Source: Gluconacetobacter liquefaciens (GTDB lineage Bacteria; Pseudomonadota; Alphaproteobacteria; Acetobacterales; Acetobacteraceae). Taken from it: a stretch of 64,000 nucleotides of DNA. Position 1 is the first letter of the stretch; each line of letters starts with the position of its first letter. Where the stretch lies: assembly GCF_003350405.1 (NCBI RefSeq), contig NZ_QQAW01000005.1, positions 62,001 to 126,000 of the forward strand. Direction: 5' to 3'. The translations under genes were made by a program, and so were the position numbers. This document shows, in pieces, positions 1 through 64,000 of the stretch. The notes under the pieces were generated by a model that saw only the letters and a list, made by a program, of their open reading frames with translations, was not told the origin of the DNA and made no database searches.

Positions 1-1
1 C

Positions 2-769
2 CGCTGGACCCGCGTGATCTGGGGCGTGCTGTGCCGGCTGCTGTCGATGAAGATTCGTGTGTCAGGCAGCCGGGCCGGCACCGTGGGCGGTGCCAAGGCG
101 CGCGCGCGCGGCGAACGGCCGGTGATCTATGTGTCCAACCATTGTTCATGGCTAGATGTGCCGGTGTTGGGCACCGTGCTGCCGTCGGTGTTCGTGGCCA
201 AGGGCGATATCGGCGCCTGGCCGGTCATGGGTACCGTCTCGCGCATCGGGCGGACGATCTTCGTCAGCCGTCAGCGCAGTACGACCGGGCGCGAGCGCGA
301 CGAAATGGTCAGCCGCCTGATCGAGGGCGACAATCTGGTCCTGTTCCCCGAAGGCACGTCGTCGGACGGCATGCGTGTACTGCCCTTCATGTCGGCCTTC
401 TTCGCGATCGCCAAGATGCCGCCCATGCGCAAGGGGGCAGAGGCCGACCCGCCGATGCTGACCTACGCGCCCGGCATGGCACCGCTGATCCAACCGGTTT
501 CACTGGTCTATGACCGGTTGGACGGACTGAACGTCAATCGCCATCGCCGGCCGGTCTTTTCCTGGTATGGCGACATGGATCTTGCGCCCCATGTCTGGCA
601 GCTCCTGCAATGGCGTTCGATGCGCGCCAGCGTGATCCTGCATCCGCCGCTCGATCCCGACGCCTTCCCCAGCCGCAAGGCGCTGGCCCAGGCCGCGTGG
701 AAGGCTGTGGCGGAAGGGGCGGCACAGTTGCGTCGCAATGCCGAGGACGTGGACCCGCAGGCTTCGTAG
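2..769 (+). CDS. plsC: 1-acyl-sn-glycerol-3-phosphate acyltransferase (PlsC family), 5' end outside the window
   Basis: The reading frame is open at the left edge, so the true start lies upstream; the first possible internal start is a GTG at 14. Counting from that GTG, the acyltransferase HX4D motif is seen at residues 43-48 (NHCSWLD) and the FPEGTSSDG motif at 111-119. Both are diagnostic of the PlsC/LPLAT family, which adds the second acyl chain to lysophosphatidic acid at the inner membrane to make phosphatidic acid. The C-terminal half carries no extra domain. About 255 residues are visible, close to the usual family length, so little is missing. Acylation of another lysophospholipid or an ornithine lipid (OlsA type) cannot be excluded from sequence alone. 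Confidence 0.85.
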   Translation, partial: RWTRVIWGVLCRLLSMKIRVSGSRAGTVGGAKARARGERPVIYVSNHCSWLDVPVLGTVLPSVFVAKGDIGAWPVMGTVSRIGRTIFVSRQRSTTGRERDEMVSRLIEGDNLVLFPEGTSSDGMRVLPFMSAFFAIAKMPPMRKGAEADPPMLTYAPGMAPLIQPVSLVYDRLDGLNVNRHRRPVFSWYGDMDLAPHVWQLLQWRSMRASVILHPPLDPDAFPSRKALAQAAWKAVAEGAAQLRRNAEDVDPQAS

Positions 770-828
770 GAAGCCTGTCCCGTCGAAACGGGGCATGCCA
801 ACGGGGCAGCCCGGGCGTCGAGGCCCCG

Positions 829-1056
829 TCAGTGGCGCGCGTGACGTTGCGCGCGGGGGTGGTCAGGCCATTCCATCAATACATTTTCCACGGCTTGCGG
901 ATCGGTGCGGTCGGCCTCGGCGAACAGTTCGTCGGCGCGGGCCTGATCGCCTTCCTCCTCGGCCTTCAGCGCGGCTTCGGCCAGGCGGCGCGCCTGTTCG
1001 TGCTTTCCTGCATCGGCGTCGGTCGGGCGGTCATCATTGTCGGCGAAGCGGGACAT
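829..1056 (-). CDS. Small acidic hypothetical protein (75 aa)
   Basis: A 75-residue ORF with a good ribosome binding site (GAGGAAA about 9 bases before the ATG). The middle is a charged, alanine/glutamate-rich helix (EQARRLAEAALKAEEEGD) that resembles a single TPR-like helical pair, followed by a short histidine- and arginine-rich tail. There is no signal peptide or membrane segment. It lies convergent to the acyltransferase gene. I do not recognise a named family. The start site and codon use support a real gene, but no function can be assigned. Confidence 0.6.
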   Translation of the reverse strand: MSRFADNDDRPTDADAGKHEQARRLAEAALKAEEEGDQARADELFAEADRTDPQAVENVLMEWPDHPRAQRHARH

Positions 1057-1374
1057 GGCTGCGATTTCCTCAGATTGCCAAGCCTATGATGTGTGGTGGA
1101 GTCGCGATGCTGTCCAGCCCTCCCGTGAATGGAAGGTGGTTGCTGCGTGGCGGCGCAACCTTGGGCTATCTTCGGGCGTTACCGCGGTATTCAGTCCGCG
1201 TCTTATTAAGTTAACAGGAATATCTGTTCGCCTGCGTATAGAAGCAGAGGGGAGCAGGGTTCGGGCCGGACGGAGAGTGACCGCTGCTCAAAAAAGCCTG
1301 TCTCTTGCCATGATTCGAGCACAGGTGGTGGTCATTACAGACACGATCGGATTGGTTTTCATCAGGAGGGCATA
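1057..1374. other. Intergenic stretch, no gene seen
   Basis: About 320 bases between two divergent small genes. It is less GC-rich than its surroundings around 1200-1260 (TTATTAAGTTAACAGG) and should contain promoters for both flanking genes. I see no convincing ORF, RNA gene or strong hairpin. Confidence 0.4.
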
Positions 1375-1509
1375 ATGGTCTATCTGGGAATGATGAGCCT
1401 GGCGTCGGGTCTGCTCATTGCCTGTGGCATTCAGGTCGCGCGATTCGTCGATACGCGGGTTGATCCGGACCTCTCGGCGCTGAACCGGTCGGCCGGTCTG
1501 GATATCTGA
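1375..1509 (+). CDS. Small predicted single-span membrane protein (44 aa)
   Basis: An ATG at 1375 follows a near-perfect Shine-Dalgarno AGGAGGG by 5 bases and opens a 44-residue frame ending in TGA at 1507-1509. Residues 2-24 are hydrophobic (MMSLASGLLIACGIQVARF) and would form one membrane helix; the rest is a short polar tail with RVDPDLSALNRSAG. The strong ribosome binding site and the sensible membrane-plus-tail layout argue for a real gene. No family is recognised. Confidence 0.5.
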   Translation: MVYLGMMSLASGLLIACGIQVARFVDTRVDPDLSALNRSAGLDI

Positions 1510-1608
1510 CAGTCGCCATGATGGTGTCGGCATGATGCCTGCGGGCGCGGCGTCGCTGCGTCCGACGGGTTCGTGTTCTGCCGGTCTTTTTCAATGGAGA
1601 TATGGGTC

Positions 1609-2031
1609 ATGCGTCGTTCCCTGCTGTTCGCCGGCCTGCTGATGGCAGCACCGGTCGCGGCCCTCGTGCCGGCCGAGGCGCGTACTGTCCAGGTGTCGGG
1701 CGAATTCGTCCCGGTCGCCGGTGCGAACGAGCATCCGACAGGGACCGTGACCGGTAGATTGAATGAAAAACGCAATCTGCTGACCTATCGTATCGAATGG
1801 CGCGGATTGAGCGGCGCTGTCATGGCCGCCCATTTTCATGGTCCGGCCGATGCGGAACACGATGCCGGAGTGCTGGCACCGATCAAGGGGCCCTATACCA
1901 GCCCGTTAAGCGGCGCGGTGATCCTCACGCCCGAACAGGTCAACATGCTGCGGGCAGGCAATATCTACGTCAATCTTCATACTGCCGCCCGGCCGGATGG
2001 CGAGGTGCGGGCCCAGTTGAAGGTTCGCTGA
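1609..2031 (+). CDS. Secreted CHRD-domain protein
   Basis: I start the gene at ATG 1609 (MRRSLLFAGLLM), which gives a clear Sec signal peptide ending near PAEA; the open frame extends 36 bases upstream without a better start. The mature part is one CHRD domain: beta-strand-rich, with the characteristic AHFHGPAD near the middle and a C-terminal YVNLHTAARPDGEVR, the NIHT-x-x-xPxGEIRGQ signature of the family. CHRD domains were named from chordin; in bacteria they are secreted single-domain proteins of unknown function. The protein is 140 residues and would be periplasmic. Confidence 0.85.
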   Translation: MRRSLLFAGLLMAAPVAALVPAEARTVQVSGEFVPVAGANEHPTGTVTGRLNEKRNLLTYRIEWRGLSGAVMAAHFHGPADAEHDAGVLAPIKGPYTSPLSGAVILTPEQVNMLRAGNIYVNLHTAARPDGEVRAQLKVR

Positions 2032-2051
2032 TCCCGCTCCCGTAGCGCCGG

Positions 2052-2393
2052 TCAGTGCCCGGCGCTACGGGAGAACAGGTTGATGACGGCAACCCCCAGC
2101 ACGATCAGCGCCATGCCGGCCACGGCCGGGGCATCGAGGCGCTGTTTCAGCCAGATCCAGTTGATGGCGGAAATCAGGACGATACCAGCGCCCGACCAGA
2201 TGGCGTAGGCAATGCCCGTCGGCAGCACGCGCAGAGTCAGCGACAGGAAGAAAAAGGCGACCCCATAGCCGCCGAAGGTCAGCAACGTCGGCACCGGTCG
2301 GGTGAACTGGCCCGTGTATTTCAGGCACGATGTAGCGAAGACCTCGGCGATGATGGCCATGGCGAGATAGAGATAGGCCGTCACGTCCTGCAT
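2052..2393 (-). CDS. Small multidrug resistance (SMR) family efflux protein
   Basis: A 113-residue protein with four evenly spaced hydrophobic helices, the standard SMR size and topology. The membrane-embedded glutamate that couples proton and drug transport is present at residue 17 (AIIAEVFATSCLK), matching Glu14 of EmrE. GYGVAFFFLSLTLRVLPTGIAYAIW-like sequence in helices 2-3 is also typical of the EmrE/SugE group. It would act as a dimer in the inner membrane and export quaternary cations or guanidinium-like compounds. GAGGA precedes the ATG. It is convergent with the CHRD gene, with only about 20 bases between them. Confidence 0.92.
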   Translation of the reverse strand: MQDVTAYLYLAMAIIAEVFATSCLKYTGQFTRPVPTLLTFGGYGVAFFFLSLTLRVLPTGIAYAIWSGAGIVLISAINWIWLKQRLDAPAVAGMALIVLGVAVINLFSRSAGH

Positions 2394-2520
2394 GGTCCTC
2401 GATTGGGGGCTTCCGGCGGGTTCCGGTCCGGCGGATCATGCCTTAACCGGAACCTGCTTGGGAAGTTTCACCGAGGCTCTTCCTGCCCCCGCTCGCGCGC
2501 GTCGCCGTGTGTCGATGGCT

Positions 2521-2670
2521 TCAGGGGCTGATGATCGTCGGGGATACCAGGATGCTGGCCAGGATCGCGGCGACCAGCACGGCCACGACGATGACGCCGC
2601 CAAGGATCTGCCTGCCTTTGTTCATCACTCTGTCGTCGCCGGGAATTCCGGCCAGACGTTTGTTGTCCAT
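2521..2670 (-). CDS. Small predicted membrane protein (49 aa)
   Basis: The open frame is longer, but GGAAGGAA about 8 bases before the ATG at 2670 favours this start (MDNKRLAGIPGDD). The polar N-terminal half is followed by one strongly hydrophobic helix at residues 28-45 (ILGGVIVVAVLVAAILASIL), ending at the C-terminus, so it would be a tail-anchored or single-span inner membrane protein. No family is recognised. Upstream of it begins a long stretch without intact genes. Confidence 0.55.
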   Translation of the reverse strand: MDNKRLAGIPGDDRVMNKGRQILGGVIVVAVLVAAILASILVSPTIISP

Positions 2671-3049
2671 GACCTGTGTTCCTTCCATCCGGATGACGGC
2701 GTGCGGATCGCATGCGCCCGGGAGTCTGCCGGGAAATACATGCAGGGGTGCTGTCAGCATGTATCAGGCTCCTCACAGGCATCTGGTATGGCCGGGGCGC
2801 CGAACAAGCCGGGGCGGCGGCAATCATGCGTATGTGATGGGGCGCCCCGCCACCCCAGTGGCGCGGCGATGGTCACCAGGCTCAGGACGCAGCATTCGAC
2901 GCTGACGGGGGAGCGCCGAGCACGTCTCCCGTCAGACCACCGATCTGCTGCCGTGCCAGGCGGCCGACCAGCAGCGTAGTCCCAGCCGCGATCCAACATG
3001 TAGGGCAGCGTGGCGGCCAGCCTGTCCCGCCGAGCCGGCGTCATGACTG

Positions 3050-3830
3050 TGGACAGGACGGCCATCGCCGCCTGGCCCGGGTCCGACAAGTTCATGTGCG
3101 CCCACTGACGCCCACACCGGCGGCACGGTGAGTACGTTGCCGGAGCCTTCGCCCGGGCACGGCCCCAGATCCAGCAACGGGTCCACGCCCATGTCACGAG
3201 CCAGCGCGTGATGCACGGCCTTGGCAGAACGGTGCGAAAGGCAGGTGTGGAGCCGGTTCCGTAGCGTGCAGCCGCCCAAGCGGCGTCGCGGTGGTGCTGC
3301 ATACGAAAGCACCGAGCAGAACCGGGATGCGGCGATGCCGCACCGCATCCAGCATGGCCGCCGTCAGCGGATCGTTTTCGCAGGCGGCATGACGGGCCTG
3401 GGCGAGATCGACGATCAGGACCTTATGCGCCACGCCTTACGCATTCGGGTCGGTGCCGCAGATACAGTGCTGCCGCCAATATGGCGGCGGGTGTGGTGTT
3501 GCCGATTCTCATCTCGCTCACGCACAGCAGGTCGGTCTGCACGTTGACCATTGTATAACCGCTCGTGAAATCTTCGGCCGGATTGCCGACCATCTGGCCG
3601 CCCACGGTGAAACCCCATGGCGAACGGCCTCGTGATTACCGGCGAAGATTACGATCCGCACATGCTCCAGCATCGGCGCCGTGCGACGCTGGCATGCGCC
3701 CGGCCATGCGGCGAGATCCTTCAGACGGCTGAGGCTGCCGCCTGGTTTCGTCGATGTGGCTTCGCGCGTGGCGATGGTCTGCCTGGCTGGGTCGTCGGGA
3801 GGTACAGGCCGACGCACGTGGCGTGCAGGT
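3050..3830 (-). pseudogene. cobT: Remnant of cobT, nicotinate-nucleotide:dimethylbenzimidazole phosphoribosyltransferase
   Basis: Pieces of CobT occur in the correct order on the minus strand but in at least three frames. From about 3811 to 3602 there is REATSTKPGGSLSRLKDLAA followed by FAGNHEAVRHGVSPW, the N-terminal substrate region. After a frame change near 3600, GGQMVGNPAEDF leads to DLLCVSEMRIGNTTPAA, the counterpart of the DLLxxGEMGIGNTT core. A third stretch near 3430-3250 gives VRHRRIPVLLGAFVC. A fourth, near 3230-3090, gives SHRSAKAVHHALARDMG and LLDLGPCPGEGSG, matching the C-terminal HRSxExGH and LDLGxRLGEGSG motifs. Roughly 80 codons are missing between the second and third conserved blocks. 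Intact CobT attaches the lower ligand of cobalamin; this copy cannot encode it. No other cobalamin genes are visible nearby. Confidence 0.85.
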
Positions 3831-4617
3831 TCGTAAAGTTTGAAAAAACATGGTGGCACGCGGATGGACGCGCATGGCGGGCTTTGTGTGGCGTTACGTC
3901 TCCGGTTGCAGGACATCAGGAGATAGGCAGGGTGGCAGCGCCGGGAACGGTGACCGACCACATGCTGACGCCGGGAGGCGGGCGATCCGGAAAGGCGGTA
4001 TCTCTGGTCACTGCGCCCCCGGATCTATCTGGATCTATATTGTCACCACCCATGCCTGGGATGGCGAAATGCAAGGACGAATCGTCCGGCATCGCGACAA
4101 TCGCGTCGCCGGTGGATTGCCTGTCTAGGCGATTGACCAATCTTATGCTTGCGGAAAGCGATATCGCATCAGAGACCGATGGCTCACCCAACCCATGGCT
4201 GGTGTCGGCGAAGGCCGGATGATCGTGAAATGCGGCGATTGCTGCTTGAGGTGCACCGGGATGAGCGGCCTGACGTTCTGTATCTGATGAGCGCATGGCT
4301 GGGCGTGTGCGGATGCATGCCATCCTGTCGCGACCATCGGCGGGGAGCGCGTCCTCCGTCTGGAGGAGGCGAGGGCGTTGCTTCTGGGGCCGAGATCCCG
4401 CGATGATACTCATGCCCGTTCGTTCGAAGACTTTCGAAATCAAACCGGCATCGAGCCAGACCGGTCGGCCGGAGGACGCCGGGAAATCGGCTGACAGGAC
4501 GGCCGATTTCTTGTCTCCGCCATTCCCGACGGCTGCGACGCGGGGTTTCGGTTGCTCTTCCCTTGCGTCGTGGCGTGTCGGATCGACAGCCGCGACGCGG
4601 ATTCTGGAAGAAGCGTG
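3831..4617. other. Stretch without a recognisable gene
   Basis: About 790 bases with no ORF that has protein-like composition plus a ribosome binding site. Frames of up to about 200 codons are open on both strands, but their products are low in hydrophobic residues and rich in Arg, Pro and Ser, typical of non-coding GC-rich DNA. It is probably more decayed DNA belonging to the same lost locus as the cobT remnant. Confidence 0.5.
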
Positions 4618-4672
4618 AAATTTTGTATATTTTGGAAAATATAATAAATAATAATAGAAAATTATAATTCAT
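4618..4672. other. AT-rich island (about 90% A+T)
   Basis: Fifty of these 55 bases are A or T in a genome that is otherwise GC-rich. The tract includes TATAAT at 4640-4645 and again at 4663-4668, so one or more promoters are possible, about 270 bases before the histone-like gene. It lies exactly between the decayed cobT region and the next intact gene. It could also be a binding site for a nucleoid protein or an old insertion scar. Confidence 0.5.
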
Positions 4673-4937
4673 GCGGGAATGTGTTTTGGGATGACGCGAT
4701 GGTATCCGCAGGTATGCAAGAAAAAATGAGGCATGGTTCATGCTTTGACTTGACAGCGGCCGCCGCAACGCCGAGATGATGCCAAAGAAGAAAGATATTT
4801 TTTCGACCATCCAGGCAAGCCATCGGTGATGGCGGCGAATGAAAACGGTCTTTCAGAATTCCGGTTTCCGATCATGCCGGCATGGCGCGCGGTCGTCGGA
4901 CTGTTGGTCGTTAAGACAACGAAAGGTTACACCTGTA

Positions 4938-5855
4938 ATGAGTGATGAAACGAAAGCCACCCGTCGCCGGGCGTCCCGCAAGGATGTCGAGACTGTGGTG
5001 ACGACGCCCGCAGCACCCGAGCCGGCGCCTGCGAAGCATGGGCGCGGGAAGGCCAAGGCCGCCGCCACCAAGATTGAAACGGCTCCTGTCGCGCCGGCCC
5101 CCGTCGCGGCCAAGGTCGAGGAAAAGCCGGCGCGTCGCACGCGTGTTGCCAAGGCGGCCAAGGTGGCGGTAGAGCCGGTCGTGGCACCCGTGGTGCCTGC
5201 GCCCGCACGTCGCCGTGGCACGCCCCGTACGACGCTGAAGGTTGGCCCCGTTGCGGAAGAAGCTGTGACATCGCCCCGCAAACCCGCCAAGAAGGCGGCT
5301 GCCAAGCCCACCACCACGCGCAAGGCCGCGATCGTGGCGGCGCCGGTGGTCCCGGCCAAGGTGCCTGCCCGTCGCAAGGCTGCCGCCGTGGTCGCCGCTC
5401 CGGTCGAGGCTCCCAAGCGGGGTACGAAGGCACGTGCTGCCGCAGTCGTAGAAGCCAAGCCGGTTTCGGTAAAAACCCGTAAAACCCCGACGAAGTCGGT
5501 CAAGGCGGCACCAGCGCCGGAAGTGAAGGCCCCGGCTGCGAAGGCCAAGGCTGCCGCCGGTCGCAAGGCCGCGCCGAAGGAAGTGGCCAAGCCGACGGCG
5601 AAGGTCGCGGTGAAGGCAGCGGCGAAGCCTGCCGCAAAGATCGTTGCGAAGGCGGCAAAAGTTCCGGCCAAGGGTGCCAAGGCGCCCGTGCCGGCCAAGA
5701 AGGCGGTTGCTGCCAAGGCCGCACCGACGCCGCAGCGTGGAACCGGTCGCCGTATGGCGAAGGGTGATCGCACGGCGGTCGATGCATGGCGCGAAGCGCG
5801 CGAGGCGCGCAAGCAGGTGCGTCTGGCGCGTCTGGCTGCAGCGCGCGGTCAGTAA
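4938..5855 (+). CDS. Histone H1-like lysine/alanine-rich repeat protein (AlgP/HupX type)
   Basis: I start at ATG 4938 (MSDETKATRRRASRKD), giving 305 residues; the open frame reaches further upstream without a good start. Nearly the whole protein is low-complexity sequence made of Ala, Lys, Pro, Val and Arg, with recurring KAAAK, PAKK, KAPAK and ARRKAAA units and almost no aromatic residues. The C-terminus (about 275-305) is different: an Arg/Ala helix AWREAREARKQVRLARLAAA. Such proteins resemble the C-terminal tail of eukaryotic histone H1 and bind DNA through charge; Pseudomonas AlgP and similar tails in other bacteria are known examples. A nucleoid role is therefore inferred. Repeat number in such genes often varies between strains. 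A strong terminator follows. Confidence 0.85.
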   Translation: MSDETKATRRRASRKDVETVVTTPAAPEPAPAKHGRGKAKAAATKIETAPVAPAPVAAKVEEKPARRTRVAKAAKVAVEPVVAPVVPAPARRRGTPRTTLKVGPVAEEAVTSPRKPAKKAAAKPTTTRKAAIVAAPVVPAKVPARRKAAAVVAAPVEAPKRGTKARAAAVVEAKPVSVKTRKTPTKSVKAAPAPEVKAPAAKAKAAAGRKAAPKEVAKPTAKVAVKAAAKPAAKIVAKAAKVPAKGAKAPVPAKKAVAAKAAPTPQRGTGRRMAKGDRTAVDAWREAREARKQVRLARLAAARGQ

Positions 5856-5903
5856 TCAACGCCTTGCGCTGCCGGCCATAGGTTAAAGCCCTTCGTTCGA
5901 AAA

Positions 5904-5939
5904 GGGGCGACACGTCATGGGCGTGTCGCCCCTTTTTTT
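5904..5939 (+). terminator. Rho-independent terminator after the histone-like gene
   Basis: An 11-bp perfect stem GGGGCGACACG / CGTGTCGCCCC with a 7-base loop is followed by seven T residues. It lies 48 bases after the stop codon. The rest of the 300-base gap up to fumC shows nothing else. Confidence 0.92.
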
Positions 5940-6169
5940 GTCATTGTCTTAAGGTGTGCCGCAAGAAAAACCATGTGTCGGGAAACGGACAGCGACTGTT
6001 CGCACAGTGCGGGTGGCTGGCATGCCCACGGTGGGGGCTCGCGATTCATGCCGAATAGGTGATGGGGATTCGGTGGACGGTAGGCTGCCGGGGGTGGCAC
6101 CGTGCCGCGGGCGGCTGGCCGGATCTGCCGGTCGCGGCGACGTAATCTGACGTGACGGAGGATGACGAC

Positions 6170-7618
<1,449 letters not shown>

Positions 7619-7780
7619 GAGCCTTCGTGGAAATGCGCGCTGGTGGCGATCCGACGTGCGTCCGCTGTGCTCCGGTGCTCACGGCCAGTAAGGCCGCTCC
7701 GCTCCGGTGCTCGCGAACACACGCCGGCCATGCCGCTGCGCGGCACTCTCGCTCACCAGCCCACATTTCCACGAAGGCTC
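7619..7780. repeat. Long-armed intergenic inverted-repeat element, copy 1
   Basis: The element begins on the base after the fumC stop. Its ends are perfect 17-base inverted repeats, GAGCCTTCGTGGAAATG (7619-7635) and its complement (7764-7780); after a 3-base mismatch, pairing resumes as GCTGGTG / CACCAGC. Inside are smaller hairpins, CGGCC-AGTAA-GGCCG and TGCCGC-TGC-GCGGCA, and a direct repeat TCCGGTGCTC. The interior matches a second copy at 23850-24015 at roughly nine of ten positions over its first 95 bases, but the outer arms differ completely between copies. About 130 bases with no visible feature follow before pyrD. Confidence 0.85.
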
Positions 7781-7914
7781 TTCGCAGTTCACTGGGCGGG
7801 GGCGTCTCCGTTCCGGTTCTGATGACGACCTCGTCTTGATCGGAGGGCTGTCGTGCGGGGTTTTTCCGGCGAGGCCCTTTTAACGCCCCCGGATGTACGG
7901 CAGAAAATTGGGTC

Positions 7915-8988
7915 ATGATGAATATCGTGTCGAATCTGTCGATGAAGCTGGTGCGGCGGCTGGACCCGGAGGAGGCGCATCGCCTCGCCCTGAATGCCCT
8001 TATGCTCGGTCTGGGGGGCGGCAGCGGCTCAGGTCGTGATGATCCGGCCCTGTCGGTGCGGGCGATGGGGTTGCGCTTTCCCAATCCGATCGGCATCGCC
8101 GCGGGTTTCGACAAGAACGCCCAGGTGATCCGGCCGCTGGCGCGGATCGGGTTCGGCTTTGTCGAAGCCGGTACGGTGACGCCGTTGCCGCAGGAGGGCA
8201 ATCCGCGTCCGCGTCTGTTCCGGCTGACTGAAGACCGGGCGATCATCAACCGGATGGGCTTCAACAATCAGGGCATCGACCGGTTCGCGGTCCGCATGGC
8301 ACGGCTGCACCGCCTGCCCGCCAAGGGCACCGGTGCCGGCGCGCGGGTGCCCGTGGGGGCCAATCTGGGCATCAACAAGAATGGTGCCGATCCCGAGCGC
8401 GACTATCCCCGCCTGGTCGGACGGGTGAAGCACTATGCAGACTATATTGTACTGAACCTGTCGTCGCCCAACACGCCCGGCCTGCGTGATCTGCAACAGG
8501 CTGACCGGTTGCAGGCGATTCTTCAGGCTATTGCCGAGGCGCATCCCGATCGGCCTCCGCTCCTGGTCAAGCTGGCGCCCGATCTGGCCCGCGACGATAT
8601 CGGGCCGGTGATCGAGGCCGTGATTGCCGGCGGTGCGCAGGGCGTGACCGTGACCAACACCACCATCTCGCGGCCGGACGGTCTGCGCAGCCCGTATGCC
8701 AATGAAGCCGGCGGCCTGTCGGGGCGCCCGCTGCGGCTGCTGGCCAGGACGGTGTTGCGCGAGGCAGTGCAGATCGCCGCCGGGCGCCTGACCCTCGTGG
8801 CCTGTGGCGGCATCGAGACCGGGGCCGATATCGTGGACAGCGTGCGCGCCGGGGCCGATCTGGTGCAGCTTTACAGCGCATTCGCTTACGAAGGGCCGGG
8901 AATCGTGCGGCGCCTGAAGCGCGAGACCGTCCGCGCCCTGAACGCCGAAGGGTTCGAGACGCTGGCCGATGCGAAAGGAACCGCATGA
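7915..8988 (+). CDS. pyrD: Dihydroorotate dehydrogenase, quinone-dependent (class 2)
   Basis: Oxidises dihydroorotate to orotate in pyrimidine synthesis and passes electrons to the membrane quinone pool. The 357-residue length, the N-terminal helix that docks on the membrane (LVRRLDPEEAHRLAL), FPNPIGIAAGFDKNAQV, VGANLGINKNG, YIVLNLSSPNTPGLRDLQ (with the Ser that acts as catalytic base in class 2), VKLAPDL and the ACGGIETGAD phosphate-binding loop all fit. Two ATGs (7915, 7918) are possible starts; no strong ribosome binding site is visible. The stop overlaps the next gene as ATGA, so the two are probably cotranscribed. Confidence 0.96.
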   Translation: MMNIVSNLSMKLVRRLDPEEAHRLALNALMLGLGGGSGSGRDDPALSVRAMGLRFPNPIGIAAGFDKNAQVIRPLARIGFGFVEAGTVTPLPQEGNPRPRLFRLTEDRAIINRMGFNNQGIDRFAVRMARLHRLPAKGTGAGARVPVGANLGINKNGADPERDYPRLVGRVKHYADYIVLNLSSPNTPGLRDLQQADRLQAILQAIAEAHPDRPPLLVKLAPDLARDDIGPVIEAVIAGGAQGVTVTNTTISRPDGLRSPYANEAGGLSGRPLRLLARTVLREAVQIAAGRLTLVACGGIETGADIVDSVRAGADLVQLYSAFAYEGPGIVRRLKRETVRALNAEGFETLADAKGTA

Positions 8989-9845
8989 TGCGTTTTCTCG
9001 ATGGGTTCGCACCGCTGGCCGAGCAGTATGATGGCTTTATCGTCGATCTGTGGGGCGTGATCCATGACGGGATCAGCCCCTATCCGGGGGCGCGGGATAC
9101 GCTGGCGGCCCTGCGCGCGGCAGGCAAGCGGGTCGTGCTGCTTTCCAACGCGCCCCGTCGAGTCTCGGTGGTGTGCGAGGGATTGCGCGCCATGGGCGTG
9201 GCGGACGACCTGTATGATGGCGTGATGACCAGCGGCGAATATACGCGCGGACTGCTGGCCGAGCGTTCCGACCCGTGGTTCGCCGGGCTCGGCCGCCGGA
9301 TGCTGCATCTGGGCGCACCGAAGGACTATAACCTGTTCGAAGGACTGGATCTGGAACGGGTCGAAGACCCTGCCGAGGCCGATTTCATCCTGAATACGGG
9401 GCCGAACCTGGAGCAGGGCGAAGGCGACCCCGCGCCCTATCTGCCGTTGCTGGAGGCCTGTGCCGCGCGCGGGCTGAAGATGGTGTGCGCCAACCCCGAT
9501 CTGGAAGTGATCCGGGGCGGTCGGCGGCTGATCTGCGCCGGCCTGCTGGCCAGCCTGTATGAGCAGAAAGGCTGTGCCGTCCGCTGGATCGGCAAGCCGC
9601 ATCCGGAAGTCTATGGCCCTGTCCTGCGTATGCTGGAGGTGCCGCGCGCCAGCGTGCTGGCCGTAGGCGACGCGCTGGCCACCGACATGCGGGGGGCAAA
9701 AGCGGTTGGGGTCGATGGTTGCTGGGTGCTGGGCGGCATCCATCAGGAAATGATCGGCGACGACACCGCGCTGGCCGAAGCGGAAGCGTCCTCTGCCGGG
9801 CTGGCCCCAGTCGCCTGCGTGCCGTCCTTCCGCTGGGCAGCCTGA
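8985..9845 (+). CDS. HAD superfamily class IIA phosphatase-like protein
   Basis: A 286-residue protein of the NagD-like class IIA HAD group. Motif I is FIVDLWGVIHDG (Asp21), where the usual second Asp is Trp; motif II is VVLLSNAPR; Lys in IGKPHPEVY and the acidic motif AVGDALATDMRGAK complete the active site. The DLWGV variant is typical of one alphaproteobacterial subfamily (TIGR01459 type), so it is not a lesion. The enzyme probably dephosphorylates a small sugar or nucleotide phosphate, but the substrate is unknown. Its start overlaps the pyrD stop by 4 bases, which hints at, but does not prove, a role near pyrimidine nucleotides. Confidence 0.88.
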   Translation: MMRFLDGFAPLAEQYDGFIVDLWGVIHDGISPYPGARDTLAALRAAGKRVVLLSNAPRRVSVVCEGLRAMGVADDLYDGVMTSGEYTRGLLAERSDPWFAGLGRRMLHLGAPKDYNLFEGLDLERVEDPAEADFILNTGPNLEQGEGDPAPYLPLLEACAARGLKMVCANPDLEVIRGGRRLICAGLLASLYEQKGCAVRWIGKPHPEVYGPVLRMLEVPRASVLAVGDALATDMRGAKAVGVDGCWVLGGIHQEMIGDDTALAEAEASSAGLAPVACVPSFRWAA

Positions 9846-9928
9846 GCGAGGCTCAGTGCACGGGCTTTTATCCACGTCTAACGAGACGCGCGCCGGATCG
9901 CCGCCAGCGCACGTTTCCGACCAGGCTC

Positions 9929-10513
9929 TCAGGCTCTGCCGGCTTGGTCGGTCAAGTGGATGGGGTCCATATTGATGGTCGCCAGGGCCTGACGCCATTT
10001 GGCGCCATGATCCAGGCCGAACAGGATTTCGTCGCTGGGTGGGGCGGGGAGCCAGGCGTTGCGGCGGATGATCTCGTCTTCCAGTTGATCGTCGCTCCAA
10101 CTTGCGTGGCCCAGCGCCAGCAGGGCGTTGCGGGGGCCGGCACCGTCGGCGATGTCGCGCAGCACGTCGAGGCTGGCGGTCAGTGTCGTGCCGTTATCGA
10201 CCGACAGGCTGCTGTCGCCGCTCCAGTCGGAGGAATGCAGCACGAAGCCCCGGCCGCCATCCACTGGGCCACCCGCACAGAGCGCGATTCGCCGGCGTGG
10301 CGGTACCGGGGCGATGCCAAGTCGCTCCAGCACGTCATCAAGGCCCGGCTGCGACAGCCGGCGATTGACGATCAGCCCCATCGCGCCCTCTCCGGGCACA
10401 TGGGCGCAGAGAAAGATCACGGTGCGGGCGAAAGGGCTGTCCGCCAGGGCTGGGGAGGCGACAAGCAGGGAGCCTGTAAGGGAGTCTGCCGAGGTCTGGG
10501 ATAGGGGAAACAT
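9929..10513 (-). CDS. YqgE/AlgH family protein (DUF179)
   Basis: The family hallmark blocks are present: SLLVASPALADSPFARTVIF near the start, GAMGLIVNRR, CAGGPVDGGRGFVLH, and the C-terminal ALGHASWSDDQLEDEI. The family fold is known, but its biochemical function is unknown; AlgH affects alginate production in Pseudomonas. I chose ATG 10513 (194 aa); a TTG at 10531 would add six residues and has slightly better spacing to a purine-rich stretch, so the start is uncertain. The gene is divergent from the SDR gene and convergent with the HAD gene. Confidence 0.88.
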   Translation of the reverse strand: MFPLSQTSADSLTGSLLVASPALADSPFARTVIFLCAHVPGEGAMGLIVNRRLSQPGLDDVLERLGIAPVPPRRRIALCAGGPVDGGRGFVLHSSDWSGDSSLSVDNGTTLTASLDVLRDIADGAGPRNALLALGHASWSDDQLEDEIIRRNAWLPAPPSDEILFGLDHGAKWRQALATINMDPIHLTDQAGRA

Positions 10514-10628
10514 CCTTTTTACATAGACCAAGAACCACCGGGCATTGCAACCGCGGCGGGCGGATTTGCGACGACACGGCGATTGGCGCTTAACTCTTCA
10601 TGACAAGATTGCGAAGGAGCATCCAGCG

Positions 10629-11387
10629 ATGACGAAGATTGTTCTGGTGACGGGGGCGACGGCTGGTTTCGGCAAGGCGATCGCGGAACGGCTGGTGGGG
10701 GATGGCTATCGGGTGATTGCCACCGGGCGCCGCAGCGACAGGCTGGACGCGCTGGCCAAATCGCTCGGGCCGGCACTGCTGCCGCTGGTGCTGGACATGG
10801 ATGACACGGCCGCTCTGCGCGCGCTGCCGGCCAGCCTGCCCGAGGGATGGCAGGAGGTGGATATCCTGGTCAACAATGCCGGCCTCGCGCTGGGCGTGGG
10901 CAAGGCGCAGGATAGCGCGGTGGCCGACTGGCGGCAGATGATCGAGACCAATATCGCCGGACTGGTCGAGATCACCCATGCGCTGCTGCCGGGTATGGTG
11001 GCGCGTGATCGCGGCCATATCGTCTCCATCGGCAGCACCGCCGGCACCTATCCGTATCTGGGTGGCAATGTCTATGGCGGTACCAAGGCGTTCGTGGCGC
11101 AATTTATGCGTAATCTGCGCTGCGACCTGCTGGGCACGAAGGTGCGGGCGACGAATCTGGAGCCGGGCCTGTGCGGTGGCAGCGAATTCAGCAATGTGCG
11201 CCTGCGTGACGATGCCAAGGCGGCTGCCGTGTATCAGGATACGCATCCGATCCAGCCGGAGGACATCGCCGAGACCGTGGCCTGGGTGCTGGGGCTGCCC
11301 GCGCACGTCAACATCAACCGCATCGAGATGATGCCGACCTGCCAGGCGGCCGGCGGCCTGGCCGTGGCCCGGGGGGTGAAGGTTTGA
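10629..11387 (+). CDS. Short-chain dehydrogenase, YdfG-like (NADP-dependent 3-hydroxy acid dehydrogenase)
   Basis: Start at ATG 10629, preceded by AAGGAG. The 252-residue protein has the classical SDR pattern: TGATAGFG nucleotide loop at residues 9-16, a following ATGRRSDRL whose arginines favour NADP, NNAGLALG, the catalytic Ser in SIGSTAG, and YGGTK (the YxxxK pair). NLEPGLCGGSEFSNVR and a C-terminal NRIEMMPT are typical of E. coli YdfG, which oxidises serine, threonine and other 3-hydroxy acids and reduces malonic semialdehyde. Substrate is inferred from similarity only. It overlaps the next gene by four bases. Confidence 0.87.
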   Translation: MTKIVLVTGATAGFGKAIAERLVGDGYRVIATGRRSDRLDALAKSLGPALLPLVLDMDDTAALRALPASLPEGWQEVDILVNNAGLALGVGKAQDSAVADWRQMIETNIAGLVEITHALLPGMVARDRGHIVSIGSTAGTYPYLGGNVYGGTKAFVAQFMRNLRCDLLGTKVRATNLEPGLCGGSEFSNVRLRDDAKAAAVYQDTHPIQPEDIAETVAWVLGLPAHVNINRIEMMPTCQAAGGLAVARGVKV

Positions 11388-12304
11388 CCGTGGGCGAGAA
11401 CGCGATCGACCTCCAGACGCTGTTGCATCGCTGCCGGGTCGAGGACGGCGAAAGCTTCGATCTCGCGCAGCATCCGACCCGCATCGCCCAGATCAAGGAT
11501 ATCGACAAGGCGGCGGGCAAGCATCTGCTGCGCCAGGGGGTGAAACGCCTCTCGGCGTTGCAGGAACTGCTCTATGCCAACAGCACATGGTCGCTGTTGC
11601 TGGTGTTCCAGGCGATGGATGCCGGCGGCAAGGACGGGATGATCAAGCATGTGATGTCCGGGGTGAATCCCCAGGGCGTGACGGTGACGTCGTTCAAACA
11701 GCCAGGGCCGGTCGAACTTTCGCATGATTATCTGTGGCGCGTGCATCTGGTCGCGCCGTCCAGCGGGCGGATCGGGATCTTCAACCGCAGCCATTACGAG
11801 GAGGTTCTCGTCACGCGGGTTCATCCCGAACTGCTGGTGAAGCAGAAGATCCCGGCCTGCTTGCGCGACGGCGCGATCTGGGAGGAACGGTATCGCGACA
11901 TCAGGCATTTCGAACACTACCTGTCGCGGCAGGGCACGGTCGTGCTGAAATTCTTCCTGAACCTGTCGAAGGAAGAACAGCGGAAACGCTTCCTCCGTCG
12001 GATCGACCTGGACGAGAAGCACTGGAAATTCTCGATTTCCGACGCCCGGGAGCGCGAGCATTGGGACGCCTACCGCGATGCCTATCGCGAGGCGATCCGC
12101 AATACCGCCCAGCCCAGCGCCCCATGGTTCGTGATTCCGGCCGATCGGAAATGGATGGCACGGCTGCTGGTGATGGAGACGATCATCGAAGCACTGGAGC
12201 GGCTGAAGCTGAGCGTGCCGGACCCGGCGCCCGATATCGTCCGCGACATGGCGGCTGTACGTCAGGAACTTGAAGCGCAGGCACCGAAGGCGAAGCACGG
12301 ATGA
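11384..12304 (+). CDS. ppk2: Polyphosphate kinase 2 family protein
   Basis: PPK2 enzymes move phosphate between polyphosphate and nucleotides. The P-loop is AMDAGGKDGMIKHV (residues 78-90) and the Walker B-like region is GRIGIFNRSHYEEVLVTRVH, with lid residues in FLRRIDLDEKHWKFS. The 306-residue length and single domain match class I/III PPK2, which use polyphosphate to make NTP or NDP from less phosphorylated nucleotides. A TTG at 11384 overlapping the previous stop (TTGA) or a GTG at 11390 could be the start; a purine-rich GGGGGGTGAAGG precedes both. It is the middle gene of a three-gene overlapping operon. Confidence 0.9.
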   Translation: MTVGENAIDLQTLLHRCRVEDGESFDLAQHPTRIAQIKDIDKAAGKHLLRQGVKRLSALQELLYANSTWSLLLVFQAMDAGGKDGMIKHVMSGVNPQGVTVTSFKQPGPVELSHDYLWRVHLVAPSSGRIGIFNRSHYEEVLVTRVHPELLVKQKIPACLRDGAIWEERYRDIRHFEHYLSRQGTVVLKFFLNLSKEEQRKRFLRRIDLDEKHWKFSISDAREREHWDAYRDAYREAIRNTAQPSAPWFVIPADRKWMARLLVMETIIEALERLKLSVPDPAPDIVRDMAAVRQELEAQAPKAKHG

Positions 12305-12804
12305 TGATGGAACGAACAGGGTCGTCGCGCATGGAACGACGCGGCGGGCATGGCAGGCGGGCATGGGCGCTCGTCGCGAGTCTGGTGCTTGCCATGACCA
12401 TGCACCGGGCCCATGCGCAGGAAGCGATTGGGCCGGCCTGCGACAATCGGCATTTCCTGGCGGTGCAGCAGGCGTTCGAGGGCGGATCGCTGCGCGGGGA
12501 CCAGCCAGTGCATGTCTGCGGCCGGGTGATCGCGGTATCGCGCCAGCGGCAGACACGCAGCGGTTGGCACGGATATTTCTATGTCGATGTCGGGCAGGGC
12601 GTGTCGATCCGCATCGTATCCGATCTGGACCGGATGGCGGCACCGGCATGGCCGTGGGTGGCCAAGGGCGATGCGGTCGATGTCGTGGGAAGGTATTATT
12701 ACGACAATCCGCGAAGCCAGGGCATCGACTGGACCCATCGCGGCACGGGTCGGAAGTGGGGTATGCCGGGATATGTCAGCGTCAACGGGGCACGGTATCA
12801 GTAA
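12301..12804 (+). CDS. Secreted DUF3465-like protein
   Basis: The gene overlaps the ppk2 stop (ATGA) at 12301; a later in-frame ATG at 12331 (MERRGG) would give a cleaner signal peptide ending near AHAQ. The mature part, about 125 residues, has an OB-fold-like pattern with HVCGRVIAVSRQRQT, GYFYVDVGQGVSIRIV, WPWVAKGDAVDVVGRY and the end block GIDWTHRGTG, which resembles the DUF3465 motif IHWTHHDPxG. It is predicted to be periplasmic. Function is unknown. Two cysteines (in ACDNR and HVCG) could form a disulfide. Confidence 0.72.
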   Translation: MMMERTGSSRMERRGGHGRRAWALVASLVLAMTMHRAHAQEAIGPACDNRHFLAVQQAFEGGSLRGDQPVHVCGRVIAVSRQRQTRSGWHGYFYVDVGQGVSIRIVSDLDRMAAPAWPWVAKGDAVDVVGRYYYDNPRSQGIDWTHRGTGRKWGMPGYVSVNGARYQ

Positions 12805-12814
12805 TCTTCGCGGG

Positions 12815-12867
12815 GGCGGGTTTTTGTGGGGCTCTGCCCCACGCCCCGCCAAAGGCAGCGCCTTTGG
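12815..12867. repeat. Nested intergenic hairpins
   Basis: Two perfect hairpins lie side by side: GTGGGGC-TCT-GCCCCAC (12826-12842), enclosed by an outer pair GGCGGG / CCCGCC, and CCAAAGGC-AGC-GCCTTTGG (12849-12867). Neither is followed by a T-run. The pattern looks like a small dispersed palindromic element such as those common between genes of acetic acid bacteria; that comparison is from memory, and no second copy is visible in this window. Confidence 0.6.
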
Positions 12868-12902
12868 AAACCAGTCGTTGAATGAACGTCCCGGTTGGTA
12901 GA

Positions 12903-12940
12903 AAAAAGGGCCGCACGGCAATCGCCGCGCGGCCCTTTTT
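12903..12940. terminator. Bidirectional terminator between the DUF3465 gene and clpA
   Basis: AAAAAGGGCCGC pairs perfectly with GCGGCCCTTTTT across a 14-base loop. The A-run on one side and T-run on the other make it a terminator in both directions, which suits the convergent genes around it. Confidence 0.9.
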
Positions 12941-12963
12941 ATGGTTCCCGGTCGGGGCGGGGA

Positions 12964-15297
12964 TCAGTTCGCGGTTTCGGATTCCCGCTCGCTGCCCTCG
13001 TCGCCTTCGGTGGCCGTTTCGCTCTTGGCTTCGATATATTCGAAATCCAACGCGCCGTCCTTGAGCGTGATCTTGACCGCGCCACCCTTGACCAACCGGC
13101 CGAACAGCAATTCCTCGGCCAGCGGCTTCTTGATGTTCTCCTGGATCACCCGGCCCAGCGGACGGGCGCCATAGAGCCGGTCGTAGCCGCGTTCGGCCAG
13201 CCATTCCTTGGCCGCAGACGAGATCTCGATCGTGACGTTGCGATCGGCAAGCTGGGCTTCGAGCTGGAAGACGAACTTCTCGACCACCCGGCCTACGATC
13301 TCGGGCGTGAGGTTGGCAAAGGGAATGATCGCGTCCAGACGGTTACGGAATTCCGGGGTGAAGATGCGCTTGATCGCTTCCTCATCCTCGCCCTCCCGCG
13401 AATCGCGGCCGAACCCGATGGCTTCCTTGTTCAGATCGGCGGCCCCCGCATTGGTCGTCATGATCAGGACGACATTGCGGAAATCGACGGTTTTGCCGTT
13501 ATGGTCGGTCAGGCGACCATGATCCATGACCTGGAGCAGGACGTTATACAGGTCCGGATGCGCTTTCTCGATTTCGTCCAGCAGCAGCACCGCGTGCGGA
13601 TGCTGGTCGATCGCGTCGGTCAGAAGACCGCCCTGATCGAAACCGACATAGCCCGGCGGCGCACCGATCAGGCGCGAGATCGAATGGCGTTCCATATATT
13701 CGGACATGTCGAAGCGGACGAGTTCGATCCCCAGCGTCTGGGCAAGCTGCTTCGCCACCTCGGTCTTGCCCACGCCCGTCGGGCCGGAGAACAGGTAATT
13801 GCCGATCGGCTTCTCCGGGTCACGCAGGCCCGCGCGCGACAGCTTGATCGCCGCCGACAGCGCATCGATCGCCTTGTCCTGGCCGTAGACCATCCCCTTC
13901 AGGTCGCGCTCCAGGGTCCGTAGCGTCTCCTTGTCGTCGGACGACACGCTCTTGGGCGGAATGCGGGCGATCTTGGCGACGATGTCCTCGACATCCTTCA
14001 GGGTCACGGTCTTGCGGCGCCGGTTCTCGGGTACCAGCATGCGCGAGGCCCCGACCTCGTCGATCACGTCGATCGCCTTGTCCGGCAGCTTGCGGTCATG
14101 GATGTATTTCGCGGCCAGTTCCACCGCGCCACGAATGGCTTCCTCGGTGTAGCGCACCTTGTGGTGGCGCTCGTAATTGACCTTCAGACCACGCAGAATC
14201 TTGATCGCATCCTCGACCGAAGGTTCGGCGACGTCGATCTTCTGGAAGCGCCGGACCAGCGCGCGGTCCTTCTCGAAATGCTGGCGATACTCCTTGTAGG
14301 TGGTCGAGCCGATGCAGCGCAGCGTGCCGGCAGCCAGCGCGGGCTTCAGCAGGTTGGAGGCATCCATGGCCCCACCCGAGGTCGCACCCGCACCGATCAC
14401 GGTATGGATTTCGTCGATGAAGAGAATGCTGCCCGGATTGTTGTCCAGTTCGGTGACGACCGCCTTCAGCCGTTCCTCGAAATCGCCGCGATAGCGGGTG
14501 CCGGCCAGCAGCGCGCCCATATCCAGCGAATAGATCGTCGATTTCAGCAGCACTTCGGGCACGTCGCCTTCGACGATGCGCTTGGCCAGCCCCTCGGCGA
14601 TGGCCGTCTTGCCCACGCCCGGATCGCCGACATAGAGCGGGTTGTTCTTCGTGCGGCGGCACAGGATCTGGATCGTGCGCTCGATTTCCGAATCGCGGCC
14701 GATCAGCGGGTCCACCTTCCCATCCTCCGCCTTGCGGTTGAGGTTGGTGCAGTAGGCGCTCAGCGCGTCCTGGTTCTTCTGGCTGCCCTTGCCGCGTTCC
14801 TCGCGTTCGCTTTCCGGATTTTCCTGCGCGCTGCCGGTAATCGGGCGGCGCGTCGAACGATCCGGCGCCTTGGCGATGCCGTGCGAGATGAAATTGACCG
14901 CATCCAGCCGCGTCATGTCCTGCAATTGCAGGAAATAGACGGCATGGCTTTCGCGTTCGGCGAACAGCGCGACCAGCACGTTCGAGCCCGTGACTTCATC
15001 CCGGCCGGTGGACTGCACATGGATGGCGGCGCGCTGGATCACGCGCTGGAACGCGGCCGTGGGCTTGGGATCGACCGTGCGGTCGGACGCCAGGCCGGCC
15101 AGATCCTTGTCGAGAAATTCGGTCAGGTCGGAGCGCAGCTTGTCGAGATCGACGCCGCAGGCGCGAAAGACCGTCACCGCGTCGCTGTCATCGACGAGGG
15201 CCAGCAACAGATGTTCCAGGGTCGCATATTCGTGACGCCGATCCCCCGCGAGGGTCAGGGCACGATGAAGCGTCTGTTCGAGATTGCGTGACAACAT
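12964..15297 (-). CDS. clpA: ATP-dependent Clp protease ATP-binding subunit ClpA
   Basis: ClpA is the hexameric unfoldase that feeds proteins to ClpP. I start at ATG 15297 ([18 protein letters not shown]), preceded by AAGGAG; the open frame runs on upstream without coding character. The 777-residue protein has the N-terminal Clp repeat domain (1-150, which binds ClpS), a first AAA module with [13 protein letters not shown] (about residue 215) and [12 protein letters not shown], and a second with [13 protein letters not shown] (about 500) and [12 protein letters not shown]. There is no middle coiled-coil domain, so it is ClpA and not ClpB. A bidirectional terminator follows. clpS lies 340 bases upstream on the same strand. 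Confidence 0.96.
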
Positions 15298-15637
15298 CCG
15301 TGACGCTCCTTTTCCTGGGCCGGACACGAACCCGCCGGGGCGGATCGGTCGAACAGGATCATATTTGGTGTGTTTTGGACGGAAAGCCAGTGGAAAGAAC
15401 GATAAAGTTCCGACGATGCCGTGCAGGCAGGGCATGGCACAGCAATAGCGCGCGTCGCATGTACTCACGCACGCGCCTGCGCGGGCTGCCCCGCAACGGG
15501 GAACGAGGCGCGTGCCCCGACAAGGTTCCGGCTCGGCCGGAACGGACTCAATTTGCTTGAATAATATTCAAAAACAATGGTCTGAACGGGTCGTCAAGCT
15601 TCTGTGGCGCGCCCCGTCGTCCGCTTCGGGGCTGGCT
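15298..15637. other. Gap between clpS and clpA
   Basis: About 340 bases without a convincing ORF. Just after the clpS stop is a GC hairpin (GCCCCG at 15611-15616 pairing with CGGGGC at 15627-15632) with no T-run. The section 15550-15590 is AT-richer (GCTTGAATAATATTC) and is the most likely place for a clpA promoter. Confidence 0.4.
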
Positions 15638-16081
15638 CTAGTCTTTCTCGATCGTGCATTGCAGCGGGTGCTGGTTCTGCCGCGCCAGGTCCATCACCTG
15701 AGTCACTTTCGTCTCGGCCACTTCGTAGGTGAAGACACCGCAGACGCCGACGCCGCGCTTATGGACATGCAGCATGATGTCCGTCGCTTCCTCGCGCGAT
15801 TTCTGGAAGAACCGTTCAAGGACATGAACGACGAATTCCATCGGCGTGTAGTCGTCGTTGAGCATCAGAACCTTGTACATCGCGGGCTTGCGCGTCTGCG
15901 GGCGGGTCCTGACGACGACGCCGATCGTCGGGGAATCGGGGTTGTCCGGGTCGGAATCCTGTCCGTTGCCATCGCGTCGGGTCGGGTTGTTGCCGCCATG
16001 CGCCCACACCGAACCCGCCGCGCCTGTGACGCGCGGGCCGATCATAGGACGGACAGGGAAAAATGCTGCTGTCATGGTCAT
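15638..16081 (-). CDS. clpS: ATP-dependent Clp protease adaptor ClpS
   Basis: ClpS recognises proteins with bulky hydrophobic N-terminal residues and hands them to ClpA. The conserved core is complete: [37 protein letters not shown] and [15 protein letters not shown], ending LQCTIEKD. The core is preceded by about 60 poorly conserved residues rich in Gly, Asn, Asp and Pro, a flexible N-terminal extension longer than in E. coli ClpS but common in alphaproteobacteria. The start is uncertain among ATG 16081 and several downstream Mets (for example MIGPRV). With clpA and aat also in this window, the full N-degron pathway is encoded here. Confidence 0.94.
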
Positions 16082-16330
16082 ACCATATTGGATCGGCATC
16101 GTGGGTTGAAAGAGCGAAACAGGGGAATTTTAAGCATGGCTGGGCTCGCTTTTGATGATCCAATCAAACGGAAGCGGCGCGTGGCTGCCCGGTTTCGCCC
16201 GCGGCCGGGGAGGGGTGAGACTGAAAAGACTGTATTTTCTTTCCCTTATCGCGGTTTTCTCTGGACGGGTTCAGAAAAATGGCCATAGAGTTACCGAATG
16301 ACGCGGATCCTGTGACTGAGGGGACAGGCG

Positions 16331-17497
16331 GTGGCCGACGGAGCATGGATGGACGAGAAACGGGGATGGCTCGCCCACCTGTGTCGCGCTGTGGTGTCAC
16401 TGGTTCCTGACGGCGGGTGTCGACAGGCCGGTCGTAGGCGCACCCTGCGGTTGACCGTGGGTCTGGCAGCCGGATACCTGGCGACGACCGTTATCGCAAC
16501 GCCTCGCGCCCATGCCCAGTATGTCGGCCAGATCAGTTCCATCGTTATGGATGCCCGTACGGGCGCGGTGCTCTCGCAGAGCAATCCCGACCTTCAGCGC
16601 TTTCCCGCCAGCCTCACCAAGCTGATGACGCTCTACATGGCTTTCAAGGCCATGCGGGCCGGTCAGGTCACGCTCGACCAGGCGGTGCCGGTTTCGGCCC
16701 ACTCCGCCTCCATGGAGCCATCGAAACTGGGGCTGGTGCCCGGCAGTTACCTGACGGTGGAGCAGGCGGTGCTGGGGCTGGTGACCAAGTCGGCGAATGA
16801 TGCCGCCTGTGCGCTCGGCGAATTGCTGGGTGGGGGAGACGAGGCCCGGTTCGCCGATCTCATGACCCGTCAGGCGCGGGCGCTGGGCATGGCCAACACC
16901 ACGTTCCGCAACGCCTCGGGCCTGCCGAACGAGGAACAGATGACTTCGGCGCGCGACCTGGCGCTGCTGACCCGGCAGATCATCACCGAATTCCCGGAAT
17001 ATTATCATTATTTCGCGGTGCCGGCCTTCTATTTCCATGGTCGGCAGGTGCCCAACCATGACCCGATGCTGCGGATCTATCCGGGCGCGGACGGGCTGAA
17101 GACGGGCTATACGGCGCTGGCCGGGCGCAATCTGGTCACATCGGCGGTTCGCGAGAATGTCCGGCTGATCGGTGTGGTGCTGGGCGCGCGGACCAATCCG
17201 CAGCGCAGCGCCCTGATGGCCGGCATTCTCGATGACGGCTTCCGCCAGGAAGGCGTGGCCGATGTGCGCCGGCCGCTGGTGCTGGCGCGCGGCAACCGTC
17301 ACCGGGCGGCGGTCATGCTGGCCGCTGCAACGCGCGGCAGTGCCGGGCCGGAGCAGGTGGCGGAACTGCCGAGTACGCCTCGGCATCATGTCCTGGCCCG
17401 TCATGGCCATGCTCACGCGCCCGTGCATATGGTCGCGGCGGGTCATACCGGCAGTCGTCACGCCGCCGCCCGCAAACGCGGGCGCAGCCACGGCTGA
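16331..17497 (+). CDS. D-alanyl-D-alanine carboxypeptidase (peptidase S11, low-molecular-weight penicillin-binding protein)
   Basis: Trims the terminal D-Ala of peptidoglycan stem peptides in the periplasm. The penicillin-binding triad is intact: SLTK (from PASLTKLMTLY), SAN (from VTKSANDAA) and KTG (from GADGLKTGYT). A hydrophobic segment ending TPRAHAQY is a signal peptide, though it is preceded by about 40 residues; a start at the internal ATG 16349 is equally possible. After the catalytic domain, the C-terminal 90 residues are rich in Ala, His and Arg and end in AARKRGRSHG, lacking the amphipathic membrane anchor of DacA/DacC, so it may be soluble in the periplasm. The protein is 388 residues from GTG 16331. 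Confidence 0.92.
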   Translation: MADGAWMDEKRGWLAHLCRAVVSLVPDGGCRQAGRRRTLRLTVGLAAGYLATTVIATPRAHAQYVGQISSIVMDARTGAVLSQSNPDLQRFPASLTKLMTLYMAFKAMRAGQVTLDQAVPVSAHSASMEPSKLGLVPGSYLTVEQAVLGLVTKSANDAACALGELLGGGDEARFADLMTRQARALGMANTTFRNASGLPNEEQMTSARDLALLTRQIITEFPEYYHYFAVPAFYFHGRQVPNHDPMLRIYPGADGLKTGYTALAGRNLVTSAVRENVRLIGVVLGARTNPQRSALMAGILDDGFRQEGVADVRRPLVLARGNRHRAAVMLAAATRGSAGPEQVAELPSTPRHHVLARHGHAHAPVHMVAAGHTGSRHAAARKRGRSHG

Positions 17498-17778
17498 CGG
17501 CCTGATCGGAGAGGCGCGCGGAGGGGTAACCCTGTGCGTGTTTCCTGCTCTGTTCTGTCTTGCTTCATGGTGTGAAAGCAGAGGGCAGATGCGGGCTGTG
17601 CCCGTCCAGTCGATATCTTCGGTCAGGCTCCCGGCTGGGCATGGGCGGATGCGTCGCCCTTGCCTTGCGGCGCCGTCCCGCGCATTTATCCCTTGAGAGG
17701 CTGGCCACGCATTGCCGGTTCGGTCTTTGGTGTTGAGGGTGCCGTTCTGCGGCGGACGAACAAGCGAGGGGCATCGTT

Positions 17779-18588
17779 ATGGACGGTGATACGGACGCGC
17801 GGCGCGTGATCCTGCATACGCAAGAGGATTTTGCCGGCATGCGCGCGGCAGGACAGTTGGCGGCGCGTACGCTGGACATGATCGTGCCGCATGTCCGTGC
17901 GGGCGTGACGACCGGGGAACTGGATCGGGTGATTCATGAGTTCATGATCGCCAATGATGCCACGCCGGCGACGCTCGGCTATCGCGGTTATCCGAAATCG
18001 AGCTGCATCTCGCTCAATCATGTGGTGTGCCACGGTATTCCGGGCGACCGGCAGTTGCAGGATGGCGATATCCTGAACATCGACGTGACCGTGATCCTCG
18101 ACGGCTGGTTCGGCGACACCAGCCGCATGTACACGGTCGGCGCGATCCCGCGTAAAGCGGAGAAGCTGATCGAGGCGACATATGAGGCGCTGATGCTGGG
18201 CATCGCTCAGGTCCGTCCGGGCAATACGCTGGGCGATATCGGCCACGCGATCCAGGAGTTCGCCGAATCGCAGCGTTTTTCGGTGGTGCGCGATTTCTGC
18301 GGCCACGGCATCGGCCGGACGTTCCATGCCGCGCCGAATGTGCTGCATTACGGGCGCCCCGGCCAGGGGCTGGTGCTGCGTCCGGGCATGTTCTTCACCA
18401 TCGAACCGATGCTCAATGGCGGCCGGCCGGACGTGAAGGTGCTTGATGACGGCTGGACAGCGGTGACCCGTGATCGCTCGCTTTCGGCCCAGTTCGAACA
18501 CATGCTGGGCGTGACCGAAGATGGGTGCGAGGTGTTCACGCTTTCGCCCGCCGGCCTGAATCACCCACCTTATGCAGTCTCGGCCTGA
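17779..18588 (+). CDS. map: Methionine aminopeptidase, type I
   Basis: Removes the initiator methionine from nascent proteins. The dinuclear metal site is intact: DGDILNIDVTVILDGWFGDTSR supplies the two Asp ligands, GHGIGRTFH the His, and FFTIEPM and SAQFEHMLGVT the two Glu. The substrate-binding His is in SLNHVVCHGIP. The length of 269 residues is standard for bacterial type I. About 280 bases with no visible gene precede it; AAGCGAGGGG is the probable ribosome binding site. A 65-base gap separates it from ggt on the same strand. Confidence 0.95.
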   Translation: MDGDTDARRVILHTQEDFAGMRAAGQLAARTLDMIVPHVRAGVTTGELDRVIHEFMIANDATPATLGYRGYPKSSCISLNHVVCHGIPGDRQLQDGDILNIDVTVILDGWFGDTSRMYTVGAIPRKAEKLIEATYEALMLGIAQVRPGNTLGDIGHAIQEFAESQRFSVVRDFCGHGIGRTFHAAPNVLHYGRPGQGLVLRPGMFFTIEPMLNGGRPDVKVLDDGWTAVTRDRSLSAQFEHMLGVTEDGCEVFTLSPAGLNHPPYAVSA

Positions 18589-18653
18589 GGCACGCTGCCG
18601 CTCGCTGCCCGGTTGCCCCTGACGAAAATTTCCTTGTCATTGAAAGGTTCGTA

Positions 18654-20459
18654 ATGCGCTTTTCCCTGCTTCGTGTCCGCTGTGCCGCCCTCATGCTGGC
18701 GGGGTCGATGCTGGCGGGGCTGGCGACGCCGCTTGGGGCAATGTCGGCGGTGGCGGCTCCGGTGCAAGGCGATGTCCTGACCTTCGGCCAGGCGCAGGGC
18801 GCGTTGCCGCCGCTGGCTCCGGCGGAGGGGGCGCACGGCATGGTCGTGTCGGCCCAGCATCTGGCCTCCGAGGTCGGGGCGCATATCCTGGCGCAGGGTG
18901 GCAATGCGGCGGATGCGGCCGTGGCGGTGGCCTATGCGCTGGCGGTGGTCTACCCGGCCGCGGGCAATATCGGCGGCGGCGGCTTCATGACGCTGCGGAC
19001 TCCTGATGGGCATGCCGTCTTCATCGATTTCCGCGAGCACGCGCCGCTGGCGGCGACCCCGACCATGTATCAGGATGCCAAGGGCAGCGTGGTGCCCAAT
19101 CAGTCGATCACGGGCTGGAAGGCCGTCGCGGTGCCGGGAACGGTGGCGGGCATGGATATGATCCTGAACCGCTGGGGGCATCTGACGCGCCAGCAGGTGA
19201 TGGCACCCGCGATCGCTCTGGCACGGGATGGCTTCGTACTTGCCGAAGGCGACGTGCAGTTGCTCAACACGTCGACCGCCGATTTCGCCCGCGATCCCGA
19301 AGCGCGGCGGATCTTCCTGCGGCCCGACGGTACGCCGTTGCAGGTCGGCGACCGTCTGGTGCAGGCCGATCTGGCCGACAGCCTGTCGCTGATCGCGCGG
19401 AGCGGGGCAGCCGCGTTCTATCGCGGCCCGATCGCCGATGCGATCGTCCAGGCCAGCAAGGTCGGAGGCGGCATTCTCCAATCCGACGATTTCCGTCGTT
19501 ATGCGCCCCGCGTGCTGCCGACGCTGACCTGCTCCTATCGCGGCTATCATGTCGATACCGCACCTCCGCCGAGCGGCGGTGGCGTCGCGCTGTGCGAGAT
19601 GCTGAATATTCTCTCGGGCTATGACATGCACAAGCTCGGCCTGTACACCGCGCCTGCGGTACAGCGCGAAGTGGAGGCGATGCGGCGTGCCTATGCCGAC
19701 CGGCAGGATCTGGGTGATCCGGCCTTCGTGCAGAATCCGGTCACGCATCTGGTCGATGTAAGCTACGCGCGGCAGGTGCGCGCGGCGATTCCCACCGACC
19801 GCGCGGTGCCGTCGGCTTCGCTGAAGCCCGGCCAGATCGAGCCCGAAAAACACGAAACGACCCAGTACTCGGTCATCGATGACAAGGGCATGGCGATTTC
19901 GGTCACCTATACGCTGAACGGCTGGTTCGGTGCGAAGGTGATCGGCGGCCATACCGGCATCTTCCTCAATGACGAGATGGACGATTTCTCGTCCCGCCCC
20001 GGCGTGCCCAACATGTTCGGCATTGTCGGCAGCGCCGCCAACGCGATTGCGCCGGGGAAGACACCGCTTTCCTCGATGTCGCCCACCATCCTGTCGCGCA
20101 ACGGCAAGCCGGTGATGGTGATCGGGAGCCCTGGCGGATCGCGCATTCCCACCATCGTGCTGGCTACGATCCTGGGCGTGGTGGATTACGGGCTGGATAT
20201 CCAGCAGGCGGTGGACTTGCCGCGTATCCATGAGCAATGGCAGCCGGAGCCGGTCGAGGTCGAGCAGGGGGCGCTGACCGATGCCGTCGCCGCGACGTTG
20301 GAGCAGGAAGGCTACAAGCTGGCGCCGCACGCGCCGTGGGGCGTGGCCGAAGGCATTCTGGTCGGGGCGCCGCGTCTGGGCGTGCGGCATGTCGGGACGG
20401 CACGGTATTTCGGCGGCTTCGACCGGCGGCATCCCGGTGGGGCGGCTGTCGGAGAGTGA
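18654..20459 (+). CDS. ggt: Gamma-glutamyltranspeptidase
   Basis: Cleaves glutathione and other gamma-glutamyl compounds in the periplasm after self-processing into two chains. Start at ATG 18654 (MRFSLLRVRCAALMLAGSML) gives a signal peptide ending near AVAAPV. The nucleophilic Thr follows the processing site in EKHETTQYSVIDDKG (about residue 402). AVAVAYALAVVYPAAGNIGGGGF and the substrate-binding DFREHAP are present, and SSMSPTILSRNGKPVMVIGSPGGSRIPT is the glutamate-binding lid and oxyanion region. The length of 601 residues is normal. Confidence 0.95.
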   Translation: MRFSLLRVRCAALMLAGSMLAGLATPLGAMSAVAAPVQGDVLTFGQAQGALPPLAPAEGAHGMVVSAQHLASEVGAHILAQGGNAADAAVAVAYALAVVYPAAGNIGGGGFMTLRTPDGHAVFIDFREHAPLAATPTMYQDAKGSVVPNQSITGWKAVAVPGTVAGMDMILNRWGHLTRQQVMAPAIALARDGFVLAEGDVQLLNTSTADFARDPEARRIFLRPDGTPLQVGDRLVQADLADSLSLIARSGAAAFYRGPIADAIVQASKVGGGILQSDDFRRYAPRVLPTLTCSYRGYHVDTAPPPSGGGVALCEMLNILSGYDMHKLGLYTAPAVQREVEAMRRAYADRQDLGDPAFVQNPVTHLVDVSYARQVRAAIPTDRAVPSASLKPGQIEPEKHETTQYSVIDDKGMAISVTYTLNGWFGAKVIGGHTGIFLNDEMDDFSSRPGVPNMFGIVGSAANAIAPGKTPLSSMSPTILSRNGKPVMVIGSPGGSRIPTIVLATILGVVDYGLDIQQAVDLPRIHEQWQPEPVEVEQGALTDAVAATLEQEGYKLAPHAPWGVAEGILVGAPRLGVRHVGTARYFGGFDRRHPGGAAVGE

Positions 20460-20466
20460 AGGCCAC

Positions 20467-20493
20467 GCTCATGCCGCGTCTGGCGGCATGAGC
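20467..20493 (+). terminator. Hairpin after ggt, possible terminator
   Basis: A perfect 11-bp stem GCTCATGCCGC / GCGGCATGAGC with a 5-base loop GTCTG starts 7 bases after the ggt stop. There is no run of T after it, so it may be a weak or Rho-assisted terminator, or a 3' end stabiliser. Confidence 0.5.
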
Positions 20494-20669
20494 CTGTCAT
20501 CCTGATCGCGCGATTCGGCTGGCATTCAGGCGGGGCAGGGGCGAGGACGTGGAGTGGGTGATTTGGTGGATCTGACTTTATCTATGTAAAATCAATGACT
20601 TGATTGGTTTTTTCTTTGGTCGTTTGCGTTCCTTGAGGTGTTGAAGGGGCTGCTGCTCCATTCGCCCTC

Positions 20670-20700
20670 TTGTATCCGCCTCCCGGTTCCGTGCTATGAA
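20670..20700 (+). promoter_or_regulatory. Likely promoter of the SRP RNA gene
   Basis: TATGAA at 20695-20700 sits 5-6 bases before the predicted RNA 5' end and serves as a -10 box; TTGTAT at 20670-20675 could be the -35 box, with a long 19-base spacer. The call rests mainly on position. Confidence 0.45.
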
Positions 20701-20704
20701 GTGC

Positions 20705-20804
20705 GTGGGAGACCGGCAACGGACGGGCGCCTTGCCAACCCGGTCAGGTCCGGAAGGAAGCAGCCGCAGTGAGTTTTGTCCGGGTCGTCTGTTCGGTCTC
20801 CCAC
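20705..20804 (+). ncRNA. ffs: Signal recognition particle RNA (small bacterial type, 4.5S)
   Basis: The SRP helix-8 signature GGTCAGGTCCGGAAGGAAGC is at 20742-20761, with the asymmetric and GGAA tetraloop regions intact. The ends pair as a long rod: GTGGGAGACC at the 5' end with GGTCTCCCAC at the 3' end. About 100 nt, without an Alu domain, is the common Gram-negative form. It joins Ffh to target inner membrane proteins. Its position directly before dnaX is common in bacteria. Confidence 0.95.
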
Positions 20805-20869
20805 CCCGGAAATTCAGTTATCGACGACGCCGCACCTGATGCGGTGCTGCATTGTTGCCGGAAATCGTC

Positions 20870-22903
20870 ATGACCATGTCTTCGGACCAAGATATGTCCG
20901 GAGATCCGGACCTGCCGCTTCCGCCCGATGCGGGTATGGGACTGTTCGGGGACGTGCCTGCGCCTGCCGCCCCGAAGGCGCCCGAGCCGGCACAGGGTCC
21001 CTACCGTGTCTTGGCACGCAAATATCGTCCGACCACCCTTGATGATCTGATCGGTCAGGATTCGACCGTCCGTATCCTGCGCAATGCCTTTGCGCTGGGG
21101 CGGGTAGCGCATGCCTTCATGCTGACGGGCGTGCGCGGCGTGGGCAAGACGACCACCGCGCGCATCATCGCCCGGGCGCTCAACTGCATCGGGCCGGACG
21201 GCAAGGGTGGTCCCACCGCCGATCCGTGCGGGGTGTGCGCCAATTGCGTGGCGATTCTGGCCGACCGTCACCCCGACGTGCTGGAGATGGACGCGGCCTC
21301 GCGCACCGGTGTGGACGATGTGCGCGAGATCATCGAGGCCACGCGCTTCCGCCCGATGCAGGGGCGGATGAAGGTCTTCATCATCGACGAAGTCCACATG
21401 CTCTCGCGCAACGCATTCAATGCGTTGCTCAAGACGCTGGAGGAGCCGCCGGCCCAGGTCACGTTCATTTTCGCCACCACCGAACTACGCAAGGTGCCGG
21501 TCACGGTGCTGTCGCGCTGCCAGCGATTCGACCTGCGTCGCGTGCCGCAGGCCGAACTGGCGGCCCATTTCGGTCGTATTGCCCAGGCCGAGGGCGCGGA
21601 CTGCACGCCCGACGCGCTGGCGCTGATTGCCCGCGCTGCCGACGGGTCGGTTCGCGACGGGCTCTCGCTGCTCGATCAGGCAATTGCCCAGGGTGGAGCC
21701 GAGGCCGGTGGCGGCCCGATCGGTGCCGAGCTCGTGGCGGACATGCTGGGGCTGGCCGATCGCGGCCGGGTGTTCGACCTGCTGGAGGCCGTGCTGTCCG
21801 GCCAGCCGGACCAGGCGCTGACGATTACCGACGAGGCCCATGCCCGCGGCGCCGACCTGGGCGTCATGCTGGGCGACCTGCTGGAACTGATTCACACCGT
21901 CTCGCGCCTCAAGGCTGTGCCGGCATTGCGTCAGGTCGCCGATCTGCCGGAGGCCGAGCGCGAACGGGGCGGTGCGCTGGCCGACCGGCTGTCGGTGCCG
22001 GTGCTGGGACGGACGTGGCAGATGCTGCTGAAAGGCCTCTCGGAGGTCGAGATGGCGGCCGACCGGCGGCAGGCGGCCGAGATGGTGCTGATCCGGCTGT
22101 GCTACGTGGCCGATCTGCCGCCGCCGGGCGACCTGGTGCGTCGTCTGACGGAGGGCGGGGCGTCTGTCCCCGCCGGTCCGGCGGTGCGCACCGGAATATC
22201 CGATGGCGGGCCAGGCCCCATGACGGGCGGATCGACGCAATCCAGCACGATTGCGTCGGGGCGACCGGGTGGCGGGCAGGTGGTGGCCCATGGCGGATTG
22301 CGCATGGTAGCCAATGGCGGCGTGCGGATCGTCGATCCGGCCGGGGAGGCGGTAGGCGAATCGGTCGCGGAGATGGCACCGGAGCCTGCGGAAGCGCCGG
22401 CGCCGGAAGACGATACCCCGCCTGCGCTGACGACATGGCGCGAGGTCGTGGCGTTCGTCTCCGGGCGCGATGCCATGCTGCATGGCCACCTGCGCCATTC
22501 CACCCATCTGGTCGCCTTTGCGCCGCCGCGCATCGATATCCGGGTGCAGCGCGCCGGGCTACCGGGGCTGGCTCGCCGGCTGGAAACCCTGCTGCGCCGC
22601 GAAACCGGGCAGGAATGGGAGGTTCGTTCCTCGACCGAGGAAGGGCAGGCGACCCTGGCGGAACAGGGTGCCGAGATCATCCAGTTCCATCGGGCATCGG
22701 CCGAAAGCCACCCGTTGGTCCGCGCGATTTTCGCGCGCTTTCCCGACGCCGTCCTCGGGGCGGTGACGGATCATTCGCTTGACGATTACGGCCTGCCGCC
22801 CGAAGAGGCGGCATCCGTCACGCTGGCGCCGGATCTGGAATTCGCCCCGCTCGATGCCGAACTGGTGGACGAGGACGATCTGGACGCGGGCGACGAGAGG
22901 TAA
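20870..22903 (+). CDS. dnaX: DNA polymerase III subunits gamma and tau
   Basis: Clamp-loader ATPase. I start at ATG 20870; a TTG at 20852 and an ATG at 20876 are alternatives. The order is: conserved [20 protein letters not shown], Walker [14 protein letters not shown] (near residue 87), the four-cysteine zinc module (LNCIG, then CGVCANC), [10 protein letters not shown] Walker B, and the sensor [10 protein letters not shown]. The alphaproteobacterial C-terminal tau region follows a Gly/Ala/Pro linker (about residues 440-520) and ends in a very acidic tail. I did not see an E. coli-like AAAAAAG slippery site, so a short gamma form made by frameshifting is not evident. ybaB follows after 13 bases. 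Confidence 0.96.
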
Positions 22904-22916
22904 GGAGAGACAGTCG

Positions 22917-23240
22917 ATGAAGAATCTTGCCGGGCTGATGAAGCAGGCCACCCAGATGCAGGCCCGCATGGAGGAAATGCAGTCCAAGCTGGAAGGCATG
23001 ACGATCGAAGGCAGCGCCGGAGCCGGCATGGTGCAGGTGACGCTGAACGGCAAAGGCGACATGAAGGCCATCAGGATCGACCCCAAGTTGGCCGATCCGA
23101 ACGAGATGGAAATGTTGCAGGATCTGGTCATTGCCGCCTGCGCCGACGCGCGCAAGCTGCTGGACGAGCGCGCCTCGGAGGAAATGAAGAAGGTCACGGG
23201 CGGCATGAACCTGCCGGCGGGCCTGAAGCTGCCGTTCTAA
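22917..23240 (+). CDS. ybaB: YbaB/EbfC family nucleoid-associated protein
   Basis: A 107-residue DNA-binding protein, typical in length. It shows [22 protein letters not shown] at the start, an amphipathic helix, then [25 protein letters not shown] and a C-terminal helix pair ending [11 protein letters not shown]. Family members form dimers shaped like tweezers that bind DNA. AAGGAGA precedes the ATG. dnaX-ybaB-recR is a widely conserved operon. Confidence 0.95.
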
Positions 23241-23265
23241 GAGCCGGTTCGGGTCGGGCGGCGGC

Positions 23266-23865
23266 ATGGGTGGAGCGGACATCGAACGGCTGATCGCGCT
23301 GCTGGCGCGTCTTCCGGGACTGGGGCCGCGTTCGGCCCGGCGCGCGGCGCTGGCGCTGCTGCGCCAGCCGCAGACGCGCATGCTCCCGCTGGCCCAGGCG
23401 ATGGAACAGGCGGCACGCACCGTGCGCACCTGTTCCACCTGCGGCAATCTGGATACGCACGATCCCTGCGGCATCTGCACCGATTCGGCGCGCGACCGGG
23501 GGCTGGTCTGCGTAGTCGAGACAGTGGGCGACCTCTGGGCATTGGAGCGCGCCGGTGTCCATCGGGGCGTCTATCAGGTGCTGGGCGGCACGCTGTCGGC
23601 GCTGTCGGGCACCGGCCCCGACGATCTGAACCTCGCCCCCTTGCTGGCGCGGCTGGAAGAAGGCGGGGTGCGCGAGGTGATCCTGGCGCTGGGGGCCACC
23701 GTCGAGGGAGCCGCGACCGCGCATTGGTTGCAGGATCGCCTGGCGGGCTTTGATGTCCCGGTCAGCCGCGTCGGGCAGGGCGTGCCGATGGGGGGGGGGG
23801 CGCTGGACGTGCTGGATGATGGCACGCTCGCCGCCGCCCTCACCGCCCGAAAAATCTATTCGTAA
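23266..23865 (+). CDS. recR: Recombination mediator protein RecR
   Basis: Helps RecF/RecO load RecA at gaps. The 199-residue protein has the helix-hairpin-helix LPGLGPRSARRAAL near the N-terminus, the C4 zinc finger (Cys56, 59, 68, 71; CSTCGNLDTHDPCGIC), then the Toprim domain with VVETVGDLWALE. Near the C-terminus, most RecR proteins read VPxGGELDYLD; here the stretch is VPMGGGALDVLD, one residue longer, and is encoded by a run of 11 G (23790-23800). The final codons of the gene overlap the left arm of the second inverted-repeat element. Confidence 0.95.
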   Translation: MGGADIERLIALLARLPGLGPRSARRAALALLRQPQTRMLPLAQAMEQAARTVRTCSTCGNLDTHDPCGICTDSARDRGLVCVVETVGDLWALERAGVHRGVYQVLGGTLSALSGTGPDDLNLAPLLARLEEGGVREVILALGATVEGAATAHWLQDRLAGFDVPVSRVGQGVPMGGGALDVLDDGTLAAALTARKIYS

Positions 23866-24015
23866 ACGCGCGCTGGTGGCGATCCGACGCGCGTCCGCTC
23901 TGCTTCGGTGCTCACGGTCCATAAGGTCGTTCCGCTCCGGTGCTCGCGGACACACGACGGGCGCGGCCCTATGGGCCGCTCTCGCTCACCAGCCCCTGTT
24001 TCCGAACAGATTTTT
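23850..24015. repeat. Long-armed intergenic inverted-repeat element, copy 2
   Basis: The left arm AAAAATCTATTCGTAAAC (23850-23867) contains the recR stop codon. The right arm at 23998-24015 is its complement with two mismatches. Next inside come GCTGGTG / CACCAGC, identical to copy 1. The inner hairpin GCGGCCC-TAT-GGGCCGC occupies the place of the TGCCGC-TGC-GCGGCA hairpin of copy 1, and CGGTC...GGTCG (with G-T pairs) replaces CGGCC...GGCCG. Pairing is thus kept while sequence changes. The element ends 21 bases before the next start codon. Confidence 0.85.
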
Positions 24016-24036
24016 GGAGATTATGGGGAGAGGGGA

Positions 24037-24828
24037 ATGACGATGTGGCCGATATCCGACGCGATTCCCCGGGTGGCGTTTGTGACGGGTGGAGCCGCGC
24101 GGCTGGGGCGGGCGATCGCGCTGGCTCTGGCGGATGCGGGCTTCGCCGTCGCTATTCACTACCGCTCGGGAGAAGACGATGCCCGGCGGACGGTGGAGGA
24201 CATCGTGGCGCGAGGGCAGCGCGCCTGCATGCTGCACGCCGATCTGGCCTGCGAGGCCGAGGTGACGCCGCTGCTCGACCAGGTGCGGGCCGAACTGGGG
24301 CCGGTCGGCGTGCTGGTGAACAATGCCAGCACCTTCGACCGCGATGAATGGAACGATGCGACGCGTGCCAGTTGGGATGCGCATCTGGAGCCCAATCTGC
24401 GCGCGCCCTTCGTGCTGACGCAGGCTTTCGCCCGGCAGGTGCCGGAAGGGGCCGAGGGCATGGTGCTGAACATGCTCGACGAGCGCGTCTGGTCGCTGAC
24501 GCCGCATTTCGTCAGCTATACGGTGTCGAAATCCGCCCTGTGGACGCTGACACGCACATTGGCACTGGCGCTGGCGCCCAGGCGCATCCGGGTCAATGCC
24601 ATCGGGCCAGGCCCGGCGCTGCCTAGTCCGCGCCAGAGCAGCGAGCAGTTCGCGCGGCAATGCGCGTCGGTGCCGATGGGGCGTGGGACCTGCCCGGACG
24701 AAGTCGCGCGGGCCGCGTTGTCGTTGCTGTGCCTGCCGTCGGTCACCGGGCAGATGCTGGCGCTGGATGGCGGGCAGCACCTGCAATGGTCCCCGACACC
24801 CGCGCCCGGGCAGATGCCGGAAGAGTAA
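24037..24828 (+). CDS. SDR oxidoreductase, FolM-like (pterin reductase family)
   Basis: Start at ATG 24037 after a purine-rich GGGGAGAGGGGA. The 263-residue protein has the SDR nucleotide loop TGGAARLGRAIA, NNASTFDRD, and the active-site YTVSKSALW. The TGGAxRLG loop and the immediate neighbour folB (dihydroneopterin aldolase) point to the pteridine reductase/FolM branch, which reduces dihydromonapterin or dihydrofolate with NADPH. The assignment is an inference from motif plus context. The catalytic Ser found in most SDRs is not obvious here, as is also the case in pteridine reductases, where Asp takes its place (MLDERVWS). Confidence 0.82.
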   Translation: MTMWPISDAIPRVAFVTGGAARLGRAIALALADAGFAVAIHYRSGEDDARRTVEDIVARGQRACMLHADLACEAEVTPLLDQVRAELGPVGVLVNNASTFDRDEWNDATRASWDAHLEPNLRAPFVLTQAFARQVPEGAEGMVLNMLDERVWSLTPHFVSYTVSKSALWTLTRTLALALAPRRIRVNAIGPGPALPSPRQSSEQFARQCASVPMGRGTCPDEVARAALSLLCLPSVTGQMLALDGGQHLQWSPTPAPGQMPEE

Positions 24829-24852
24829 CCAGAAGAACCAAGAGGCCGTTCA

Positions 24853-25251
24853 ATGTCCATTTTCGCCGCATGGCCGGTCCAGCCGCCGCTGCGTCGCGTG
24901 TTCCTGAAGGATATGGTTCTTCAGGCCAATATCGGGGTCTACCCTCACGAGCAGGGCGTGACCCAGCGCGTCCGTATCAATATCTCGTTCGGCGTGCCGG
25001 ACGAGCCGGGGCTGACGGTCGGGCGCGACGATCTGAGCCGTACCGTATCGTACGAGCGGATCGTGCTGATGGTGCGGCGAATCATCGCCGAGGGTCATGT
25101 ACGGCTGGTCGAGACGCTGGCCGAGCGCATTGCCATCGGCGTTCTGGCCGACGAGCGGGTGCAGGTCGTGCGGGTGCGGGTGGAAAAGCCCGACATCTTC
25201 GACGATCTCGACGCCGTGGGCGTCGAGATCGAGCGCTGGCGCGCCGAATGA
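24853..25251 (+). CDS. folB: Dihydroneopterin aldolase
   Basis: Splits 7,8-dihydroneopterin in folate synthesis, or epimerises it in the FolX branch. RRVFLKDMVLQANIGVYPHEQG contains the conserved GVYxxE stretch; the active-site Lys is in VRVEKPDIFDDLDAVGVEIER. The length of 132 residues is normal. The protein is cytosolic and octameric in the family. The gene lies 24 bases behind the FolM-like gene, likely one transcript. The hairpin just after the stop has its T-run only on the opposite strand. Confidence 0.92.
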   Translation: MSIFAAWPVQPPLRRVFLKDMVLQANIGVYPHEQGVTQRVRINISFGVPDEPGLTVGRDDLSRTVSYERIVLMVRRIIAEGHVRLVETLAERIAIGVLADERVQVVRVRVEKPDIFDDLDAVGVEIERWRAE

Positions 25252-25274
25252 AAAACCCCCGCCGAAGGCGGGGG
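25251..25274 (-). terminator. Terminator for the minus-strand FYDLN gene
   Basis: CCCCCGCC-GAA-GGCGGGGG forms a perfect 8-bp stem. Read on the minus strand it is followed by TTTTT. It therefore ends transcription of the gene at 25282 and may also slow readthrough from folB. Confidence 0.85.
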
Positions 25275-25281
25275 CATCCCA

Positions 25282-25608
25282 TCAGTTGTCGTGTTCGTCG
25301 GAGTCGGTGCTGACGTCGATGTCGGCGCTGATCTCGTCGTCATCGTCGTCGAGATCCGAGGTGTCTTCCATCACGTCGTCATCGGCCTCGTCGTCGGTAT
25401 CCAGATCGACGGCGGTATCGATATCACCATCCTGGGCCTTTTTCGGGCTCTCGGGGACGGCATCCACGGGCGCGCGGCGCAGGCGGGGCACATCCGCCGG
25501 CTGCTCGGTGCCGCATTTCGGGCACACGGCAGGGCTCTTGCCCAGATCGTAGAAACGGGCGCCGCAGGAGACACAGACGCGCTTGGTGCCGAGATTGGGC
25601 TGGGCCAT
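25282..25608 (-). CDS. TIGR02300-type protein: zinc ribbon with acidic tail
   Basis: Start at ATG 25608 (MAQPNLGTKRVCVSCGARFYDLGKSP). Residues 11-35 form a C4 zinc ribbon (CVSCGARFYDLG...CPKCG) with the FYDLG/N signature of this alphaproteobacterial family. From about residue 58 to the end the chain is almost entirely Asp, Glu, Ser and Thr, with runs such as DLDDDDDEISADIDV. Its function is unknown; the acidic tail suggests binding to a basic partner such as a ribosomal or nucleoid protein. It is divergent from aroA, as is usual for this family. Confidence 0.87.
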   Translation of the reverse strand: MAQPNLGTKRVCVSCGARFYDLGKSPAVCPKCGTEQPADVPRLRRAPVDAVPESPKKAQDGDIDTAVDLDTDDEADDDVMEDTSDLDDDDDEISADIDVSTDSDEHDN

Positions 25609-25803
25609 GCTTGAAACCTGTCGATCCTGGAATGGGTTGGACGAAAGCCGCGGCGAAGGCTGCTTAGGGCGGAGCCCCATGCCAGCTTGTGCGCCGTATG
25701 TCAAACCGCGATCGTTGCATCCATGACATTTTCGCGTTTTTTGGTGCCGTCACGCATGGCGGTAATTGACTTCGTTGCGAACAATCCGGAAGGGATTGGT
25801 CCC

Positions 25804-27153
25804 ATGGAAAGCATCAACGCCCCCGCCTCGCGCCCGCTGACTGTCCATGCGGCAACGACCCCTCTTGCCGGGGCCGTCGCGGTGCCGGGTGACAAGTCGA
25901 TCAGTCACCGCGCCCTGATGTTCGCGGCGCTGGCGCGCGGCGAAACCGGGATCACCGGCCTGCTGGAGGGCGAGGACGTACTGCGCACCGCCGCCGCCAT
26001 GCGGGCGCTGGGCGCCATCGTCACCCGTACAGCGCCGGGCACCTGGCAGGTGATCGGCCGGGGCCTGGGCACGTTGCAGGAGCCGGACGACGTGCTGGAC
26101 ATGGGCAATTCGGGCACGGCGGCGCGGCTGCTGTCGGGCATCCTGGCCAGCCACGGTATGTTCTCGGTCATGACCGGTGACGGCAGCCTGCGCGGCCGGC
26201 CGATGAAGCGCGTGACCGATCCACTGTCGGCCACGGGCGCGCGCTTCACGTCCCGTTCGGGCGGGCGGCTGCCGCTGGCGATCGAGGGCGTGGCCGACCC
26301 GGCGCCGCTCTCCTACCGGTTGCCGGTGGCCTCGGCCCAGGTGAAATCCGCCGTGCTGCTGGCGGGGTTGAATGCCGCCGGCACCACGCGCGTCGAGGAG
26401 CCGGTGGCGACGCGCGACCATACGGAAAACATGCTGCGCCATTTCGGCGCCGAGGTTTCGGTCGCGCCGCTGGGGGCGGGCGGACGTGTCATTACCCTCA
26501 CCGGCCGGCCCGATCTGGTCGCGCGCGATGTGGCGGTGCCGGGCGATCCGTCATCGGCGGCATTCGTGCTGGCGGCGGCGTTGCTGGTGCCGGGATCGTC
26601 GGTGACGGTGCGCGGCGTGGGATTGAACCCGCTGCGCACCGGCCTGTTCACCACCCTGCGCGAGATGGGCGCCGACCTGCGCCTGTCCAACGAGCGGGTG
26701 GAGGGCGGCGAGCCGGTGGGTGACCTGACGGCGGTGGCAGGCCCGCTGCACGGTGTGGACGTGCCGGCCGAGCGCGCACCCTCGATGATCGACGAATATC
26801 CGATTCTGGCCGTTGTCGCGGCCCATGCCTCCGGCCCGTCGCGCTTCAGGGGGCTGGAGGAACTGCGCGTGAAGGAAAGCGACCGCCTGTCGGCGACCGT
26901 GGCGCTGTTGCAACGCAACGGCGTCACCGTGGACGTGGTGGGGGACGACATGCTGGTGACCGGCACCGGCGGTGCGGTGCCCGGCGGCGGCCTGGTCGAA
27001 ACGCGGATGGATCATCGCCTGGCCATGAGCGCCACCGTGCTGGGGCTGGTCGCGGCCGAACCGGTGAAGGTGGACGATACGGCCTTCATCGATACCAGTT
27101 TCCCCGGCTTCATCGACCTGATGAACAGCATCGGCGCGGGGCTGGTGGCATGA
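25804..27153 (+). CDS. aroA: 3-phosphoshikimate 1-carboxyvinyltransferase (EPSP synthase)
   Basis: Joins shikimate-3-phosphate and PEP in aromatic amino acid synthesis. Start at ATG 25804 with GGAAGGGA upstream. The 449-residue protein has VPGDKSISHRALMFAALA (catalytic Lys), LDMGNSGTAARLLSG, and the second signature LRVKESDRLSATV. The NSGTAARLLSG loop with Ala at the glyphosate-contact position recalls class II, glyphosate-tolerant EPSP synthases seen in alphaproteobacteria such as Agrobacterium; this is an inference from the motif. It overlaps cmk by 4 bases. Confidence 0.96.
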   Translation: MESINAPASRPLTVHAATTPLAGAVAVPGDKSISHRALMFAALARGETGITGLLEGEDVLRTAAAMRALGAIVTRTAPGTWQVIGRGLGTLQEPDDVLDMGNSGTAARLLSGILASHGMFSVMTGDGSLRGRPMKRVTDPLSATGARFTSRSGGRLPLAIEGVADPAPLSYRLPVASAQVKSAVLLAGLNAAGTTRVEEPVATRDHTENMLRHFGAEVSVAPLGAGGRVITLTGRPDLVARDVAVPGDPSSAAFVLAAALLVPGSSVTVRGVGLNPLRTGLFTTLREMGADLRLSNERVEGGEPVGDLTAVAGPLHGVDVPAERAPSMIDEYPILAVVAAHASGPSRFRGLEELRVKESDRLSATVALLQRNGVTVDVVGDDMLVTGTGGAVPGGGLVETRMDHRLAMSATVLGLVAAEPVKVDDTAFIDTSFPGFIDLMNSIGAGLVA

Positions 27154-27806
27154 GCCGCGCGCTGGTCATCGCGGTTGACGGCCCGGCGGCCGCCGGCAAG
27201 GGCACGCTGGCCCGCCGGTTGGCCGATGCGCTGGGCCTGCCCTATCTGGATACCGGATTGCTCTATCGCGCGGTCGGGCGGCGGATGCTGGATGCGGGGC
27301 TGGACCCGGCGGCGCAGCCGGCCGATGAACAGGCGCGGCGGGTCACGCCGGAGGACCTGAAGCGCGGCGACCTGCGGGTGCCGGAGGTCGATCGCGCGGC
27401 CAGCCTCGTCGCCGCCCAGCAGGCGGTGCGGGCGATCCTGGTGGATGTGCAGCGCGATTTCGCCCGTGCCGCCGGCGGCGTGCTGGACGGGCGGGATATC
27501 GGCACCGTCATTTTCCCCGATGCTCAGGTCAAGCTGTTCATCACCGCGTCGCCCGCCGCGCGGGCGCGCCGACGTTGGGAGCAACTGGCGACCGACCGCG
27601 ACGCGCCGGACCGCGAAGCCCAGATCGCGCGTGTCGAGGCGGAACTAGTGGCGCGTGACGCCGCCGATGCCGGCCGCGCCGTGGCGCCGCTGAAGGCAGC
27701 CGTGGACGCGGTCGTGATCGACACCGACCATATGACGGCGGAGCAGGTGCTGGCCGAGGCGCTGCGCGTGGTGCGGGTGCGGGCGGACGCTCTCGGCACC
27801 GTGTAG
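27150..27806 (+). CDS. cmk: Cytidylate kinase
   Basis: Phosphorylates CMP and dCMP. P-loop GPAAAGKGTLARRLA at residues 11-25, YLDTGLLYRAV, VLDGRDIGTVIFPDA and the C-terminal VVIDTDHMTAEQVL are all characteristic. The 218-residue length is standard. It starts inside the aroA stop (ATGA). aroA-cmk-rpsA is the usual order in proteobacteria, and the 236-base gap before rpsA suggests a separate promoter there (TTGACA at 27846). Confidence 0.95.
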   Translation: MSRALVIAVDGPAAAGKGTLARRLADALGLPYLDTGLLYRAVGRRMLDAGLDPAAQPADEQARRVTPEDLKRGDLRVPEVDRAASLVAAQQAVRAILVDVQRDFARAAGGVLDGRDIGTVIFPDAQVKLFITASPAARARRRWEQLATDRDAPDREAQIARVEAELVARDAADAGRAVAPLKAAVDAVVIDTDHMTAEQVLAEALRVVRVRADALGTV

Positions 27807-27970
27807 GCGGATTCGGCCTCGCGGGGCCGATCTGTGCCGGTTTGTGTTGACAGGCCGGGGTGCGAGGGTGTCTGTGCTTCCCACGCGCGGTCCCGCCCTG
27901 GGAGTGCGCGCAAGCATCGGCCGTCAGGCGTGTCGCGACAAGGGTCGTGGACCAAGCCGGGCAAGTCGTT

Positions 27971-27987
27971 CCGCCGGTGACCGGCGG
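27971..27987 (+). promoter_or_regulatory. 17-bp perfect palindrome in the rpsA leader
   Basis: CCGCCGGT-G-ACCGGCGG is a perfect inverted repeat with a single central base, about 55 bases before the rpsA start. S1 is known in E. coli to repress its own mRNA through a structured leader, so this could be an RNA or DNA control site. The role is an inference. Confidence 0.4.
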
Positions 27988-28042
27988 TGCGCAAGACATC
28001 CGGCCCGCCTGTCGTGCCGGAGACGGGATTTACAGGTACCCC

Positions 28043-29758
28043 ATGGCTTCAGCCACCTTACAGTCTGCCACCGACCATTTCGGCGGTGAAGATTTCGCGA
28101 CCCTGCTGGACGAGACCCTCGGCCGCGACACCGCGTTCGACGGTTCGGTCGTTACCGGCCGCGTCGTGCGCCTGACCGACGAATTCGCCATTGTCGATGT
28201 CGGCCTCAAGAGCGAAGGGCGCGTCGCGCTCAAGGAATTCGGCCCGCCGGGCGTGTCGCCCGACGTGAAGCCGGGTGACGTCATCGAGCTGTTCGTCGAA
28301 CGGTACGAAGACCGTGACGGCTCGATCGTCCTGTCGCGCGAGAAGGCGCGTCGCGAGGAAGCCTGGACGAACCTGGAAAAGGCGTTCGAGAACAACCAGC
28401 GCGTCAACGGCACGATCTATGGCCGCGTCAAGGGTGGCTTCACGGTCGACCTCGGCGGCGCCATGGCCTTCCTGCCGGGCAGCCAGGTCGATATCCGCCC
28501 CGTGCGCGACGTCACCCCGCTGATGGGCGTGCCGCAGCCGTTCCAGATCCTGAAGATGGACCGTGCGCGTGGCAACATCGTCGTCTCGCGCCGTGCGGTG
28601 CTGGAAGAGACGCGTGCCGAGCAGCGCAGCGAGCTGATCCAGGGCCTGAAGGAAGGCATGATCCTCGACGGCGTGGTCAAGAACATCACCGACTACGGTG
28701 CGTTCGTCGACCTGGGCGGCGTGGATGGCCTGCTGCATGTCACCGACATCGCCTGGAAGCGCATCAACCATCCGTCCGAGGCCCTGCAGATCGGCCAGCC
28801 GGTCCGCGTGCAGGTCATCCGCTTCAACCCGGATACGCAGCGCATCTCGCTGGGCATGAAGCAGCTTGAGGCCGATCCGTGGGAGAACGTGGCGATCAAG
28901 TATCCGCCGGGTGCCCGCTATTCCGGCCGCGTCACCAACATCACCGACTACGGCGCGTTCGTCGAGCTGGAGCCGGGCGTCGAAGGTCTGGTGCACGTTT
29001 CCGAAATGTCCTGGACGAAGAAGAACGTCCATCCGGGCAAGATCGTCGCGACCTCGCAGGAAGTCGACGTCATGGTCCTGGACGTGGACAGCGGCAAGCG
29101 TCGTATCTCGCTGGGTCTGAAGCAGGTGCAGCGCAACCCGTGGGAGCAGTTCGCCGAGGAGCACAAGATCGGCTCCACGGTCGAGGGCGAGATCCGCAAC
29201 ATCACCGAGTTCGGCCTGTTCATCGGCCTGTCCGCGGACATCGACGGCATGGTCCACATGTCCGACCTGTCGTGGGATGAGACCGGCGAAGTCGCCATGA
29301 CCCACTACGAGAAGGGTCAGGTCGTCCAGGCGAAGGTGCTGGATGTCGACGTCGAGAAGGAGCGTATCTCGCTCGGCATCAAGCAGCTGCATGAAGACCC
29401 CGCCGCCGACGCGCTGGGCAAGGTGCAGAAGGGCGCGATCGTCACCTGCATCGTGACCGCCGTGCAGTCGAACGGCATCGAGGTGAAGGTTGACGACGTG
29501 CTGACCGGCTTCATCCGTCGCGCCGAACTGGCCCGCGACAAGGCCGAGCAGCGTCCGGAGCGTTTCGCTGTCGGCGAGAAGGTCGATGCGAAGATCGTGT
29601 CGGTCGATCGTGCCGCCCGCAAGCTGGCCCTGACCATCCGCGGCCGCGAGGTCGAGGAAGACAAGCAGGCGATCAACGAGTACGGCTCGTCCGACAGCGG
29701 TGCCTCGCTGGGTGACATCCTGAGCGCCGCGATCCGTCGTCGTAACGCCGACGCCTGA
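28043..29758 (+). CDS. rpsA: 30S ribosomal protein S1
   Basis: S1 binds mRNA and docks it on the 30S subunit. Start at ATG 28043 (MASATLQSATDHFGGEDF). The 571-residue protein holds six S1/OB-fold repeats; repeats 3-5 show the canonical ITDYGAFVDLGGVDGLLHVTD-type motif, with GAFVELEPGVEGLVHVSEMSW and GLFIGLSADIDGMVHMSDLSW. Codon use is strongly biased to GC-ending optimal codons, as expected of a highly expressed gene. A strong terminator follows. Confidence 0.97.
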   Translation: MASATLQSATDHFGGEDFATLLDETLGRDTAFDGSVVTGRVVRLTDEFAIVDVGLKSEGRVALKEFGPPGVSPDVKPGDVIELFVERYEDRDGSIVLSREKARREEAWTNLEKAFENNQRVNGTIYGRVKGGFTVDLGGAMAFLPGSQVDIRPVRDVTPLMGVPQPFQILKMDRARGNIVVSRRAVLEETRAEQRSELIQGLKEGMILDGVVKNITDYGAFVDLGGVDGLLHVTDIAWKRINHPSEALQIGQPVRVQVIRFNPDTQRISLGMKQLEADPWENVAIKYPPGARYSGRVTNITDYGAFVELEPGVEGLVHVSEMSWTKKNVHPGKIVATSQEVDVMVLDVDSGKRRISLGLKQVQRNPWEQFAEEHKIGSTVEGEIRNITEFGLFIGLSADIDGMVHMSDLSWDETGEVAMTHYEKGQVVQAKVLDVDVEKERISLGIKQLHEDPAADALGKVQKGAIVTCIVTAVQSNGIEVKVDDVLTGFIRRAELARDKAEQRPERFAVGEKVDAKIVSVDRAARKLALTIRGREVEEDKQAINEYGSSDSGASLGDILSAAIRRRNADA

Positions 29759-29788
29759 TCGCTCCGTCTCACGGATTGATTACGAAAG

Positions 29789-29819
29789 GGGCGGTGCCGG
29801 AAACGGCACCGCCCTTTTT
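29789..29819 (+). terminator. Rho-independent terminator after rpsA
   Basis: An 11-bp perfect stem GGGCGGTGCCG / CGGCACCGCCC with a GAAA loop is followed by TTTTT. It is preceded by an A-run, so it may also work in reverse. Confidence 0.93.
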
Positions 29820-29923
29820 CTTTGTCCGGCGTCTGGAAGGGGACGCCTGCGGCACGGCTGCAATGTTTTGTCGTGTTGCTGTCTATTGCGGAATGTAACC
29901 GAATCGGTGCAGATCCCACCTGT

Positions 29924-29938
29924 TGAGAATGAGTATCA
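29924..29938 (+). promoter_or_regulatory. Fur box upstream of the TonB-dependent receptor
   Basis: TGAGAATGAGTATCA matches the 7-1-7 Fur consensus TGATAATnATTATCA at all but two of the defined positions, and the two exceptions are placed symmetrically. It lies 12 bases before the first candidate GTG start. Repression by iron-loaded Fur is the expected control. Confidence 0.8.
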
Positions 29939-29950
29939 AACTCGAATGAG

Positions 29951-32428
29951 GTGGTGGTGAAGATCTCGGCCCGGCGGACGATCCGTTCCGCATTTCTGTT
30001 TTCGTCGATATTGTCGTCGTTGTTCTGGATTGTACCGTCATGCGCCGCCGCAGCGCCCGACAGGAGCGACCAGGACCCGAAGGTTGTGCAGCGGCAAAAG
30101 GCGGCTGGCGACGCGACGGCCAAGGGGAATGCGAGCCGGGGGAGTGTGGCTCCGGCTGATGTGACCGATGGCCGGGAGAGTGGCGACAAGGGAGCCGGGG
30201 GCGGGAACGCTGCCGCCAAGCATGTGGCTGCGCGCACTTTGCCGCCCAAGCCGGCGGTGACCGGGGAACATATCGAAGTGCGCTCCCGCCGGGCGGAGCG
30301 GGGCAGCTACACGGCGTCGGAAGCGAGTGCTTCCACCGGTCTGTCGCTGAGTCTGCGCGAGACGCCGCAGACTGTGACGGTGTTGACCCGCCAGTTGATG
30401 GACGACCAGCAGATCAACACGTTGGACGACGTGCTGACCATGACGCCGGGCGTGACGTCCTATGCCAACGACAATGCGGGACGTACCACCTATCGCGCGC
30501 GTGGCTTCGACATCACGAACTACAAGATCGACGGCATGCAGATCGACGGGAGCACGAGCTTTGCCGGGGTCGGTTCGTCGATGAACATGGATCTGTACGA
30601 GAACGTGCAGATCGTGCGGGGGGCCAACGGGCTGCTGGGCGGGACGGGCGACCCGTCGGCGACGATCTATCTGCAACGCAAGCGGGCGGGCCGGACGTTC
30701 GGCGTGAACGGGTTGCTGCGTCTGGGGAACTGGAACGAGCGCCGCGTGATGGCCGACGTGAACACGCCGCTGAACAGGTCGGGTTCGATCCGTAGCCGCT
30801 ATGTCTTCAGCTGGGACGATACCGACACGTTCCGCGAGCGCGAGCATGTCAACCGGATCGGCGCGCTGGCCAGCTTCGCGGCCGACCTGTCATCGCGAGA
30901 TGTGCTGAATTTCGGCTTCCAGTACGAGCGGACACGCAATGACGGCGCATCGTGGGGGACGAACGTGCCGATCTGGTATGCCGACGGCACCCCGACCCAT
31001 CTGTCGCGCAAGACCAATCCGGTGGCGAACTGGAGCCAGGCCACCCGCGACATGTATACGGCCTTCATCAACTACGATCATGATTTTTCCGGTGGCTGGC
31101 ATCTGATGGCGGGCTACATGCGCACGCAGGGCGGGTCGCTGAGCGATCTCGGCGTGGCGAAGATCAACAATGCCGCGCGCAATGTCGGCGGGTTCGCCGG
31201 GTTCTGGAACCAGGATGGCACCGGCGGATATCTGAACGCGCTGCACGCCGATTATGCCGACGCCCGCGACAATGCCGACGTCCATATTTCCGGCCCGCTG
31301 CATATCCTGGGTCGCGAGCATCAACTGATGTTCGGTTTCAACGGTTATAATGACGAACTGACGCAATATACGTTCAGCAAGGCGCTGGGGAACTGCGCCA
31401 TCGCCGGTGTCGCGCCATGGTCGGGTTGCCAGTATCGCGCGGCGGGACTTCCGATCGCGAACTGGCAGACGTGGGATGGTTCCTATCCGGGTTTCTCGAC
31501 GCATCGCACCCGCGCGCGGGAGGTCGATGTGAGCCGGAATTACGGGGCCTATGTCTCCGGCCGGTTTATCCTGGCGAAGGGGCTGTCGCTGATCCTTGGC
31601 GGGCGCATCAGCACCTATGAGGCCTATAGCGACCTTTATAACGTGGCCAACCGCTACACCAAGATGGCGGGCGGCGCGCGGCAGAACGCGGTGCTGACGC
31701 CTTATGCCGGCATGGTCTATGATTTTACGAAGACCATGTCTGTCTATGGCAGCTATACCAATGTCTTTACGCCGCAATCGAACCTGCGCGACGCGGACAA
31801 CCGTCCGTTGGACCCGGTGATGGGCAAGAGCTACGAGACGGGCCTGAAGGGGGCGTTCTTCGGCCGGCGGTTGAATACATCGCTGGCGTTCTACCTCAAC
31901 AGGCAGAGCAATGTCGCGCAGGCGACCGGGGCCGTGAACGAGACCACCGGCAATGCGATCTATACCGCCATGAGCGGCGTGAAGTCGGAAGGCATTGATT
32001 TCGATGCGTCGGGCGAGGTGCTGCCGGGCTGGAGCGTCTTCTTCGGCTACAGCTATCTGCAGACCAAGGGGTTGAGCTATCAGCAGGACCCGCATCATCT
32101 GGTGCGGCTGACGACCAGCTACACCTTTCCCGGCGTGTTGCATCGCCTGACGGTGGGGGGAGGGATTTCGAGCCAGACCCATACCGACTGGACGACCAAT
32201 CCGGGCCGGCCGCTGGGTGGCGGGCGCTATGACAGTTCCAACATCAAGGTCAACGGCTATACGCTCATCAACCTGATGGCACGCTATCGGTTGACCAACT
32301 GGCTGGATATTGCCGGAAATATCACGAACCTGACCGACAAGACCTATGTGCGGCAGGCCGGTTTCTATGACGGCCAGATCTTCGGCGAGCCCCGGACGTT
32401 CAATTTCACGATCCGCGGCCGCTACTGA
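29951..32428 (+). CDS. TonB-dependent siderophore receptor
   Basis: Outer membrane gated channel for a ferric siderophore, driven by TonB-ExbB-ExbD. Three consecutive GTG codons (29951, 29954, 29957) are possible starts. A hydrophobic signal peptide ends near SCAAAAP. Residues about 37-100 are an unusual low-complexity linker rich in Lys, Ala and Gly. The plug domain begins about 115 (LRETPQTVTVLTRQLMDD) and shows TPGVTSYANDN and RGFDITNYKIDGM; the barrel ends with FTIRGRY, an aromatic C-terminal residue as barrel-assembly requires. The LRETPQTVTV and NVQIVRGANGLLGGTGDPSA motifs are typical of FpvA/FhuE-type ferrisiderophore receptors. There is no N-terminal signalling (STN) domain. Confidence 0.93.
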   Translation: MVVKISARRTIRSAFLFSSILSSLFWIVPSCAAAAPDRSDQDPKVVQRQKAAGDATAKGNASRGSVAPADVTDGRESGDKGAGGGNAAAKHVAARTLPPKPAVTGEHIEVRSRRAERGSYTASEASASTGLSLSLRETPQTVTVLTRQLMDDQQINTLDDVLTMTPGVTSYANDNAGRTTYRARGFDITNYKIDGMQIDGSTSFAGVGSSMNMDLYENVQIVRGANGLLGGTGDPSATIYLQRKRAGRTFGVNGLLRLGNWNERRVMADVNTPLNRSGSIRSRYVFSWDDTDTFREREHVNRIGALASFAADLSSRDVLNFGFQYERTRNDGASWGTNVPIWYADGTPTHLSRKTNPVANWSQATRDMYTAFINYDHDFSGGWHLMAGYMRTQGGSLSDLGVAKINNAARNVGGFAGFWNQDGTGGYLNALHADYADARDNADVHISGPLHILGREHQLMFGFNGYNDELTQYTFSKALGNCAIAGVAPWSGCQYRAAGLPIANWQTWDGSYPGFSTHRTRAREVDVSRNYGAYVSGRFILAKGLSLILGGRISTYEAYSDLYNVANRYTKMAGGARQNAVLTPYAGMVYDFTKTMSVYGSYTNVFTPQSNLRDADNRPLDPVMGKSYETGLKGAFFGRRLNTSLAFYLNRQSNVAQATGAVNETTGNAIYTAMSGVKSEGIDFDASGEVLPGWSVFFGYSYLQTKGLSYQQDPHHLVRLTTSYTFPGVLHRLTVGGGISSQTHTDWTTNPGRPLGGGRYDSSNIKVNGYTLINLMARYRLTNWLDIAGNITNLTDKTYVRQAGFYDGQIFGEPRTFNFTIRGRY

Positions 32429-32436
32429 AGGTGGTT

Positions 32437-32464
32437 GGCGGTGCCTGATCGCTCAGGCACCGCC
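32437..32464. terminator. Shared hairpin between convergent genes
   Basis: A perfect 12-bp stem GGCGGTGCCTGA / TCAGGCACCGCC with a 4-base loop lies between the stops of the receptor gene and the M16 protease gene. No T-run follows, but its position and strength suggest transcription end for both strands. Confidence 0.65.
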
Positions 32465-32475
32465 ATATGTGCCTG

Positions 32476-35172
32476 TCAGGGCGCGGGGGCCGGGCCCTTG
32501 ACGATTTCCGCCATGTCGTGCGGGCGCACCCAGGTGCGGAAGGCACTCTGCACGGCGGCGGCGGTCATGTCGTAATAGGCGTGGGCCGCGCGGTCGGGCG
32601 TGTCCAGCGGCAGGCCCAGTTCGATCAGGTGCAGATCCTGCGCAGCGATCGAATCCAGGCTGGCGCGGGCCAGCGGCAGGCCGCGTAGCAGAGAGGCCTT
32701 GGCCAGCGTCAGCTCGGCATCGGTTACCTTCTGGTCCTGCATCGTCTGGAGATCGTGCAGGGCGGCATCGCGGGCACGACCCACCTTGTCAGGGTCGGCA
32801 CCGAAGCTGATGCTGTAGCCGCCGCGATGGCGCGCCCAGGAGAAATTGCTGCTGACGGAATAGACGTACCCTGTGCGCACCCGCAGGTCGCGATAGAGGC
32901 GTGACGAGAAGCCATCCCCCAGGATCTCGTTGCCGACCGTCAGCGCGAAATGGTCCGGGTGGGCGGCGGTCAGCCCCAGGCTCTCGGCAAGGATCGCGGA
33001 ATCCTGCACGCTGGTGCGGTCGGGCACCTGGGTGCGGGAGGCCCGGCTGTCGGGGCGCGGGGGCAGGTCGACCGAGGGCGTCGGGCTGGTGGGCCGGGCC
33101 CAGGCGCCGAAGGTGCGGCCGATCACGTCATGGGCCTGCTCGGGGGTCACGTCACCGACCACGACGATGGTGGTCAGGTCGGGGCGATAGGCGCTGGCGT
33201 AAAAGGCCTGCACGTCGGCCTGTTTCAGCGTCATGATCTTCTGCGGATCGGGCTGGCGCAGCGTGGGGTCGCCGGCCGGCGAGACCGCCGCCTTCACCGC
33301 GCGGCCGAACAGGTAGTTCGGCGAGGTCAGCAGCCCGGCATAGGATTGGGCCGTCTGCATGCGCACCACCTGGAACGCACGGTCGGGCAGGGCCGGGTGC
33401 ATTTCGTTATCGGCCAGCAGGCGTGTCGCCTTTTCGAAATCGGGTGTCAGTACCGATACGCTGAAGCCGGAGCCGGCGCTTTCGGTGGCGGCGATGTCGT
33501 CCAGCGCCTTCTGGAAGGCCAGCCGGTCCAGAGACTGGCTACCATAGCTGAACAGACCCTCGGTGATGGCGGCGATGCCGTCCTGGCCTTTCGGTTCCTG
33601 CATGTTCGCGTTCTGGCGGATCTGGCCGTAGACCGAGACGGTGTGGCTGACATGCGCCGGATGGACGATCAGCCTCAGCCCGTTGGCATAGGTAAAGACG
33701 CTGGGCAGCCCGACCGGCGGCGGCAGGTTGACGGTTGAGAGGGCATCATGCGCCCAGTCGGGCAGGGGAACCGGGTGGTCGGGCGGAGTGGCGAAGGATT
33801 CGGAGCCTCCAAACCCCTTGCCGGCGACCGGATGGCCGGAATCTTCAGGTGTCAGCAGGGCGGTGACCGCCTGATGCGGATCGAGAATCTGTTTGGCCAG
33901 CCGATTGACGTCCTCCACCGTAACCGCCTTCAGTGCGGTACCCAGCGCATCCGGCGAGTCCAGCCCCATCACAGCAAGAGCCTGCGACCAGGTTTCTGCC
34001 AGGCCGCTGATGCTGTTGGCCGAGAAGCCGAGCTGCGCCAGTTCCTTGCGGCGTGCGGCCTCGACCAGATCGGGGGGCACGCCCTTGTCGCGGATGGCGG
34101 CGATGATGCCGTTGATTTCCGCCAGCAGAGGGGTGGGGTCCTGGGTGCGGGGATAGGCCGCCACCGCGATGCCGATGCCGGCATTGGCCTTGGGCGCGAA
34201 TTCGAAGCCGGCGAACAGCGCCTTGCCGGAAGGCACCAGATCGTACAGCGCGCCGCGCTGGCTGGTCAGCACATCGGCCAGGATCTGCGCGGTGGCATAA
34301 TCTTTCGACCGCAGGCCGGGCATGCGCCAGGCGACGGTGGCCAGCCCGACCGGATAATCGGTGGGGAAATGCAGCGTCTGCCCCGTGACCGGCCCCGGCT
34401 GCACGGGCGAACGCTCGGGCAGCGTGCGGCGCGGGATGTCGCCGAAAATCGCTTTCACGCGCTCGATCGCGTGGTCCGGGTCCACGTCGCCGGCAATGAC
34501 GAGGATGGCGTTGTTGGGGGCGTACCATGCATCGTAGAAGCGGCGCAGCAGGGCGGCATCGGTCTTGTCGAAGGAGGGGCGGGTGCCCAGCGCGTCATGC
34601 TCGTAGGGCGTGCCGGCGAACAGGATGGATTGCAGGCGGGTCAGATACTGGTAGCTGGGGCTGGACAGGTCGCGGGCCACCTCCTGCTCGATCGCGCCGC
34701 GCTCTTTCTCCCAGTCGGCATCGGCCAGCGTCAGCCCGCGCATGCGCAGCGCCTCGATGCGCAGCATCACGTCCAGATCTTCCGCCGGGGCAGTATAGAA
34801 ATACTGGGTGACGTTCTCGGTCGTATCGGCGTTGTAGCTGCCGCCCAGTCGTGCGCCGATGGCGGAAAGCTGGTCCTTGTCCAGCCCGGCACTGCCGCGG
34901 AACATCATGTGTTCCAGCGCGTGGGCGGTGCCGGGAAAGCCCTTCGGAGCTTCGCTGGAGCCGACCAGATAATTGACCTCGGTCGTCACCACCGGGGCCA
35001 GGCGGTCGCGTACCACCACAACGCGCAGCCCGTTCGGCAGGGTGGCGCGCACGGCATTGTCAGCCACGGTCGCGGCCGGTGCCGCCACCTCGGCGCGGGC
35101 GCCCTGTGACACGGGAATGGCCAGAAGGGCAAGGGAAAGGCTTAATGCGGTGGTGGTCAGTCGCGCTGTCAT
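32476..35172 (-). CDS. M16 family zinc protease (two-domain, periplasmic)
   Basis: Start at ATG 35172 (MTARLTTTALSLSLALLAIPVSQG), which gives a Sec signal peptide ending near GARA; the open frame continues about 890 bases upstream without coding character. The 898-residue protein has the inverted zinc motif HALEH at residues 84-88, with the third ligand Glu downstream in EKERGAIEQEV. A second M16 domain (from about 475) lacks HxxEH and is the usual inactive half. Such pitrilysin-like proteases cut peptides in the periplasm. It is convergent with the TonB receptor and divergent from the serine hydrolase gene. Confidence 0.93.
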   Translation of the reverse strand: MTARLTTTALSLSLALLAIPVSQGARAEVAAPAATVADNAVRATLPNGLRVVVVRDRLAPVVTTEVNYLVGSSEAPKGFPGTAHALEHMMFRGSAGLDKDQLSAIGARLGGSYNADTTENVTQYFYTAPAEDLDVMLRIEALRMRGLTLADADWEKERGAIEQEVARDLSSPSYQYLTRLQSILFAGTPYEHDALGTRPSFDKTDAALLRRFYDAWYAPNNAILVIAGDVDPDHAIERVKAIFGDIPRRTLPERSPVQPGPVTGQTLHFPTDYPVGLATVAWRMPGLRSKDYATAQILADVLTSQRGALYDLVPSGKALFAGFEFAPKANAGIGIAVAAYPRTQDPTPLLAEINGIIAAIRDKGVPPDLVEAARRKELAQLGFSANSISGLAETWSQALAVMGLDSPDALGTALKAVTVEDVNRLAKQILDPHQAVTALLTPEDSGHPVAGKGFGGSESFATPPDHPVPLPDWAHDALSTVNLPPPVGLPSVFTYANGLRLIVHPAHVSHTVSVYGQIRQNANMQEPKGQDGIAAITEGLFSYGSQSLDRLAFQKALDDIAATESAGSGFSVSVLTPDFEKATRLLADNEMHPALPDRAFQVVRMQTAQSYAGLLTSPNYLFGRAVKAAVSPAGDPTLRQPDPQKIMTLKQADVQAFYASAYRPDLTTIVVVGDVTPEQAHDVIGRTFGAWARPTSPTPSVDLPPRPDSRASRTQVPDRTSVQDSAILAESLGLTAAHPDHFALTVGNEILGDGFSSRLYRDLRVRTGYVYSVSSNFSWARHRGGYSISFGADPDKVGRARDAALHDLQTMQDQKVTDAELTLAKASLLRGLPLARASLDSIAAQDLHLIELGLPLDTPDRAAHAYYDMTAAAVQSAFRTWVRPHDMAEIVKGPAPAP

Positions 35173-35277
35173 GATTCGTGGGTGCTCCTGCTGATGCAGA
35201 CAGCGTAGACGCGAGGCGCCAGGGTGAAAACCGGGGGGCGGCCATGCAGGGGAATGCGACGGAAAAGGGAGGATACG

Positions 35278-36450
35278 ATGAGCGAAGCCATGCCGGTTGC
35301 AGGAATGGACGAGCGGGTCGGTCAGGTGATGGACGCGGCTGTGGCGCGCGGACGGCTGGTAGGCGCCACGGTACTGGTGTCTGTGGATGGCAAAACGGTC
35401 GTGCGCCGTGCCGCCGGACTGGCGGATCGCGAGGCGGACGAGCCCATGCGGCCGGATACGCTGGTGCGGCTGGCGTCGCTGACCAAGCCGGTGGTGACGG
35501 CCGTGGCCCTGGCGCTCGCCGAACGGGGCGTGCTGTCGCTGGACGATGTGGTGACGCGCTTCCTGCCCGATTTTCGCCCCGCCTGTGCCGACGGATCGGT
35601 GCCGACGATCACGCTGCGGCATCTGCTGACGCATACGGCCGGCCTCTCTTACAGCTTTGCCTTCCCTCGTGACGACAATCCCTACGCAAAGGCAGGAATC
35701 TCCGACGGCATTGCCGAACCGGGTATGGCGTTGGACGAGAATCTGGCTCGTCTGGCCTCGGTGCCGCTGCTGTTCGCGCCCGGCGAAGGCTGGGCCTACT
35801 CGCTGGCGCTGGATGTAATGGGCGGTGTGCTTGAACGTGCGGGTGATGCCGCGCTGCCGGATCTGGTGCAGCGGTATGTCGGCGCGAAGCTGGGTTGGAG
35901 GCATACCGGGTTCGCCGTGCCCGACCCCTCCTTGCTCTGCCCGCCTTATGCCGATGGCCGGCCGGCTCCGGTGGCGATGGGCGCGCGTTATGTGATGCCG
36001 CGCCAGTTGGGCGGCGGCAAGGTCAGCGAAATCGTGTTCGCGCCCGATCGGGTGCTGGACCAAGACTCCTATCCGTCGGGCGGGGCCGGGATGGTCGGCA
36101 CGGCCGAGGAATTCCTGTTGTTTGTCGAGGCGCTGCGCAGCGGCGGTGGCCCGATCCTGTCACCGGACAGTGCCGCGCTGTTCGGGCGGAATGCCATCGG
36201 CGATCTGTCGATGGGGCCGATGAATGCCGGCATGGGCTTCGCGATCGGTGCGGCGGTGGTCGAAGACCCGGCGCGGGCACGGACCCCGGTTTCGCGGGGC
36301 GGCTTCACCTGGGGAGGAGTCTACGGCCATCAATGGATTGCCGATCCAGCGCGCGGCGTGTCGATCGTGATGATCAGCAACACCGCGCTGGCGGGGATGG
36401 CGGGCGCCTATCCCGACGCGGTGCGGGATGCGGTCTACGGCGCTGGCTAG
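35278..36450 (+). CDS. Serine hydrolase of the beta-lactamase (class C-like) family
   Basis: Start at ATG 35278 after GGAGG. The SxxK motif is SLTK at residues 67-70 (RLASLTKPVV), the YxN equivalent is YSL in GEGWAYSLALDV, and HLLTHTAGLSYSF is the block typical of esterase EstB-like members. No signal peptide is visible, so the 390-residue protein is probably cytosolic and more likely an esterase or D-aminopeptidase than a beta-lactamase. FTWGGVYGHQWIADP takes the place of the KTG region. The substrate cannot be told. Confidence 0.9.
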   Translation: MSEAMPVAGMDERVGQVMDAAVARGRLVGATVLVSVDGKTVVRRAAGLADREADEPMRPDTLVRLASLTKPVVTAVALALAERGVLSLDDVVTRFLPDFRPACADGSVPTITLRHLLTHTAGLSYSFAFPRDDNPYAKAGISDGIAEPGMALDENLARLASVPLLFAPGEGWAYSLALDVMGGVLERAGDAALPDLVQRYVGAKLGWRHTGFAVPDPSLLCPPYADGRPAPVAMGARYVMPRQLGGGKVSEIVFAPDRVLDQDSYPSGGAGMVGTAEEFLLFVEALRSGGGPILSPDSAALFGRNAIGDLSMGPMNAGMGFAIGAAVVEDPARARTPVSRGGFTWGGVYGHQWIADPARGVSIVMISNTALAGMAGAYPDAVRDAVYGAG

Positions 36451-36456
36451 ATCGGG

Positions 36457-37006
36457 CTACGGGGTGGCCTGACCTTTCCATGCGCTCATGGCCTCCCGAT
36501 AGTTCCGCGAGTTCTGCAACCGCTGCATGTAGGTGATGGGACGCCGGCTGGTGAGGGGCAGGGTCTGATGCATCAGGCTGCCTCGCATGCCGCAATAGGA
36601 TTTGCATGTATTTTCGGCGTCTTCGATCAGCAGGTTCGGGCCGTGATGCGACAGACTTAACGTGCAATGCGGCAGGGTCTCCAACGGCGGCGGATTGGGA
36701 TCGTGATAGACGATATGCGCCCCTTCGGCCCGGCCGACGCCCCAGATATCGCAGCTATGGCCGTTATAGAATTGTAGCGAGACCCGGATATACGCGGCCT
36801 GCTCGCTGACCGGGACGATTTCGACGACATCGTCGCTCCAATAGTCCTCGCCGCTGACCATGCCATTGCGAAAATGGGTGCTGTAGCGTCCTGCGAAGGA
36901 CTGGACCGTCGTTTCGGGAGGGGGGGGCGGCGTGAACCGCCGCAGGAAGAACGATGATCAGGCCGATGGTCGCAAGCATGAAACGGAGGCCGGTTCTGGT
37001 CTTCAT
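36457..37006 (-). pseudogene. Secreted cysteine-containing protein split by a frameshift in a G8/C8 run
   Basis: A start at 37006 after CAGGAG gives MKTRTGLRFMLATIGLIIVLPAAVHAAPP, a textbook signal peptide, but the frame then leaves the coding track. The remaining protein continues in the next frame from PPPPETTVQSFAGRYST through GEDYWSDDVVEIVPV to WKGQATP. The switch falls exactly at a run of eight G on the plus strand (36920-36927). With seven, a single 182-codon ORF would run from 37006 to 36457. The mature part contains NGHSCDIWGVG, HCTLSLS and CKSYCGMRG, i.e. several cysteines probably in disulfides. It is either a phase-variable gene, a recent mutation or a base-count error. The family is not recognised. 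Confidence 0.75.
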
Positions 37007-37126
37007 CGTTTCGTCTCCTGCATTGGATGTGGCGAGTGTATCGGGCGAATGGCTGCCGTCCAGCGCGCGCCGGCAACGGGCAGGCACTATGCATCGCGGG
37101 GGAAGGTGCCATACGCGGAATGGAGA

Positions 37127-37153
37127 TGAGAATGCTATTGCGAACTATTATCA
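37127..37153 (+). promoter_or_regulatory. Probable Fur site upstream of the Bfd-like gene
   Basis: TGCGAACTATTATCA (37139-37153) fits the Fur consensus half sites at about 11 of 14 defined positions, and GAGAATG just before it (37128-37134) adds another hexamer-like unit. It ends 27 bases before the start codon. The neighbouring gene is of a kind commonly repressed by Fur. Confidence 0.6.
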
Positions 37154-37180
37154 ATCGTGCTTGAAAGGGCAGGCACGGAG

Positions 37181-37399
37181 ATGAGACGTCTGATGTTTGT
37201 CTGTTCTTGCAATATGCTGACTGACCAGGATGTGAAACGCGCGGTTGACGACGGGGCCACCCGCCCGCGTGAGATCTATGCCGCACAGGGATGCCGTGCG
37301 CAGTGCGGCAATTGCGTTCCGGGCGTGTTGTGCCTGTTGCGCCGGGCGCTTCAGGCGCGCAGCGAAATGGCGTCGTCGGAACCATTGCCCGCGATGTGA
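37181..37399 (+). CDS. bfd: Bacterioferritin-associated ferredoxin-like [2Fe-2S] protein
   Basis: A 72-residue BFD-like domain. The cluster ligands are Cys8 and Cys10 (VCSCNMLTDQDVKRAV) and Cys42 and Cys45 (QCGNC), the same spacing pattern as E. coli Bfd. Extra cysteines at 38 and 51 are noted. Bfd delivers electrons to bacterioferritin so that stored iron can be released under starvation; no bacterioferritin gene is in the window. ACGGAG precedes the ATG at 37181. The Fur-like site upstream supports iron control. Confidence 0.88.
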   Translation: MRRLMFVCSCNMLTDQDVKRAVDDGATRPREIYAAQGCRAQCGNCVPGVLCLLRRALQARSEMASSEPLPAM

Positions 37400-37484
37400 G
37401 AGCCTGTCGGGCCCGATTGCGCATTTGCCTGCAGGCCTTCGAAAAGGGGATGCGGCGGTGAAGCGGGCTTGGTAAAAGATTCGC

Positions 37485-38006
37485 ATGTCTTTCGGTGATC
37501 GCATCAATCAGTTCGACGTCTGGCTGCTGGACCGCGTGTTCCAGCCATTTGCCGATCGCCTGCCCGAGCGGGTGCCGGCGATGGCAGTGGGGATGAGCTT
37601 CCAGCTCGGCGCCATCATGCTGTCGGCGGCATCGATCATCGCAATGATCGTGATCGGGCACATGGCGCTCAGTGACGCGATGTTCAATGTGCTGGTCTGG
37701 TGCCTCGGTCTTGCTTTTTATGTGGGCATCAACCGGGTGCGACCGATGGTCAGGCCAGGCCATATGAACCCCCTGCGGGTAATGCTGGCGGGCATGCGAC
37801 CGCTCTCGATCCCGTTTGCGATCTATGCGCTCTATCAGGGGGCGACGGCGCCGCCGCATTTCGAGATCGCGCTGTGGTTCAATTCGCTGGCCAATATCAT
37901 CTTCGTTGCCGGCATCTACCTGATCTCCTGCGAGGTCCGGCCGCCGGGACATCGCCAGACCAGCCGCGCCCGCTTTAGCCGCATGCAGGAACAGGGCAGC
38001 CTGTAG
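37485..38006 (+). CDS. Predicted membrane protein, unknown family (173 aa)
   Basis: Four hydrophobic segments are seen at about residues 30-57, 62-85, 100-118 and 128-148, with cytoplasmic-type basic residues between them, and a basic C-terminus (GHRQTSRARFSRMQ). The start ATG at 37485 has only a weak ribosome binding site. It lies 85 bases after the bfd gene on the same strand. The amphipathic N-terminus (INQFDVWLLDRVFQPFADRL) may lie along the membrane. I do not recognise the family. Confidence 0.75.
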   Translation: MSFGDRINQFDVWLLDRVFQPFADRLPERVPAMAVGMSFQLGAIMLSAASIIAMIVIGHMALSDAMFNVLVWCLGLAFYVGINRVRPMVRPGHMNPLRVMLAGMRPLSIPFAIYALYQGATAPPHFEIALWFNSLANIIFVAGIYLISCEVRPPGHRQTSRARFSRMQEQGSL

Positions 38007-38026
38007 GCCTGCACACGGAGCGCCGG

Positions 38027-38310
38027 ATGGCCGTTCGTTCGTCCGGTATGGTGGGGAGCGTACTGCTCGTGCTGTGGAGCAGTGGGGCGCGGGCTGCGGC
38101 CGATCCGGCTCTTGGGGAACTCGATCGCGGGTTTGCCTGTCCGGAATCGCTGTCGTCGGACGATGCGCGTTTCGCGGCGCTGCGGCGTTTCGTGGATGCT
38201 TATAAGGTGGCCCGGCCGCATTATTCGCGACTACGCCGATCCCGGATGGTTCGCTGAATGCCGAAGCCAGTCAGTGGGCCTGCGGCGCGGCGAAGGATGC
38301 CCTGTTCTAG
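38027..38310 (+). pseudogene. Small secreted protein, probably interrupted by a one-base deletion
   Basis: ATG 38027 opens MAVRSSGMVGSVLLVLWSSGARA, a signal peptide, then FACPESLSSDDARFAALRRF and VDAYKVARPH. The frame then ends in arginine-rich sequence at 38257. In another frame, protein-like sequence continues as TTPIPDGSLNAEASQWACGA and AKDALF, with a stop at 38308-38310 that just overlaps the stop of the opposing gene. Adding one base near 38220-38226 would join the two into about a 95-residue protein with two cysteines. The restored end fits the tight convergent arrangement better. The family is unknown. Confidence 0.5.
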
Positions 38311-38468
38311 AAATCGATGCAGCGGCCTTTGACGGTCCAGTCGCCATAGCGCGTCGGCTGCTTTTCCTTGGGGCCGCCATATTCCTTGGCGTCAGACGTG
38401 GTCGCCGCCGCGTCGTTAGCCGGCGTGACGGGCGAGGGGGTTTCGTTCTCGGTATCGGTGCTGGTCAT
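38307..38468 (-). CDS. DUF1674 protein (SdhAF4-like succinate dehydrogenase assembly factor), 53 aa
   Basis: A 53-residue ORF that is easily missed because of its size. The C-terminal half carries the family signature: EYGGPKEKQPTRYGDWTVKG followed by RCIDF at the very end, matching the (E)xGGPxGPEPTRYGDWExKGRCxDF consensus. The N-terminal half is disordered and rich in Thr, Ser and Glu. In eukaryotes and proteobacteria, SdhAF4/SdhE-like proteins of this family protect flavinylated SdhA before complex II assembly. The succinate dehydrogenase genes are not in the window. No strong ribosome binding site is visible. The stop overlaps the end of the convergent gene. Confidence 0.85.
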   Translation of the reverse strand: MTSTDTENETPSPVTPANDAAATTSDAKEYGGPKEKQPTRYGDWTVKGRCIDF

Positions 38469-38522
38469 GGCACCAGCTTGGCCCGACTTTCGGCCGTCGG
38501 CAAGAAACGGCCGTGTGATCGG

Positions 38523-38819
38523 TCAGGGTTTGTCGGGCGGCTTCATCCAGCGATCGCCGGCATGGCGGGAATGCGCGATGAAAAAGCCGATCAACCCGCC
38601 GATCGCCGCCGCCAGAGCCGCCAGTTGCAGCCCGGCACCGATCAGCAGCATGAAGACGGGGCCGGCCGTTACCCCGACGGCGAAGGTCAGCAGGCTCTCG
38701 CGCAATGTCGGGCCGAAGCGCCGTTCGGCGCCGCAATGGGGGCAGATTTCCGCCGTGCCACGAATGGTCTTGTGGCAGAACGGACATTGCTCGACGGTGC
38801 CGGCGATGGGTTCGATCAT
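38523..38819 (-). CDS. Zinc-ribbon membrane protein (98 aa)
   Basis: The N-terminus has a zinc ribbon (QCPFCHKTI...CPHCGAERR; cysteines near residues 12, 15, 26 and 29). This is followed by two hydrophobic helices at about 40-62 and 65-84 and a basic tail. It would be anchored in the inner membrane with the ribbon in the cytosol. GAAGG precedes the ATG. It lies 26 bases behind ccmI on the same strand and may be cotranscribed with the ccm operon. The function is unknown. Confidence 0.78.
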   Translation of the reverse strand: MIEPIAGTVEQCPFCHKTIRGTAEICPHCGAERRFGPTLRESLLTFAVGVTAGPVFMLLIGAGLQLAALAAAIGGLIGFFIAHSRHAGDRWMKPPDKP

Positions 38820-38845
38820 AAAGGGCCTTCAGGTCGCCGTTGTGT

Positions 38846-39568
38846 CTATTGATGCTCGGACTCGGCGATCCGCTGCTGGGCGGCCATGCGCCACGGCGCG
38901 TCGGCCGGCGCGGCATCGAGCGCGCGGCGGAATAAGGCGGCGCTTTCCGGCGTCACCCGGCCGTCGGCCAGGGTCTGGGCCTCGGCGGCGCGGGCGGCGA
39001 TTTCGGGGATGAACTGGATCGCGGTGGCCTGGCGCCATGCCTCCGCCGCAGCCGCGTAATGGTTGCGCGCGGCCTCGGCCTGGCCCAGCAGCAGGAAGCC
39101 CCGGAAGCGATTGGGGTCGTCAGGCGACATCCGGCCCAGTCCGGCGCGCAATTCCGCCAGCAGCCCGTCATCGCGCTTGTCCTGCGCCTTCTGCGCCAGC
39201 AGGCGCGGACCGAGGGGCTGCGCGGGCAATGACGGATGGCCACACAGCAGATACAGCCCCGTCGCGCTGACGGGCAGCAGCAGCAGGCACACCAGCACGA
39301 CCGGGGTGGTGATGGCGCGGCCGAGACCCCGCGTCGGTGCGGCGTCCGACGCCAGCAGCCGGCGCTGGATTTCCAGGCGCGCCCCTTCATGTTCGCTGTC
39401 GGCGATCAGGCCGCATTCCCGGTCGCGGTCCAGTTCGACGAGTTGCGCACGCAGCAGGACGAGGGCTGATTCGCGTTCGTCCCGCAGGCGGGTGGTGCGG
39501 CGGAAGGCCAGGAAAGAAGGCAGCAGCACAACGGCGCTGAGCAGGAAAATGCCAATCCAGATCATCAT
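38846..39568 (-). CDS. ccmI: Cytochrome c maturation protein CcmI
   Basis: CcmI holds apocytochrome c for the heme ligation complex. Residues 1-22 form the first membrane helix (MMIWIGIFLLSAVVLLPSFL); a leucine-zipper-like cytoplasmic loop follows (RDERESALVLLRAQLVELDRD), then a second helix at about 90-110. The periplasmic part (to 240) has weak TPR-like repeats, with FLLLGQAEAARNHYAAAAEAW. This matches the short form of CcmI. It is the last ccm gene, starting 13 bases after ccmH. Confidence 0.9.
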   Translation of the reverse strand: MMIWIGIFLLSAVVLLPSFLAFRRTTRLRDERESALVLLRAQLVELDRDRECGLIADSEHEGARLEIQRRLLASDAAPTRGLGRAITTPVVLVCLLLLPVSATGLYLLCGHPSLPAQPLGPRLLAQKAQDKRDDGLLAELRAGLGRMSPDDPNRFRGFLLLGQAEAARNHYAAAAEAWRQATAIQFIPEIAARAAEAQTLADGRVTPESAALFRRALDAAPADAPWRMAAQQRIAESEHQ

Positions 39569-39581
39569 TATCTCAGCGCGG

Positions 39582-40058
39582 TCAGGTCAGGTCGGTCAGG
39601 CGCGTGCGTTCGTCGTCGCTCAGCGGCGCGGGGCCGGAGCCGCGCGCACGGCGGAAGGACAGGAAGGCGACAAGACCGCCGACCAGCAGGGCAAGAACCG
39701 GCATCACCCATAGCAGGATCGTACCGGCGGTCAGCGGTGGGCTCAGGCGGATGAAATTGCCGTAGCGGCCGACCATCCAGTCCATGATCTGGCGGTCGGA
39801 TTCCCCCTTGGCGACGTGCTCGCGCACCACATGGCGCAGGTCGCGCGCTAGCCCGGCGCTGCTGTCCTCGATCGATTCGTTCTGGCAGACCAGGCAGCGC
39901 AACTGCGACCCGATGGCCTGGGCGCGGGCTTCCTGATGGGCGTCGGGCAGCATTTCCGACGGATCGTCCACCGCGACGGCGGCCAGTGGCGAGAGGCTGA
40001 TCGCCACCGTCAGTACAGTCGCCAGCACGAAGGCCAGCCGACGCATCGCAGCCTTCAT
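39582..40058 (-). CDS. ccmH: Cytochrome c maturation protein CcmH (CcmL)
   Basis: Reduces the CXXC of apocytochrome c in the periplasm. The active motif is LRCLVCQNESIEDSSAGLA (Cys55, Cys58), followed by the family stretches DLRHVVREHVAKGESDRQIM and RYGNFIRLSPP. A signal peptide precedes it, and a C-terminal membrane helix lies at about 118-140. Start at 40058 overlaps the ccmG stop (ATGA). The 158-residue protein corresponds to the N-terminal half of E. coli CcmH; the second half is the separate CcmI here. Confidence 0.95.
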   Translation of the reverse strand: MKAAMRRLAFVLATVLTVAISLSPLAAVAVDDPSEMLPDAHQEARAQAIGSQLRCLVCQNESIEDSSAGLARDLRHVVREHVAKGESDRQIMDWMVGRYGNFIRLSPPLTAGTILLWVMPVLALLVGGLVAFLSFRRARGSGPAPLSDDERTRLTDLT

Positions 40059-40633
40059 GTCCGCAGGCTCGCGGCCAGAGGCAGCAGGATGTCGTGCATG
40101 GTCGCCTCGTCCAGCGCAGCGGCGGAATGCCATCTTATGACGCCACCCGGCCCGATCAGGAACGATTCCGGCACCCCGGACACGCCCCAGTCGATTGCGG
40201 TCATGCCCGACAGGTCGCTGGCGATGCGGGCATAGGGATTGCCCGCGCGGCGCACGAAACCCTGCGCGTCGGCCGGCTTGTCCTTGTAGGCGATGCCCCA
40301 GATCGGCAGCCGGTCCTTCAGCGCGTTGAGCTGCGGCATCTCGGCGACGCAGGGAATGCACCAGGAGGCGAAGAAATTGACCAGCACCGGCACCTTCAGC
40401 GCCCGCAGATCGACGGCACCGAAACCTTGGCCGGGCGACTGGTCGGGCAGGGTGAAGTCCGGCACCGGCCGGTTCAGCGCCGGGGCCTTGATGTCATGCG
40501 GGTCGAACGAGCCCTGGCGCATGCCCGACAGCATCTGCCAGAACGCGATCCCGGCGCCGCCCGCAACCACCAGCGGCGCCGCCATCAGCAGGCGCCGGCG
40601 CGTGAGGTCCGGCTGGGCTGTCTTGTCGCTCAT
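40055..40633 (-). CDS. ccmG: Thiol:disulfide interchange protein CcmG (DsbE)
   Basis: Membrane-anchored thioredoxin that keeps CcmH and apocytochrome c reduced. Residues 12-32 form the signal anchor; the redox site is ASWCIPCVAEMP (Cys92, Cys95), with the CcmG-specific Pro and acidic surroundings, and the cis-proline loop is SGVPESFLIGPGG. The start at 40633 overlaps the ccmF stop by four bases. It is 192 residues long. Confidence 0.96.
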   Translation of the reverse strand: MSDKTAQPDLTRRRLLMAAPLVVAGGAGIAFWQMLSGMRQGSFDPHDIKAPALNRPVPDFTLPDQSPGQGFGAVDLRALKVPVLVNFFASWCIPCVAEMPQLNALKDRLPIWGIAYKDKPADAQGFVRRAGNPYARIASDLSGMTAIDWGVSGVPESFLIGPGGVIRWHSAAALDEATMHDILLPLAASLRT

Positions 40634-42609
40634 GACGTCGCCACCAGCCCGGCGGTCGCGGCCCGGCGCGGCGCGCCCACGCGCATGCGCCGGTCGGACA
40701 GCGAGAGCACGCCGCCCAGCGCCATGATCAACCCGCCCAGCCACATCCATGGCGCCAGCGGATTGTAATGCAGGCGCAGCACGTAGGTCGTCTCCCCGCC
40801 GTTCTCGTGCCGGTCGCCCAGCACGCCATAAAGGTCGGACATCAGGTTGGTATGAATCGCCACCTCCGTCGTCGTCTGGCTCTGGCTGGCGAAGGTGCGC
40901 TTGGCCGGGTGCAGCACCGTGACCAGTTGCCCGTCATGCCGGACCTCGATCGTGGCGATCAGCGCCGTGTAGTTCGGGCCGGGCGCCGCGCGCACCTCGG
41001 TCAGCGTCCACGCATCGCCGGCCAGCATTTCGGTCTGGCCGACATGGACCTCCACGATCCGATGCTGGGCCTGCGACATCGCGGCCAGACCCAGCACGCT
41101 GACACCGACGCCGGCATGGGCCAGCGCCGCCCCCAGCGCCGCGCGCGGCAGCATGCGGGCACGCTGCCAGCTTGCCCCGACGGGAATGCGGAACAGGCGG
41201 ATGCGCTCGGCGATATCGGCGATGCTGCTGGCAATGACCCAGACGGCGCATGTGGCAGCCAGGAGCGGCAGCACGTCACGCACCCGCCATGCCATGAGGG
41301 CGAAAGCCACCATCGTCAGGGCGCCGGCCCACCACAGCCGACGCAGCACCGGCCAGAGTTGCGCGCGCTTCCACGGCATCATCGGGCCAAGCCCCATGAA
41401 GACCATCAGCGGGATCGCCATCGGTGCCGCCGTGGCATCGAAGAACGGCTTGCCGACCGAAATCGTCTTGCCGAACAGCAGCGACATGAAGGGCGGATAC
41501 ATCGTGCCCGTCAGCACCACCGCGCAGATCGAGCACAGCAGGATGTTGTTCAGCACCAGCAGCCCTTCGCGCGACACCGGGGCGAACACGCCGCCGGCCG
41601 TGAGCGAAGGCGCGCGGATGGCGAACAGCAGCAGCGATCCGCCGATCACCAGCCCCAGCAGGCCCAGGATGAAGATGCCGCGTGCCGGGTCATTGGCGAA
41701 GGCATGGACGGAATTGAGAATGCCCGAGCGCACCAGGAAGGTGCCGGAGAGCGAGAAGGAAAAGGTGCCGATCGCCAGCAGCACGGTCCAGATCTTCAGC
41801 GCCTCGCGCTTTTCCACGACGATGGCGGAATGGACCAGCGCCGTGCCCGTCAGCCACGGGATCAGCGAGGCGTTCTCCACCGGGTCCCAGAACCAGTAGC
41901 CGCCCCATCCCAGCACGTAATACGACCACCACGACCCCAGCGCGATGCCGCAGGTCAGGAAGCACCAGGCCGCGACCGCCCAGGGGCGCACCCAGCGACC
42001 CCAGGAGGCATCGACGCGGCCTTCGATCAGCGCCGCGACGGCGAAGGCGAAAGGCACCGCGAAGCCGACATAGCCGGTGTAGAGAATGGGCGGATGGAAG
42101 GCGAGGCCCGGGTCCTGCAACAGCGGGTTCATGCCCTGGCCGTCCATCGGCGCCGGCCACACCCGGTCGAACGGGTTGGAGGTGGTGAGGCAGAAAAGCT
42201 GGAAGCCCGCCGACACCCCGCCCAGCACGGCGATCACCCGGGCACGCAGGGCCGAGGGCAGGTCGCGGCCGAACAGCGCCACGGCCCCGCCGCACAGGCC
42301 CAGGATCAGCGCCCACAGCAGGACCGACCCCTCGTGATTGCCCCAGACGCCGGTGATCTTATACAGCAGCGGCTTGGCCACCGCGCTGTTGGCCGCGACG
42401 TTCTGGACCGAGAAATCGTCCTGGATGGCCGAATGGACCAGACAGGCGAAGGAATAGAGCAGCGCCAGAAGCTGCCCGATGGCCAGTGCGGGGGCCAGCG
42501 CCATCAGGCGCGGATCGCGCCGCTGTGCGCCGACCATCGGCAGCACCGCCTGCCCGGCGGCCAGGCAGCAGGCCAGCGCGAGGGCGAAATTTCCCAGTTC
42601 CGGGGTCAT
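40630..42609 (-). CDS. ccmF: Heme lyase CcmF
   Basis: The large integral subunit that attaches heme to apocytochrome c. The 659-residue protein has about 15 membrane helices, and the WWD signature is seen as GWGGYWFWDPVENAS near residues 228-242, preceded by GSWWSYYVL. GVWGNHEGSVLLW and the conserved His-containing AFHPPILYTGYVG are heme or quinone ligand regions. The C-terminal periplasmic part (VEVHVGQTEMLAGD) is complete. It starts 6 bases after ccmE. Confidence 0.97.
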   Translation of the reverse strand: MTPELGNFALALACCLAAGQAVLPMVGAQRRDPRLMALAPALAIGQLLALLYSFACLVHSAIQDDFSVQNVAANSAVAKPLLYKITGVWGNHEGSVLLWALILGLCGGAVALFGRDLPSALRARVIAVLGGVSAGFQLFCLTTSNPFDRVWPAPMDGQGMNPLLQDPGLAFHPPILYTGYVGFAVPFAFAVAALIEGRVDASWGRWVRPWAVAAWCFLTCGIALGSWWSYYVLGWGGYWFWDPVENASLIPWLTGTALVHSAIVVEKREALKIWTVLLAIGTFSFSLSGTFLVRSGILNSVHAFANDPARGIFILGLLGLVIGGSLLLFAIRAPSLTAGGVFAPVSREGLLVLNNILLCSICAVVLTGTMYPPFMSLLFGKTISVGKPFFDATAAPMAIPLMVFMGLGPMMPWKRAQLWPVLRRLWWAGALTMVAFALMAWRVRDVLPLLAATCAVWVIASSIADIAERIRLFRIPVGASWQRARMLPRAALGAALAHAGVGVSVLGLAAMSQAQHRIVEVHVGQTEMLAGDAWTLTEVRAAPGPNYTALIATIEVRHDGQLVTVLHPAKRTFASQSQTTTEVAIHTNLMSDLYGVLGDRHENGGETTYVLRLHYNPLAPWMWLGGLIMALGGVLSLSDRRMRVGAPRRAATAGLVATS

Positions 42610-42615
42610 GTTCAG

Positions 42616-43146
42616 TCAGCTTCCATGCTGCGGCGCAGCTTTGTCCTGGCTCGTGGCGGTCTTGGTCATGCTGTTCCAGCTCGCGGCGTCGGGCGGCTTG
42701 CCGTAGCGCGGGTCCCATTTGCCGCTGCGGCGCAGGGCCTCGGCGACTTCCTTGGGCATGTAGGTTTCGTCATGCTTGGCCAGCACTTCGCTGGCCCGGA
42801 ACGACCCGTCGGCCAGCACGCTGCCGATCGCCACCACGCTCTGCCCCTCGCGGAACAGGTCGGGCAGGATGCCTTCGTAATGCACGGTCACGGCATCCTG
42901 GCCGTCCGTCACGTCGAACTGGTTGGTCGGCGTGTCGCCGTTCTTCTGCTGCCGCACCGATCCGGCCACCACCATGCCGCCCAGCCGGATGGTGCGGTCG
43001 GCGGCCGGCGGATGGGCATGGACCTGCGATGGCGCCATGAAGAAGACGATGTTGGAGGAAAACGCGCTCAAGGTCAGCGCGGTGGCGGTGCCCAGCCCGA
43101 TCAGGCATCCGCCGACCAGCCACAGGCGGCGACTCTTGCGGGTCAT
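42616..43146 (-). CDS. ccmE: Heme chaperone CcmE
   Basis: Carries heme covalently in the periplasm. The binding His is at residue 125 in VLAKHDETYMPKEV, with the conserved Tyr at 129. An N-terminal membrane anchor spans residues 8-30, and the OB-fold core includes RTIRLGGMVVAGSVRQ and ILPDLFREGQSVVA. The C-terminal tail after YMPKE is about 45 residues and disordered. The 176-residue length is normal. The start overlaps the ccmD stop. Confidence 0.96.
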   Translation of the reverse strand: MTRKSRRLWLVGGCLIGLGTATALTLSAFSSNIVFFMAPSQVHAHPPAADRTIRLGGMVVAGSVRQQKNGDTPTNQFDVTDGQDAVTVHYEGILPDLFREGQSVVAIGSVLADGSFRASEVLAKHDETYMPKEVAEALRRSGKWDPRYGKPPDAASWNSMTKTATSQDKAAPQHGS

Positions 43147-43307
43147 GGCGCGGACACTCCGCCGGCGCGCTCGGCACGGGACGGACGCTCGATCGCGGCA
43201 AGCCGCGCGCGGGCACGGCGCAGGCGCAGCGCCGCACCGGTGCCGAGGATCACGGCCAGCCCGATGGTCATGCCATAAGCGGCGACGATATAGGGCAGGT
43301 GGGTCAT
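43143..43307 (-). CDS. ccmD: Heme exporter accessory protein CcmD
   Basis: A 54-residue protein with one membrane helix (residues 4-27: LPYIVAAYGMTIGLAVILG) and a basic cytoplasmic tail, as in all CcmD proteins. It supports release of heme-CcmE from the CcmABC complex. Its start overlaps the ccmC stop and its stop overlaps the ccmE start, both as ATGA. The position between ccmC and ccmE makes the assignment firm despite low sequence conservation. Confidence 0.9.
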   Translation of the reverse strand: MTHLPYIVAAYGMTIGLAVILGTGAALRLRRARARLAAIERPSRAERAGGVSAP

Positions 43308-44122
43308 GCGACGGCTCCGCTCAGGTCGGGGCCGGAATCCTGGGCATCGTCCTGGGTCTCCGTGCGGCCCCGGCGCATGGCCAGCGCCGTGCGGACCCGG
43401 CTCTCCATCACGGCGGCGCGCAGGCGTGCGACGAGAATGGCGGCGAAGCCGAACGTGAAGCCGATGGTGCAGACCAGCAGCGGCCACAGCATGTCGGTCG
43501 ACATGGTGGGGGCTGCGGTCAGCGTGATGCTGTCGGGCTGGTGCAGGGTGTTCCACCACTGAACGCTGAACTTGATGATCGGCAGATCCACCGCCCCGGC
43601 CAGGCCCAGGATCGCGGCGGCGCGATAGCCGCGCTGCGGTTCGTCGAAGGCGCGGATCAGCGCGATGTGGCCCAGATAGAGAAAGAACAGCACCAGCACC
43701 GACGTCAGCCGCGCGTCCCACACCCACCAGGTGCCCCACATCGGCTTGCCCCACAGCGAACCGGTGGCGAGGCAGATCGCGGTGACCGAGGCCCCGACCG
43801 GCCCGATCTCCACCGCCGCCAGATCGGCCAGCGGATGGCGCCACACCAGCGACAGCAGCGAACAGACCGCCAGCCCCATATAGCCCGACGATGCCAGCCA
43901 TGCGGCCGGCACATGGACGTACATGATCCGCACGCTGTCCCCCTGCTGCCAGTCGGCGGGCGAGAGGAACAGGCCCCAGACGATGCCGGCGACCGACAGC
44001 CCGATGGCGGGCCAGGTCAGCCAGGGTTGCAGGCGCGCGCCCAGCCGGAGAAACCGCCCCGGATTGGCGTAGCGGTGGAAGAAGGTGCCCGTGCGTGCGG
44101 CAAGGCTCGGTGTTGCGTTCAA
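43304..44122 (-). CDS. ccmC: Heme transporter subunit CcmC
   Basis: Places heme on CcmE. Six membrane helices and the WWD motif (MWGTWWVWDARLTS) are present, with periplasmic heme-ligand loops containing MYVHVPAAW and a second His in WWNTLHQPDS. There is no suitable ATG or GTG; the best start is a TTG at 44122 with GGGGAG upstream, giving 272 residues, about 25 more than most CcmC proteins. The open frame goes on for another 1000 bases upstream but is the shadow of other genes. The ABC subunits ccmA and ccmB are not adjacent. Confidence 0.94.
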   Translation of the reverse strand: MNATPSLAARTGTFFHRYANPGRFLRLGARLQPWLTWPAIGLSVAGIVWGLFLSPADWQQGDSVRIMYVHVPAAWLASSGYMGLAVCSLLSLVWRHPLADLAAVEIGPVGASVTAICLATGSLWGKPMWGTWWVWDARLTSVLVLFFLYLGHIALIRAFDEPQRGYRAAAILGLAGAVDLPIIKFSVQWWNTLHQPDSITLTAAPTMSTDMLWPLLVCTIGFTFGFAAILVARLRAAVMESRVRTALAMRRGRTETQDDAQDSGPDLSGAVA

Positions 44123-44305
44123 GACGGTCTCGTACTCCCCACGCGCGGGGGGCTCCTGTCTGTCTGTGCGTCCGTCTGGCGACGGCGGGGGCGTTTCGCT
44201 TTCCGTTCCTACACGAACATGCGAAGAAAGGCACGGCCCGCGCCGGAACCATGGAGCGTTGTTCACATCTCGGCCCGGCCCGCGATTTCCGGAGGGAGAT
44301 TTTCC

Positions 44306-44599
44306 ATGCTGTTCGCCATTATCTGCACCGACAAGCCAGGGGCGCTGGAAACGCGCCTCGCCACGCGGCCGCAGCATCTGGCCTATCTCCAGGCCTATCA
44401 GGACAGAATTATCCAGGGTGGTCCGCTGATGGGCGCCGACGGGCGGCCCTGCGGCAGCATGCTGCTGATCGACGTGGCGGATCGCGCGACGGCCGAAGGC
44501 TTCGCCGCCAGTGACCCGTATGCCAAGGCCGACGTGTTCGAAAGCGTGGTGATCCGCCCCTTCCGCCCGGTCTTCCGCGACGGCGCGCTGGTGGAATAG
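44306..44599 (+). CDS. YciI family protein
   Basis: A 97-residue ferredoxin-fold protein with the family features: MLFAIICTDKPGALETRL, RPQHLAYL with the conserved His, then SMLLIDVADRATAEGFAASDPYAKADVFESV, ending in VIRPFRPVF. The paired His/Asp suggest an enzymatic role related to muconolactone isomerase-like folds, but no YciI reaction has general support. GGAGGGA precedes the ATG. Only 3 bases separate it from the EVE-domain gene. Confidence 0.9.
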   Translation: MLFAIICTDKPGALETRLATRPQHLAYLQAYQDRIIQGGPLMGADGRPCGSMLLIDVADRATAEGFAASDPYAKADVFESVVIRPFRPVFRDGALVE

Positions 44600-44602
44600 C
44601 GG

Positions 44603-45019
44603 ATGGCATACTGGCTTGTGAAATCCGAACCCGACGCCTTTTCGTGGGACCAGCAGGTGGCCAACGGCGTCGAGCCCTGGACGGGCGTGCGCAATCATCA
44701 GGCCAAGCGCAACCTGATGGCGATGGCGAAGGGCGACCGCGCCTTCTTCTATCATTCGAATATCGGCCGCGAGATCGTGGGCGTGGTCGAGATCGTGCGC
44801 GAAGCCTACCCCGACCCCACGGCCACCGATGGTGGCTGGGTCTGCGTCGATGTCCGCGCGGTAGGGCCGATGCCGCACCCGGTCACCCTTGCGGCGATCA
44901 AGGCCGATGCCGACCTCGCCGACCTGGCGCTGGTCCGTCAGTCGCGCCTCTCGGTCGTGCCGGTGTCCGATACGCATTGGGCGCATCTGTGCCGCATGGG
45001 GGGCTGGGCAGGGGATTAA
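44603..45019 (+). CDS. EVE domain protein (thymocyte nuclear protein 1-like)
   Basis: The 138-residue protein is one EVE domain from end to end: MAYWLVKSEPDAFSWDQQ, WTGVRNHQAKRNLMAMAKGD, FFYHSNIGREIVGVVEIVRE and the C-terminal RLSVVPVSDTHWAHLC. The fold is related to PUA and YTH domains and binds modified bases (for example 5-methylcytosine derivatives), so a link to RNA or DNA modification is possible. It is cotranscribed with the YciI gene. Confidence 0.93.
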   Translation: MAYWLVKSEPDAFSWDQQVANGVEPWTGVRNHQAKRNLMAMAKGDRAFFYHSNIGREIVGVVEIVREAYPDPTATDGGWVCVDVRAVGPMPHPVTLAAIKADADLADLALVRQSRLSVVPVSDTHWAHLCRMGGWAGD

Positions 45020-45065
45020 GTCTGCTTTCCGGGCTTTTCTGCGTTCTCGGCTGGTTGGCGGGCCG

Positions 45066-45602
45066 TCATGGCTCGCCGGCCGCGCCCTCCGCACCGATGG
45101 CCTGGATGCCGCGACCCGGCTGGCCCGCATAGGTCGAATAGGTAAAGGATGCGTTATAGGCTGGCTGCACCGGGGCGTTGAACTTCACCGGCACGTCGAA
45201 GACGCTGAAATGCGACGGGACGTCGTTGGAATTGCGCGGCGTCTGACGGGCCTCGATCGATGGCAGGCCGGGGCCGTGGAGGGCAGCGATCTCCGGGCTG
45301 AAGGTCCGGGCGGTCACGTCCTCGTCCTCTACCACCTGATAGCCGTCGGGCGGTGGCGGGGGCGGGGGATTGTCCGGATCGACAGTCGGATTGTGGCGGC
45401 TATCGACCGGCTCCAGCGACGCGGCAACCGGCGCATTCAGGCTGCCGGTCGCGGGCGCCGACGTGGCGTGGTGCGGTGCGGCCTCGGCGCCCGGTGTGGT
45501 TGCCAGCAAGCTCCAGCCCGCCACGAGGGCCATGCCGGTGCAGGAAAGCAGGCTGAGGCGCATTGGCCACATGGCGGGCCGTGTGGCCTTCTTCGCATCC
45601 AT
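45066..45602 (-). CDS. Secreted proline-rich hypothetical protein
   Basis: Start at ATG 45602 (MDAKKATRPAMWPMRLSLLS) with AAGGAG 8 bases upstream. A signal sequence follows and ends near PGAEAAP. The mature 135 residues include a run of seven prolines (NPPPPPPPDGYQVV) and a C-terminus rich in Tyr, Phe, Ala and Gly (PAYNASFTYSTYAGQPG). It is predicted to be periplasmic or outer-membrane associated. No family is recognised. Confidence 0.72.
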   Translation of the reverse strand: MDAKKATRPAMWPMRLSLLSCTGMALVAGWSLLATTPGAEAAPHHATSAPATGSLNAPVAASLEPVDSRHNPTVDPDNPPPPPPPDGYQVVEDEDVTARTFSPEIAALHGPGLPSIEARQTPRNSNDVPSHFSVFDVPVKFNAPVQPAYNASFTYSTYAGQPGRGIQAIGAEGAAGEP

Positions 45603-45834
45603 AGGGGTTCTCCTTGCGTTCGGACTGTACCTGGGCTGTGACCGGTTCGTCCTCTCCCGGCATGGACATGGCGGCCCTGCGTCACGAACCATATACGGCG
45701 TGACGGCTGATTTGCGAGAGGGGTAATATGCTTGATAAAGCGACGCCCGCCGTTACCGGTGGGGCATCATCTATTGGCCGTCGTTCCGCCCATCCGGGCG
45801 AGCGGGGGCGCATGATCGGCAGGAGGGTTGGGGA

Positions 45835-46731
45835 ATGACCATTCAAACCGGGGGCGAGATCGCTCCAATGGTCCTGGACGCCCCGGCGATCGCCGAACTG
45901 CAGCGGGCGCTGGAAAAGGTCGAATCGGGCCGCGGCGTGCTGGTGCGGCTGGCGGACCTGATGGGCGGGGCCGTGGGTCAGGCGGCGCTGCTGGGCATGC
46001 GTGGCCTTGGCATGGCGCCCACCATGCAGGCCAAGCTCAAGGGAATCGCCGAGACCGCTATTTCACGCGCTTTTGATGTCGCAATCGTCGGCATGACGCC
46101 TCTCAAGGGTGAGCAGGTGGTCCCCGACTCGTCATCGCCGGCGTCCGCCGCTCTTTCTTCTTCGGTGTCCGTTGCCTCGGCGCCTCTCGCCACGCCCGCT
46201 TGGCGGGGGCCGGCCCTGCAGGCTGCGGTGACGGTCTCGGGTGCTGTCGGCGGCTTTGCCGGCCTGGCCGGCCTGCTGCCCGATATCACCTTCACCACCA
46301 TGGCCATCATGCGTGAGATCGCACGCATTGCCCGCGAGGAAGGCGAGGATCTTTCCTCCCAGGATGCCAGGCGCGCCTGTCTGGAAGTGTTCGCGCTGCG
46401 CGCCTTCCCGGTCGGGGCCTCGGACGACGAGAGCGAACTGGGCTATTTCTCGGCGCGGGCCATGCTGCGCGGGCGGCCGGTGGTGATGCTGGTGTCCGAG
46501 GTGGCGTCCCATTACGGGTTGGGCCTGTCGCGCAAGCTGGCGGTGCAGATGATGCCGGTCGCGGGCGCCCTGTGCGGGGCGTCGCTCAACGTGGCGTTCC
46601 TGGCGCATTATCGCGCCCTGGCCCGCGCCCATTTCACCATCCGGCGCCTGGAGCGCGAGCATGGGCCGGAAGTGCGGCGCACTGCCGAATCTCTGCGCGC
46701 CACCATGACGGGCGCCAGCCAGCCATTCTGA
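45835..46731 (+). CDS. EcsC family protein
   Basis: A 298-residue protein with the EcsC pattern. A helical N-terminal part (residues 15-85) is followed by a Ser/Ala-rich linker and a glycine-rich hydrophobic segment GAVGGFAGLAGLLPDITFTT at about residue 138, then REIARIAREEGEDLSSQDAR and VAGALCGASLNVAFLAHYR. AGGAGGG precedes the ATG. The name comes from Bacillus subtilis EcsC, encoded beside an ABC exporter, but no exporter is near here, so the function is unknown. It probably associates with the membrane. Confidence 0.88.
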   Translation: MTIQTGGEIAPMVLDAPAIAELQRALEKVESGRGVLVRLADLMGGAVGQAALLGMRGLGMAPTMQAKLKGIAETAISRAFDVAIVGMTPLKGEQVVPDSSSPASAALSSSVSVASAPLATPAWRGPALQAAVTVSGAVGGFAGLAGLLPDITFTTMAIMREIARIAREEGEDLSSQDARRACLEVFALRAFPVGASDDESELGYFSARAMLRGRPVVMLVSEVASHYGLGLSRKLAVQMMPVAGALCGASLNVAFLAHYRALARAHFTIRRLEREHGPEVRRTAESLRATMTGASQPF

Positions 46732-46759
46732 CCGGCCGGCGCCCCGTAGACCCGGCCGG
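46732..46759. terminator. GC hairpin between convergent EcsC and fruA genes
   Basis: CCGGCCGG at 46732-46739 is repeated at 46752-46759 and, being self-complementary, the two can pair across a 12-base loop. There is no T-run. The hairpin fills the 30-base gap between the two stop codons, so it probably ends both transcripts. Confidence 0.5.
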
Positions 46760-46761
46760 CG

Positions 46762-48483
46762 TCAGGCCAGCGCTTCGCCTTTTGCGGGCGGGCGCATCAG
46801 CAGGCCGATCAGCACGGCACTGACGACCGTGCCGGCCAGCAGCGCCACCACATAGGCGCCCAGGTGCGTGACGGCGCCAGGAATGGGCAGCACGAAGACG
46901 CCGCCATGCGGCACCTTCAGTTCCACGCCCGAGACCATGGTGATCGCGCCGGCGGTGGCCGATCCCGCCATCAGGGCAGGGATCATCCGTAAAGGGTCAC
47001 GGGCGGCGAAGGGAATGGCGCCTTCGGTAATGAAGGCCAGCCCCAGCACCGCCGCCGTGGCGCCGGCCTCGCGTTCCTCGGTCGTGAAGCGCGCGCGGAA
47101 CAGCCGTGTCGCCAGCGCCGCCGCCAGGGGCGGTACCATCCCGGCCACCATCGTCGCCGCCATGGGCGTATAGACCGCACTCGCAATCAATCCGACCGAG
47201 AAGGCATAGCCGGCCTTGTTCACCGGGCCGCCCATGTCGAAGGCCGACATCGCCCCCAGGATCAACCCCAGCAGCAGCGCGCTGGAGCCCTGCATGCCGC
47301 GCAGCCAGTCGGTGAGAAAGGCCATCAGTGCGGCGACCGGGCCGCCGATCGCATAGACCGTCAGCAGGCCGGTGATCAGCGTGCCCAGCAGCGGCAGGAT
47401 CAGGATGGGCTTCAACCCTTGCAGGGTACGCGGCAGGCGGATCAGCCGGTTGAGCCCCTCCACCGCGTAACCCGCGATGAATCCGGCCGCGATGCCGCCG
47501 AGAAAACCGGCATCGACATTGGCGGCGAGCAGCCCGCCGATCATGCCCGGCGCCAGCCCCGGTCGATCGGCCACCGAAAAGGCGATGTAGCCCGCCAGCG
47601 CCGGCACCATCAGCGCGAAGGCGGCTTTGGAGCCGATGGTGAACAGGGTATGGGCCAGCGTTCCGGCCGAGGCTGCATCGCTGGCATGGATACCGCCCAG
47701 TGCGAAGGCTAGCGCGATCAGCAGGCCGCCGGACACGACGAAAGGCAGCATGAACGATACGCCGGTCATCAGGTGCTTGTAGGGGCCGGCCCGTTCACCT
47801 TTGCCGGCCGGCCGGGATGCGGAAGATCCACCGTCGGCCACGGGCTGCACCGTCGCCTCGGCCAGAGCCTTGCTTATGACGGCGGCACCGCCGGTAATGG
47901 CCGGCTTGGCTCCGGTGACGTAGACGCGCTTGCCGCCGAAGCGGCTGCGATCCACCTCCCGGTCGGCTGCGATCAGCACCAGATCGGCCTCGGCGATTTC
48001 CGCATCGGTCAACGGGTTGCCGGCTCCGACCGAGCCCTGGGTTTCGACGCGCAGCGTGTAGCCCAACTGGCGCGCAGCCTCCTGCAAGCCTTCGGCCGCC
48101 ATGAACGTATGGGCGATGCCGGTCGGGCAGGATGTCACGGCGACGATGCGCGGCACGCGGGTTTTCGGTGATGCGGTGCCGCGCGTATCATCCAGCGCCG
48201 CAAGGGCCCGGCCCGGATCGGCCAGCACGGCTTCCAGCGTCAGGTGACGGTCAGCCCGCGCGGCCAGCGCGTCATCGGTCGGGGCATTGGTGCCGACCAG
48301 CAGCAGCACGTCTTCCTTGCCCGGCGCGCCGTCGGGCAGGGGATTGAGGATTCCCTGCGTGGTGCGGATCTCGATATCCAGCGTGCGGCCGGTTTCGCGC
48401 CCCGCGCGACGCAGCGCCTCGCCGGCGAGAACGCCCGTCACGCTCTCTTCGCCGGCCTGGATCACGGCCAGGATGTGTTTCAT
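46762..48483 (-). CDS. fruA: Fructose-specific phosphotransferase system EIIBC component
   Basis: Imports fructose while phosphorylating it to fructose 1-phosphate. The order is an N-terminal EIIB'-like domain (1-100) that lacks the active Cys, then EIIB with the phosphorylated Cys119 in TSCPTGIAHTFMAAEGL, then a linker and EIIC from about 230 with eight or more membrane helices (GVSFMLPFVVSGGLLIALAF, FITEGAIPFAARDPLR). The 573-residue length matches E. coli FruA. ATG 48483 overlaps the fruK stop. It is the last gene of the operon. Confidence 0.95.
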   Translation of the reverse strand: MKHILAVIQAGEESVTGVLAGEALRRAGRETGRTLDIEIRTTQGILNPLPDGAPGKEDVLLLVGTNAPTDDALAARADRHLTLEAVLADPGRALAALDDTRGTASPKTRVPRIVAVTSCPTGIAHTFMAAEGLQEAARQLGYTLRVETQGSVGAGNPLTDAEIAEADLVLIAADREVDRSRFGGKRVYVTGAKPAITGGAAVISKALAEATVQPVADGGSSASRPAGKGERAGPYKHLMTGVSFMLPFVVSGGLLIALAFALGGIHASDAASAGTLAHTLFTIGSKAAFALMVPALAGYIAFSVADRPGLAPGMIGGLLAANVDAGFLGGIAAGFIAGYAVEGLNRLIRLPRTLQGLKPILILPLLGTLITGLLTVYAIGGPVAALMAFLTDWLRGMQGSSALLLGLILGAMSAFDMGGPVNKAGYAFSVGLIASAVYTPMAATMVAGMVPPLAAALATRLFRARFTTEEREAGATAAVLGLAFITEGAIPFAARDPLRMIPALMAGSATAGAITMVSGVELKVPHGGVFVLPIPGAVTHLGAYVVALLAGTVVSAVLIGLLMRPPAKGEALA

Positions 48484-49451
48484 GTCGTCTCTCCCGCCCC
48501 GCCGGCTTCTGCGCGTCCGGCTGATGCGATCGTCACCTGTCCCATCAGGGTCCGGATCGTGTCCCGATCCGGAAGATTCGGGCCCGCGAGGCCCAGTTTG
48601 CCGACCGCGAAGGCGGTGGACAGGCGTGCGATCTCCTCCAGCTCCGCTGCTTCGGACAGGGCGGCGACCAGTCCTGCAACCATGGCATCGCCCGCACCGA
48701 CCGTGCTGGTCACGCCTTCGGCCCGTAACCGTGCGGTCAGGGCACCTGAATGGGACAGGAACAGCGCACCCTGTGCTCCCATCGAGACCACGACCAGTTC
48801 CACGCCTTTCGCGGCCAGCCGGGCCGCGATGCGCAGCGCATCCTCCGCCGTTTCCACGGGTTCGCCCGCCCAGTCCGCCAGTTCCCGCAGGTTCGGCTTG
48901 ATGATGTTGGGTAAGGTCTTGCCCTGGAGCGCCAGCAGCAGCGGCAGGCCGCTGGTGTCCAGCAGCACGCGCGCGCCCCTGCCGCGCAGCCGGGCGATCA
49001 GTTCGGCATAGAGGCCGGGCGGGCATCCCGGCGGCAGGCTGCCCGAGAGCACGATCAGGCTGTCGCTGCCGGCGAAGGCCTCCACCTGCTCGATCTGTTT
49101 TTCCAGGGCAGGCGCATCGACGGCGGCCCCCCCCATATTGATGTCGGTGGTGTCCTGGTCATCCACGATCTTGAGATTGACGCGGGTGGCACCGGGAATA
49201 CGCAGGAAACGGTCGGCGATCGTCTTTTCCGCGCACAGCGCCTCGAACAGCGCGGCATTCTCGCTGCCCAGCAGCCCGAACGCGGTGACAGGGATGCCCC
49301 AGTCGGCCAGGCAACTGGCGACGTTCACGCCCTTGCCGCCCGCATTCTGCCGCACGGCACGCGCGCGATGCACTTCGCCGGGGATCAGATGATCGACCGT
49401 GATGGTCTGGTCGATCGCCGGGTTGAAGGTGACGGTGGCTACGCGCATCAC
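48480..49451 (-). CDS. fruK: 1-phosphofructokinase
   Basis: Phosphorylates fructose 1-phosphate to fructose 1,6-bisphosphate. It is a PfkB-family sugar kinase: VTFNPAIDQTI, NAGGKGVNVASCLADWG (first signature), VNLKIVD, SGSLPPG, IIKPNLREL and the catalytic GAGDAMVAG with its Asp. The length of 323 residues is standard. It overlaps both neighbours by four bases (ATGA), so translation is coupled throughout the operon. Confidence 0.95.
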   Translation of the reverse strand: MMRVATVTFNPAIDQTITVDHLIPGEVHRARAVRQNAGGKGVNVASCLADWGIPVTAFGLLGSENAALFEALCAEKTIADRFLRIPGATRVNLKIVDDQDTTDINMGGAAVDAPALEKQIEQVEAFAGSDSLIVLSGSLPPGCPPGLYAELIARLRGRGARVLLDTSGLPLLLALQGKTLPNIIKPNLRELADWAGEPVETAEDALRIAARLAAKGVELVVVSMGAQGALFLSHSGALTARLRAEGVTSTVGAGDAMVAGLVAALSEAAELEEIARLSTAFAVGKLGLAGPNLPDRDTIRTLMGQVTIASAGRAEAGGAGETT

Positions 49452-51985
49452 ACGTCCTTTCCATCGGGCGCGCCATCCAGCGCGCGCACTGCATCGGGTG
49501 TTCCGGCTTCCAGCGCCCGCGCGGCGAGGGTGCGCAGGGTGGCGAGGTCGGTGCCGCGAATCCGCGCCTTCACGGCGGGAATGTCGCGCGGCGTCATCGA
49601 CAGTTCATCGACGCCCAGCCCGGTCAGCAGGGCCGCACCGAACGGATCGCCCGCCAGCCCGCCGCATACGCCCACCCAGCGGCCATGGCGCCGTGCACCC
49701 GCCACCGTCTGCGCGATCAGGTTCAGCACGGCGGGGTGCAGGCTGTCGGCCTCGCTGGCCAGCTCCGGATTCTGCCGGTCGATGGCCAGCGTGTATTGCG
49801 TCAGGTCGTTGGTGCCGATCGAGAAGAAATCGGCATGTTCGGCCAGGATATGGGCCTGCACTGCCGCCGCCGGCACTTCGACCATGATGCCGACCGGCAC
49901 GACCGGCGCGTCCAGTTCCACACGGATGGCCTCGCACCGCTGCCGCAGCGCGAGCAACTCGGGCACCGACGTGATCATCGGGAACATGATCAGCAATTCC
50001 CCGCCCGCCTTCGCCGCCCGATAGAGCGCGCGCAATTGCGGGTCGAGCAGGTCCGGCCGGCGCAACAGCAGCCGCGCGCCGCGCACGCCCAGGAATGGAT
50101 TGTCCTCGTGGGGCAGGTCCAGATGCGGCACTTGCTTGTCGCCGCCGATATCGAGCGTGCGCACGATCAGCGGGCGATCGCCCAGTGCCGCGATCATCTC
50201 GCGATAGACGGCGTATTGCTCCTCCTCGCTCGGCGTCTCCCCGCGTTCGAGGAACAGGAACTCGGTCCGCATCAGGCCCACGCCCTCGGCCCCCTGCGAC
50301 AGGCAGAACGCCACCTGGTCGGGCCGGTTGACGTTGGCGCCGATCGCCACGCGATGGCCGTCCGTCGTCTCGGCCGGGTTGGCGCGCTTCTCTTCCTCCG
50401 CCGCGCGCAGGCGGGCACGTTCTGCCAGCCATGCGCGGGCCGAATCCAGGTCGGCCGCGCTCGGGTCCAGCCAGACGCGCCCGGTATCGCCATCGACGAT
50501 CGCCGTGGCGCCAGGGGGCAGGGCCAGCAATCCGGGGCCGCCGGCTACCACCGAGGGCAGGCCCAGCGTGCGCGCCAGGATTGCACTGTGCGATGTCGGG
50601 CCGCCCAGCGCGGTCGCAATGCCAGCCACGCGACTGATATCCAGCGTCGCGGTGTCGGAGGGCGACAGGTCGCCGGCCACCAGAATGCAGGGTTCCTCCG
50701 GCAGGTCGTCAAGCGTGCCGGTGCCCAGATCGGGGTCGATCTGCGCCAGCACCCGGCGCCCGACATCGCGCAGGTCCGCCGCCCGCGCGGCCAGCACCGG
50801 GTTGCCGAGCGAAGACAGCTTCGCCGCCATCTGTTCCACGGCCTGATGCCAGGACCATGCGACGCCATGCCCCTCGACCATGATCTGGCAGGTCAGCGTG
50901 ATCAGGTCGGTATCGTCCAGCAGTCCCGCCTGCGCGATGAAGATGGCCGCGTCTCCGGCCCCCAGACGGCGTGTCGTGTCGTCGATCAGCCCCGCCATCT
51001 GCGCGCGTGTGCGCACCAGCGCGCCATTGAGCAGCGCGCCGCCGGCCACCAGGTCCACGGGTTCGTCCGGAACGTCCGCTTCGGCAGCGGCAAGGATATG
51101 GATCTTGCCGATGGCCAGACCAGGGCTGGCCGCGACGCCCGAGATCAGGCGCGGGGTGCTGCCGGCCGGCGTCCAGCCTTTCAGCGGCCCCTTGCGGGCT
51201 GCCGCCTCCGCCTTTTCGGCGGCGCGTGCGGCATCGGCCTTTTCCTGCACGGTCAGGCGGGTAACGACACCGTGGAACCGTTCCAGCGCCGCACGCGCAT
51301 TGGCGCCGGCGGCCGAGATCACGATGGTATCCCCGGCCTTCAGGCCCAGTTGCAGCAGGGCGACCAGACTGCGCGGATCGGCGGCTTCCCCGCCATGCCG
51401 CACCCGCAGCGGGCTGCCGGCGCTCTTCGCGGTTTCGGACCATGTGGACGCCGGGCGCGCGTGCAGACCGGCCGGATAATCGACAATCCATTCGATGCGC
51501 TCGGGATAATCCTCCGCCGTGCCGGAGGCGGCGGGGGCCGGTGCTTCGTCGCGCAGGGCGGCGGCAATCACCTCCGGGTCGCGCGTGGCGATCAATTCGC
51601 GCAGGCGGGCCTCGTTCTGGATCAGGCGCGTCAGGCGCCGCAGGATCGCAATATGGCTGTCGGACCCGGCGGCGATGCCGACCACCAGATGCGCGACCTG
51701 TCCGGGATTCCATTCGATGCCATCGACGAATTGCAGCACCACGATGCCGTCGCTGCGCACCAGCCCCTTGTCCTCGCCGGTGCCGTGCGGAATGGCGACG
51801 CCGGAGCCGAGATAGGTGTTGGCCACCTGTTCGCGCCGGATCATGCTGTCCTCGTAACCGGGGACCACGCAGCCAGCGGCCACGAGCAATTGCCCGGCCT
51901 GCCGAATGGCATCCTCCTTGTCCGCCGCGCGGGCATCAATCCGGATCAGGGTTTCGACCGCAGGGCCGATAGGGGTGGGGAGCAT
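49448..51985 (-). CDS. fruB: Multiphosphoryl transfer protein EIIA(Fru)-HPr-EI fusion
   Basis: One polypeptide carries the entire soluble PTS chain. Residues 1-150 are EIIA (His67 in SGVAIPHGTGEDK), about 165-250 are HPr (His175 in YPAGLHARPAS), and about 285 to 845 are enzyme I, with His466 in GGPTSHSAILAR and the PEP-binding EFLFLERGETPSEEEQY and GVCGGLAGDPFGA. Start at ATG 51985, with GGAGAGG upstream, gives 845 residues. The system needs no other PTS proteins, which fits a genome without general PTS genes. The frame upstream of the start contains the promoter. Confidence 0.95.
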   Translation of the reverse strand: MLPTPIGPAVETLIRIDARAADKEDAIRQAGQLLVAAGCVVPGYEDSMIRREQVANTYLGSGVAIPHGTGEDKGLVRSDGIVVLQFVDGIEWNPGQVAHLVVGIAAGSDSHIAILRRLTRLIQNEARLRELIATRDPEVIAAALRDEAPAPAASGTAEDYPERIEWIVDYPAGLHARPASTWSETAKSAGSPLRVRHGGEAADPRSLVALLQLGLKAGDTIVISAAGANARAALERFHGVVTRLTVQEKADAARAAEKAEAAARKGPLKGWTPAGSTPRLISGVAASPGLAIGKIHILAAAEADVPDEPVDLVAGGALLNGALVRTRAQMAGLIDDTTRRLGAGDAAIFIAQAGLLDDTDLITLTCQIMVEGHGVAWSWHQAVEQMAAKLSSLGNPVLAARAADLRDVGRRVLAQIDPDLGTGTLDDLPEEPCILVAGDLSPSDTATLDISRVAGIATALGGPTSHSAILARTLGLPSVVAGGPGLLALPPGATAIVDGDTGRVWLDPSAADLDSARAWLAERARLRAAEEEKRANPAETTDGHRVAIGANVNRPDQVAFCLSQGAEGVGLMRTEFLFLERGETPSEEEQYAVYREMIAALGDRPLIVRTLDIGGDKQVPHLDLPHEDNPFLGVRGARLLLRRPDLLDPQLRALYRAAKAGGELLIMFPMITSVPELLALRQRCEAIRVELDAPVVPVGIMVEVPAAAVQAHILAEHADFFSIGTNDLTQYTLAIDRQNPELASEADSLHPAVLNLIAQTVAGARRHGRWVGVCGGLAGDPFGAALLTGLGVDELSMTPRDIPAVKARIRGTDLATLRTLAARALEAGTPDAVRALDGAPDGKDV

Positions 51986-52017
51986 GCGGCGCGCCTCTCC
52001 ATTCTTGTTTTTCGGGT

Positions 52018-52035
52018 AGAGAAAACGTTCTCTCC
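52018..52035 (-). promoter_or_regulatory. Operator 1 of the fru operon (LacI-type palindrome)
   Basis: AGAGAAAACGTTCTCTCC has a central CG and half sites that agree at seven of nine positions. On the minus strand it reads GGAGAGAACGTTTTCTCT, very close to operator 2. It sits 33 bases before the fruB start. TTGACA occurs just upstream on the minus strand at 52042-52047, so a bound repressor would cover the promoter or early transcribed region. Confidence 0.75.
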
Positions 52036-52119
52036 ACCTATTGTCAATAGACAGGTATAGGAGAAGGATGCCATTGGCAGAGCATCTTCCCGTGTAGGCC
52101 ATTTTCGCATGGTATGTGG

Positions 52120-52137
52120 AGAGAGAACGATTTCTCG
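52120..52137 (+). promoter_or_regulatory. Operator 2, overlapping the translation start of the LacI-type regulator
   Basis: AGAGAGAACGATTTCTCG matches the reverse complement of operator 1 at 15 of 18 positions, and ends on the base before the ATG of the regulator. Autoregulation, and looping between the two sites about 100 bases apart, are plausible. Confidence 0.72.
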
Positions 52138-53118
52138 ATGAGCGTCGGAATCAAGGATGTTGCGCGGGTGGCGGCGGTCTCTCCGGCCACGGTTTCGCGC
52201 GTGCTGGCCGGTCGCGCGGTCGACCCGGCGATGCGCGACCGGGTGGTCGCGGCGGTGCGCGAGACGGGCTACCGGCCCAATCTCGCGGCCCGGCGCCTGC
52301 GTTCGCGCCACTCCAACACCATCGGCCTGATCGTCGCCGATATCCGCAACCCGTTCTTCACCGCCGTGGCCCGGATGGTCGAAGGCATCGCCTACGAGCA
52401 CGGCCTGCGCGTCATCTTCAGCAATACCGACGAGGACGCGGCGAAGGAGGCGATGTATCTGCAATTGATGCAGGAGGAGCGCGTCACTGGCGTCATCCTT
52501 GCCCCCACACGCCATGGCGTGGACAACATCGCCCAGTACCAGAGCGATTTTCCGATCGTCCTCATCGACCGAGCGGCGTCGGACGGCGCATGCGACAGCG
52601 TGGTGCTCGATAACGGCGCCATGGCGGCACGGCTCGTCGCCCACCTTCACGCATGCGGGCACCGCCGCATCACCGGCCTGTTCGGCACCGCCACCGTCAC
52701 CGGCAATGAGCGCTGCGCCGGCTACGAGCGCGCCATGGCCGATTTCGGCCTGTCGGCGCATGCCGTGCGGGTGCCGCATGAGCGTGCGGAGGCCGAGCGA
52801 ATCGTCACCGATCTGCTCGCCGATGAATCGCGGCGGCCGGGTGCGCTGATCGTCAGCAACGGCGTGATGCTGCTGAGCGTGCTGCGGGCCATCAATGCGC
52901 TGGGGCTGACGATCCCCAAGGATATCGCGATTACGAGCTTCGACAACGAGCCCTGGATGGAGTTCGTCGGCGGCGGGTTGAGCGTGATCGAGCAGCCGGT
53001 CGAGGAAATCGGGCGCGTCGCGGTGACGATGCTACTCGACCGGCTGGACCACGCCGATCAGGTCACGCGTCGGGTCGTGCTGGCAGGGCGATTCATCGCC
53101 AGGGGATCAGCCGGATGA
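52138..53118 (+). CDS. LacI family transcriptional regulator, probable fru operon repressor
   Basis: The helix-turn-helix is at residues 5-26 (IKDVARVAAVSPATVSRVLA), followed by a hinge helix NLAARRLRSRHS and a periplasmic-binding-protein-like effector domain to residue 326 (GLIVADIRNPFF, ITSFDNEPWMEF). It is divergent from fruB across 152 bases holding two matching palindromes. The ligand is inferred to be fructose 1-phosphate or a related sugar phosphate. The start is set by the MSVGIKDVA pattern common to LacI proteins. Confidence 0.93.
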   Translation: MSVGIKDVARVAAVSPATVSRVLAGRAVDPAMRDRVVAAVRETGYRPNLAARRLRSRHSNTIGLIVADIRNPFFTAVARMVEGIAYEHGLRVIFSNTDEDAAKEAMYLQLMQEERVTGVILAPTRHGVDNIAQYQSDFPIVLIDRAASDGACDSVVLDNGAMAARLVAHLHACGHRRITGLFGTATVTGNERCAGYERAMADFGLSAHAVRVPHERAEAERIVTDLLADESRRPGALIVSNGVMLLSVLRAINALGLTIPKDIAITSFDNEPWMEFVGGGLSVIEQPVEEIGRVAVTMLLDRLDHADQVTRRVVLAGRFIARGSAG

Positions 53119-53168
53119 CGCGTGGCGCGCCAGCCTCGGCAAGCCCCCATCCAAAAAAACAGGAGAAG

Positions 53169-54026
53169 ATGGACATGAAACCGCCGATTGGTCGCGATAC
53201 GAAATTGTGCATGTCGCTGTCGGGCCGGCCCGGCAATGCGGGGTCGCGGTTGCATAACCGGCTCTATGAACTGCTGGACCTCGATTATATCTACAAATCA
53301 TTCAGCACCACCGATCTGCCGGCGGCGATCGGCGGCGTCCGCGCGCTCGGCATCCGGGGCTGCGCGATTTCCATGCCGTTCAAGGAAGCCGTGATCCCGC
53401 TGATCGACGGGTTGGAGCCGTCGGCCCGGGCGATCGAGAGCGTCAATACCATCGTCAACGAAGGCGGTGTGCTGGTCGGCCACAATACCGATTACATCGC
53501 GGCGCGGAGCCTGCTGGCCCGGCGAGAGATCGACCCGGCGACTCCCTTCCTGCTGCGCGGCAGCGGCGGCATGGCCCGCGCGGTGGTGGCGGCCCTGCGC
53601 GACAGCGGTTTCACCGACGGCACGATCGTGGCCCGCAATGAAGAGGCAGGGCGGACGCTGGCCGACGAATACGGCTATCGCTGGCGCCCGGACATGCCCG
53701 ACCAAGGGGTGCCCCTGCTGGTCAACGTCACGCCGCTGGGGATGGAAGGACCGGACAGCACGGCGCTGGCCTTCCCCGAAACGCTGATCGAGGCCTGCGC
53801 CATCGCGTTCGATGTCGTCGCCCAGCCACCGGAGACGCCATTTCTGCGTGCGGCCCGCGCACACGGAAAAACCGTCATTTCCGGTGCCGAAGTCATCGTG
53901 CTTCAGGCCATCGAACAGTTCGTGCTCTACACTGGCATCCGCCCAGCACCGGCGCAGATCCGCGAGGCGGTCCTGTTCGCCCACGGCGCCGCCACGGCCG
54001 ATGCTCTGGCGCTGTCAGCGGACTGA
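53169..54026 (+). CDS. Shikimate dehydrogenase-like protein (AroE superfamily)
   Basis: Start at ATG 53169 after AGGAGA. The 285-residue protein has the AroE layout: MSLSGRPGN near the N-terminus, the catalytic Lys72 in SMPFKEAV, Asp108 in GHNTDYIAA, and the nucleotide loop RGSGGMARAVV. The second half of the nucleotide loop is followed by VARNEEAG, without the NRT-type NADP motif of AroE, and the N-terminal SxS region is shorter and altered (LCMSLSG). It may be an AroE paralogue (YdiB or RifI type) acting on another substrate. It lies 50 bases behind the fru regulator. Confidence 0.85.
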   Translation: MDMKPPIGRDTKLCMSLSGRPGNAGSRLHNRLYELLDLDYIYKSFSTTDLPAAIGGVRALGIRGCAISMPFKEAVIPLIDGLEPSARAIESVNTIVNEGGVLVGHNTDYIAARSLLARREIDPATPFLLRGSGGMARAVVAALRDSGFTDGTIVARNEEAGRTLADEYGYRWRPDMPDQGVPLLVNVTPLGMEGPDSTALAFPETLIEACAIAFDVVAQPPETPFLRAARAHGKTVISGAEVIVLQAIEQFVLYTGIRPAPAQIREAVLFAHGAATADALALSAD

Positions 54027-54046
54027 AGCCGGGACTCGGGAGATTT

Positions 54047-54217
54047 TCAGGGCCGGACAGCCATTTTTGTCGCCGCAATTACGGCGCCCAGAAGATAGAA
54101 GCCGATGAGGGTATGGGCCATGCCGGCGTAATGCGGCATGGCCAGTTCCAGGGCGATGGCCGCGGCGCAGCCCGCGAGGCAGGAGAGGAAGAAGGTCTGG
54201 CCAGCCTGCATGGTCAT
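54047..54217 (-). CDS. Small predicted membrane protein (56 aa)
   Basis: The ATG overlaps the stop of the upstream dehydrogenase as TAATG, an arrangement that favours coupled translation. The 56-residue product has two hydrophobic stretches, at about 8-26 (TFFLSCLAGCAAAIALELAM) and 34-51 (AHTLIGFYLLGAVIAATKM), separated by PHYAG. It is probably a two-helix inner membrane protein of unknown function. It is convergent with the AroE-like gene. Confidence 0.6.
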   Translation of the reverse strand: MTMQAGQTFFLSCLAGCAAAIALELAMPHYAGMAHTLIGFYLLGAVIAATKMAVRP

Positions 54218-55191
54218 TATCCCGCGACGGGGGTCAGGGCCGGGCGGCCGGCAAGGACCGCATCGACATTATCCAGCGCCAGCATGCACATGTCGGTGCG
54301 GGTTTCCACCGTGGCACTGCCCACATGTGGCGTCAGGAACAGGTTGGGCAGGGCCAGCAGGCGCGGGTCGGGGTTCGGTTCGTTGCGGCAGACATCCAGC
54401 CCGGCACCGGCGAGTTGCCCGTCCTTCAGGGCCGCGATCAGCGCGTCTTCATCCACCAGGCTGCCGCGTGCGGCGTTGACGAAGATGGCGCCGCGCGGCA
54501 GCAGGCCGAACAGTTCGGCCGTCATCACCGGCTTGCCGTCCTTGCTGCCCGGCATATGCAGGCTCAATACGTCGCAATGCGGCAGCATCTCGCGCGGATC
54601 GGCAAAATAGGTGGCACCCTCTTCCTGGTCCGGCGCCAGACGGCGGCGGTTGGAATAGAGAACCTTCATCTCGAAGCCCCGCGCCCGTCGGGCGAGTGCC
54701 CGGCCGATGCGCCCCATGCCGATAATGCCCAGCGTCTTGCCGGTCACGCGGGTGCCCAGCATTTCGTCCAGCCCCAGGGACCGACCCCAGCCCGAGTCGA
54801 CCAGCGCGAGATATTCTTTCGCCCGGCGTGACGCGGCCAGGATCAGCAGCATCGCCATGTCGGCATTGCAGTCGGTCAGCACATCGGGCGTGTTGGTCAG
54901 GGTGATGCCGCGCGCAAGGATCGCGGGAATGTCCAGATGGTCGGTGCCGACGCTGATGGTGGCGATCACGCGCACGCTGTCGGGCAGGGCGGCGACTGTG
55001 GCGGCAGAGACTGGCGTGCTGCTGGTCACCACCACGGCATCGGGGCGGAATGCCTGGGCCTGGGCAACCAGTTCGTCTTCCGTCAGCTTGTGGTCCGGGG
55101 CGGGGGGCGTGTCATAGTCCTGCGCGATGCGGGCGTCGGCGGCGGCCAGCAGGTGCTGGGAAACGATCAGGCGGGGGCGTATCCGGGACAT
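54217..55191 (-). CDS. D-isomer-specific 2-hydroxyacid dehydrogenase (glyoxylate/hydroxypyruvate reductase type)
   Basis: The NAD(P) loop is [16 protein letters not shown] at about residue 152, with NRR after strand 2 suggesting NADPH. The catalytic triad is Arg in [14 protein letters not shown], Glu in [12 protein letters not shown] and His in [13 protein letters not shown]. The 324-residue length fits glyoxylate reductase (GyaR/GhrB). It interconverts glyoxylate or hydroxypyruvate with glycolate or glycerate; other 2-keto acids are possible. It is divergent from aat. Confidence 0.92.
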
Positions 55192-55296
55192 TGGTCGACC
55201 TCTTTTTCGTGGGTGCCGCGCAGCCGGCGTCCATTACAATTTCGACCGATTGCCGGTGTGTGTCCAGCCGCTTGGCACGGCACGAGGGAAAATGCG

Positions 55297-56001
55297 ATGG
55301 GCGAGGGCATGGACATCACCCCCGAGATCATGATCCAGGCCTATTCGATCGGCCTGTTTCCAATGGCGCCCGATGCCCGGTCGGCGCGGCTGGAATGGTA
55401 CGATCCGGCATTGCGGGGGATCATGCCGCTCGACGGGTTTCATGCGCCGCGCCGGCTGCTGCGTACCGTGTTGTCCGACCGGTTCGAGATCGTCTCCGAC
55501 CGCGATTTCGAGGCAACGATCCGCGCCTGCGCCGCCCCGGCGCCGGGGCGGGAGGACACATGGATCAACGAGCGGATCGTCCGCCTGTTCTGCGACCTGC
55601 ACGCGCAGGGCCACGCCCATAGCGTGGAAAGCTGGTGTGACGGGCACCTGGTGGGCGGTCTCTACGGGGTCGCGATCGGTGGTGCGTTCTTCGGCGAGAG
55701 CATGTTCAGCCGTGCCCGCGATGCGTCCAAGGTGGCACTGGTCTCGCTGGTCGCGCGGCTGCGGTGCGGGGGCTTCACGTTGCTCGACACCCAGTTCGGC
55801 ACCGAGCATCTGGCGCAGTTCGGCGGGATCGAAATTCCCTCGTGGCGTTACAAGAAGGACCTGGCGACCGCATTGCGCCTGCCGGCCCGTTGGCCGGATG
55901 AAGCATCGCCCCTGGAGCGCGATGCGATCCGTCATGAAATTATCGCCATGCGGGGCGGAAGCGACGCAGGCGCAATTTCGTCCGACGACGGAAGCGGATA
56001 G
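55297..56001 (+). CDS. aat: Leucyl/phenylalanyl-tRNA--protein transferase
   Basis: Adds Leu or Phe to proteins with N-terminal Arg or Lys, making them ClpS substrates. [27 protein letters not shown] contains the signature GxFPM, and [42 protein letters not shown] and [18 protein letters not shown] are all diagnostic. GAGG precedes ATG 55297; a second ATG at 55309 is possible. The length of 234 residues is normal. clpA and clpS are about 40 kb away in the same window. Confidence 0.95.
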
Positions 56002-56046
56002 GGTCGTCGGGCATTACTCGGAATAAGCAGGAAGGAATTCAGGACC

Positions 56047-56721
56047 ATGATCCATCCGACAGGGGCGCGCGCGGGCCTGGCTGGCGCGCTGGCGGTGAGC
56101 CTGATGACGGCCATCGCGGTTCAGCCCGCTCGGGCGCAGAGCGATGGGGACCATCCGCCGCTGGCCCCCGCGCGCGACGTGCAGGTACAATATGCCGTGC
56201 AGCCCGACGGCGCGCCGGCCCCCAAGACGATCGAGGCCTGGTTCACCGCCAATGGCGGCATGATGCGCATCGACAGCCCCGAGGCCATGGGCTCGACCAT
56301 CCTCAACCGCACCACGCGGCAGGTCACGATCGTACTGAACAAACAGAAGGTCTATACGCAGTTCGACGCCCATAACGGCATCCGCAACCCGTTCCTGCTC
56401 GATCTGTCGATGCAGTTCACCCGCAAGGGCAAGGCGCAGGTCGCGGGCGTGCCCTGTACCGAATGGGCCGTGGTGTCGGGGCGGGGCACGGCGACCGCCT
56501 GCGTCACCGATGACGGCGTGATCCTGCGCGAGGACGGGGTGGATGGCGACGGCATGAAGGGCCGGCTGGAAGCGACGCGCGTCACTTATGCTCCTCTTCC
56601 GACCAGCACGTTCCAGCCGCCCGAGGGCTATCAGATGGTCACGCGCCATCGGGTCGCGCCCTCGCACGCGGTGGGCAGCGGCCAGCCCGTCACCGGTGGG
56701 GCGGCGCAGTCCGGCCAATGA
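56047..56721 (+). CDS. Secreted hypothetical protein, first of a paralogous pair (DUF4412-like)
   Basis: A signal peptide ends near PARAQS. The mature protein of about 195 residues is predominantly beta. It opens with PLAPARDVQVQYAVQ and includes WFTANGGMMRIDSPEAMGST, then KQKVYTQF and two cysteines, in AGVPCTEW and TACVTDDGVIL, likely a disulfide. The layout resembles DUF4412/LolA-like lipoprotein carriers. GGAAGG lies before the ATG. Its stop overlaps the start of its paralogue. Confidence 0.78.
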   Translation: MIHPTGARAGLAGALAVSLMTAIAVQPARAQSDGDHPPLAPARDVQVQYAVQPDGAPAPKTIEAWFTANGGMMRIDSPEAMGSTILNRTTRQVTIVLNKQKVYTQFDAHNGIRNPFLLDLSMQFTRKGKAQVAGVPCTEWAVVSGRGTATACVTDDGVILREDGVDGDGMKGRLEATRVTYAPLPTSTFQPPEGYQMVTRHRVAPSHAVGSGQPVTGGAAQSGQ

Positions 56722-57308
56722 GGGAGGACGTGCGCCGTCTGGCGCTGGCTGGTCTGGTCCTGGTTCTGGCCCAGCCTGCCGGATCGGCGGTATGCGCGGC
56801 TGAAGATGCGCCGTTCGTCACGCCGCAGCAGGATGTCGATATACGCTACGCGCTGGCGTCGCCCGATCCGTCGATTCCGTTGCAGCACCAGCGCATGCGC
56901 TGGTCGGCCGCCACCCGTCGGCAGCGTGTCGACCCCGAAGGGTCGGCCACATACATGATCACCGATTATCGGGCGGGCAGCCTGACGGTGATCGACCAGG
57001 CCCGCCATGCCCGCACGGTCATTCCGGCCCCCGGTACGGCCCTGTCGGAGCCGGGGCAGCGGGCAGCGGGCAACTGGGCACGCGGCGAGACCATGCTGGT
57101 GGCCGGCGAGAGCTGCACCGTCTGGCATACGCATGACAGCGACGGCCGGGTCAGCGATGTCTGCTACAGCGAAGGTGGCGACATGTTGCAGGTCATGCAG
57201 GGCGACCAGATCGTGGTGCGTGCCGAGCAGGTCACCCATGATGCCCAGCCGGACACGATTTTTGCCGTGCCGACGGGACTGAAGGTCGTCCAGGCGGCCC
57301 ATCCCTGA
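56718..57308 (+). CDS. Secreted hypothetical protein, second of a paralogous pair
   Basis: Related to the preceding gene. After a signal peptide ending near AVCAAED, the mature part opens with PFVTPQQDVDIRYALAS, like PLAPARDVQVQYAVQ in its neighbour, and the cysteines lie in equivalent places, AGESCTVW and SDVCYSEGGDML. It is 196 residues. The overlap of four bases (ATGA) means the two are made together, suggesting they act as a pair in the periplasm. The function is unknown. Confidence 0.78.
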   Translation: MREDVRRLALAGLVLVLAQPAGSAVCAAEDAPFVTPQQDVDIRYALASPDPSIPLQHQRMRWSAATRRQRVDPEGSATYMITDYRAGSLTVIDQARHARTVIPAPGTALSEPGQRAAGNWARGETMLVAGESCTVWHTHDSDGRVSDVCYSEGGDMLQVMQGDQIVVRAEQVTHDAQPDTIFAVPTGLKVVQAAHP

Positions 57309-57441
57309 AACGTCGCTTTCCGTCCCCTTCACTTCATGACGGAAATGGGGCGAAACCTGCCCGTAAATCGCCATGAGGGCATGGTGTGTTTCTTTTCATG
57401 CAGGATGGTTCGGTTCCTGCACGGAAAGAAAGGGTACGGCC

Positions 57442-57810
57442 ATGCATAAACTGGCTCGGCTTCTGCTGGTGGTTCCGGTGATGGCGGCGGGGCTTGCCGC
57501 CGCGGCCCCGGCGGCCCACGCGCAATGGCGCGGTCATGGATATGGCGGTCCCGGCCCAGGCCCTGGCTGGCACGGTGGCGGCTGGCATGGGGGCTATTAT
57601 GGTCGTGGTCCAGGCTGGGGTGGTCGAGGCTATTATGGTCGCGGTCCCGGCATGGGCGGCGCCTTTGTCGGCGGCCTCATCGGCGGGGCGTTGATCGGCG
57701 CGGCCGGAACGGTGATTGCGGAACAGGCTTATGCGCCGCCCCCTCCGCCGCCGCCACCGCCCCCGCCGGTCTATGTGCAGCCGTACGGTTACGCCTATCC
57801 GGCCTATTGA
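57442..57810 (+). CDS. Secreted glycine/tyrosine-rich protein with polyproline tail
   Basis: The signal peptide ends near AAHAQW. The mature part has a Gly-His-Tyr-Trp-Arg-rich repeat region (GWHGGGWHGGYYGRGPGWGG and similar), then a glycine-zipper hydrophobic stretch GGAFVGGLIGGALIGAAGTVI, then ten prolines followed by YVQPYGYAYPAY. A glycine zipper can insert into membranes, so outer-surface or membrane association is likely. It is a 122-residue protein from ATG 57442. The codon pattern in the repeats suggests slippage-prone growth. Confidence 0.8.
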   Translation: MHKLARLLLVVPVMAAGLAAAAPAAHAQWRGHGYGGPGPGPGWHGGGWHGGYYGRGPGWGGRGYYGRGPGMGGAFVGGLIGGALIGAAGTVIAEQAYAPPPPPPPPPPPVYVQPYGYAYPAY

Positions 57811-57816
57811 CCGGTA

Positions 57817-58296
57817 TCAGAGTTCGGACGCCGCCTTCATCACTTCGGCAACATGGCCGGGCACCTTGACGTTCCGCCACACGCGGGCGACCCGGCCTGA
57901 GCCGTCGATCAGGAAGGTGGCCCGTTCGATGCCCATATATTTGCGGCCATACAGCGTCTTCTCGACCCAGACGCCATAGGCTTCGGTCACCGTGCCGATG
58001 GCGTCAGAGGCCAGCGGAAAGGCGAGGTTCTGCTTGGTGGCGAAATTGTCGATCGCCTTCATGGAGTCCCGCGATACGCCAATGACGGGGATGCCGGTGC
58101 TGCCCAGCGCGCCCAGTGCCTCCTGGAACCCGCATGCCTCGGTGGTGCAGCCTGGCGTGCTGGCCTTGGGGTAGAAATACAGGATGAACGGCTTGCCCCG
58201 CATGGCCGCCAGGCTGACATGCCGCCCCTTGCTGGCCTGCATATCGAAATCCGGCACCGGGGCGCCGATGGCGGGGAAAATCGGGGTCTCGGTCAT
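57817..58296 (-). CDS. bcp: Thioredoxin-dependent peroxiredoxin (Bcp type)
   Basis: Reduces peroxides in the cytosol. Peroxidatic Cys50 and resolving Cys55 are in STPGCTTEACGF, the atypical two-cysteine arrangement of BCP/PrxQ. YFYPKASTPGC and RATFLIDGSGRVARVW are standard. The start at 58296 (MTETPIFPAIG) gives 159 residues. It is convergent with the glycine-rich gene and 53 bases behind glnE on the same strand, a linkage known in other alphaproteobacteria. Confidence 0.95.
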   Translation of the reverse strand: MTETPIFPAIGAPVPDFDMQASKGRHVSLAAMRGKPFILYFYPKASTPGCTTEACGFQEALGALGSTGIPVIGVSRDSMKAIDNFATKQNLAFPLASDAIGTVTEAYGVWVEKTLYGRKYMGIERATFLIDGSGRVARVWRNVKVPGHVAEVMKAASEL

Positions 58297-58349
58297 GGAT
58301 TGGGTCTCCGTTCGGCCCCGTTCGGGGCGATCTGCCATGGGCGGTTATT

Positions 58350-61300
58350 CTATTTTGATAGGTTTGCCGGTGTCCGCAAGCGCTCCCCCGGCTCCTCGAC
58401 CGGGCCGACCAGTGTCGCGAACAGGGCGCGCACCGATCGGGCGAGGTCGTCCATCAGACCCAACGCCTCGTCCATCGACGCCACGCCGATTTCGCGCAGC
58501 AGGATATCGCTGGTGGCGGCGGGTATGGTGGCGGGGTCGGTCGGGGGGCGGGTGCCGAACAGGATACGCAGCATGCTCTGTACCGATCGCCACAGCCGGT
58601 CCGCCCGCAGCAGCACGCTTTCCGCGGCTGGGGCCAGATCGCCATGGCGCGCCAGCAGACGCAGCGCCTCCCGCGTGCAGGGCGAGCGCGCCTCGGCGGT
58701 ACCGGCGACCAGTTGCAGCGTCTGCGCGATGAATTCCACATCCATCAGGCCGCCGGGCCGGCGCCGAATATCCCACGGTCCTTCGGGTGGCAATTCGCGC
58801 GCGATCCGTGCACGCATCGCGCTGGCATCGTCCAGAATCGCCTGGCGCGCGGCGGGCGCGCGGGTGCCATCCAGCGCGGTGCCGATTGCGGCGCGCATGG
58901 CGCGGACCAGCGGCGGCGCGCCGGCGACCACCCGCGCGCGGGTCAGGGCCATGCGCTCCCACGTCCAGGCGCTTTCCGCATGGTAGCGACGGAAGGAGTC
59001 CAGCGACAGCGCCACCGGCCCCTTGGAGCCGGAAGGACGCAGGCGCATGTCCACCTCATAGAGCGGGCCTTCCGGTCCCGGCGCGGTCAGTGCGGCGATG
59101 AAGGCATGGGCCAGCCGGACGAAATACTGCCCTACGGGCAGCGGGCGCGGTGGCAACCCGCCCCCCTGGGCGGCACTCCGCGACGGGACCACACTTTCGG
59201 TCACGTCCGCCGGATGGTCATAGATCAGCATCAGGTCCAGGTCCGAGCCGGGCATCATCTCGCGCGACCCGGCCTTGCCCAGTGCCACCACCACCATCGC
59301 CCCGCCGGGGATGCGCCCATAGCGTTCGCGATGCTCGGCGGTGACCGTGCGCAGCAGGCCACGAATCACCGCGTCAGCCATGTCGGTGCGGGCCCGGCTG
59401 GCGCTGTCCACGTCCATGCGGTGCTCCAGCCGGGCGCTGGAGAGGCGGAATTCCTCGCCACGCACCAGCGTACGCAGCACGGGCAGAAGCTGCTCAGTGG
59501 AGGTCGCCGCCGCCACATGCTGGCGCACGAGCTGGGCGGGCGGCAGGTCGGCGATGCGTGCGTCGGTCTCGTCGTCGCCGATGCCGCCCAGCAGCCCTTC
59601 CAGCGCCGCCGGGGTTTCCGCCAGATGGTCGGCCAGGAAGGCCGAGCCGTCGAGAATGGTGGCAATGCGCCCGATCAGCGCCGGATTGCGCTCCAGCAGC
59701 GAGAGAAACTGCACCCCGGCCCATTGGCGGGAGAGCATGGCGTCGAACCGGCGCAGGCAGGTCAACGGCTCGCGACGCTGGCCGAAGCTGGAGAGAAGGG
59801 CCGGCATCAGGCGGCGCAGCAGGCTGCGCGCGCGGTCCGAGCGCAGGGCACGCAGGCGATTGCCGCTCCATCGGCCCAGCAGGGCCAGCGCATCGGGAAT
59901 GTCGGCCTCCGCGAAGCCGGCGCTGTGCAGATGCTCCGCCATGTCCTCGGCCTCGGGGTCGATCGAGGCTTCGGCGCCTTCGGGCTCGGCGAACTGGCGT
60001 TCGAAGATCCGGCGCGATTCCTGCATGATCGGCAGCATCATGGCCGCCAGGGCGCGACCGCTCTCCTCCTGCATGAAGATCGCGTAGATATTGAAGGTCT
60101 CGCGCGTCGCGGGCAGGCTGTGGGTCTGGTGGTCGGCCTGCATCTGCAACCGATGTTCGGCGCGGCGCAGCATACGATAGGTGCGGGCCAGGCTTTCGCC
60201 CTGCGGGCGGGGCAGAATGCCGGCGCGCACCAGCCGCCGCAACGCACCCAGCGTCGTGGGGTCGCGCAGTTCGGGCTCCCGCCCGCCCCAGACCAGTTGC
60301 AGCGCCTGGGCGACGAACTCCACTTCGCGGATACCGCCCTGGCCCAGTTTCAGGTTGTGGCCCAGCAGCCAGTCGCGGGCCAGTCCCGGATCATGCACCG
60401 TACGGTCGGTCAGGCGCGACAGGCCGGTATGGCCGGCATTGCGGTGGCGGTCGATGCGCGCCTTCATGTCGTGCAGGTCGTCGATCACCGCGAAATCGAG
60501 GTGCCGTCGCCAGACGAAGGGGTGGATCGCGCGCAGGAAGCGGCGGCCGGCACTGATGTCGCCGGCGACCGGGCGGGCCTTGGTCATCGCCGCCCGTTCC
60601 CAGGTCTGGCCCATGCTTTCGTAATAGGCGATGGCGGCGGGAAACGAGATTGCCGGCGGCGTCGCCGAGGGGTCCGGGCGCAGGCGCAGGTCGGTGCGGA
60701 AGACGTAGCCATCGGCATCGCGCGCTTCCATCAGGCTCACAAGATCGCTAGTCATGCGGATGAATATCCGGCGCAAATCCTCGTGGCCCGGATGGCAATC
60801 GGGATCGTACAGCACGATCAGGTCGATATCCGAGGAGTAGTTCAGTTCCCGCGCACCCAGCTTCCCCATCGCCAGCACGACGAATCCGCTGCCCCGGCTC
60901 GGATAGTTCGGGTCCGGCAGAACCAGTTGTCCGCTATCATGCGCCGTCCGCAGCAGATGTCTGACCGCTGCTTCCAGCGCGCCTTCGGCCAGTCGGCTGA
61001 GGGCGAGGGTCACCTGCTCCAGCGTCCACAGGTTGCCGATATCGGCCAATGCGATGGCCAGCGCGGCCTGACGCTTGGCGGCGCGCAGGGTGGTGGCGAT
61101 TGTGGCGTGGCTGTCGCGCGGGGTCAGCGCCGCCATGCTGTCCAATGCCGCCGCCATGCCCGCATCCGGCCCCTCGGCCAGCAGACGGGCGAACGGCACG
61201 GCGTCGCGCCGGATCAACCCGGCCAGATAGGGGCTGTTGCCGCCTACCGCAGCCAGCATTGCCGACACCCCTTCGGCTTGCAGCAGGTCCGGGTCCAGTG

Positions 61301-61448
61301 CGTGTTCCTGCCACAGTTCGTCCAGATCCTCGCGCAGCAGGGCGGCGCCACGCGGGTCGGCAGGGGCGGGCCAGGCGCGGCTGGTCCAGGTGGCCGGGCC
61401 GCAGGCGGGCGGCATCTGCGTAGCGCGGGCGGTGCGATGTCGGGGCAT
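58350..61448 (-). CDS. glnE: Bifunctional glutamine synthetase adenylyltransferase/adenylyl-removing enzyme
   Basis: Controls glutamine synthetase by adding or removing AMP. The 1032-residue protein has two nucleotidyltransferase domains: the N-terminal deadenylylase with LNYSSDIDLIVLYD (about residue 205) and the C-terminal adenylyltransferase with MMPGSDLDLMLIYDHP (about 735). Each is followed by helical regulatory segments with DVEFIAQTLQL-type repeats (EVEFVAQALQLVWGGREPEL and DVEFIAQTLQLVAGTAEARS). It would respond to PII and glutamine. It is divergent from the AsmA-like gene. Confidence 0.96.
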   Translation of the reverse strand: MPRHRTARATQMPPACGPATWTSRAWPAPADPRGAALLREDLDELWQEHALDPDLLQAEGVSAMLAAVGGNSPYLAGLIRRDAVPFARLLAEGPDAGMAAALDSMAALTPRDSHATIATTLRAAKRQAALAIALADIGNLWTLEQVTLALSRLAEGALEAAVRHLLRTAHDSGQLVLPDPNYPSRGSGFVVLAMGKLGARELNYSSDIDLIVLYDPDCHPGHEDLRRIFIRMTSDLVSLMEARDADGYVFRTDLRLRPDPSATPPAISFPAAIAYYESMGQTWERAAMTKARPVAGDISAGRRFLRAIHPFVWRRHLDFAVIDDLHDMKARIDRHRNAGHTGLSRLTDRTVHDPGLARDWLLGHNLKLGQGGIREVEFVAQALQLVWGGREPELRDPTTLGALRRLVRAGILPRPQGESLARTYRMLRRAEHRLQMQADHQTHSLPATRETFNIYAIFMQEESGRALAAMMLPIMQESRRIFERQFAEPEGAEASIDPEAEDMAEHLHSAGFAEADIPDALALLGRWSGNRLRALRSDRARSLLRRLMPALLSSFGQRREPLTCLRRFDAMLSRQWAGVQFLSLLERNPALIGRIATILDGSAFLADHLAETPAALEGLLGGIGDDETDARIADLPPAQLVRQHVAAATSTEQLLPVLRTLVRGEEFRLSSARLEHRMDVDSASRARTDMADAVIRGLLRTVTAEHRERYGRIPGGAMVVVALGKAGSREMMPGSDLDLMLIYDHPADVTESVVPSRSAAQGGGLPPRPLPVGQYFVRLAHAFIAALTAPGPEGPLYEVDMRLRPSGSKGPVALSLDSFRRYHAESAWTWERMALTRARVVAGAPPLVRAMRAAIGTALDGTRAPAARQAILDDASAMRARIARELPPEGPWDIRRRPGGLMDVEFIAQTLQLVAGTAEARSPCTREALRLLARHGDLAPAAESVLLRADRLWRSVQSMLRILFGTRPPTDPATIPAATSDILLREIGVASMDEALGLMDDLARSVRALFATLVGPVEEPGERLRTPANLSK

Positions 61449-61513
61449 GGATCGTCCTGGTCCGGACCCCGCGCCTTAGCACGCCGGGGTCGCGGCGCAC
61501 CCTGGACGGCGGC

Positions 61514-64000
61514 ATGACGCAAGGTCAAGACCCTCAACCGCCCCGGTCCCGCCGGCGGGTGCGCATCCTGTGCGCGCTCGCCGCGGCCTGCCTGGGGGCG
61601 CCGGCGTTGCTGGTTCTGGGGCTGCTGACGTGGCTCTCGTGGCGGCCGGTCGATGTCACTCCGCTGGCCCGGCTGGCCTTGGCACGCGTCCTGCCGGCCG
61701 ATGCACCGGGGCGGCAGCCCAGCCGCCTGGATCTCGGGCGGATGCGCATCGGCTGGGACTGGCTGCATCGCGGCCTAGCTGCGCCGCTGGAGGTCGCGGC
61801 CGACGACCTGCGCCTGCACCGGCCCGACGGCAGCGTGGCGGCCAGAGTGGGCGCGGTGCGGCTGGTCGTGGCCAGCGGTCCGCTGCTGCATCGGCGCTTC
61901 GTCACGCCCGAACTGGTGCTTTCCGGCGCGCGGGTGGCGCTGCTGCGGAGCCGTGACGGCGCGATCGGCCTCGATACCGGGCCGGCGCCGGTCCGTGGTG
62001 GCGGTGAGGGCCTTCCGTTCGATCCCCGGATGATGGAGCGTCTGGCGCTGGAGGATGTGGCGGTCACGCTGCGCGACGTGCCTACCGGCCAGACCTGGCA
62101 TGCCGACGGCGTGAATGCCGACCTGCATGCCGTGCATCATGCCGCCCTGTTCGGTCTCGTCGGCCATGCGGGCCTGACCCTGGCGGGGCCAGGTGTGCGC
62201 ACGTCGCTGCGGGCCGACGGTCAGGCTGACGGTGCCGCCGGGCTGGTCTGGCATCTGTCCACGACGCCGGTGACGCCCAGCGCATTGGCCCCATTGGCGC
62301 CGGGTCTGGCGCATGTCGATCTGCCCGTCTGGCTGGACGGTACGGTGCATCTTGCAGCCGGCCGGGACGGGCTGATGGCTCGCCCGGTTTCTGCGGCGCT
62401 GCGCGTGCAAACCGGCGCCGGTCGGATCGTGACGGGGCCAGGTGGCCTTATTCGCGTGGCCGATGCGCGGGCCGACGTCATCGCCGGTTTCACGCCCGAT
62501 GCCGGTGGCGGCATGCTGCCGGGCGGGACGAAGATCCGCCTGGACGCGCTGACGGCGAATCTGCTGCCGTCCGACCGTTCCGCCGGGACGCCCGCCGACA
62601 CGGTCACGCTGACGGCCCATGCCGCGCTGAATATTGCCCGCCTTGATGGTCCTGGCCCGATCGACGGGTCGGCGGATGCCACCATTCCCGCGCTCGATTT
62701 CTCGACGCTCGGCTCCTACTGGCCGGCAGGGGCGATGAAGGGCGCGCGCGCATGGGTCACGCGGAACATCACGCGCGGCGCGGCGCGCGACCTGCATGTC
62801 GCGGTTGGGTTGGGCAGCCCGGCGGGGTGGAGCGGCATCACCATGCGGTCGATGACCGGCGGCGTCAGCGGCTCGGACCTGGAACTGCACTGGCTGCGCC
62901 CGATCCCGCCGATCGACGGGGTCAATGCCGTCCTGACCTTCGAGGGGCCCGATGCGCTGTCGATCGCTTTCAGCGACGGCACTCAGACCATGGAGCGCGC
63001 CGGTCGGAATGTCGGCGTCACTGGCACCGGCCATCTGGCGGTGGGCGACGGGCATATGCGCATCACCGGCCTGATGGGAAAGGACCAGATCGGCGACATC
63101 ACCACCACCCTGCGCGGCAATCTGCGTGATGTGCTGGCCCTGTTGGCCGAACCGCGCCTGCACCTGCTCTCGCGCCATCCGGTCGCGTTCGAACGGCCCA
63201 GCGGCAATGCGCGGGTGCTGCTGCATCTGGTCCTGCCGCTGGACGACAAGGTGTCGGTCGACCAGATCCATCTGAACGGCCATGCCGACGTGGACCATCT
63301 GCATCTGGGCAACCTGGTGCAGGGGCGGGATCTGGATGACGGACGAGTGGCGCTGGATGCCACCACCGAAGGGTTGAACCTGCATGGCACGGCGTTGCTG
63401 GGCGGGATGCAGTCGGTCCTGACCTACGCCATGGATTTCCGGGGCACGCCCGATGTCCGCACCACCGAGACCGCGCATGTGCGCGCCCATGTTACGCCCG
63501 AGAGCGCGGCGCGCGCCGGTTTCGATGTCGGGCAGCGCTTTCATGGCAGCGCGGATCTGGATGTCGATTACGATCATTTCCCCGGCGGCGCCGGGCAGGT
63601 GGGCCTGAAGCTGGATCTGGCCGATGCCGCGCTGACCATCCCGGTATGGAGCAAGCAGCGGGGACAGCCGGCGGAGGCTTCTGCACGGCTGGGTCTGGAT
63701 GACGGGCGCCTGGTTTCGGTCGAGGCCATTCACGCGACGGGCCCCGACCTGCTGATCGACGGGCGCGCCACCATGGGCCGCGATGGTGGGCGTACCCTGA
63801 TCATGCGCGGCTTCCGCGTCGGCCGGTCGCGCGGCGATGCGACGGTGGGCGTCTCGCCCCGTCCGGCCGATCCGCTCCATGTGGCCGTCCATGCGTCGGT
63901 GCTGGATCTCTCGCCGCTGCTGGCCCCCACGCCGGACCCGGCGGCCCCTCCGAAAACACCCGCCAAAGCGGCCTATCACATGCCCGAGGCCGCGTCGGGC
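61514..64000 (+). CDS. Large AsmA/YhdP-like protein (DUF3971), 3' end outside the window
   Basis: An ORF of 829 codons runs from ATG 61514 to the edge without a stop. An N-terminal membrane helix lies at about residues 17-38 (LCALAAACLGAPALLVLGLL), followed by a very long periplasmic part built of repeating beta strands. The DUF3971-like block is seen at about 400 (YWPAGAMKGARAWVTRNITR, then GAARDLHVAVGL). YhdP/TamB/AsmA-like proteins form bridges that move phospholipids between inner and outer membranes, so an envelope lipid transport role is inferred. It is separated from glnE by 65 bases and transcribed divergently. Confidence 0.88.
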   Translation, partial: MTQGQDPQPPRSRRRVRILCALAAACLGAPALLVLGLLTWLSWRPVDVTPLARLALARVLPADAPGRQPSRLDLGRMRIGWDWLHRGLAAPLEVAADDLRLHRPDGSVAARVGAVRLVVASGPLLHRRFVTPELVLSGARVALLRSRDGAIGLDTGPAPVRGGGEGLPFDPRMMERLALEDVAVTLRDVPTGQTWHADGVNADLHAVHHAALFGLVGHAGLTLAGPGVRTSLRADGQADGAAGLVWHLSTTPVTPSALAPLAPGLAHVDLPVWLDGTVHLAAGRDGLMARPVSAALRVQTGAGRIVTGPGGLIRVADARADVIAGFTPDAGGGMLPGGTKIRLDALTANLLPSDRSAGTPADTVTLTAHAALNIARLDGPGPIDGSADATIPALDFSTLGSYWPAGAMKGARAWVTRNITRGAARDLHVAVGLGSPAGWSGITMRSMTGGVSGSDLELHWLRPIPPIDGVNAVLTFEGPDALSIAFSDGTQTMERAGRNVGVTGTGHLAVGDGHMRITGLMGKDQIGDITTTLRGNLRDVLALLAEPRLHLLSRHPVAFERPSGNARVLLHLVLPLDDKVSVDQIHLNGHADVDHLHLGNLVQGRDLDDGRVALDATTEGLNLHGTALLGGMQSVLTYAMDFRGTPDVRTTETAHVRAHVTPESAARAGFDVGQRFHGSADLDVDYDHFPGGAGQVGLKLDLADAALTIPVWSKQRGQPAEASARLGLDDGRLVSVEAIHATGPDLLIDGRATMGRDGGRTLIMRGFRVGRSRGDATVGVSPRPADPLHVAVHASVLDLSPLLAPTPDPAAPPKTPAKAAYHMPEAASG

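Follow-up and report, generated by a model that had tools for sequence, protein, structure and literature searches.

A folded repeat found at two gene ends of the window, by which we mean the whole 64,000-nucleotide stretch of Gluconacetobacter liquefaciens DNA analysed here, is very probably a MITE of the IS5-family, IS1031-group type. Its copies are dispersed, its arms of 17–20 bases resemble insertion sequence (IS) ends, a TNA trinucleotide that is single at clean empty sites is double at filled ones, its 162 bp are too short for a transposase gene, and it has a conserved folded core. Mobilisation in trans by an autonomous relative is suggested by the similarity of the ends. In most copies the element abuts the stop of a gene pointing the same way, and target choice explains part, not most, of this bias.

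Results

Two copies in the window

A sequence-only reading of this DNA had described a structured element directly following plus-strand genes at two places. We found both copies at those places, with the following parts and host genes.

6152–7618, + strand: class II fumarase/aspartase-family lyase gene (PF00206, PF10415), upstream of copy 1
7616–7618, + strand: TGA stop of this gene (ORF 6152–7618), left flank (target) of copy 1
7619–7780, + strand: copy 1, whole element, 162 bp (122-nt core between two arms of 20 nt each)
7619–7638, + strand: copy 1 left arm, terminal inverted repeat GAGCCTTCGTGGAAATGCGC
7639–7760, + strand: copy 1 core, folded, 122 nt, with a small palindrome flanked by two direct copies of CCGGTGCTCRCG
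7761–7780, + strand: copy 1 right arm, complement of the left arm
23266–23865, + strand: recR (PF13662, PF21176, PF02132), upstream of copy 2
about 23850–24015, + strand: copy 2, whole element, same plan as copy 1
23852–23871, + strand: copy 2 left arm, encoding with the bases just before it the final RecR codons and the TAA (23863–23865)
23872–23993, + strand: copy 2 core
23994–24013, + strand: copy 2 right arm, with pairing extending two more bases and ending TTTTT before G

As had been claimed, both copies directly follow their genes: copy 1 begins with the first base after the TGA, and the left arm of copy 2 contains the recR TAA. The stop codon of the lyase-family gene is kept at the same position at element-free orthologous sites, while the last codons and stop of recR are now supplied by the element's arm and element-free relatives have a different protein end. 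The two cores differ at about 10 of their first ~89 columns (by eye), in line with the estimate that nine in ten positions are shared. The outer arms differ and yet pair in both copies, and in the inner hairpin GCGGCCC/GGGCCGC is swapped for TGCCGC/GCGGCA with pairing retained, again as described. The GCTGGTG/CACCAGC pair is indeed unchanged between the two window copies, but the claim that it is fixed did not extend to 41 copies: at the position of its U-A pair, 24 of them have U-A, 10 have C-G and 7 are unpaired. Computed RNA folding energies lie 6.8 sd (copy 1) and 4.7 sd (copy 2) below those of dinucleotide shuffles.

Two side observations concern the same DNA. An 11-G run in recR (23790–23800), where relatives read ATGGGCGGCGCG, keeps the frame and is prone to slippage or sequencing error. 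The window's only match at the Rfam gathering threshold is the bacterial small SRP RNA (RF00169) at 20708–20804 on the + strand.

Copy number and spread

Counting two copies was an understatement. A BLAST search of the window genome (4.17 Mb) with copy 1 produced 58 rows; 50 of these were taken as copies, and the other eight were six short fragments and two cross-matches between the arms of copy 1 itself. With a covariance model built on the core, the same genome gave 66 matches, and there were 5 to 134 matches per genome in 14 of 14 Gluconacetobacter genomes (up to 150 candidates scored in each). Under stricter filters, the family Acetobacteraceae gave matches in 47 of 249 genomes and 27 of 102 sampled genera. 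Scanning titled genomes for the core pattern yielded 86 stretches, which carried the labels Gluconacetobacter, Rhodospirillales, Acetobacteraceae, Alphaproteobacteria, Asaia, Lichenicoccus and Rhodovastum, with two contigs labelled Acidobacteria. Plasmid and phage collections held no match (blastn, E 1e-5). No Rfam family matched the element above its curated threshold, the sole weak match (6.7 bits against a threshold of 55) being noise, and a known RNA family was rejected on this ground. We found no description of the element in the literature searched.

Presence varies among relatives. At the eight sites studied, the element is absent throughout from G. diazotrophicus; G. sacchari lacks it at seven, one of which retains a remnant. 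Many of the sites compared in relatives hold decayed and internally deleted copies. Predicted 'miRNAs' of Thalassospira given in PMC6413936 (TTCGGTGCTCACGTACTTTTAG, TGCGCTCCGATGCGCGTGAACC) contain the core motif CGGTGCTCACG / CTCCGATGC; judging from this likeness, the core's apical half may be part of a wider family of repeats.

Insertion, target duplication and IS partners

Comparison of filled and empty sites revealed how the element sits in its host DNA. Site L152 is filled in G. asukensis, with the insertion directly 3' of the TGA of the same gene, and empty in G. tumulicola, G. dulcium, G. aggeris and G. takamatsuzukensis. Among copies of the window genome, the host TTA at C4_275773 is single in the empty relative and double after insertion, and so is the stop TGA at C1_289081; at C10_18229, TTA stands at both sides and the empty relative has one TTC. 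The apparently empty site of C3_346475 in G. dulcium carries a left-end remnant. None of the clean empty sites (L152, L150, L155, C4_275773 and C1_289081) has an earlier palindrome. A mobile structured repeat, one of the options listed in the sequence-only reading, is supported, and the clean empty sites speak against insertion at pre-existing palindromes, which that reading had named as a possible explanation of the pairing.

Matching arms with identical 3-bp flanks were found in 24 distinct copies of 115 examined, 21 of them with TNA (TGA 15, TAA 3, TTA 2, TCA 1), in a search that allowed shifts and rewarded identity and so included a few chance matches (such as CCC, CTG and AGC). C preceded the flank in 16 of the 24 and G followed it in 15. 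Identical flanks occurred in 12 of 31 near-consensus copies vs 4 of 49 others; that most older copies no longer have them counts against the MITE reading. So does the divergence of the arms: ends that depend on recognition by a single transposase usually vary far less from copy to copy.

IS5-family transposases (PF13340) were present in four of four genomes tried. Two IS5-type elements with resolved ends, both from G. takamatsuzukensis, share the terminal pattern GAG(T/A/C)C(C/T)GTTTG... and have TAA and TTA duplications: L234 ends in GAGTCCGTTTGAGAATG / CATTCTCAAACAGGCTC with TAA at both sides, and L229 starts with GAGACTGTTTGGAAAATCAC with TTA at both sides. The end GAGCCTGTTTGGAAATG of the copy L163 matches the right end of L234 at 15 of 17 positions, and the end GAGACTGTTTGCAAAGTCAC of L176 matches L229 at 18 of 20, a likeness judged by eye against these two elements of the same genus. 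In other genera, most arms have a comparable GAGCCTG-nYYGA pattern. The three IS5-type loci looked at in the window genome (of six matches) had no resolved ends and showed no autonomous partner, a further point against the MITE reading.

Members of the IS1031 group prefer TNA and make 3-bp repeats, with TGA given as an example, according to PMC12016507. The element resembles this group in its ends, which begin GAG/GAACCTG... there, and in its TNA target and 3-bp direct repeats (PMC12016507), and the same genus has DUF4096 transposase loci, two of them with such resolved ends. It differs in lacking a transposase, in having a conserved folded core of 122 nt, and in its stop-codon and orientation bias, which is not seen for L234 and L229; as no called gene adjoins either of these, they neither show nor exclude a stop-codon habit.

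Among bacterial MITEs, Correia/NEMIS, ERIC, RUP and BOX are likewise about 100–160 bp long, folded, dispersed and mostly intergenic. Correia, ERIC and RUP duplicate TA. The present element differs from all of these in having no Rfam match, in its TNA duplication and in its flush, one-way placement in most copies. BOX repeats are described as supplying the stop codon at 36 gene ends of one pneumococcal genome (PMC3049150). REP/BIME sequences with their RAYT transposase are also extragenic palindromes, with roles proposed in termination and mRNA stability; REPs are characterised as 20–40 bp long and GTAG- or CGTC-tagged (PMC3733652), whereas our element has 162 bp, IS5-type ends and a target duplication, and is not a REP by sequence or size.

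Three further observations were made on interrupted or related repeats. Four copies in G. tumulicola (L353–L356, on contigs C15, C21, C27 and C28) are broken at one core position, between GATGCTCA and TGTGTGGACGGCCCTGGG..., each near a contig end, and a mobile element seems to recognise this one site of the core. Searching the assembly with PF02371 (IS110-type) for the interrupting IS found nothing. A short hairpin, CCTGTTTGAATGCG/TGCATTCAAACAGG, lies 3' of a TAG in the window genome (L214, contig C8) and in G. dulcium (L215, contig C13) where relatives have the element, and probably represents either what is left of the arms alone or a smaller related element. A recurrent short palindrome, TTCTTTTTTGAAAAAAAGAACC, downstream of stop codons (L157, L158, L224 and L225) is perhaps another dispersed terminator-like repeat.

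Pairing and compensatory change

Strong compensatory change in a structured element, as inferred earlier from two copies, was borne out by many. In 42 cores, 96.4% of 1,679 pair cells were standard and double changes occurred at 20 of 40 pairs, giving 115 double-change cells vs 28.5 in shuffles. When the arms were included (41 copies), 93.9% of 2,377 pair cells were standard, double changes occurred at 38 of 58 pairs, and 255 double-change cells compared with 68.9 in shuffles and 36–58 when partners were slid. Nor have most arms ceased to pair, an outcome that the sequence-only reading had named as fatal to its RNA idea: in 60 of 71 copies the arms, terminal inverted repeats at both ends, still form a gap-free stem of at least 19 positions (inner mismatches allowed), and some of the 11 copies below that length pair after a one-base shift.

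Changes at fixed loci bear on the strand at which pairing matters. Nearest-neighbour comparison at 14 orthologous loci found 45 double changes between Watson-Crick pairs in the arms vs 36 single changes at Watson-Crick pairs, the latter comprising 11 to or from G.U, 8 A.C and 17 other mismatches; core cells gave 31 G.U vs 39 A.C. These counts exclude site L004 and one orthologous row (L127, an 11-bp duplication), both of which the orthologue alignment contains. G.U was thus not favoured over A.C on the transcribed strand, the arm numbers being small. G.U is what an RNA on the gene-sense strand would be expected to favour, and since the two intermediates are about equally frequent, the sense strand is not favoured. 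To judge from these alignments, the pairing is apparently preserved in DNA or for both strands. The earlier argument that compensatory change signals RNA-level selection therefore fails as proof, because the arms are transposon inverted repeats with a 3-bp duplication and G.U is no commoner than A.C. The covariation is genuine, yet by itself it is no evidence of an RNA.

A reading to which we give somewhat less than an even chance is that the covariation arose from DNA mechanics without selection, by template switching within the hairpin or by recombination exchanging whole arms between copies. It would fit the lack of strand preference among intermediates, the transversion type of 16 of 26 double changes in arms differing at no more than 5 pairs (classed by eye), internal hairpin deletions that spare the lower stem, as in G. 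aggeris, and the wholly different arm pairs seen in near species at sites 1, 5 and 7. It is hard to reconcile with a T.C mismatch (GTAAA opposite TTTCC) that is fixed in position across many copies and species while adjacent pairs co-change, and that frequent template switching should erase.

Role at mRNA 3' ends

Close to the 3' foot, a T run of at least 4 occurs in only 11 of 71 copies, window copy 2 (TTTTT) among them, and 60 of 71 have no U tract. Most copies are thus not canonical intrinsic terminators, and a U-tract terminator was rejected as the general role. Of the 3'-end role raised by the sequence-only reading, the location at gene 3' ends stands, while U-tract termination is unlikely for most copies. 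SPRITE, a terminator-like pneumococcal repeat, is similarly small and concentrated at gene 3' ends (PMC3049150), and differs in the U-rich tract that follows its stem, which our element mostly lacks. An RNase III target role has been proposed for NEMIS in PMC2229807; a 3' exonuclease barrier or a NEMIS-like RNase III target is a possible, putative role of the element.

We consider it unlikely that the element is, whatever its origin, a cis-acting RNA, that is, a hairpin at the mRNA 3' end that serves as terminator, exonuclease barrier or RNase III site and is under selection in the transcript. The co-oriented, stop-flush placement described below, repeated in other genera, would agree with this, as would a strongly conserved structure with compensated changes also at fixed loci between species. 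The near equality of G.U and A.C in arms and core argues against it, together with the rarity of T runs, the decayed or internally deleted copies at many sites in relatives, and the absence of the element from the compared sites in G. diazotrophicus and, but for a remnant, from most of those in G. sacchari.

Placement at stop codons

Fifty-six of 71 non-tandem copies were flush with the stop of a co-oriented gene (−15 to +4 nt): 30 of 41 in the window genome, after exclusion of tandem copies (9 of 50; 10 of 50 in one count), and 26 of 30 in G. asukensis, these 30 being the best-scoring of 134. A reverse gene's stop was flush at the right end in two of the 71, in one of them in addition to a forward stop. 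In seven other genera (eight genomes), 25 of 29 usable loci, from 30 of the better matches, were flush with a co-oriented stop (−12 to +6 nt). Titled records agreed, with 32 of 42 copies outside and 32 of 37 inside Gluconacetobacter flush with a co-oriented stop (−15 to +8 nt) and 64 forward against 5 reverse, one copy being counted in both. This set started from 84 of 101 matches, those omitted being partial ones at the ends of contigs and additional or tandem ones within loci that had already been counted; five more lay too close to a contig end and were dropped, so that 42 and 37 were kept. The copy sets overlap (G. asukensis, other Gluconacetobacter, and some loci in both other-genera sets), orthologous copies are not independent, so that p-values serve as guides, and genes were called by a home-made codon-usage scorer trained on the window and applied unchanged to other genera.

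TGA, TAA and TAG all occur as flush stops. Several are TAG, which is not TNA; some of these resemble a one-base loss from TGAG, and at L158 the TAG is already present in the empty relative. Background frequencies were taken from 336 kb (34 element-bearing loci and the window, elements masked). There, stop codons make up 14% of non-coding TNA sites (212/1,507), 32% of [CG]TNAG sites (48/152) and 40% of CTNAG sites (23/57), and 41% of TNA sites within 100 nt past a stop (212/514) are the stop itself. The expected share flush in the right direction is 7.0% for TNA, 15.8% for [CG]TNAG, 20.2% for CTNAG and 20.6% for TNA within 100 nt past a stop. With 7% to 21% expected against 56 of 71 observed, most of the stop bias is left over after target choice, and no part of the one-way orientation is explained by target preference.

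Six of the 15 copies that are not flush forward are near-consensus copies of the window genome, three of them between divergent genes. The proposal that young copies lie anywhere and only old ones survive at stops had no significant support overall: 14 of 20 near-consensus copies were flush vs 42 of 51 others (Fisher p 0.33). Taken alone, the window genome had 2 of the 8 copies nearest the consensus (0.88 or more) flush forward vs 28 of 33 others, and in G. asukensis all 7 of 7 such copies were flush (both recounted by eye). Among copies with clean empty sites in near relatives, C1_289081 and C9_75406 are flush forward, C10_18229 is flush reverse, and C4_275773 and C1_187500 lie off stops, too few to decide between insertion and survival. 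The arm as a source of in-frame backup stops was dropped, its TGA and TAA being in another frame.

It is rather doubtful that a transposon homes family-wide to stop codons as such, in gene direction, guided by gene-end biology (for example the state of translation or transcription) and not by the trinucleotide alone, and then stays in place as a standard module of gene 3' ends, its hairpin being preserved on both strands. Very improbable is the insertion of a conserved core into the loops of pre-existing terminator palindromes, with arms belonging to the host: arms do vary by locus, some with A/T-rich feet, but the clean empty sites hold no palindrome and the arms recur as subfamilies and resemble IS ends. 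A left arm copied from host DNA, with the right arm made by fold-back, was rejected because the arms are IS-like and recur as subfamilies.

Discussion

On the MITE reading, an IS1031-type transposase encoded elsewhere in the genome would move the element through its arms. The targets would be C/G-TNA-G sites, about one third of which, where non-coding, are stop codons in these GC-rich genomes; landing on a stop would duplicate it and spare the protein. A further bias, in insertion or in survival, would then account for the roughly four in five copies that abut a stop and share the direction of the gene. The compensated arm changes at fixed loci could reflect a hairpin maintained as DNA or on both strands, whether by selection on both strands, by hairpin-templated repair or by exchange with other copies. 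A 3'-end hairpin on the mRNA may be a side role.

The element shows that covariation across the copies of a repeat does not on its own prove an RNA, and that counting G.U against A.C separates the readings. With 5 to 134 copies per genome within one genus, and empty and filled states of sites open to direct comparison, it offers a good natural system for setting insertion preference against survival. MITEs near gene ends are already known; stop-exact, one-way placement, shown by most of the copies examined in several genera, is unexplained by the trinucleotide and is directly testable.
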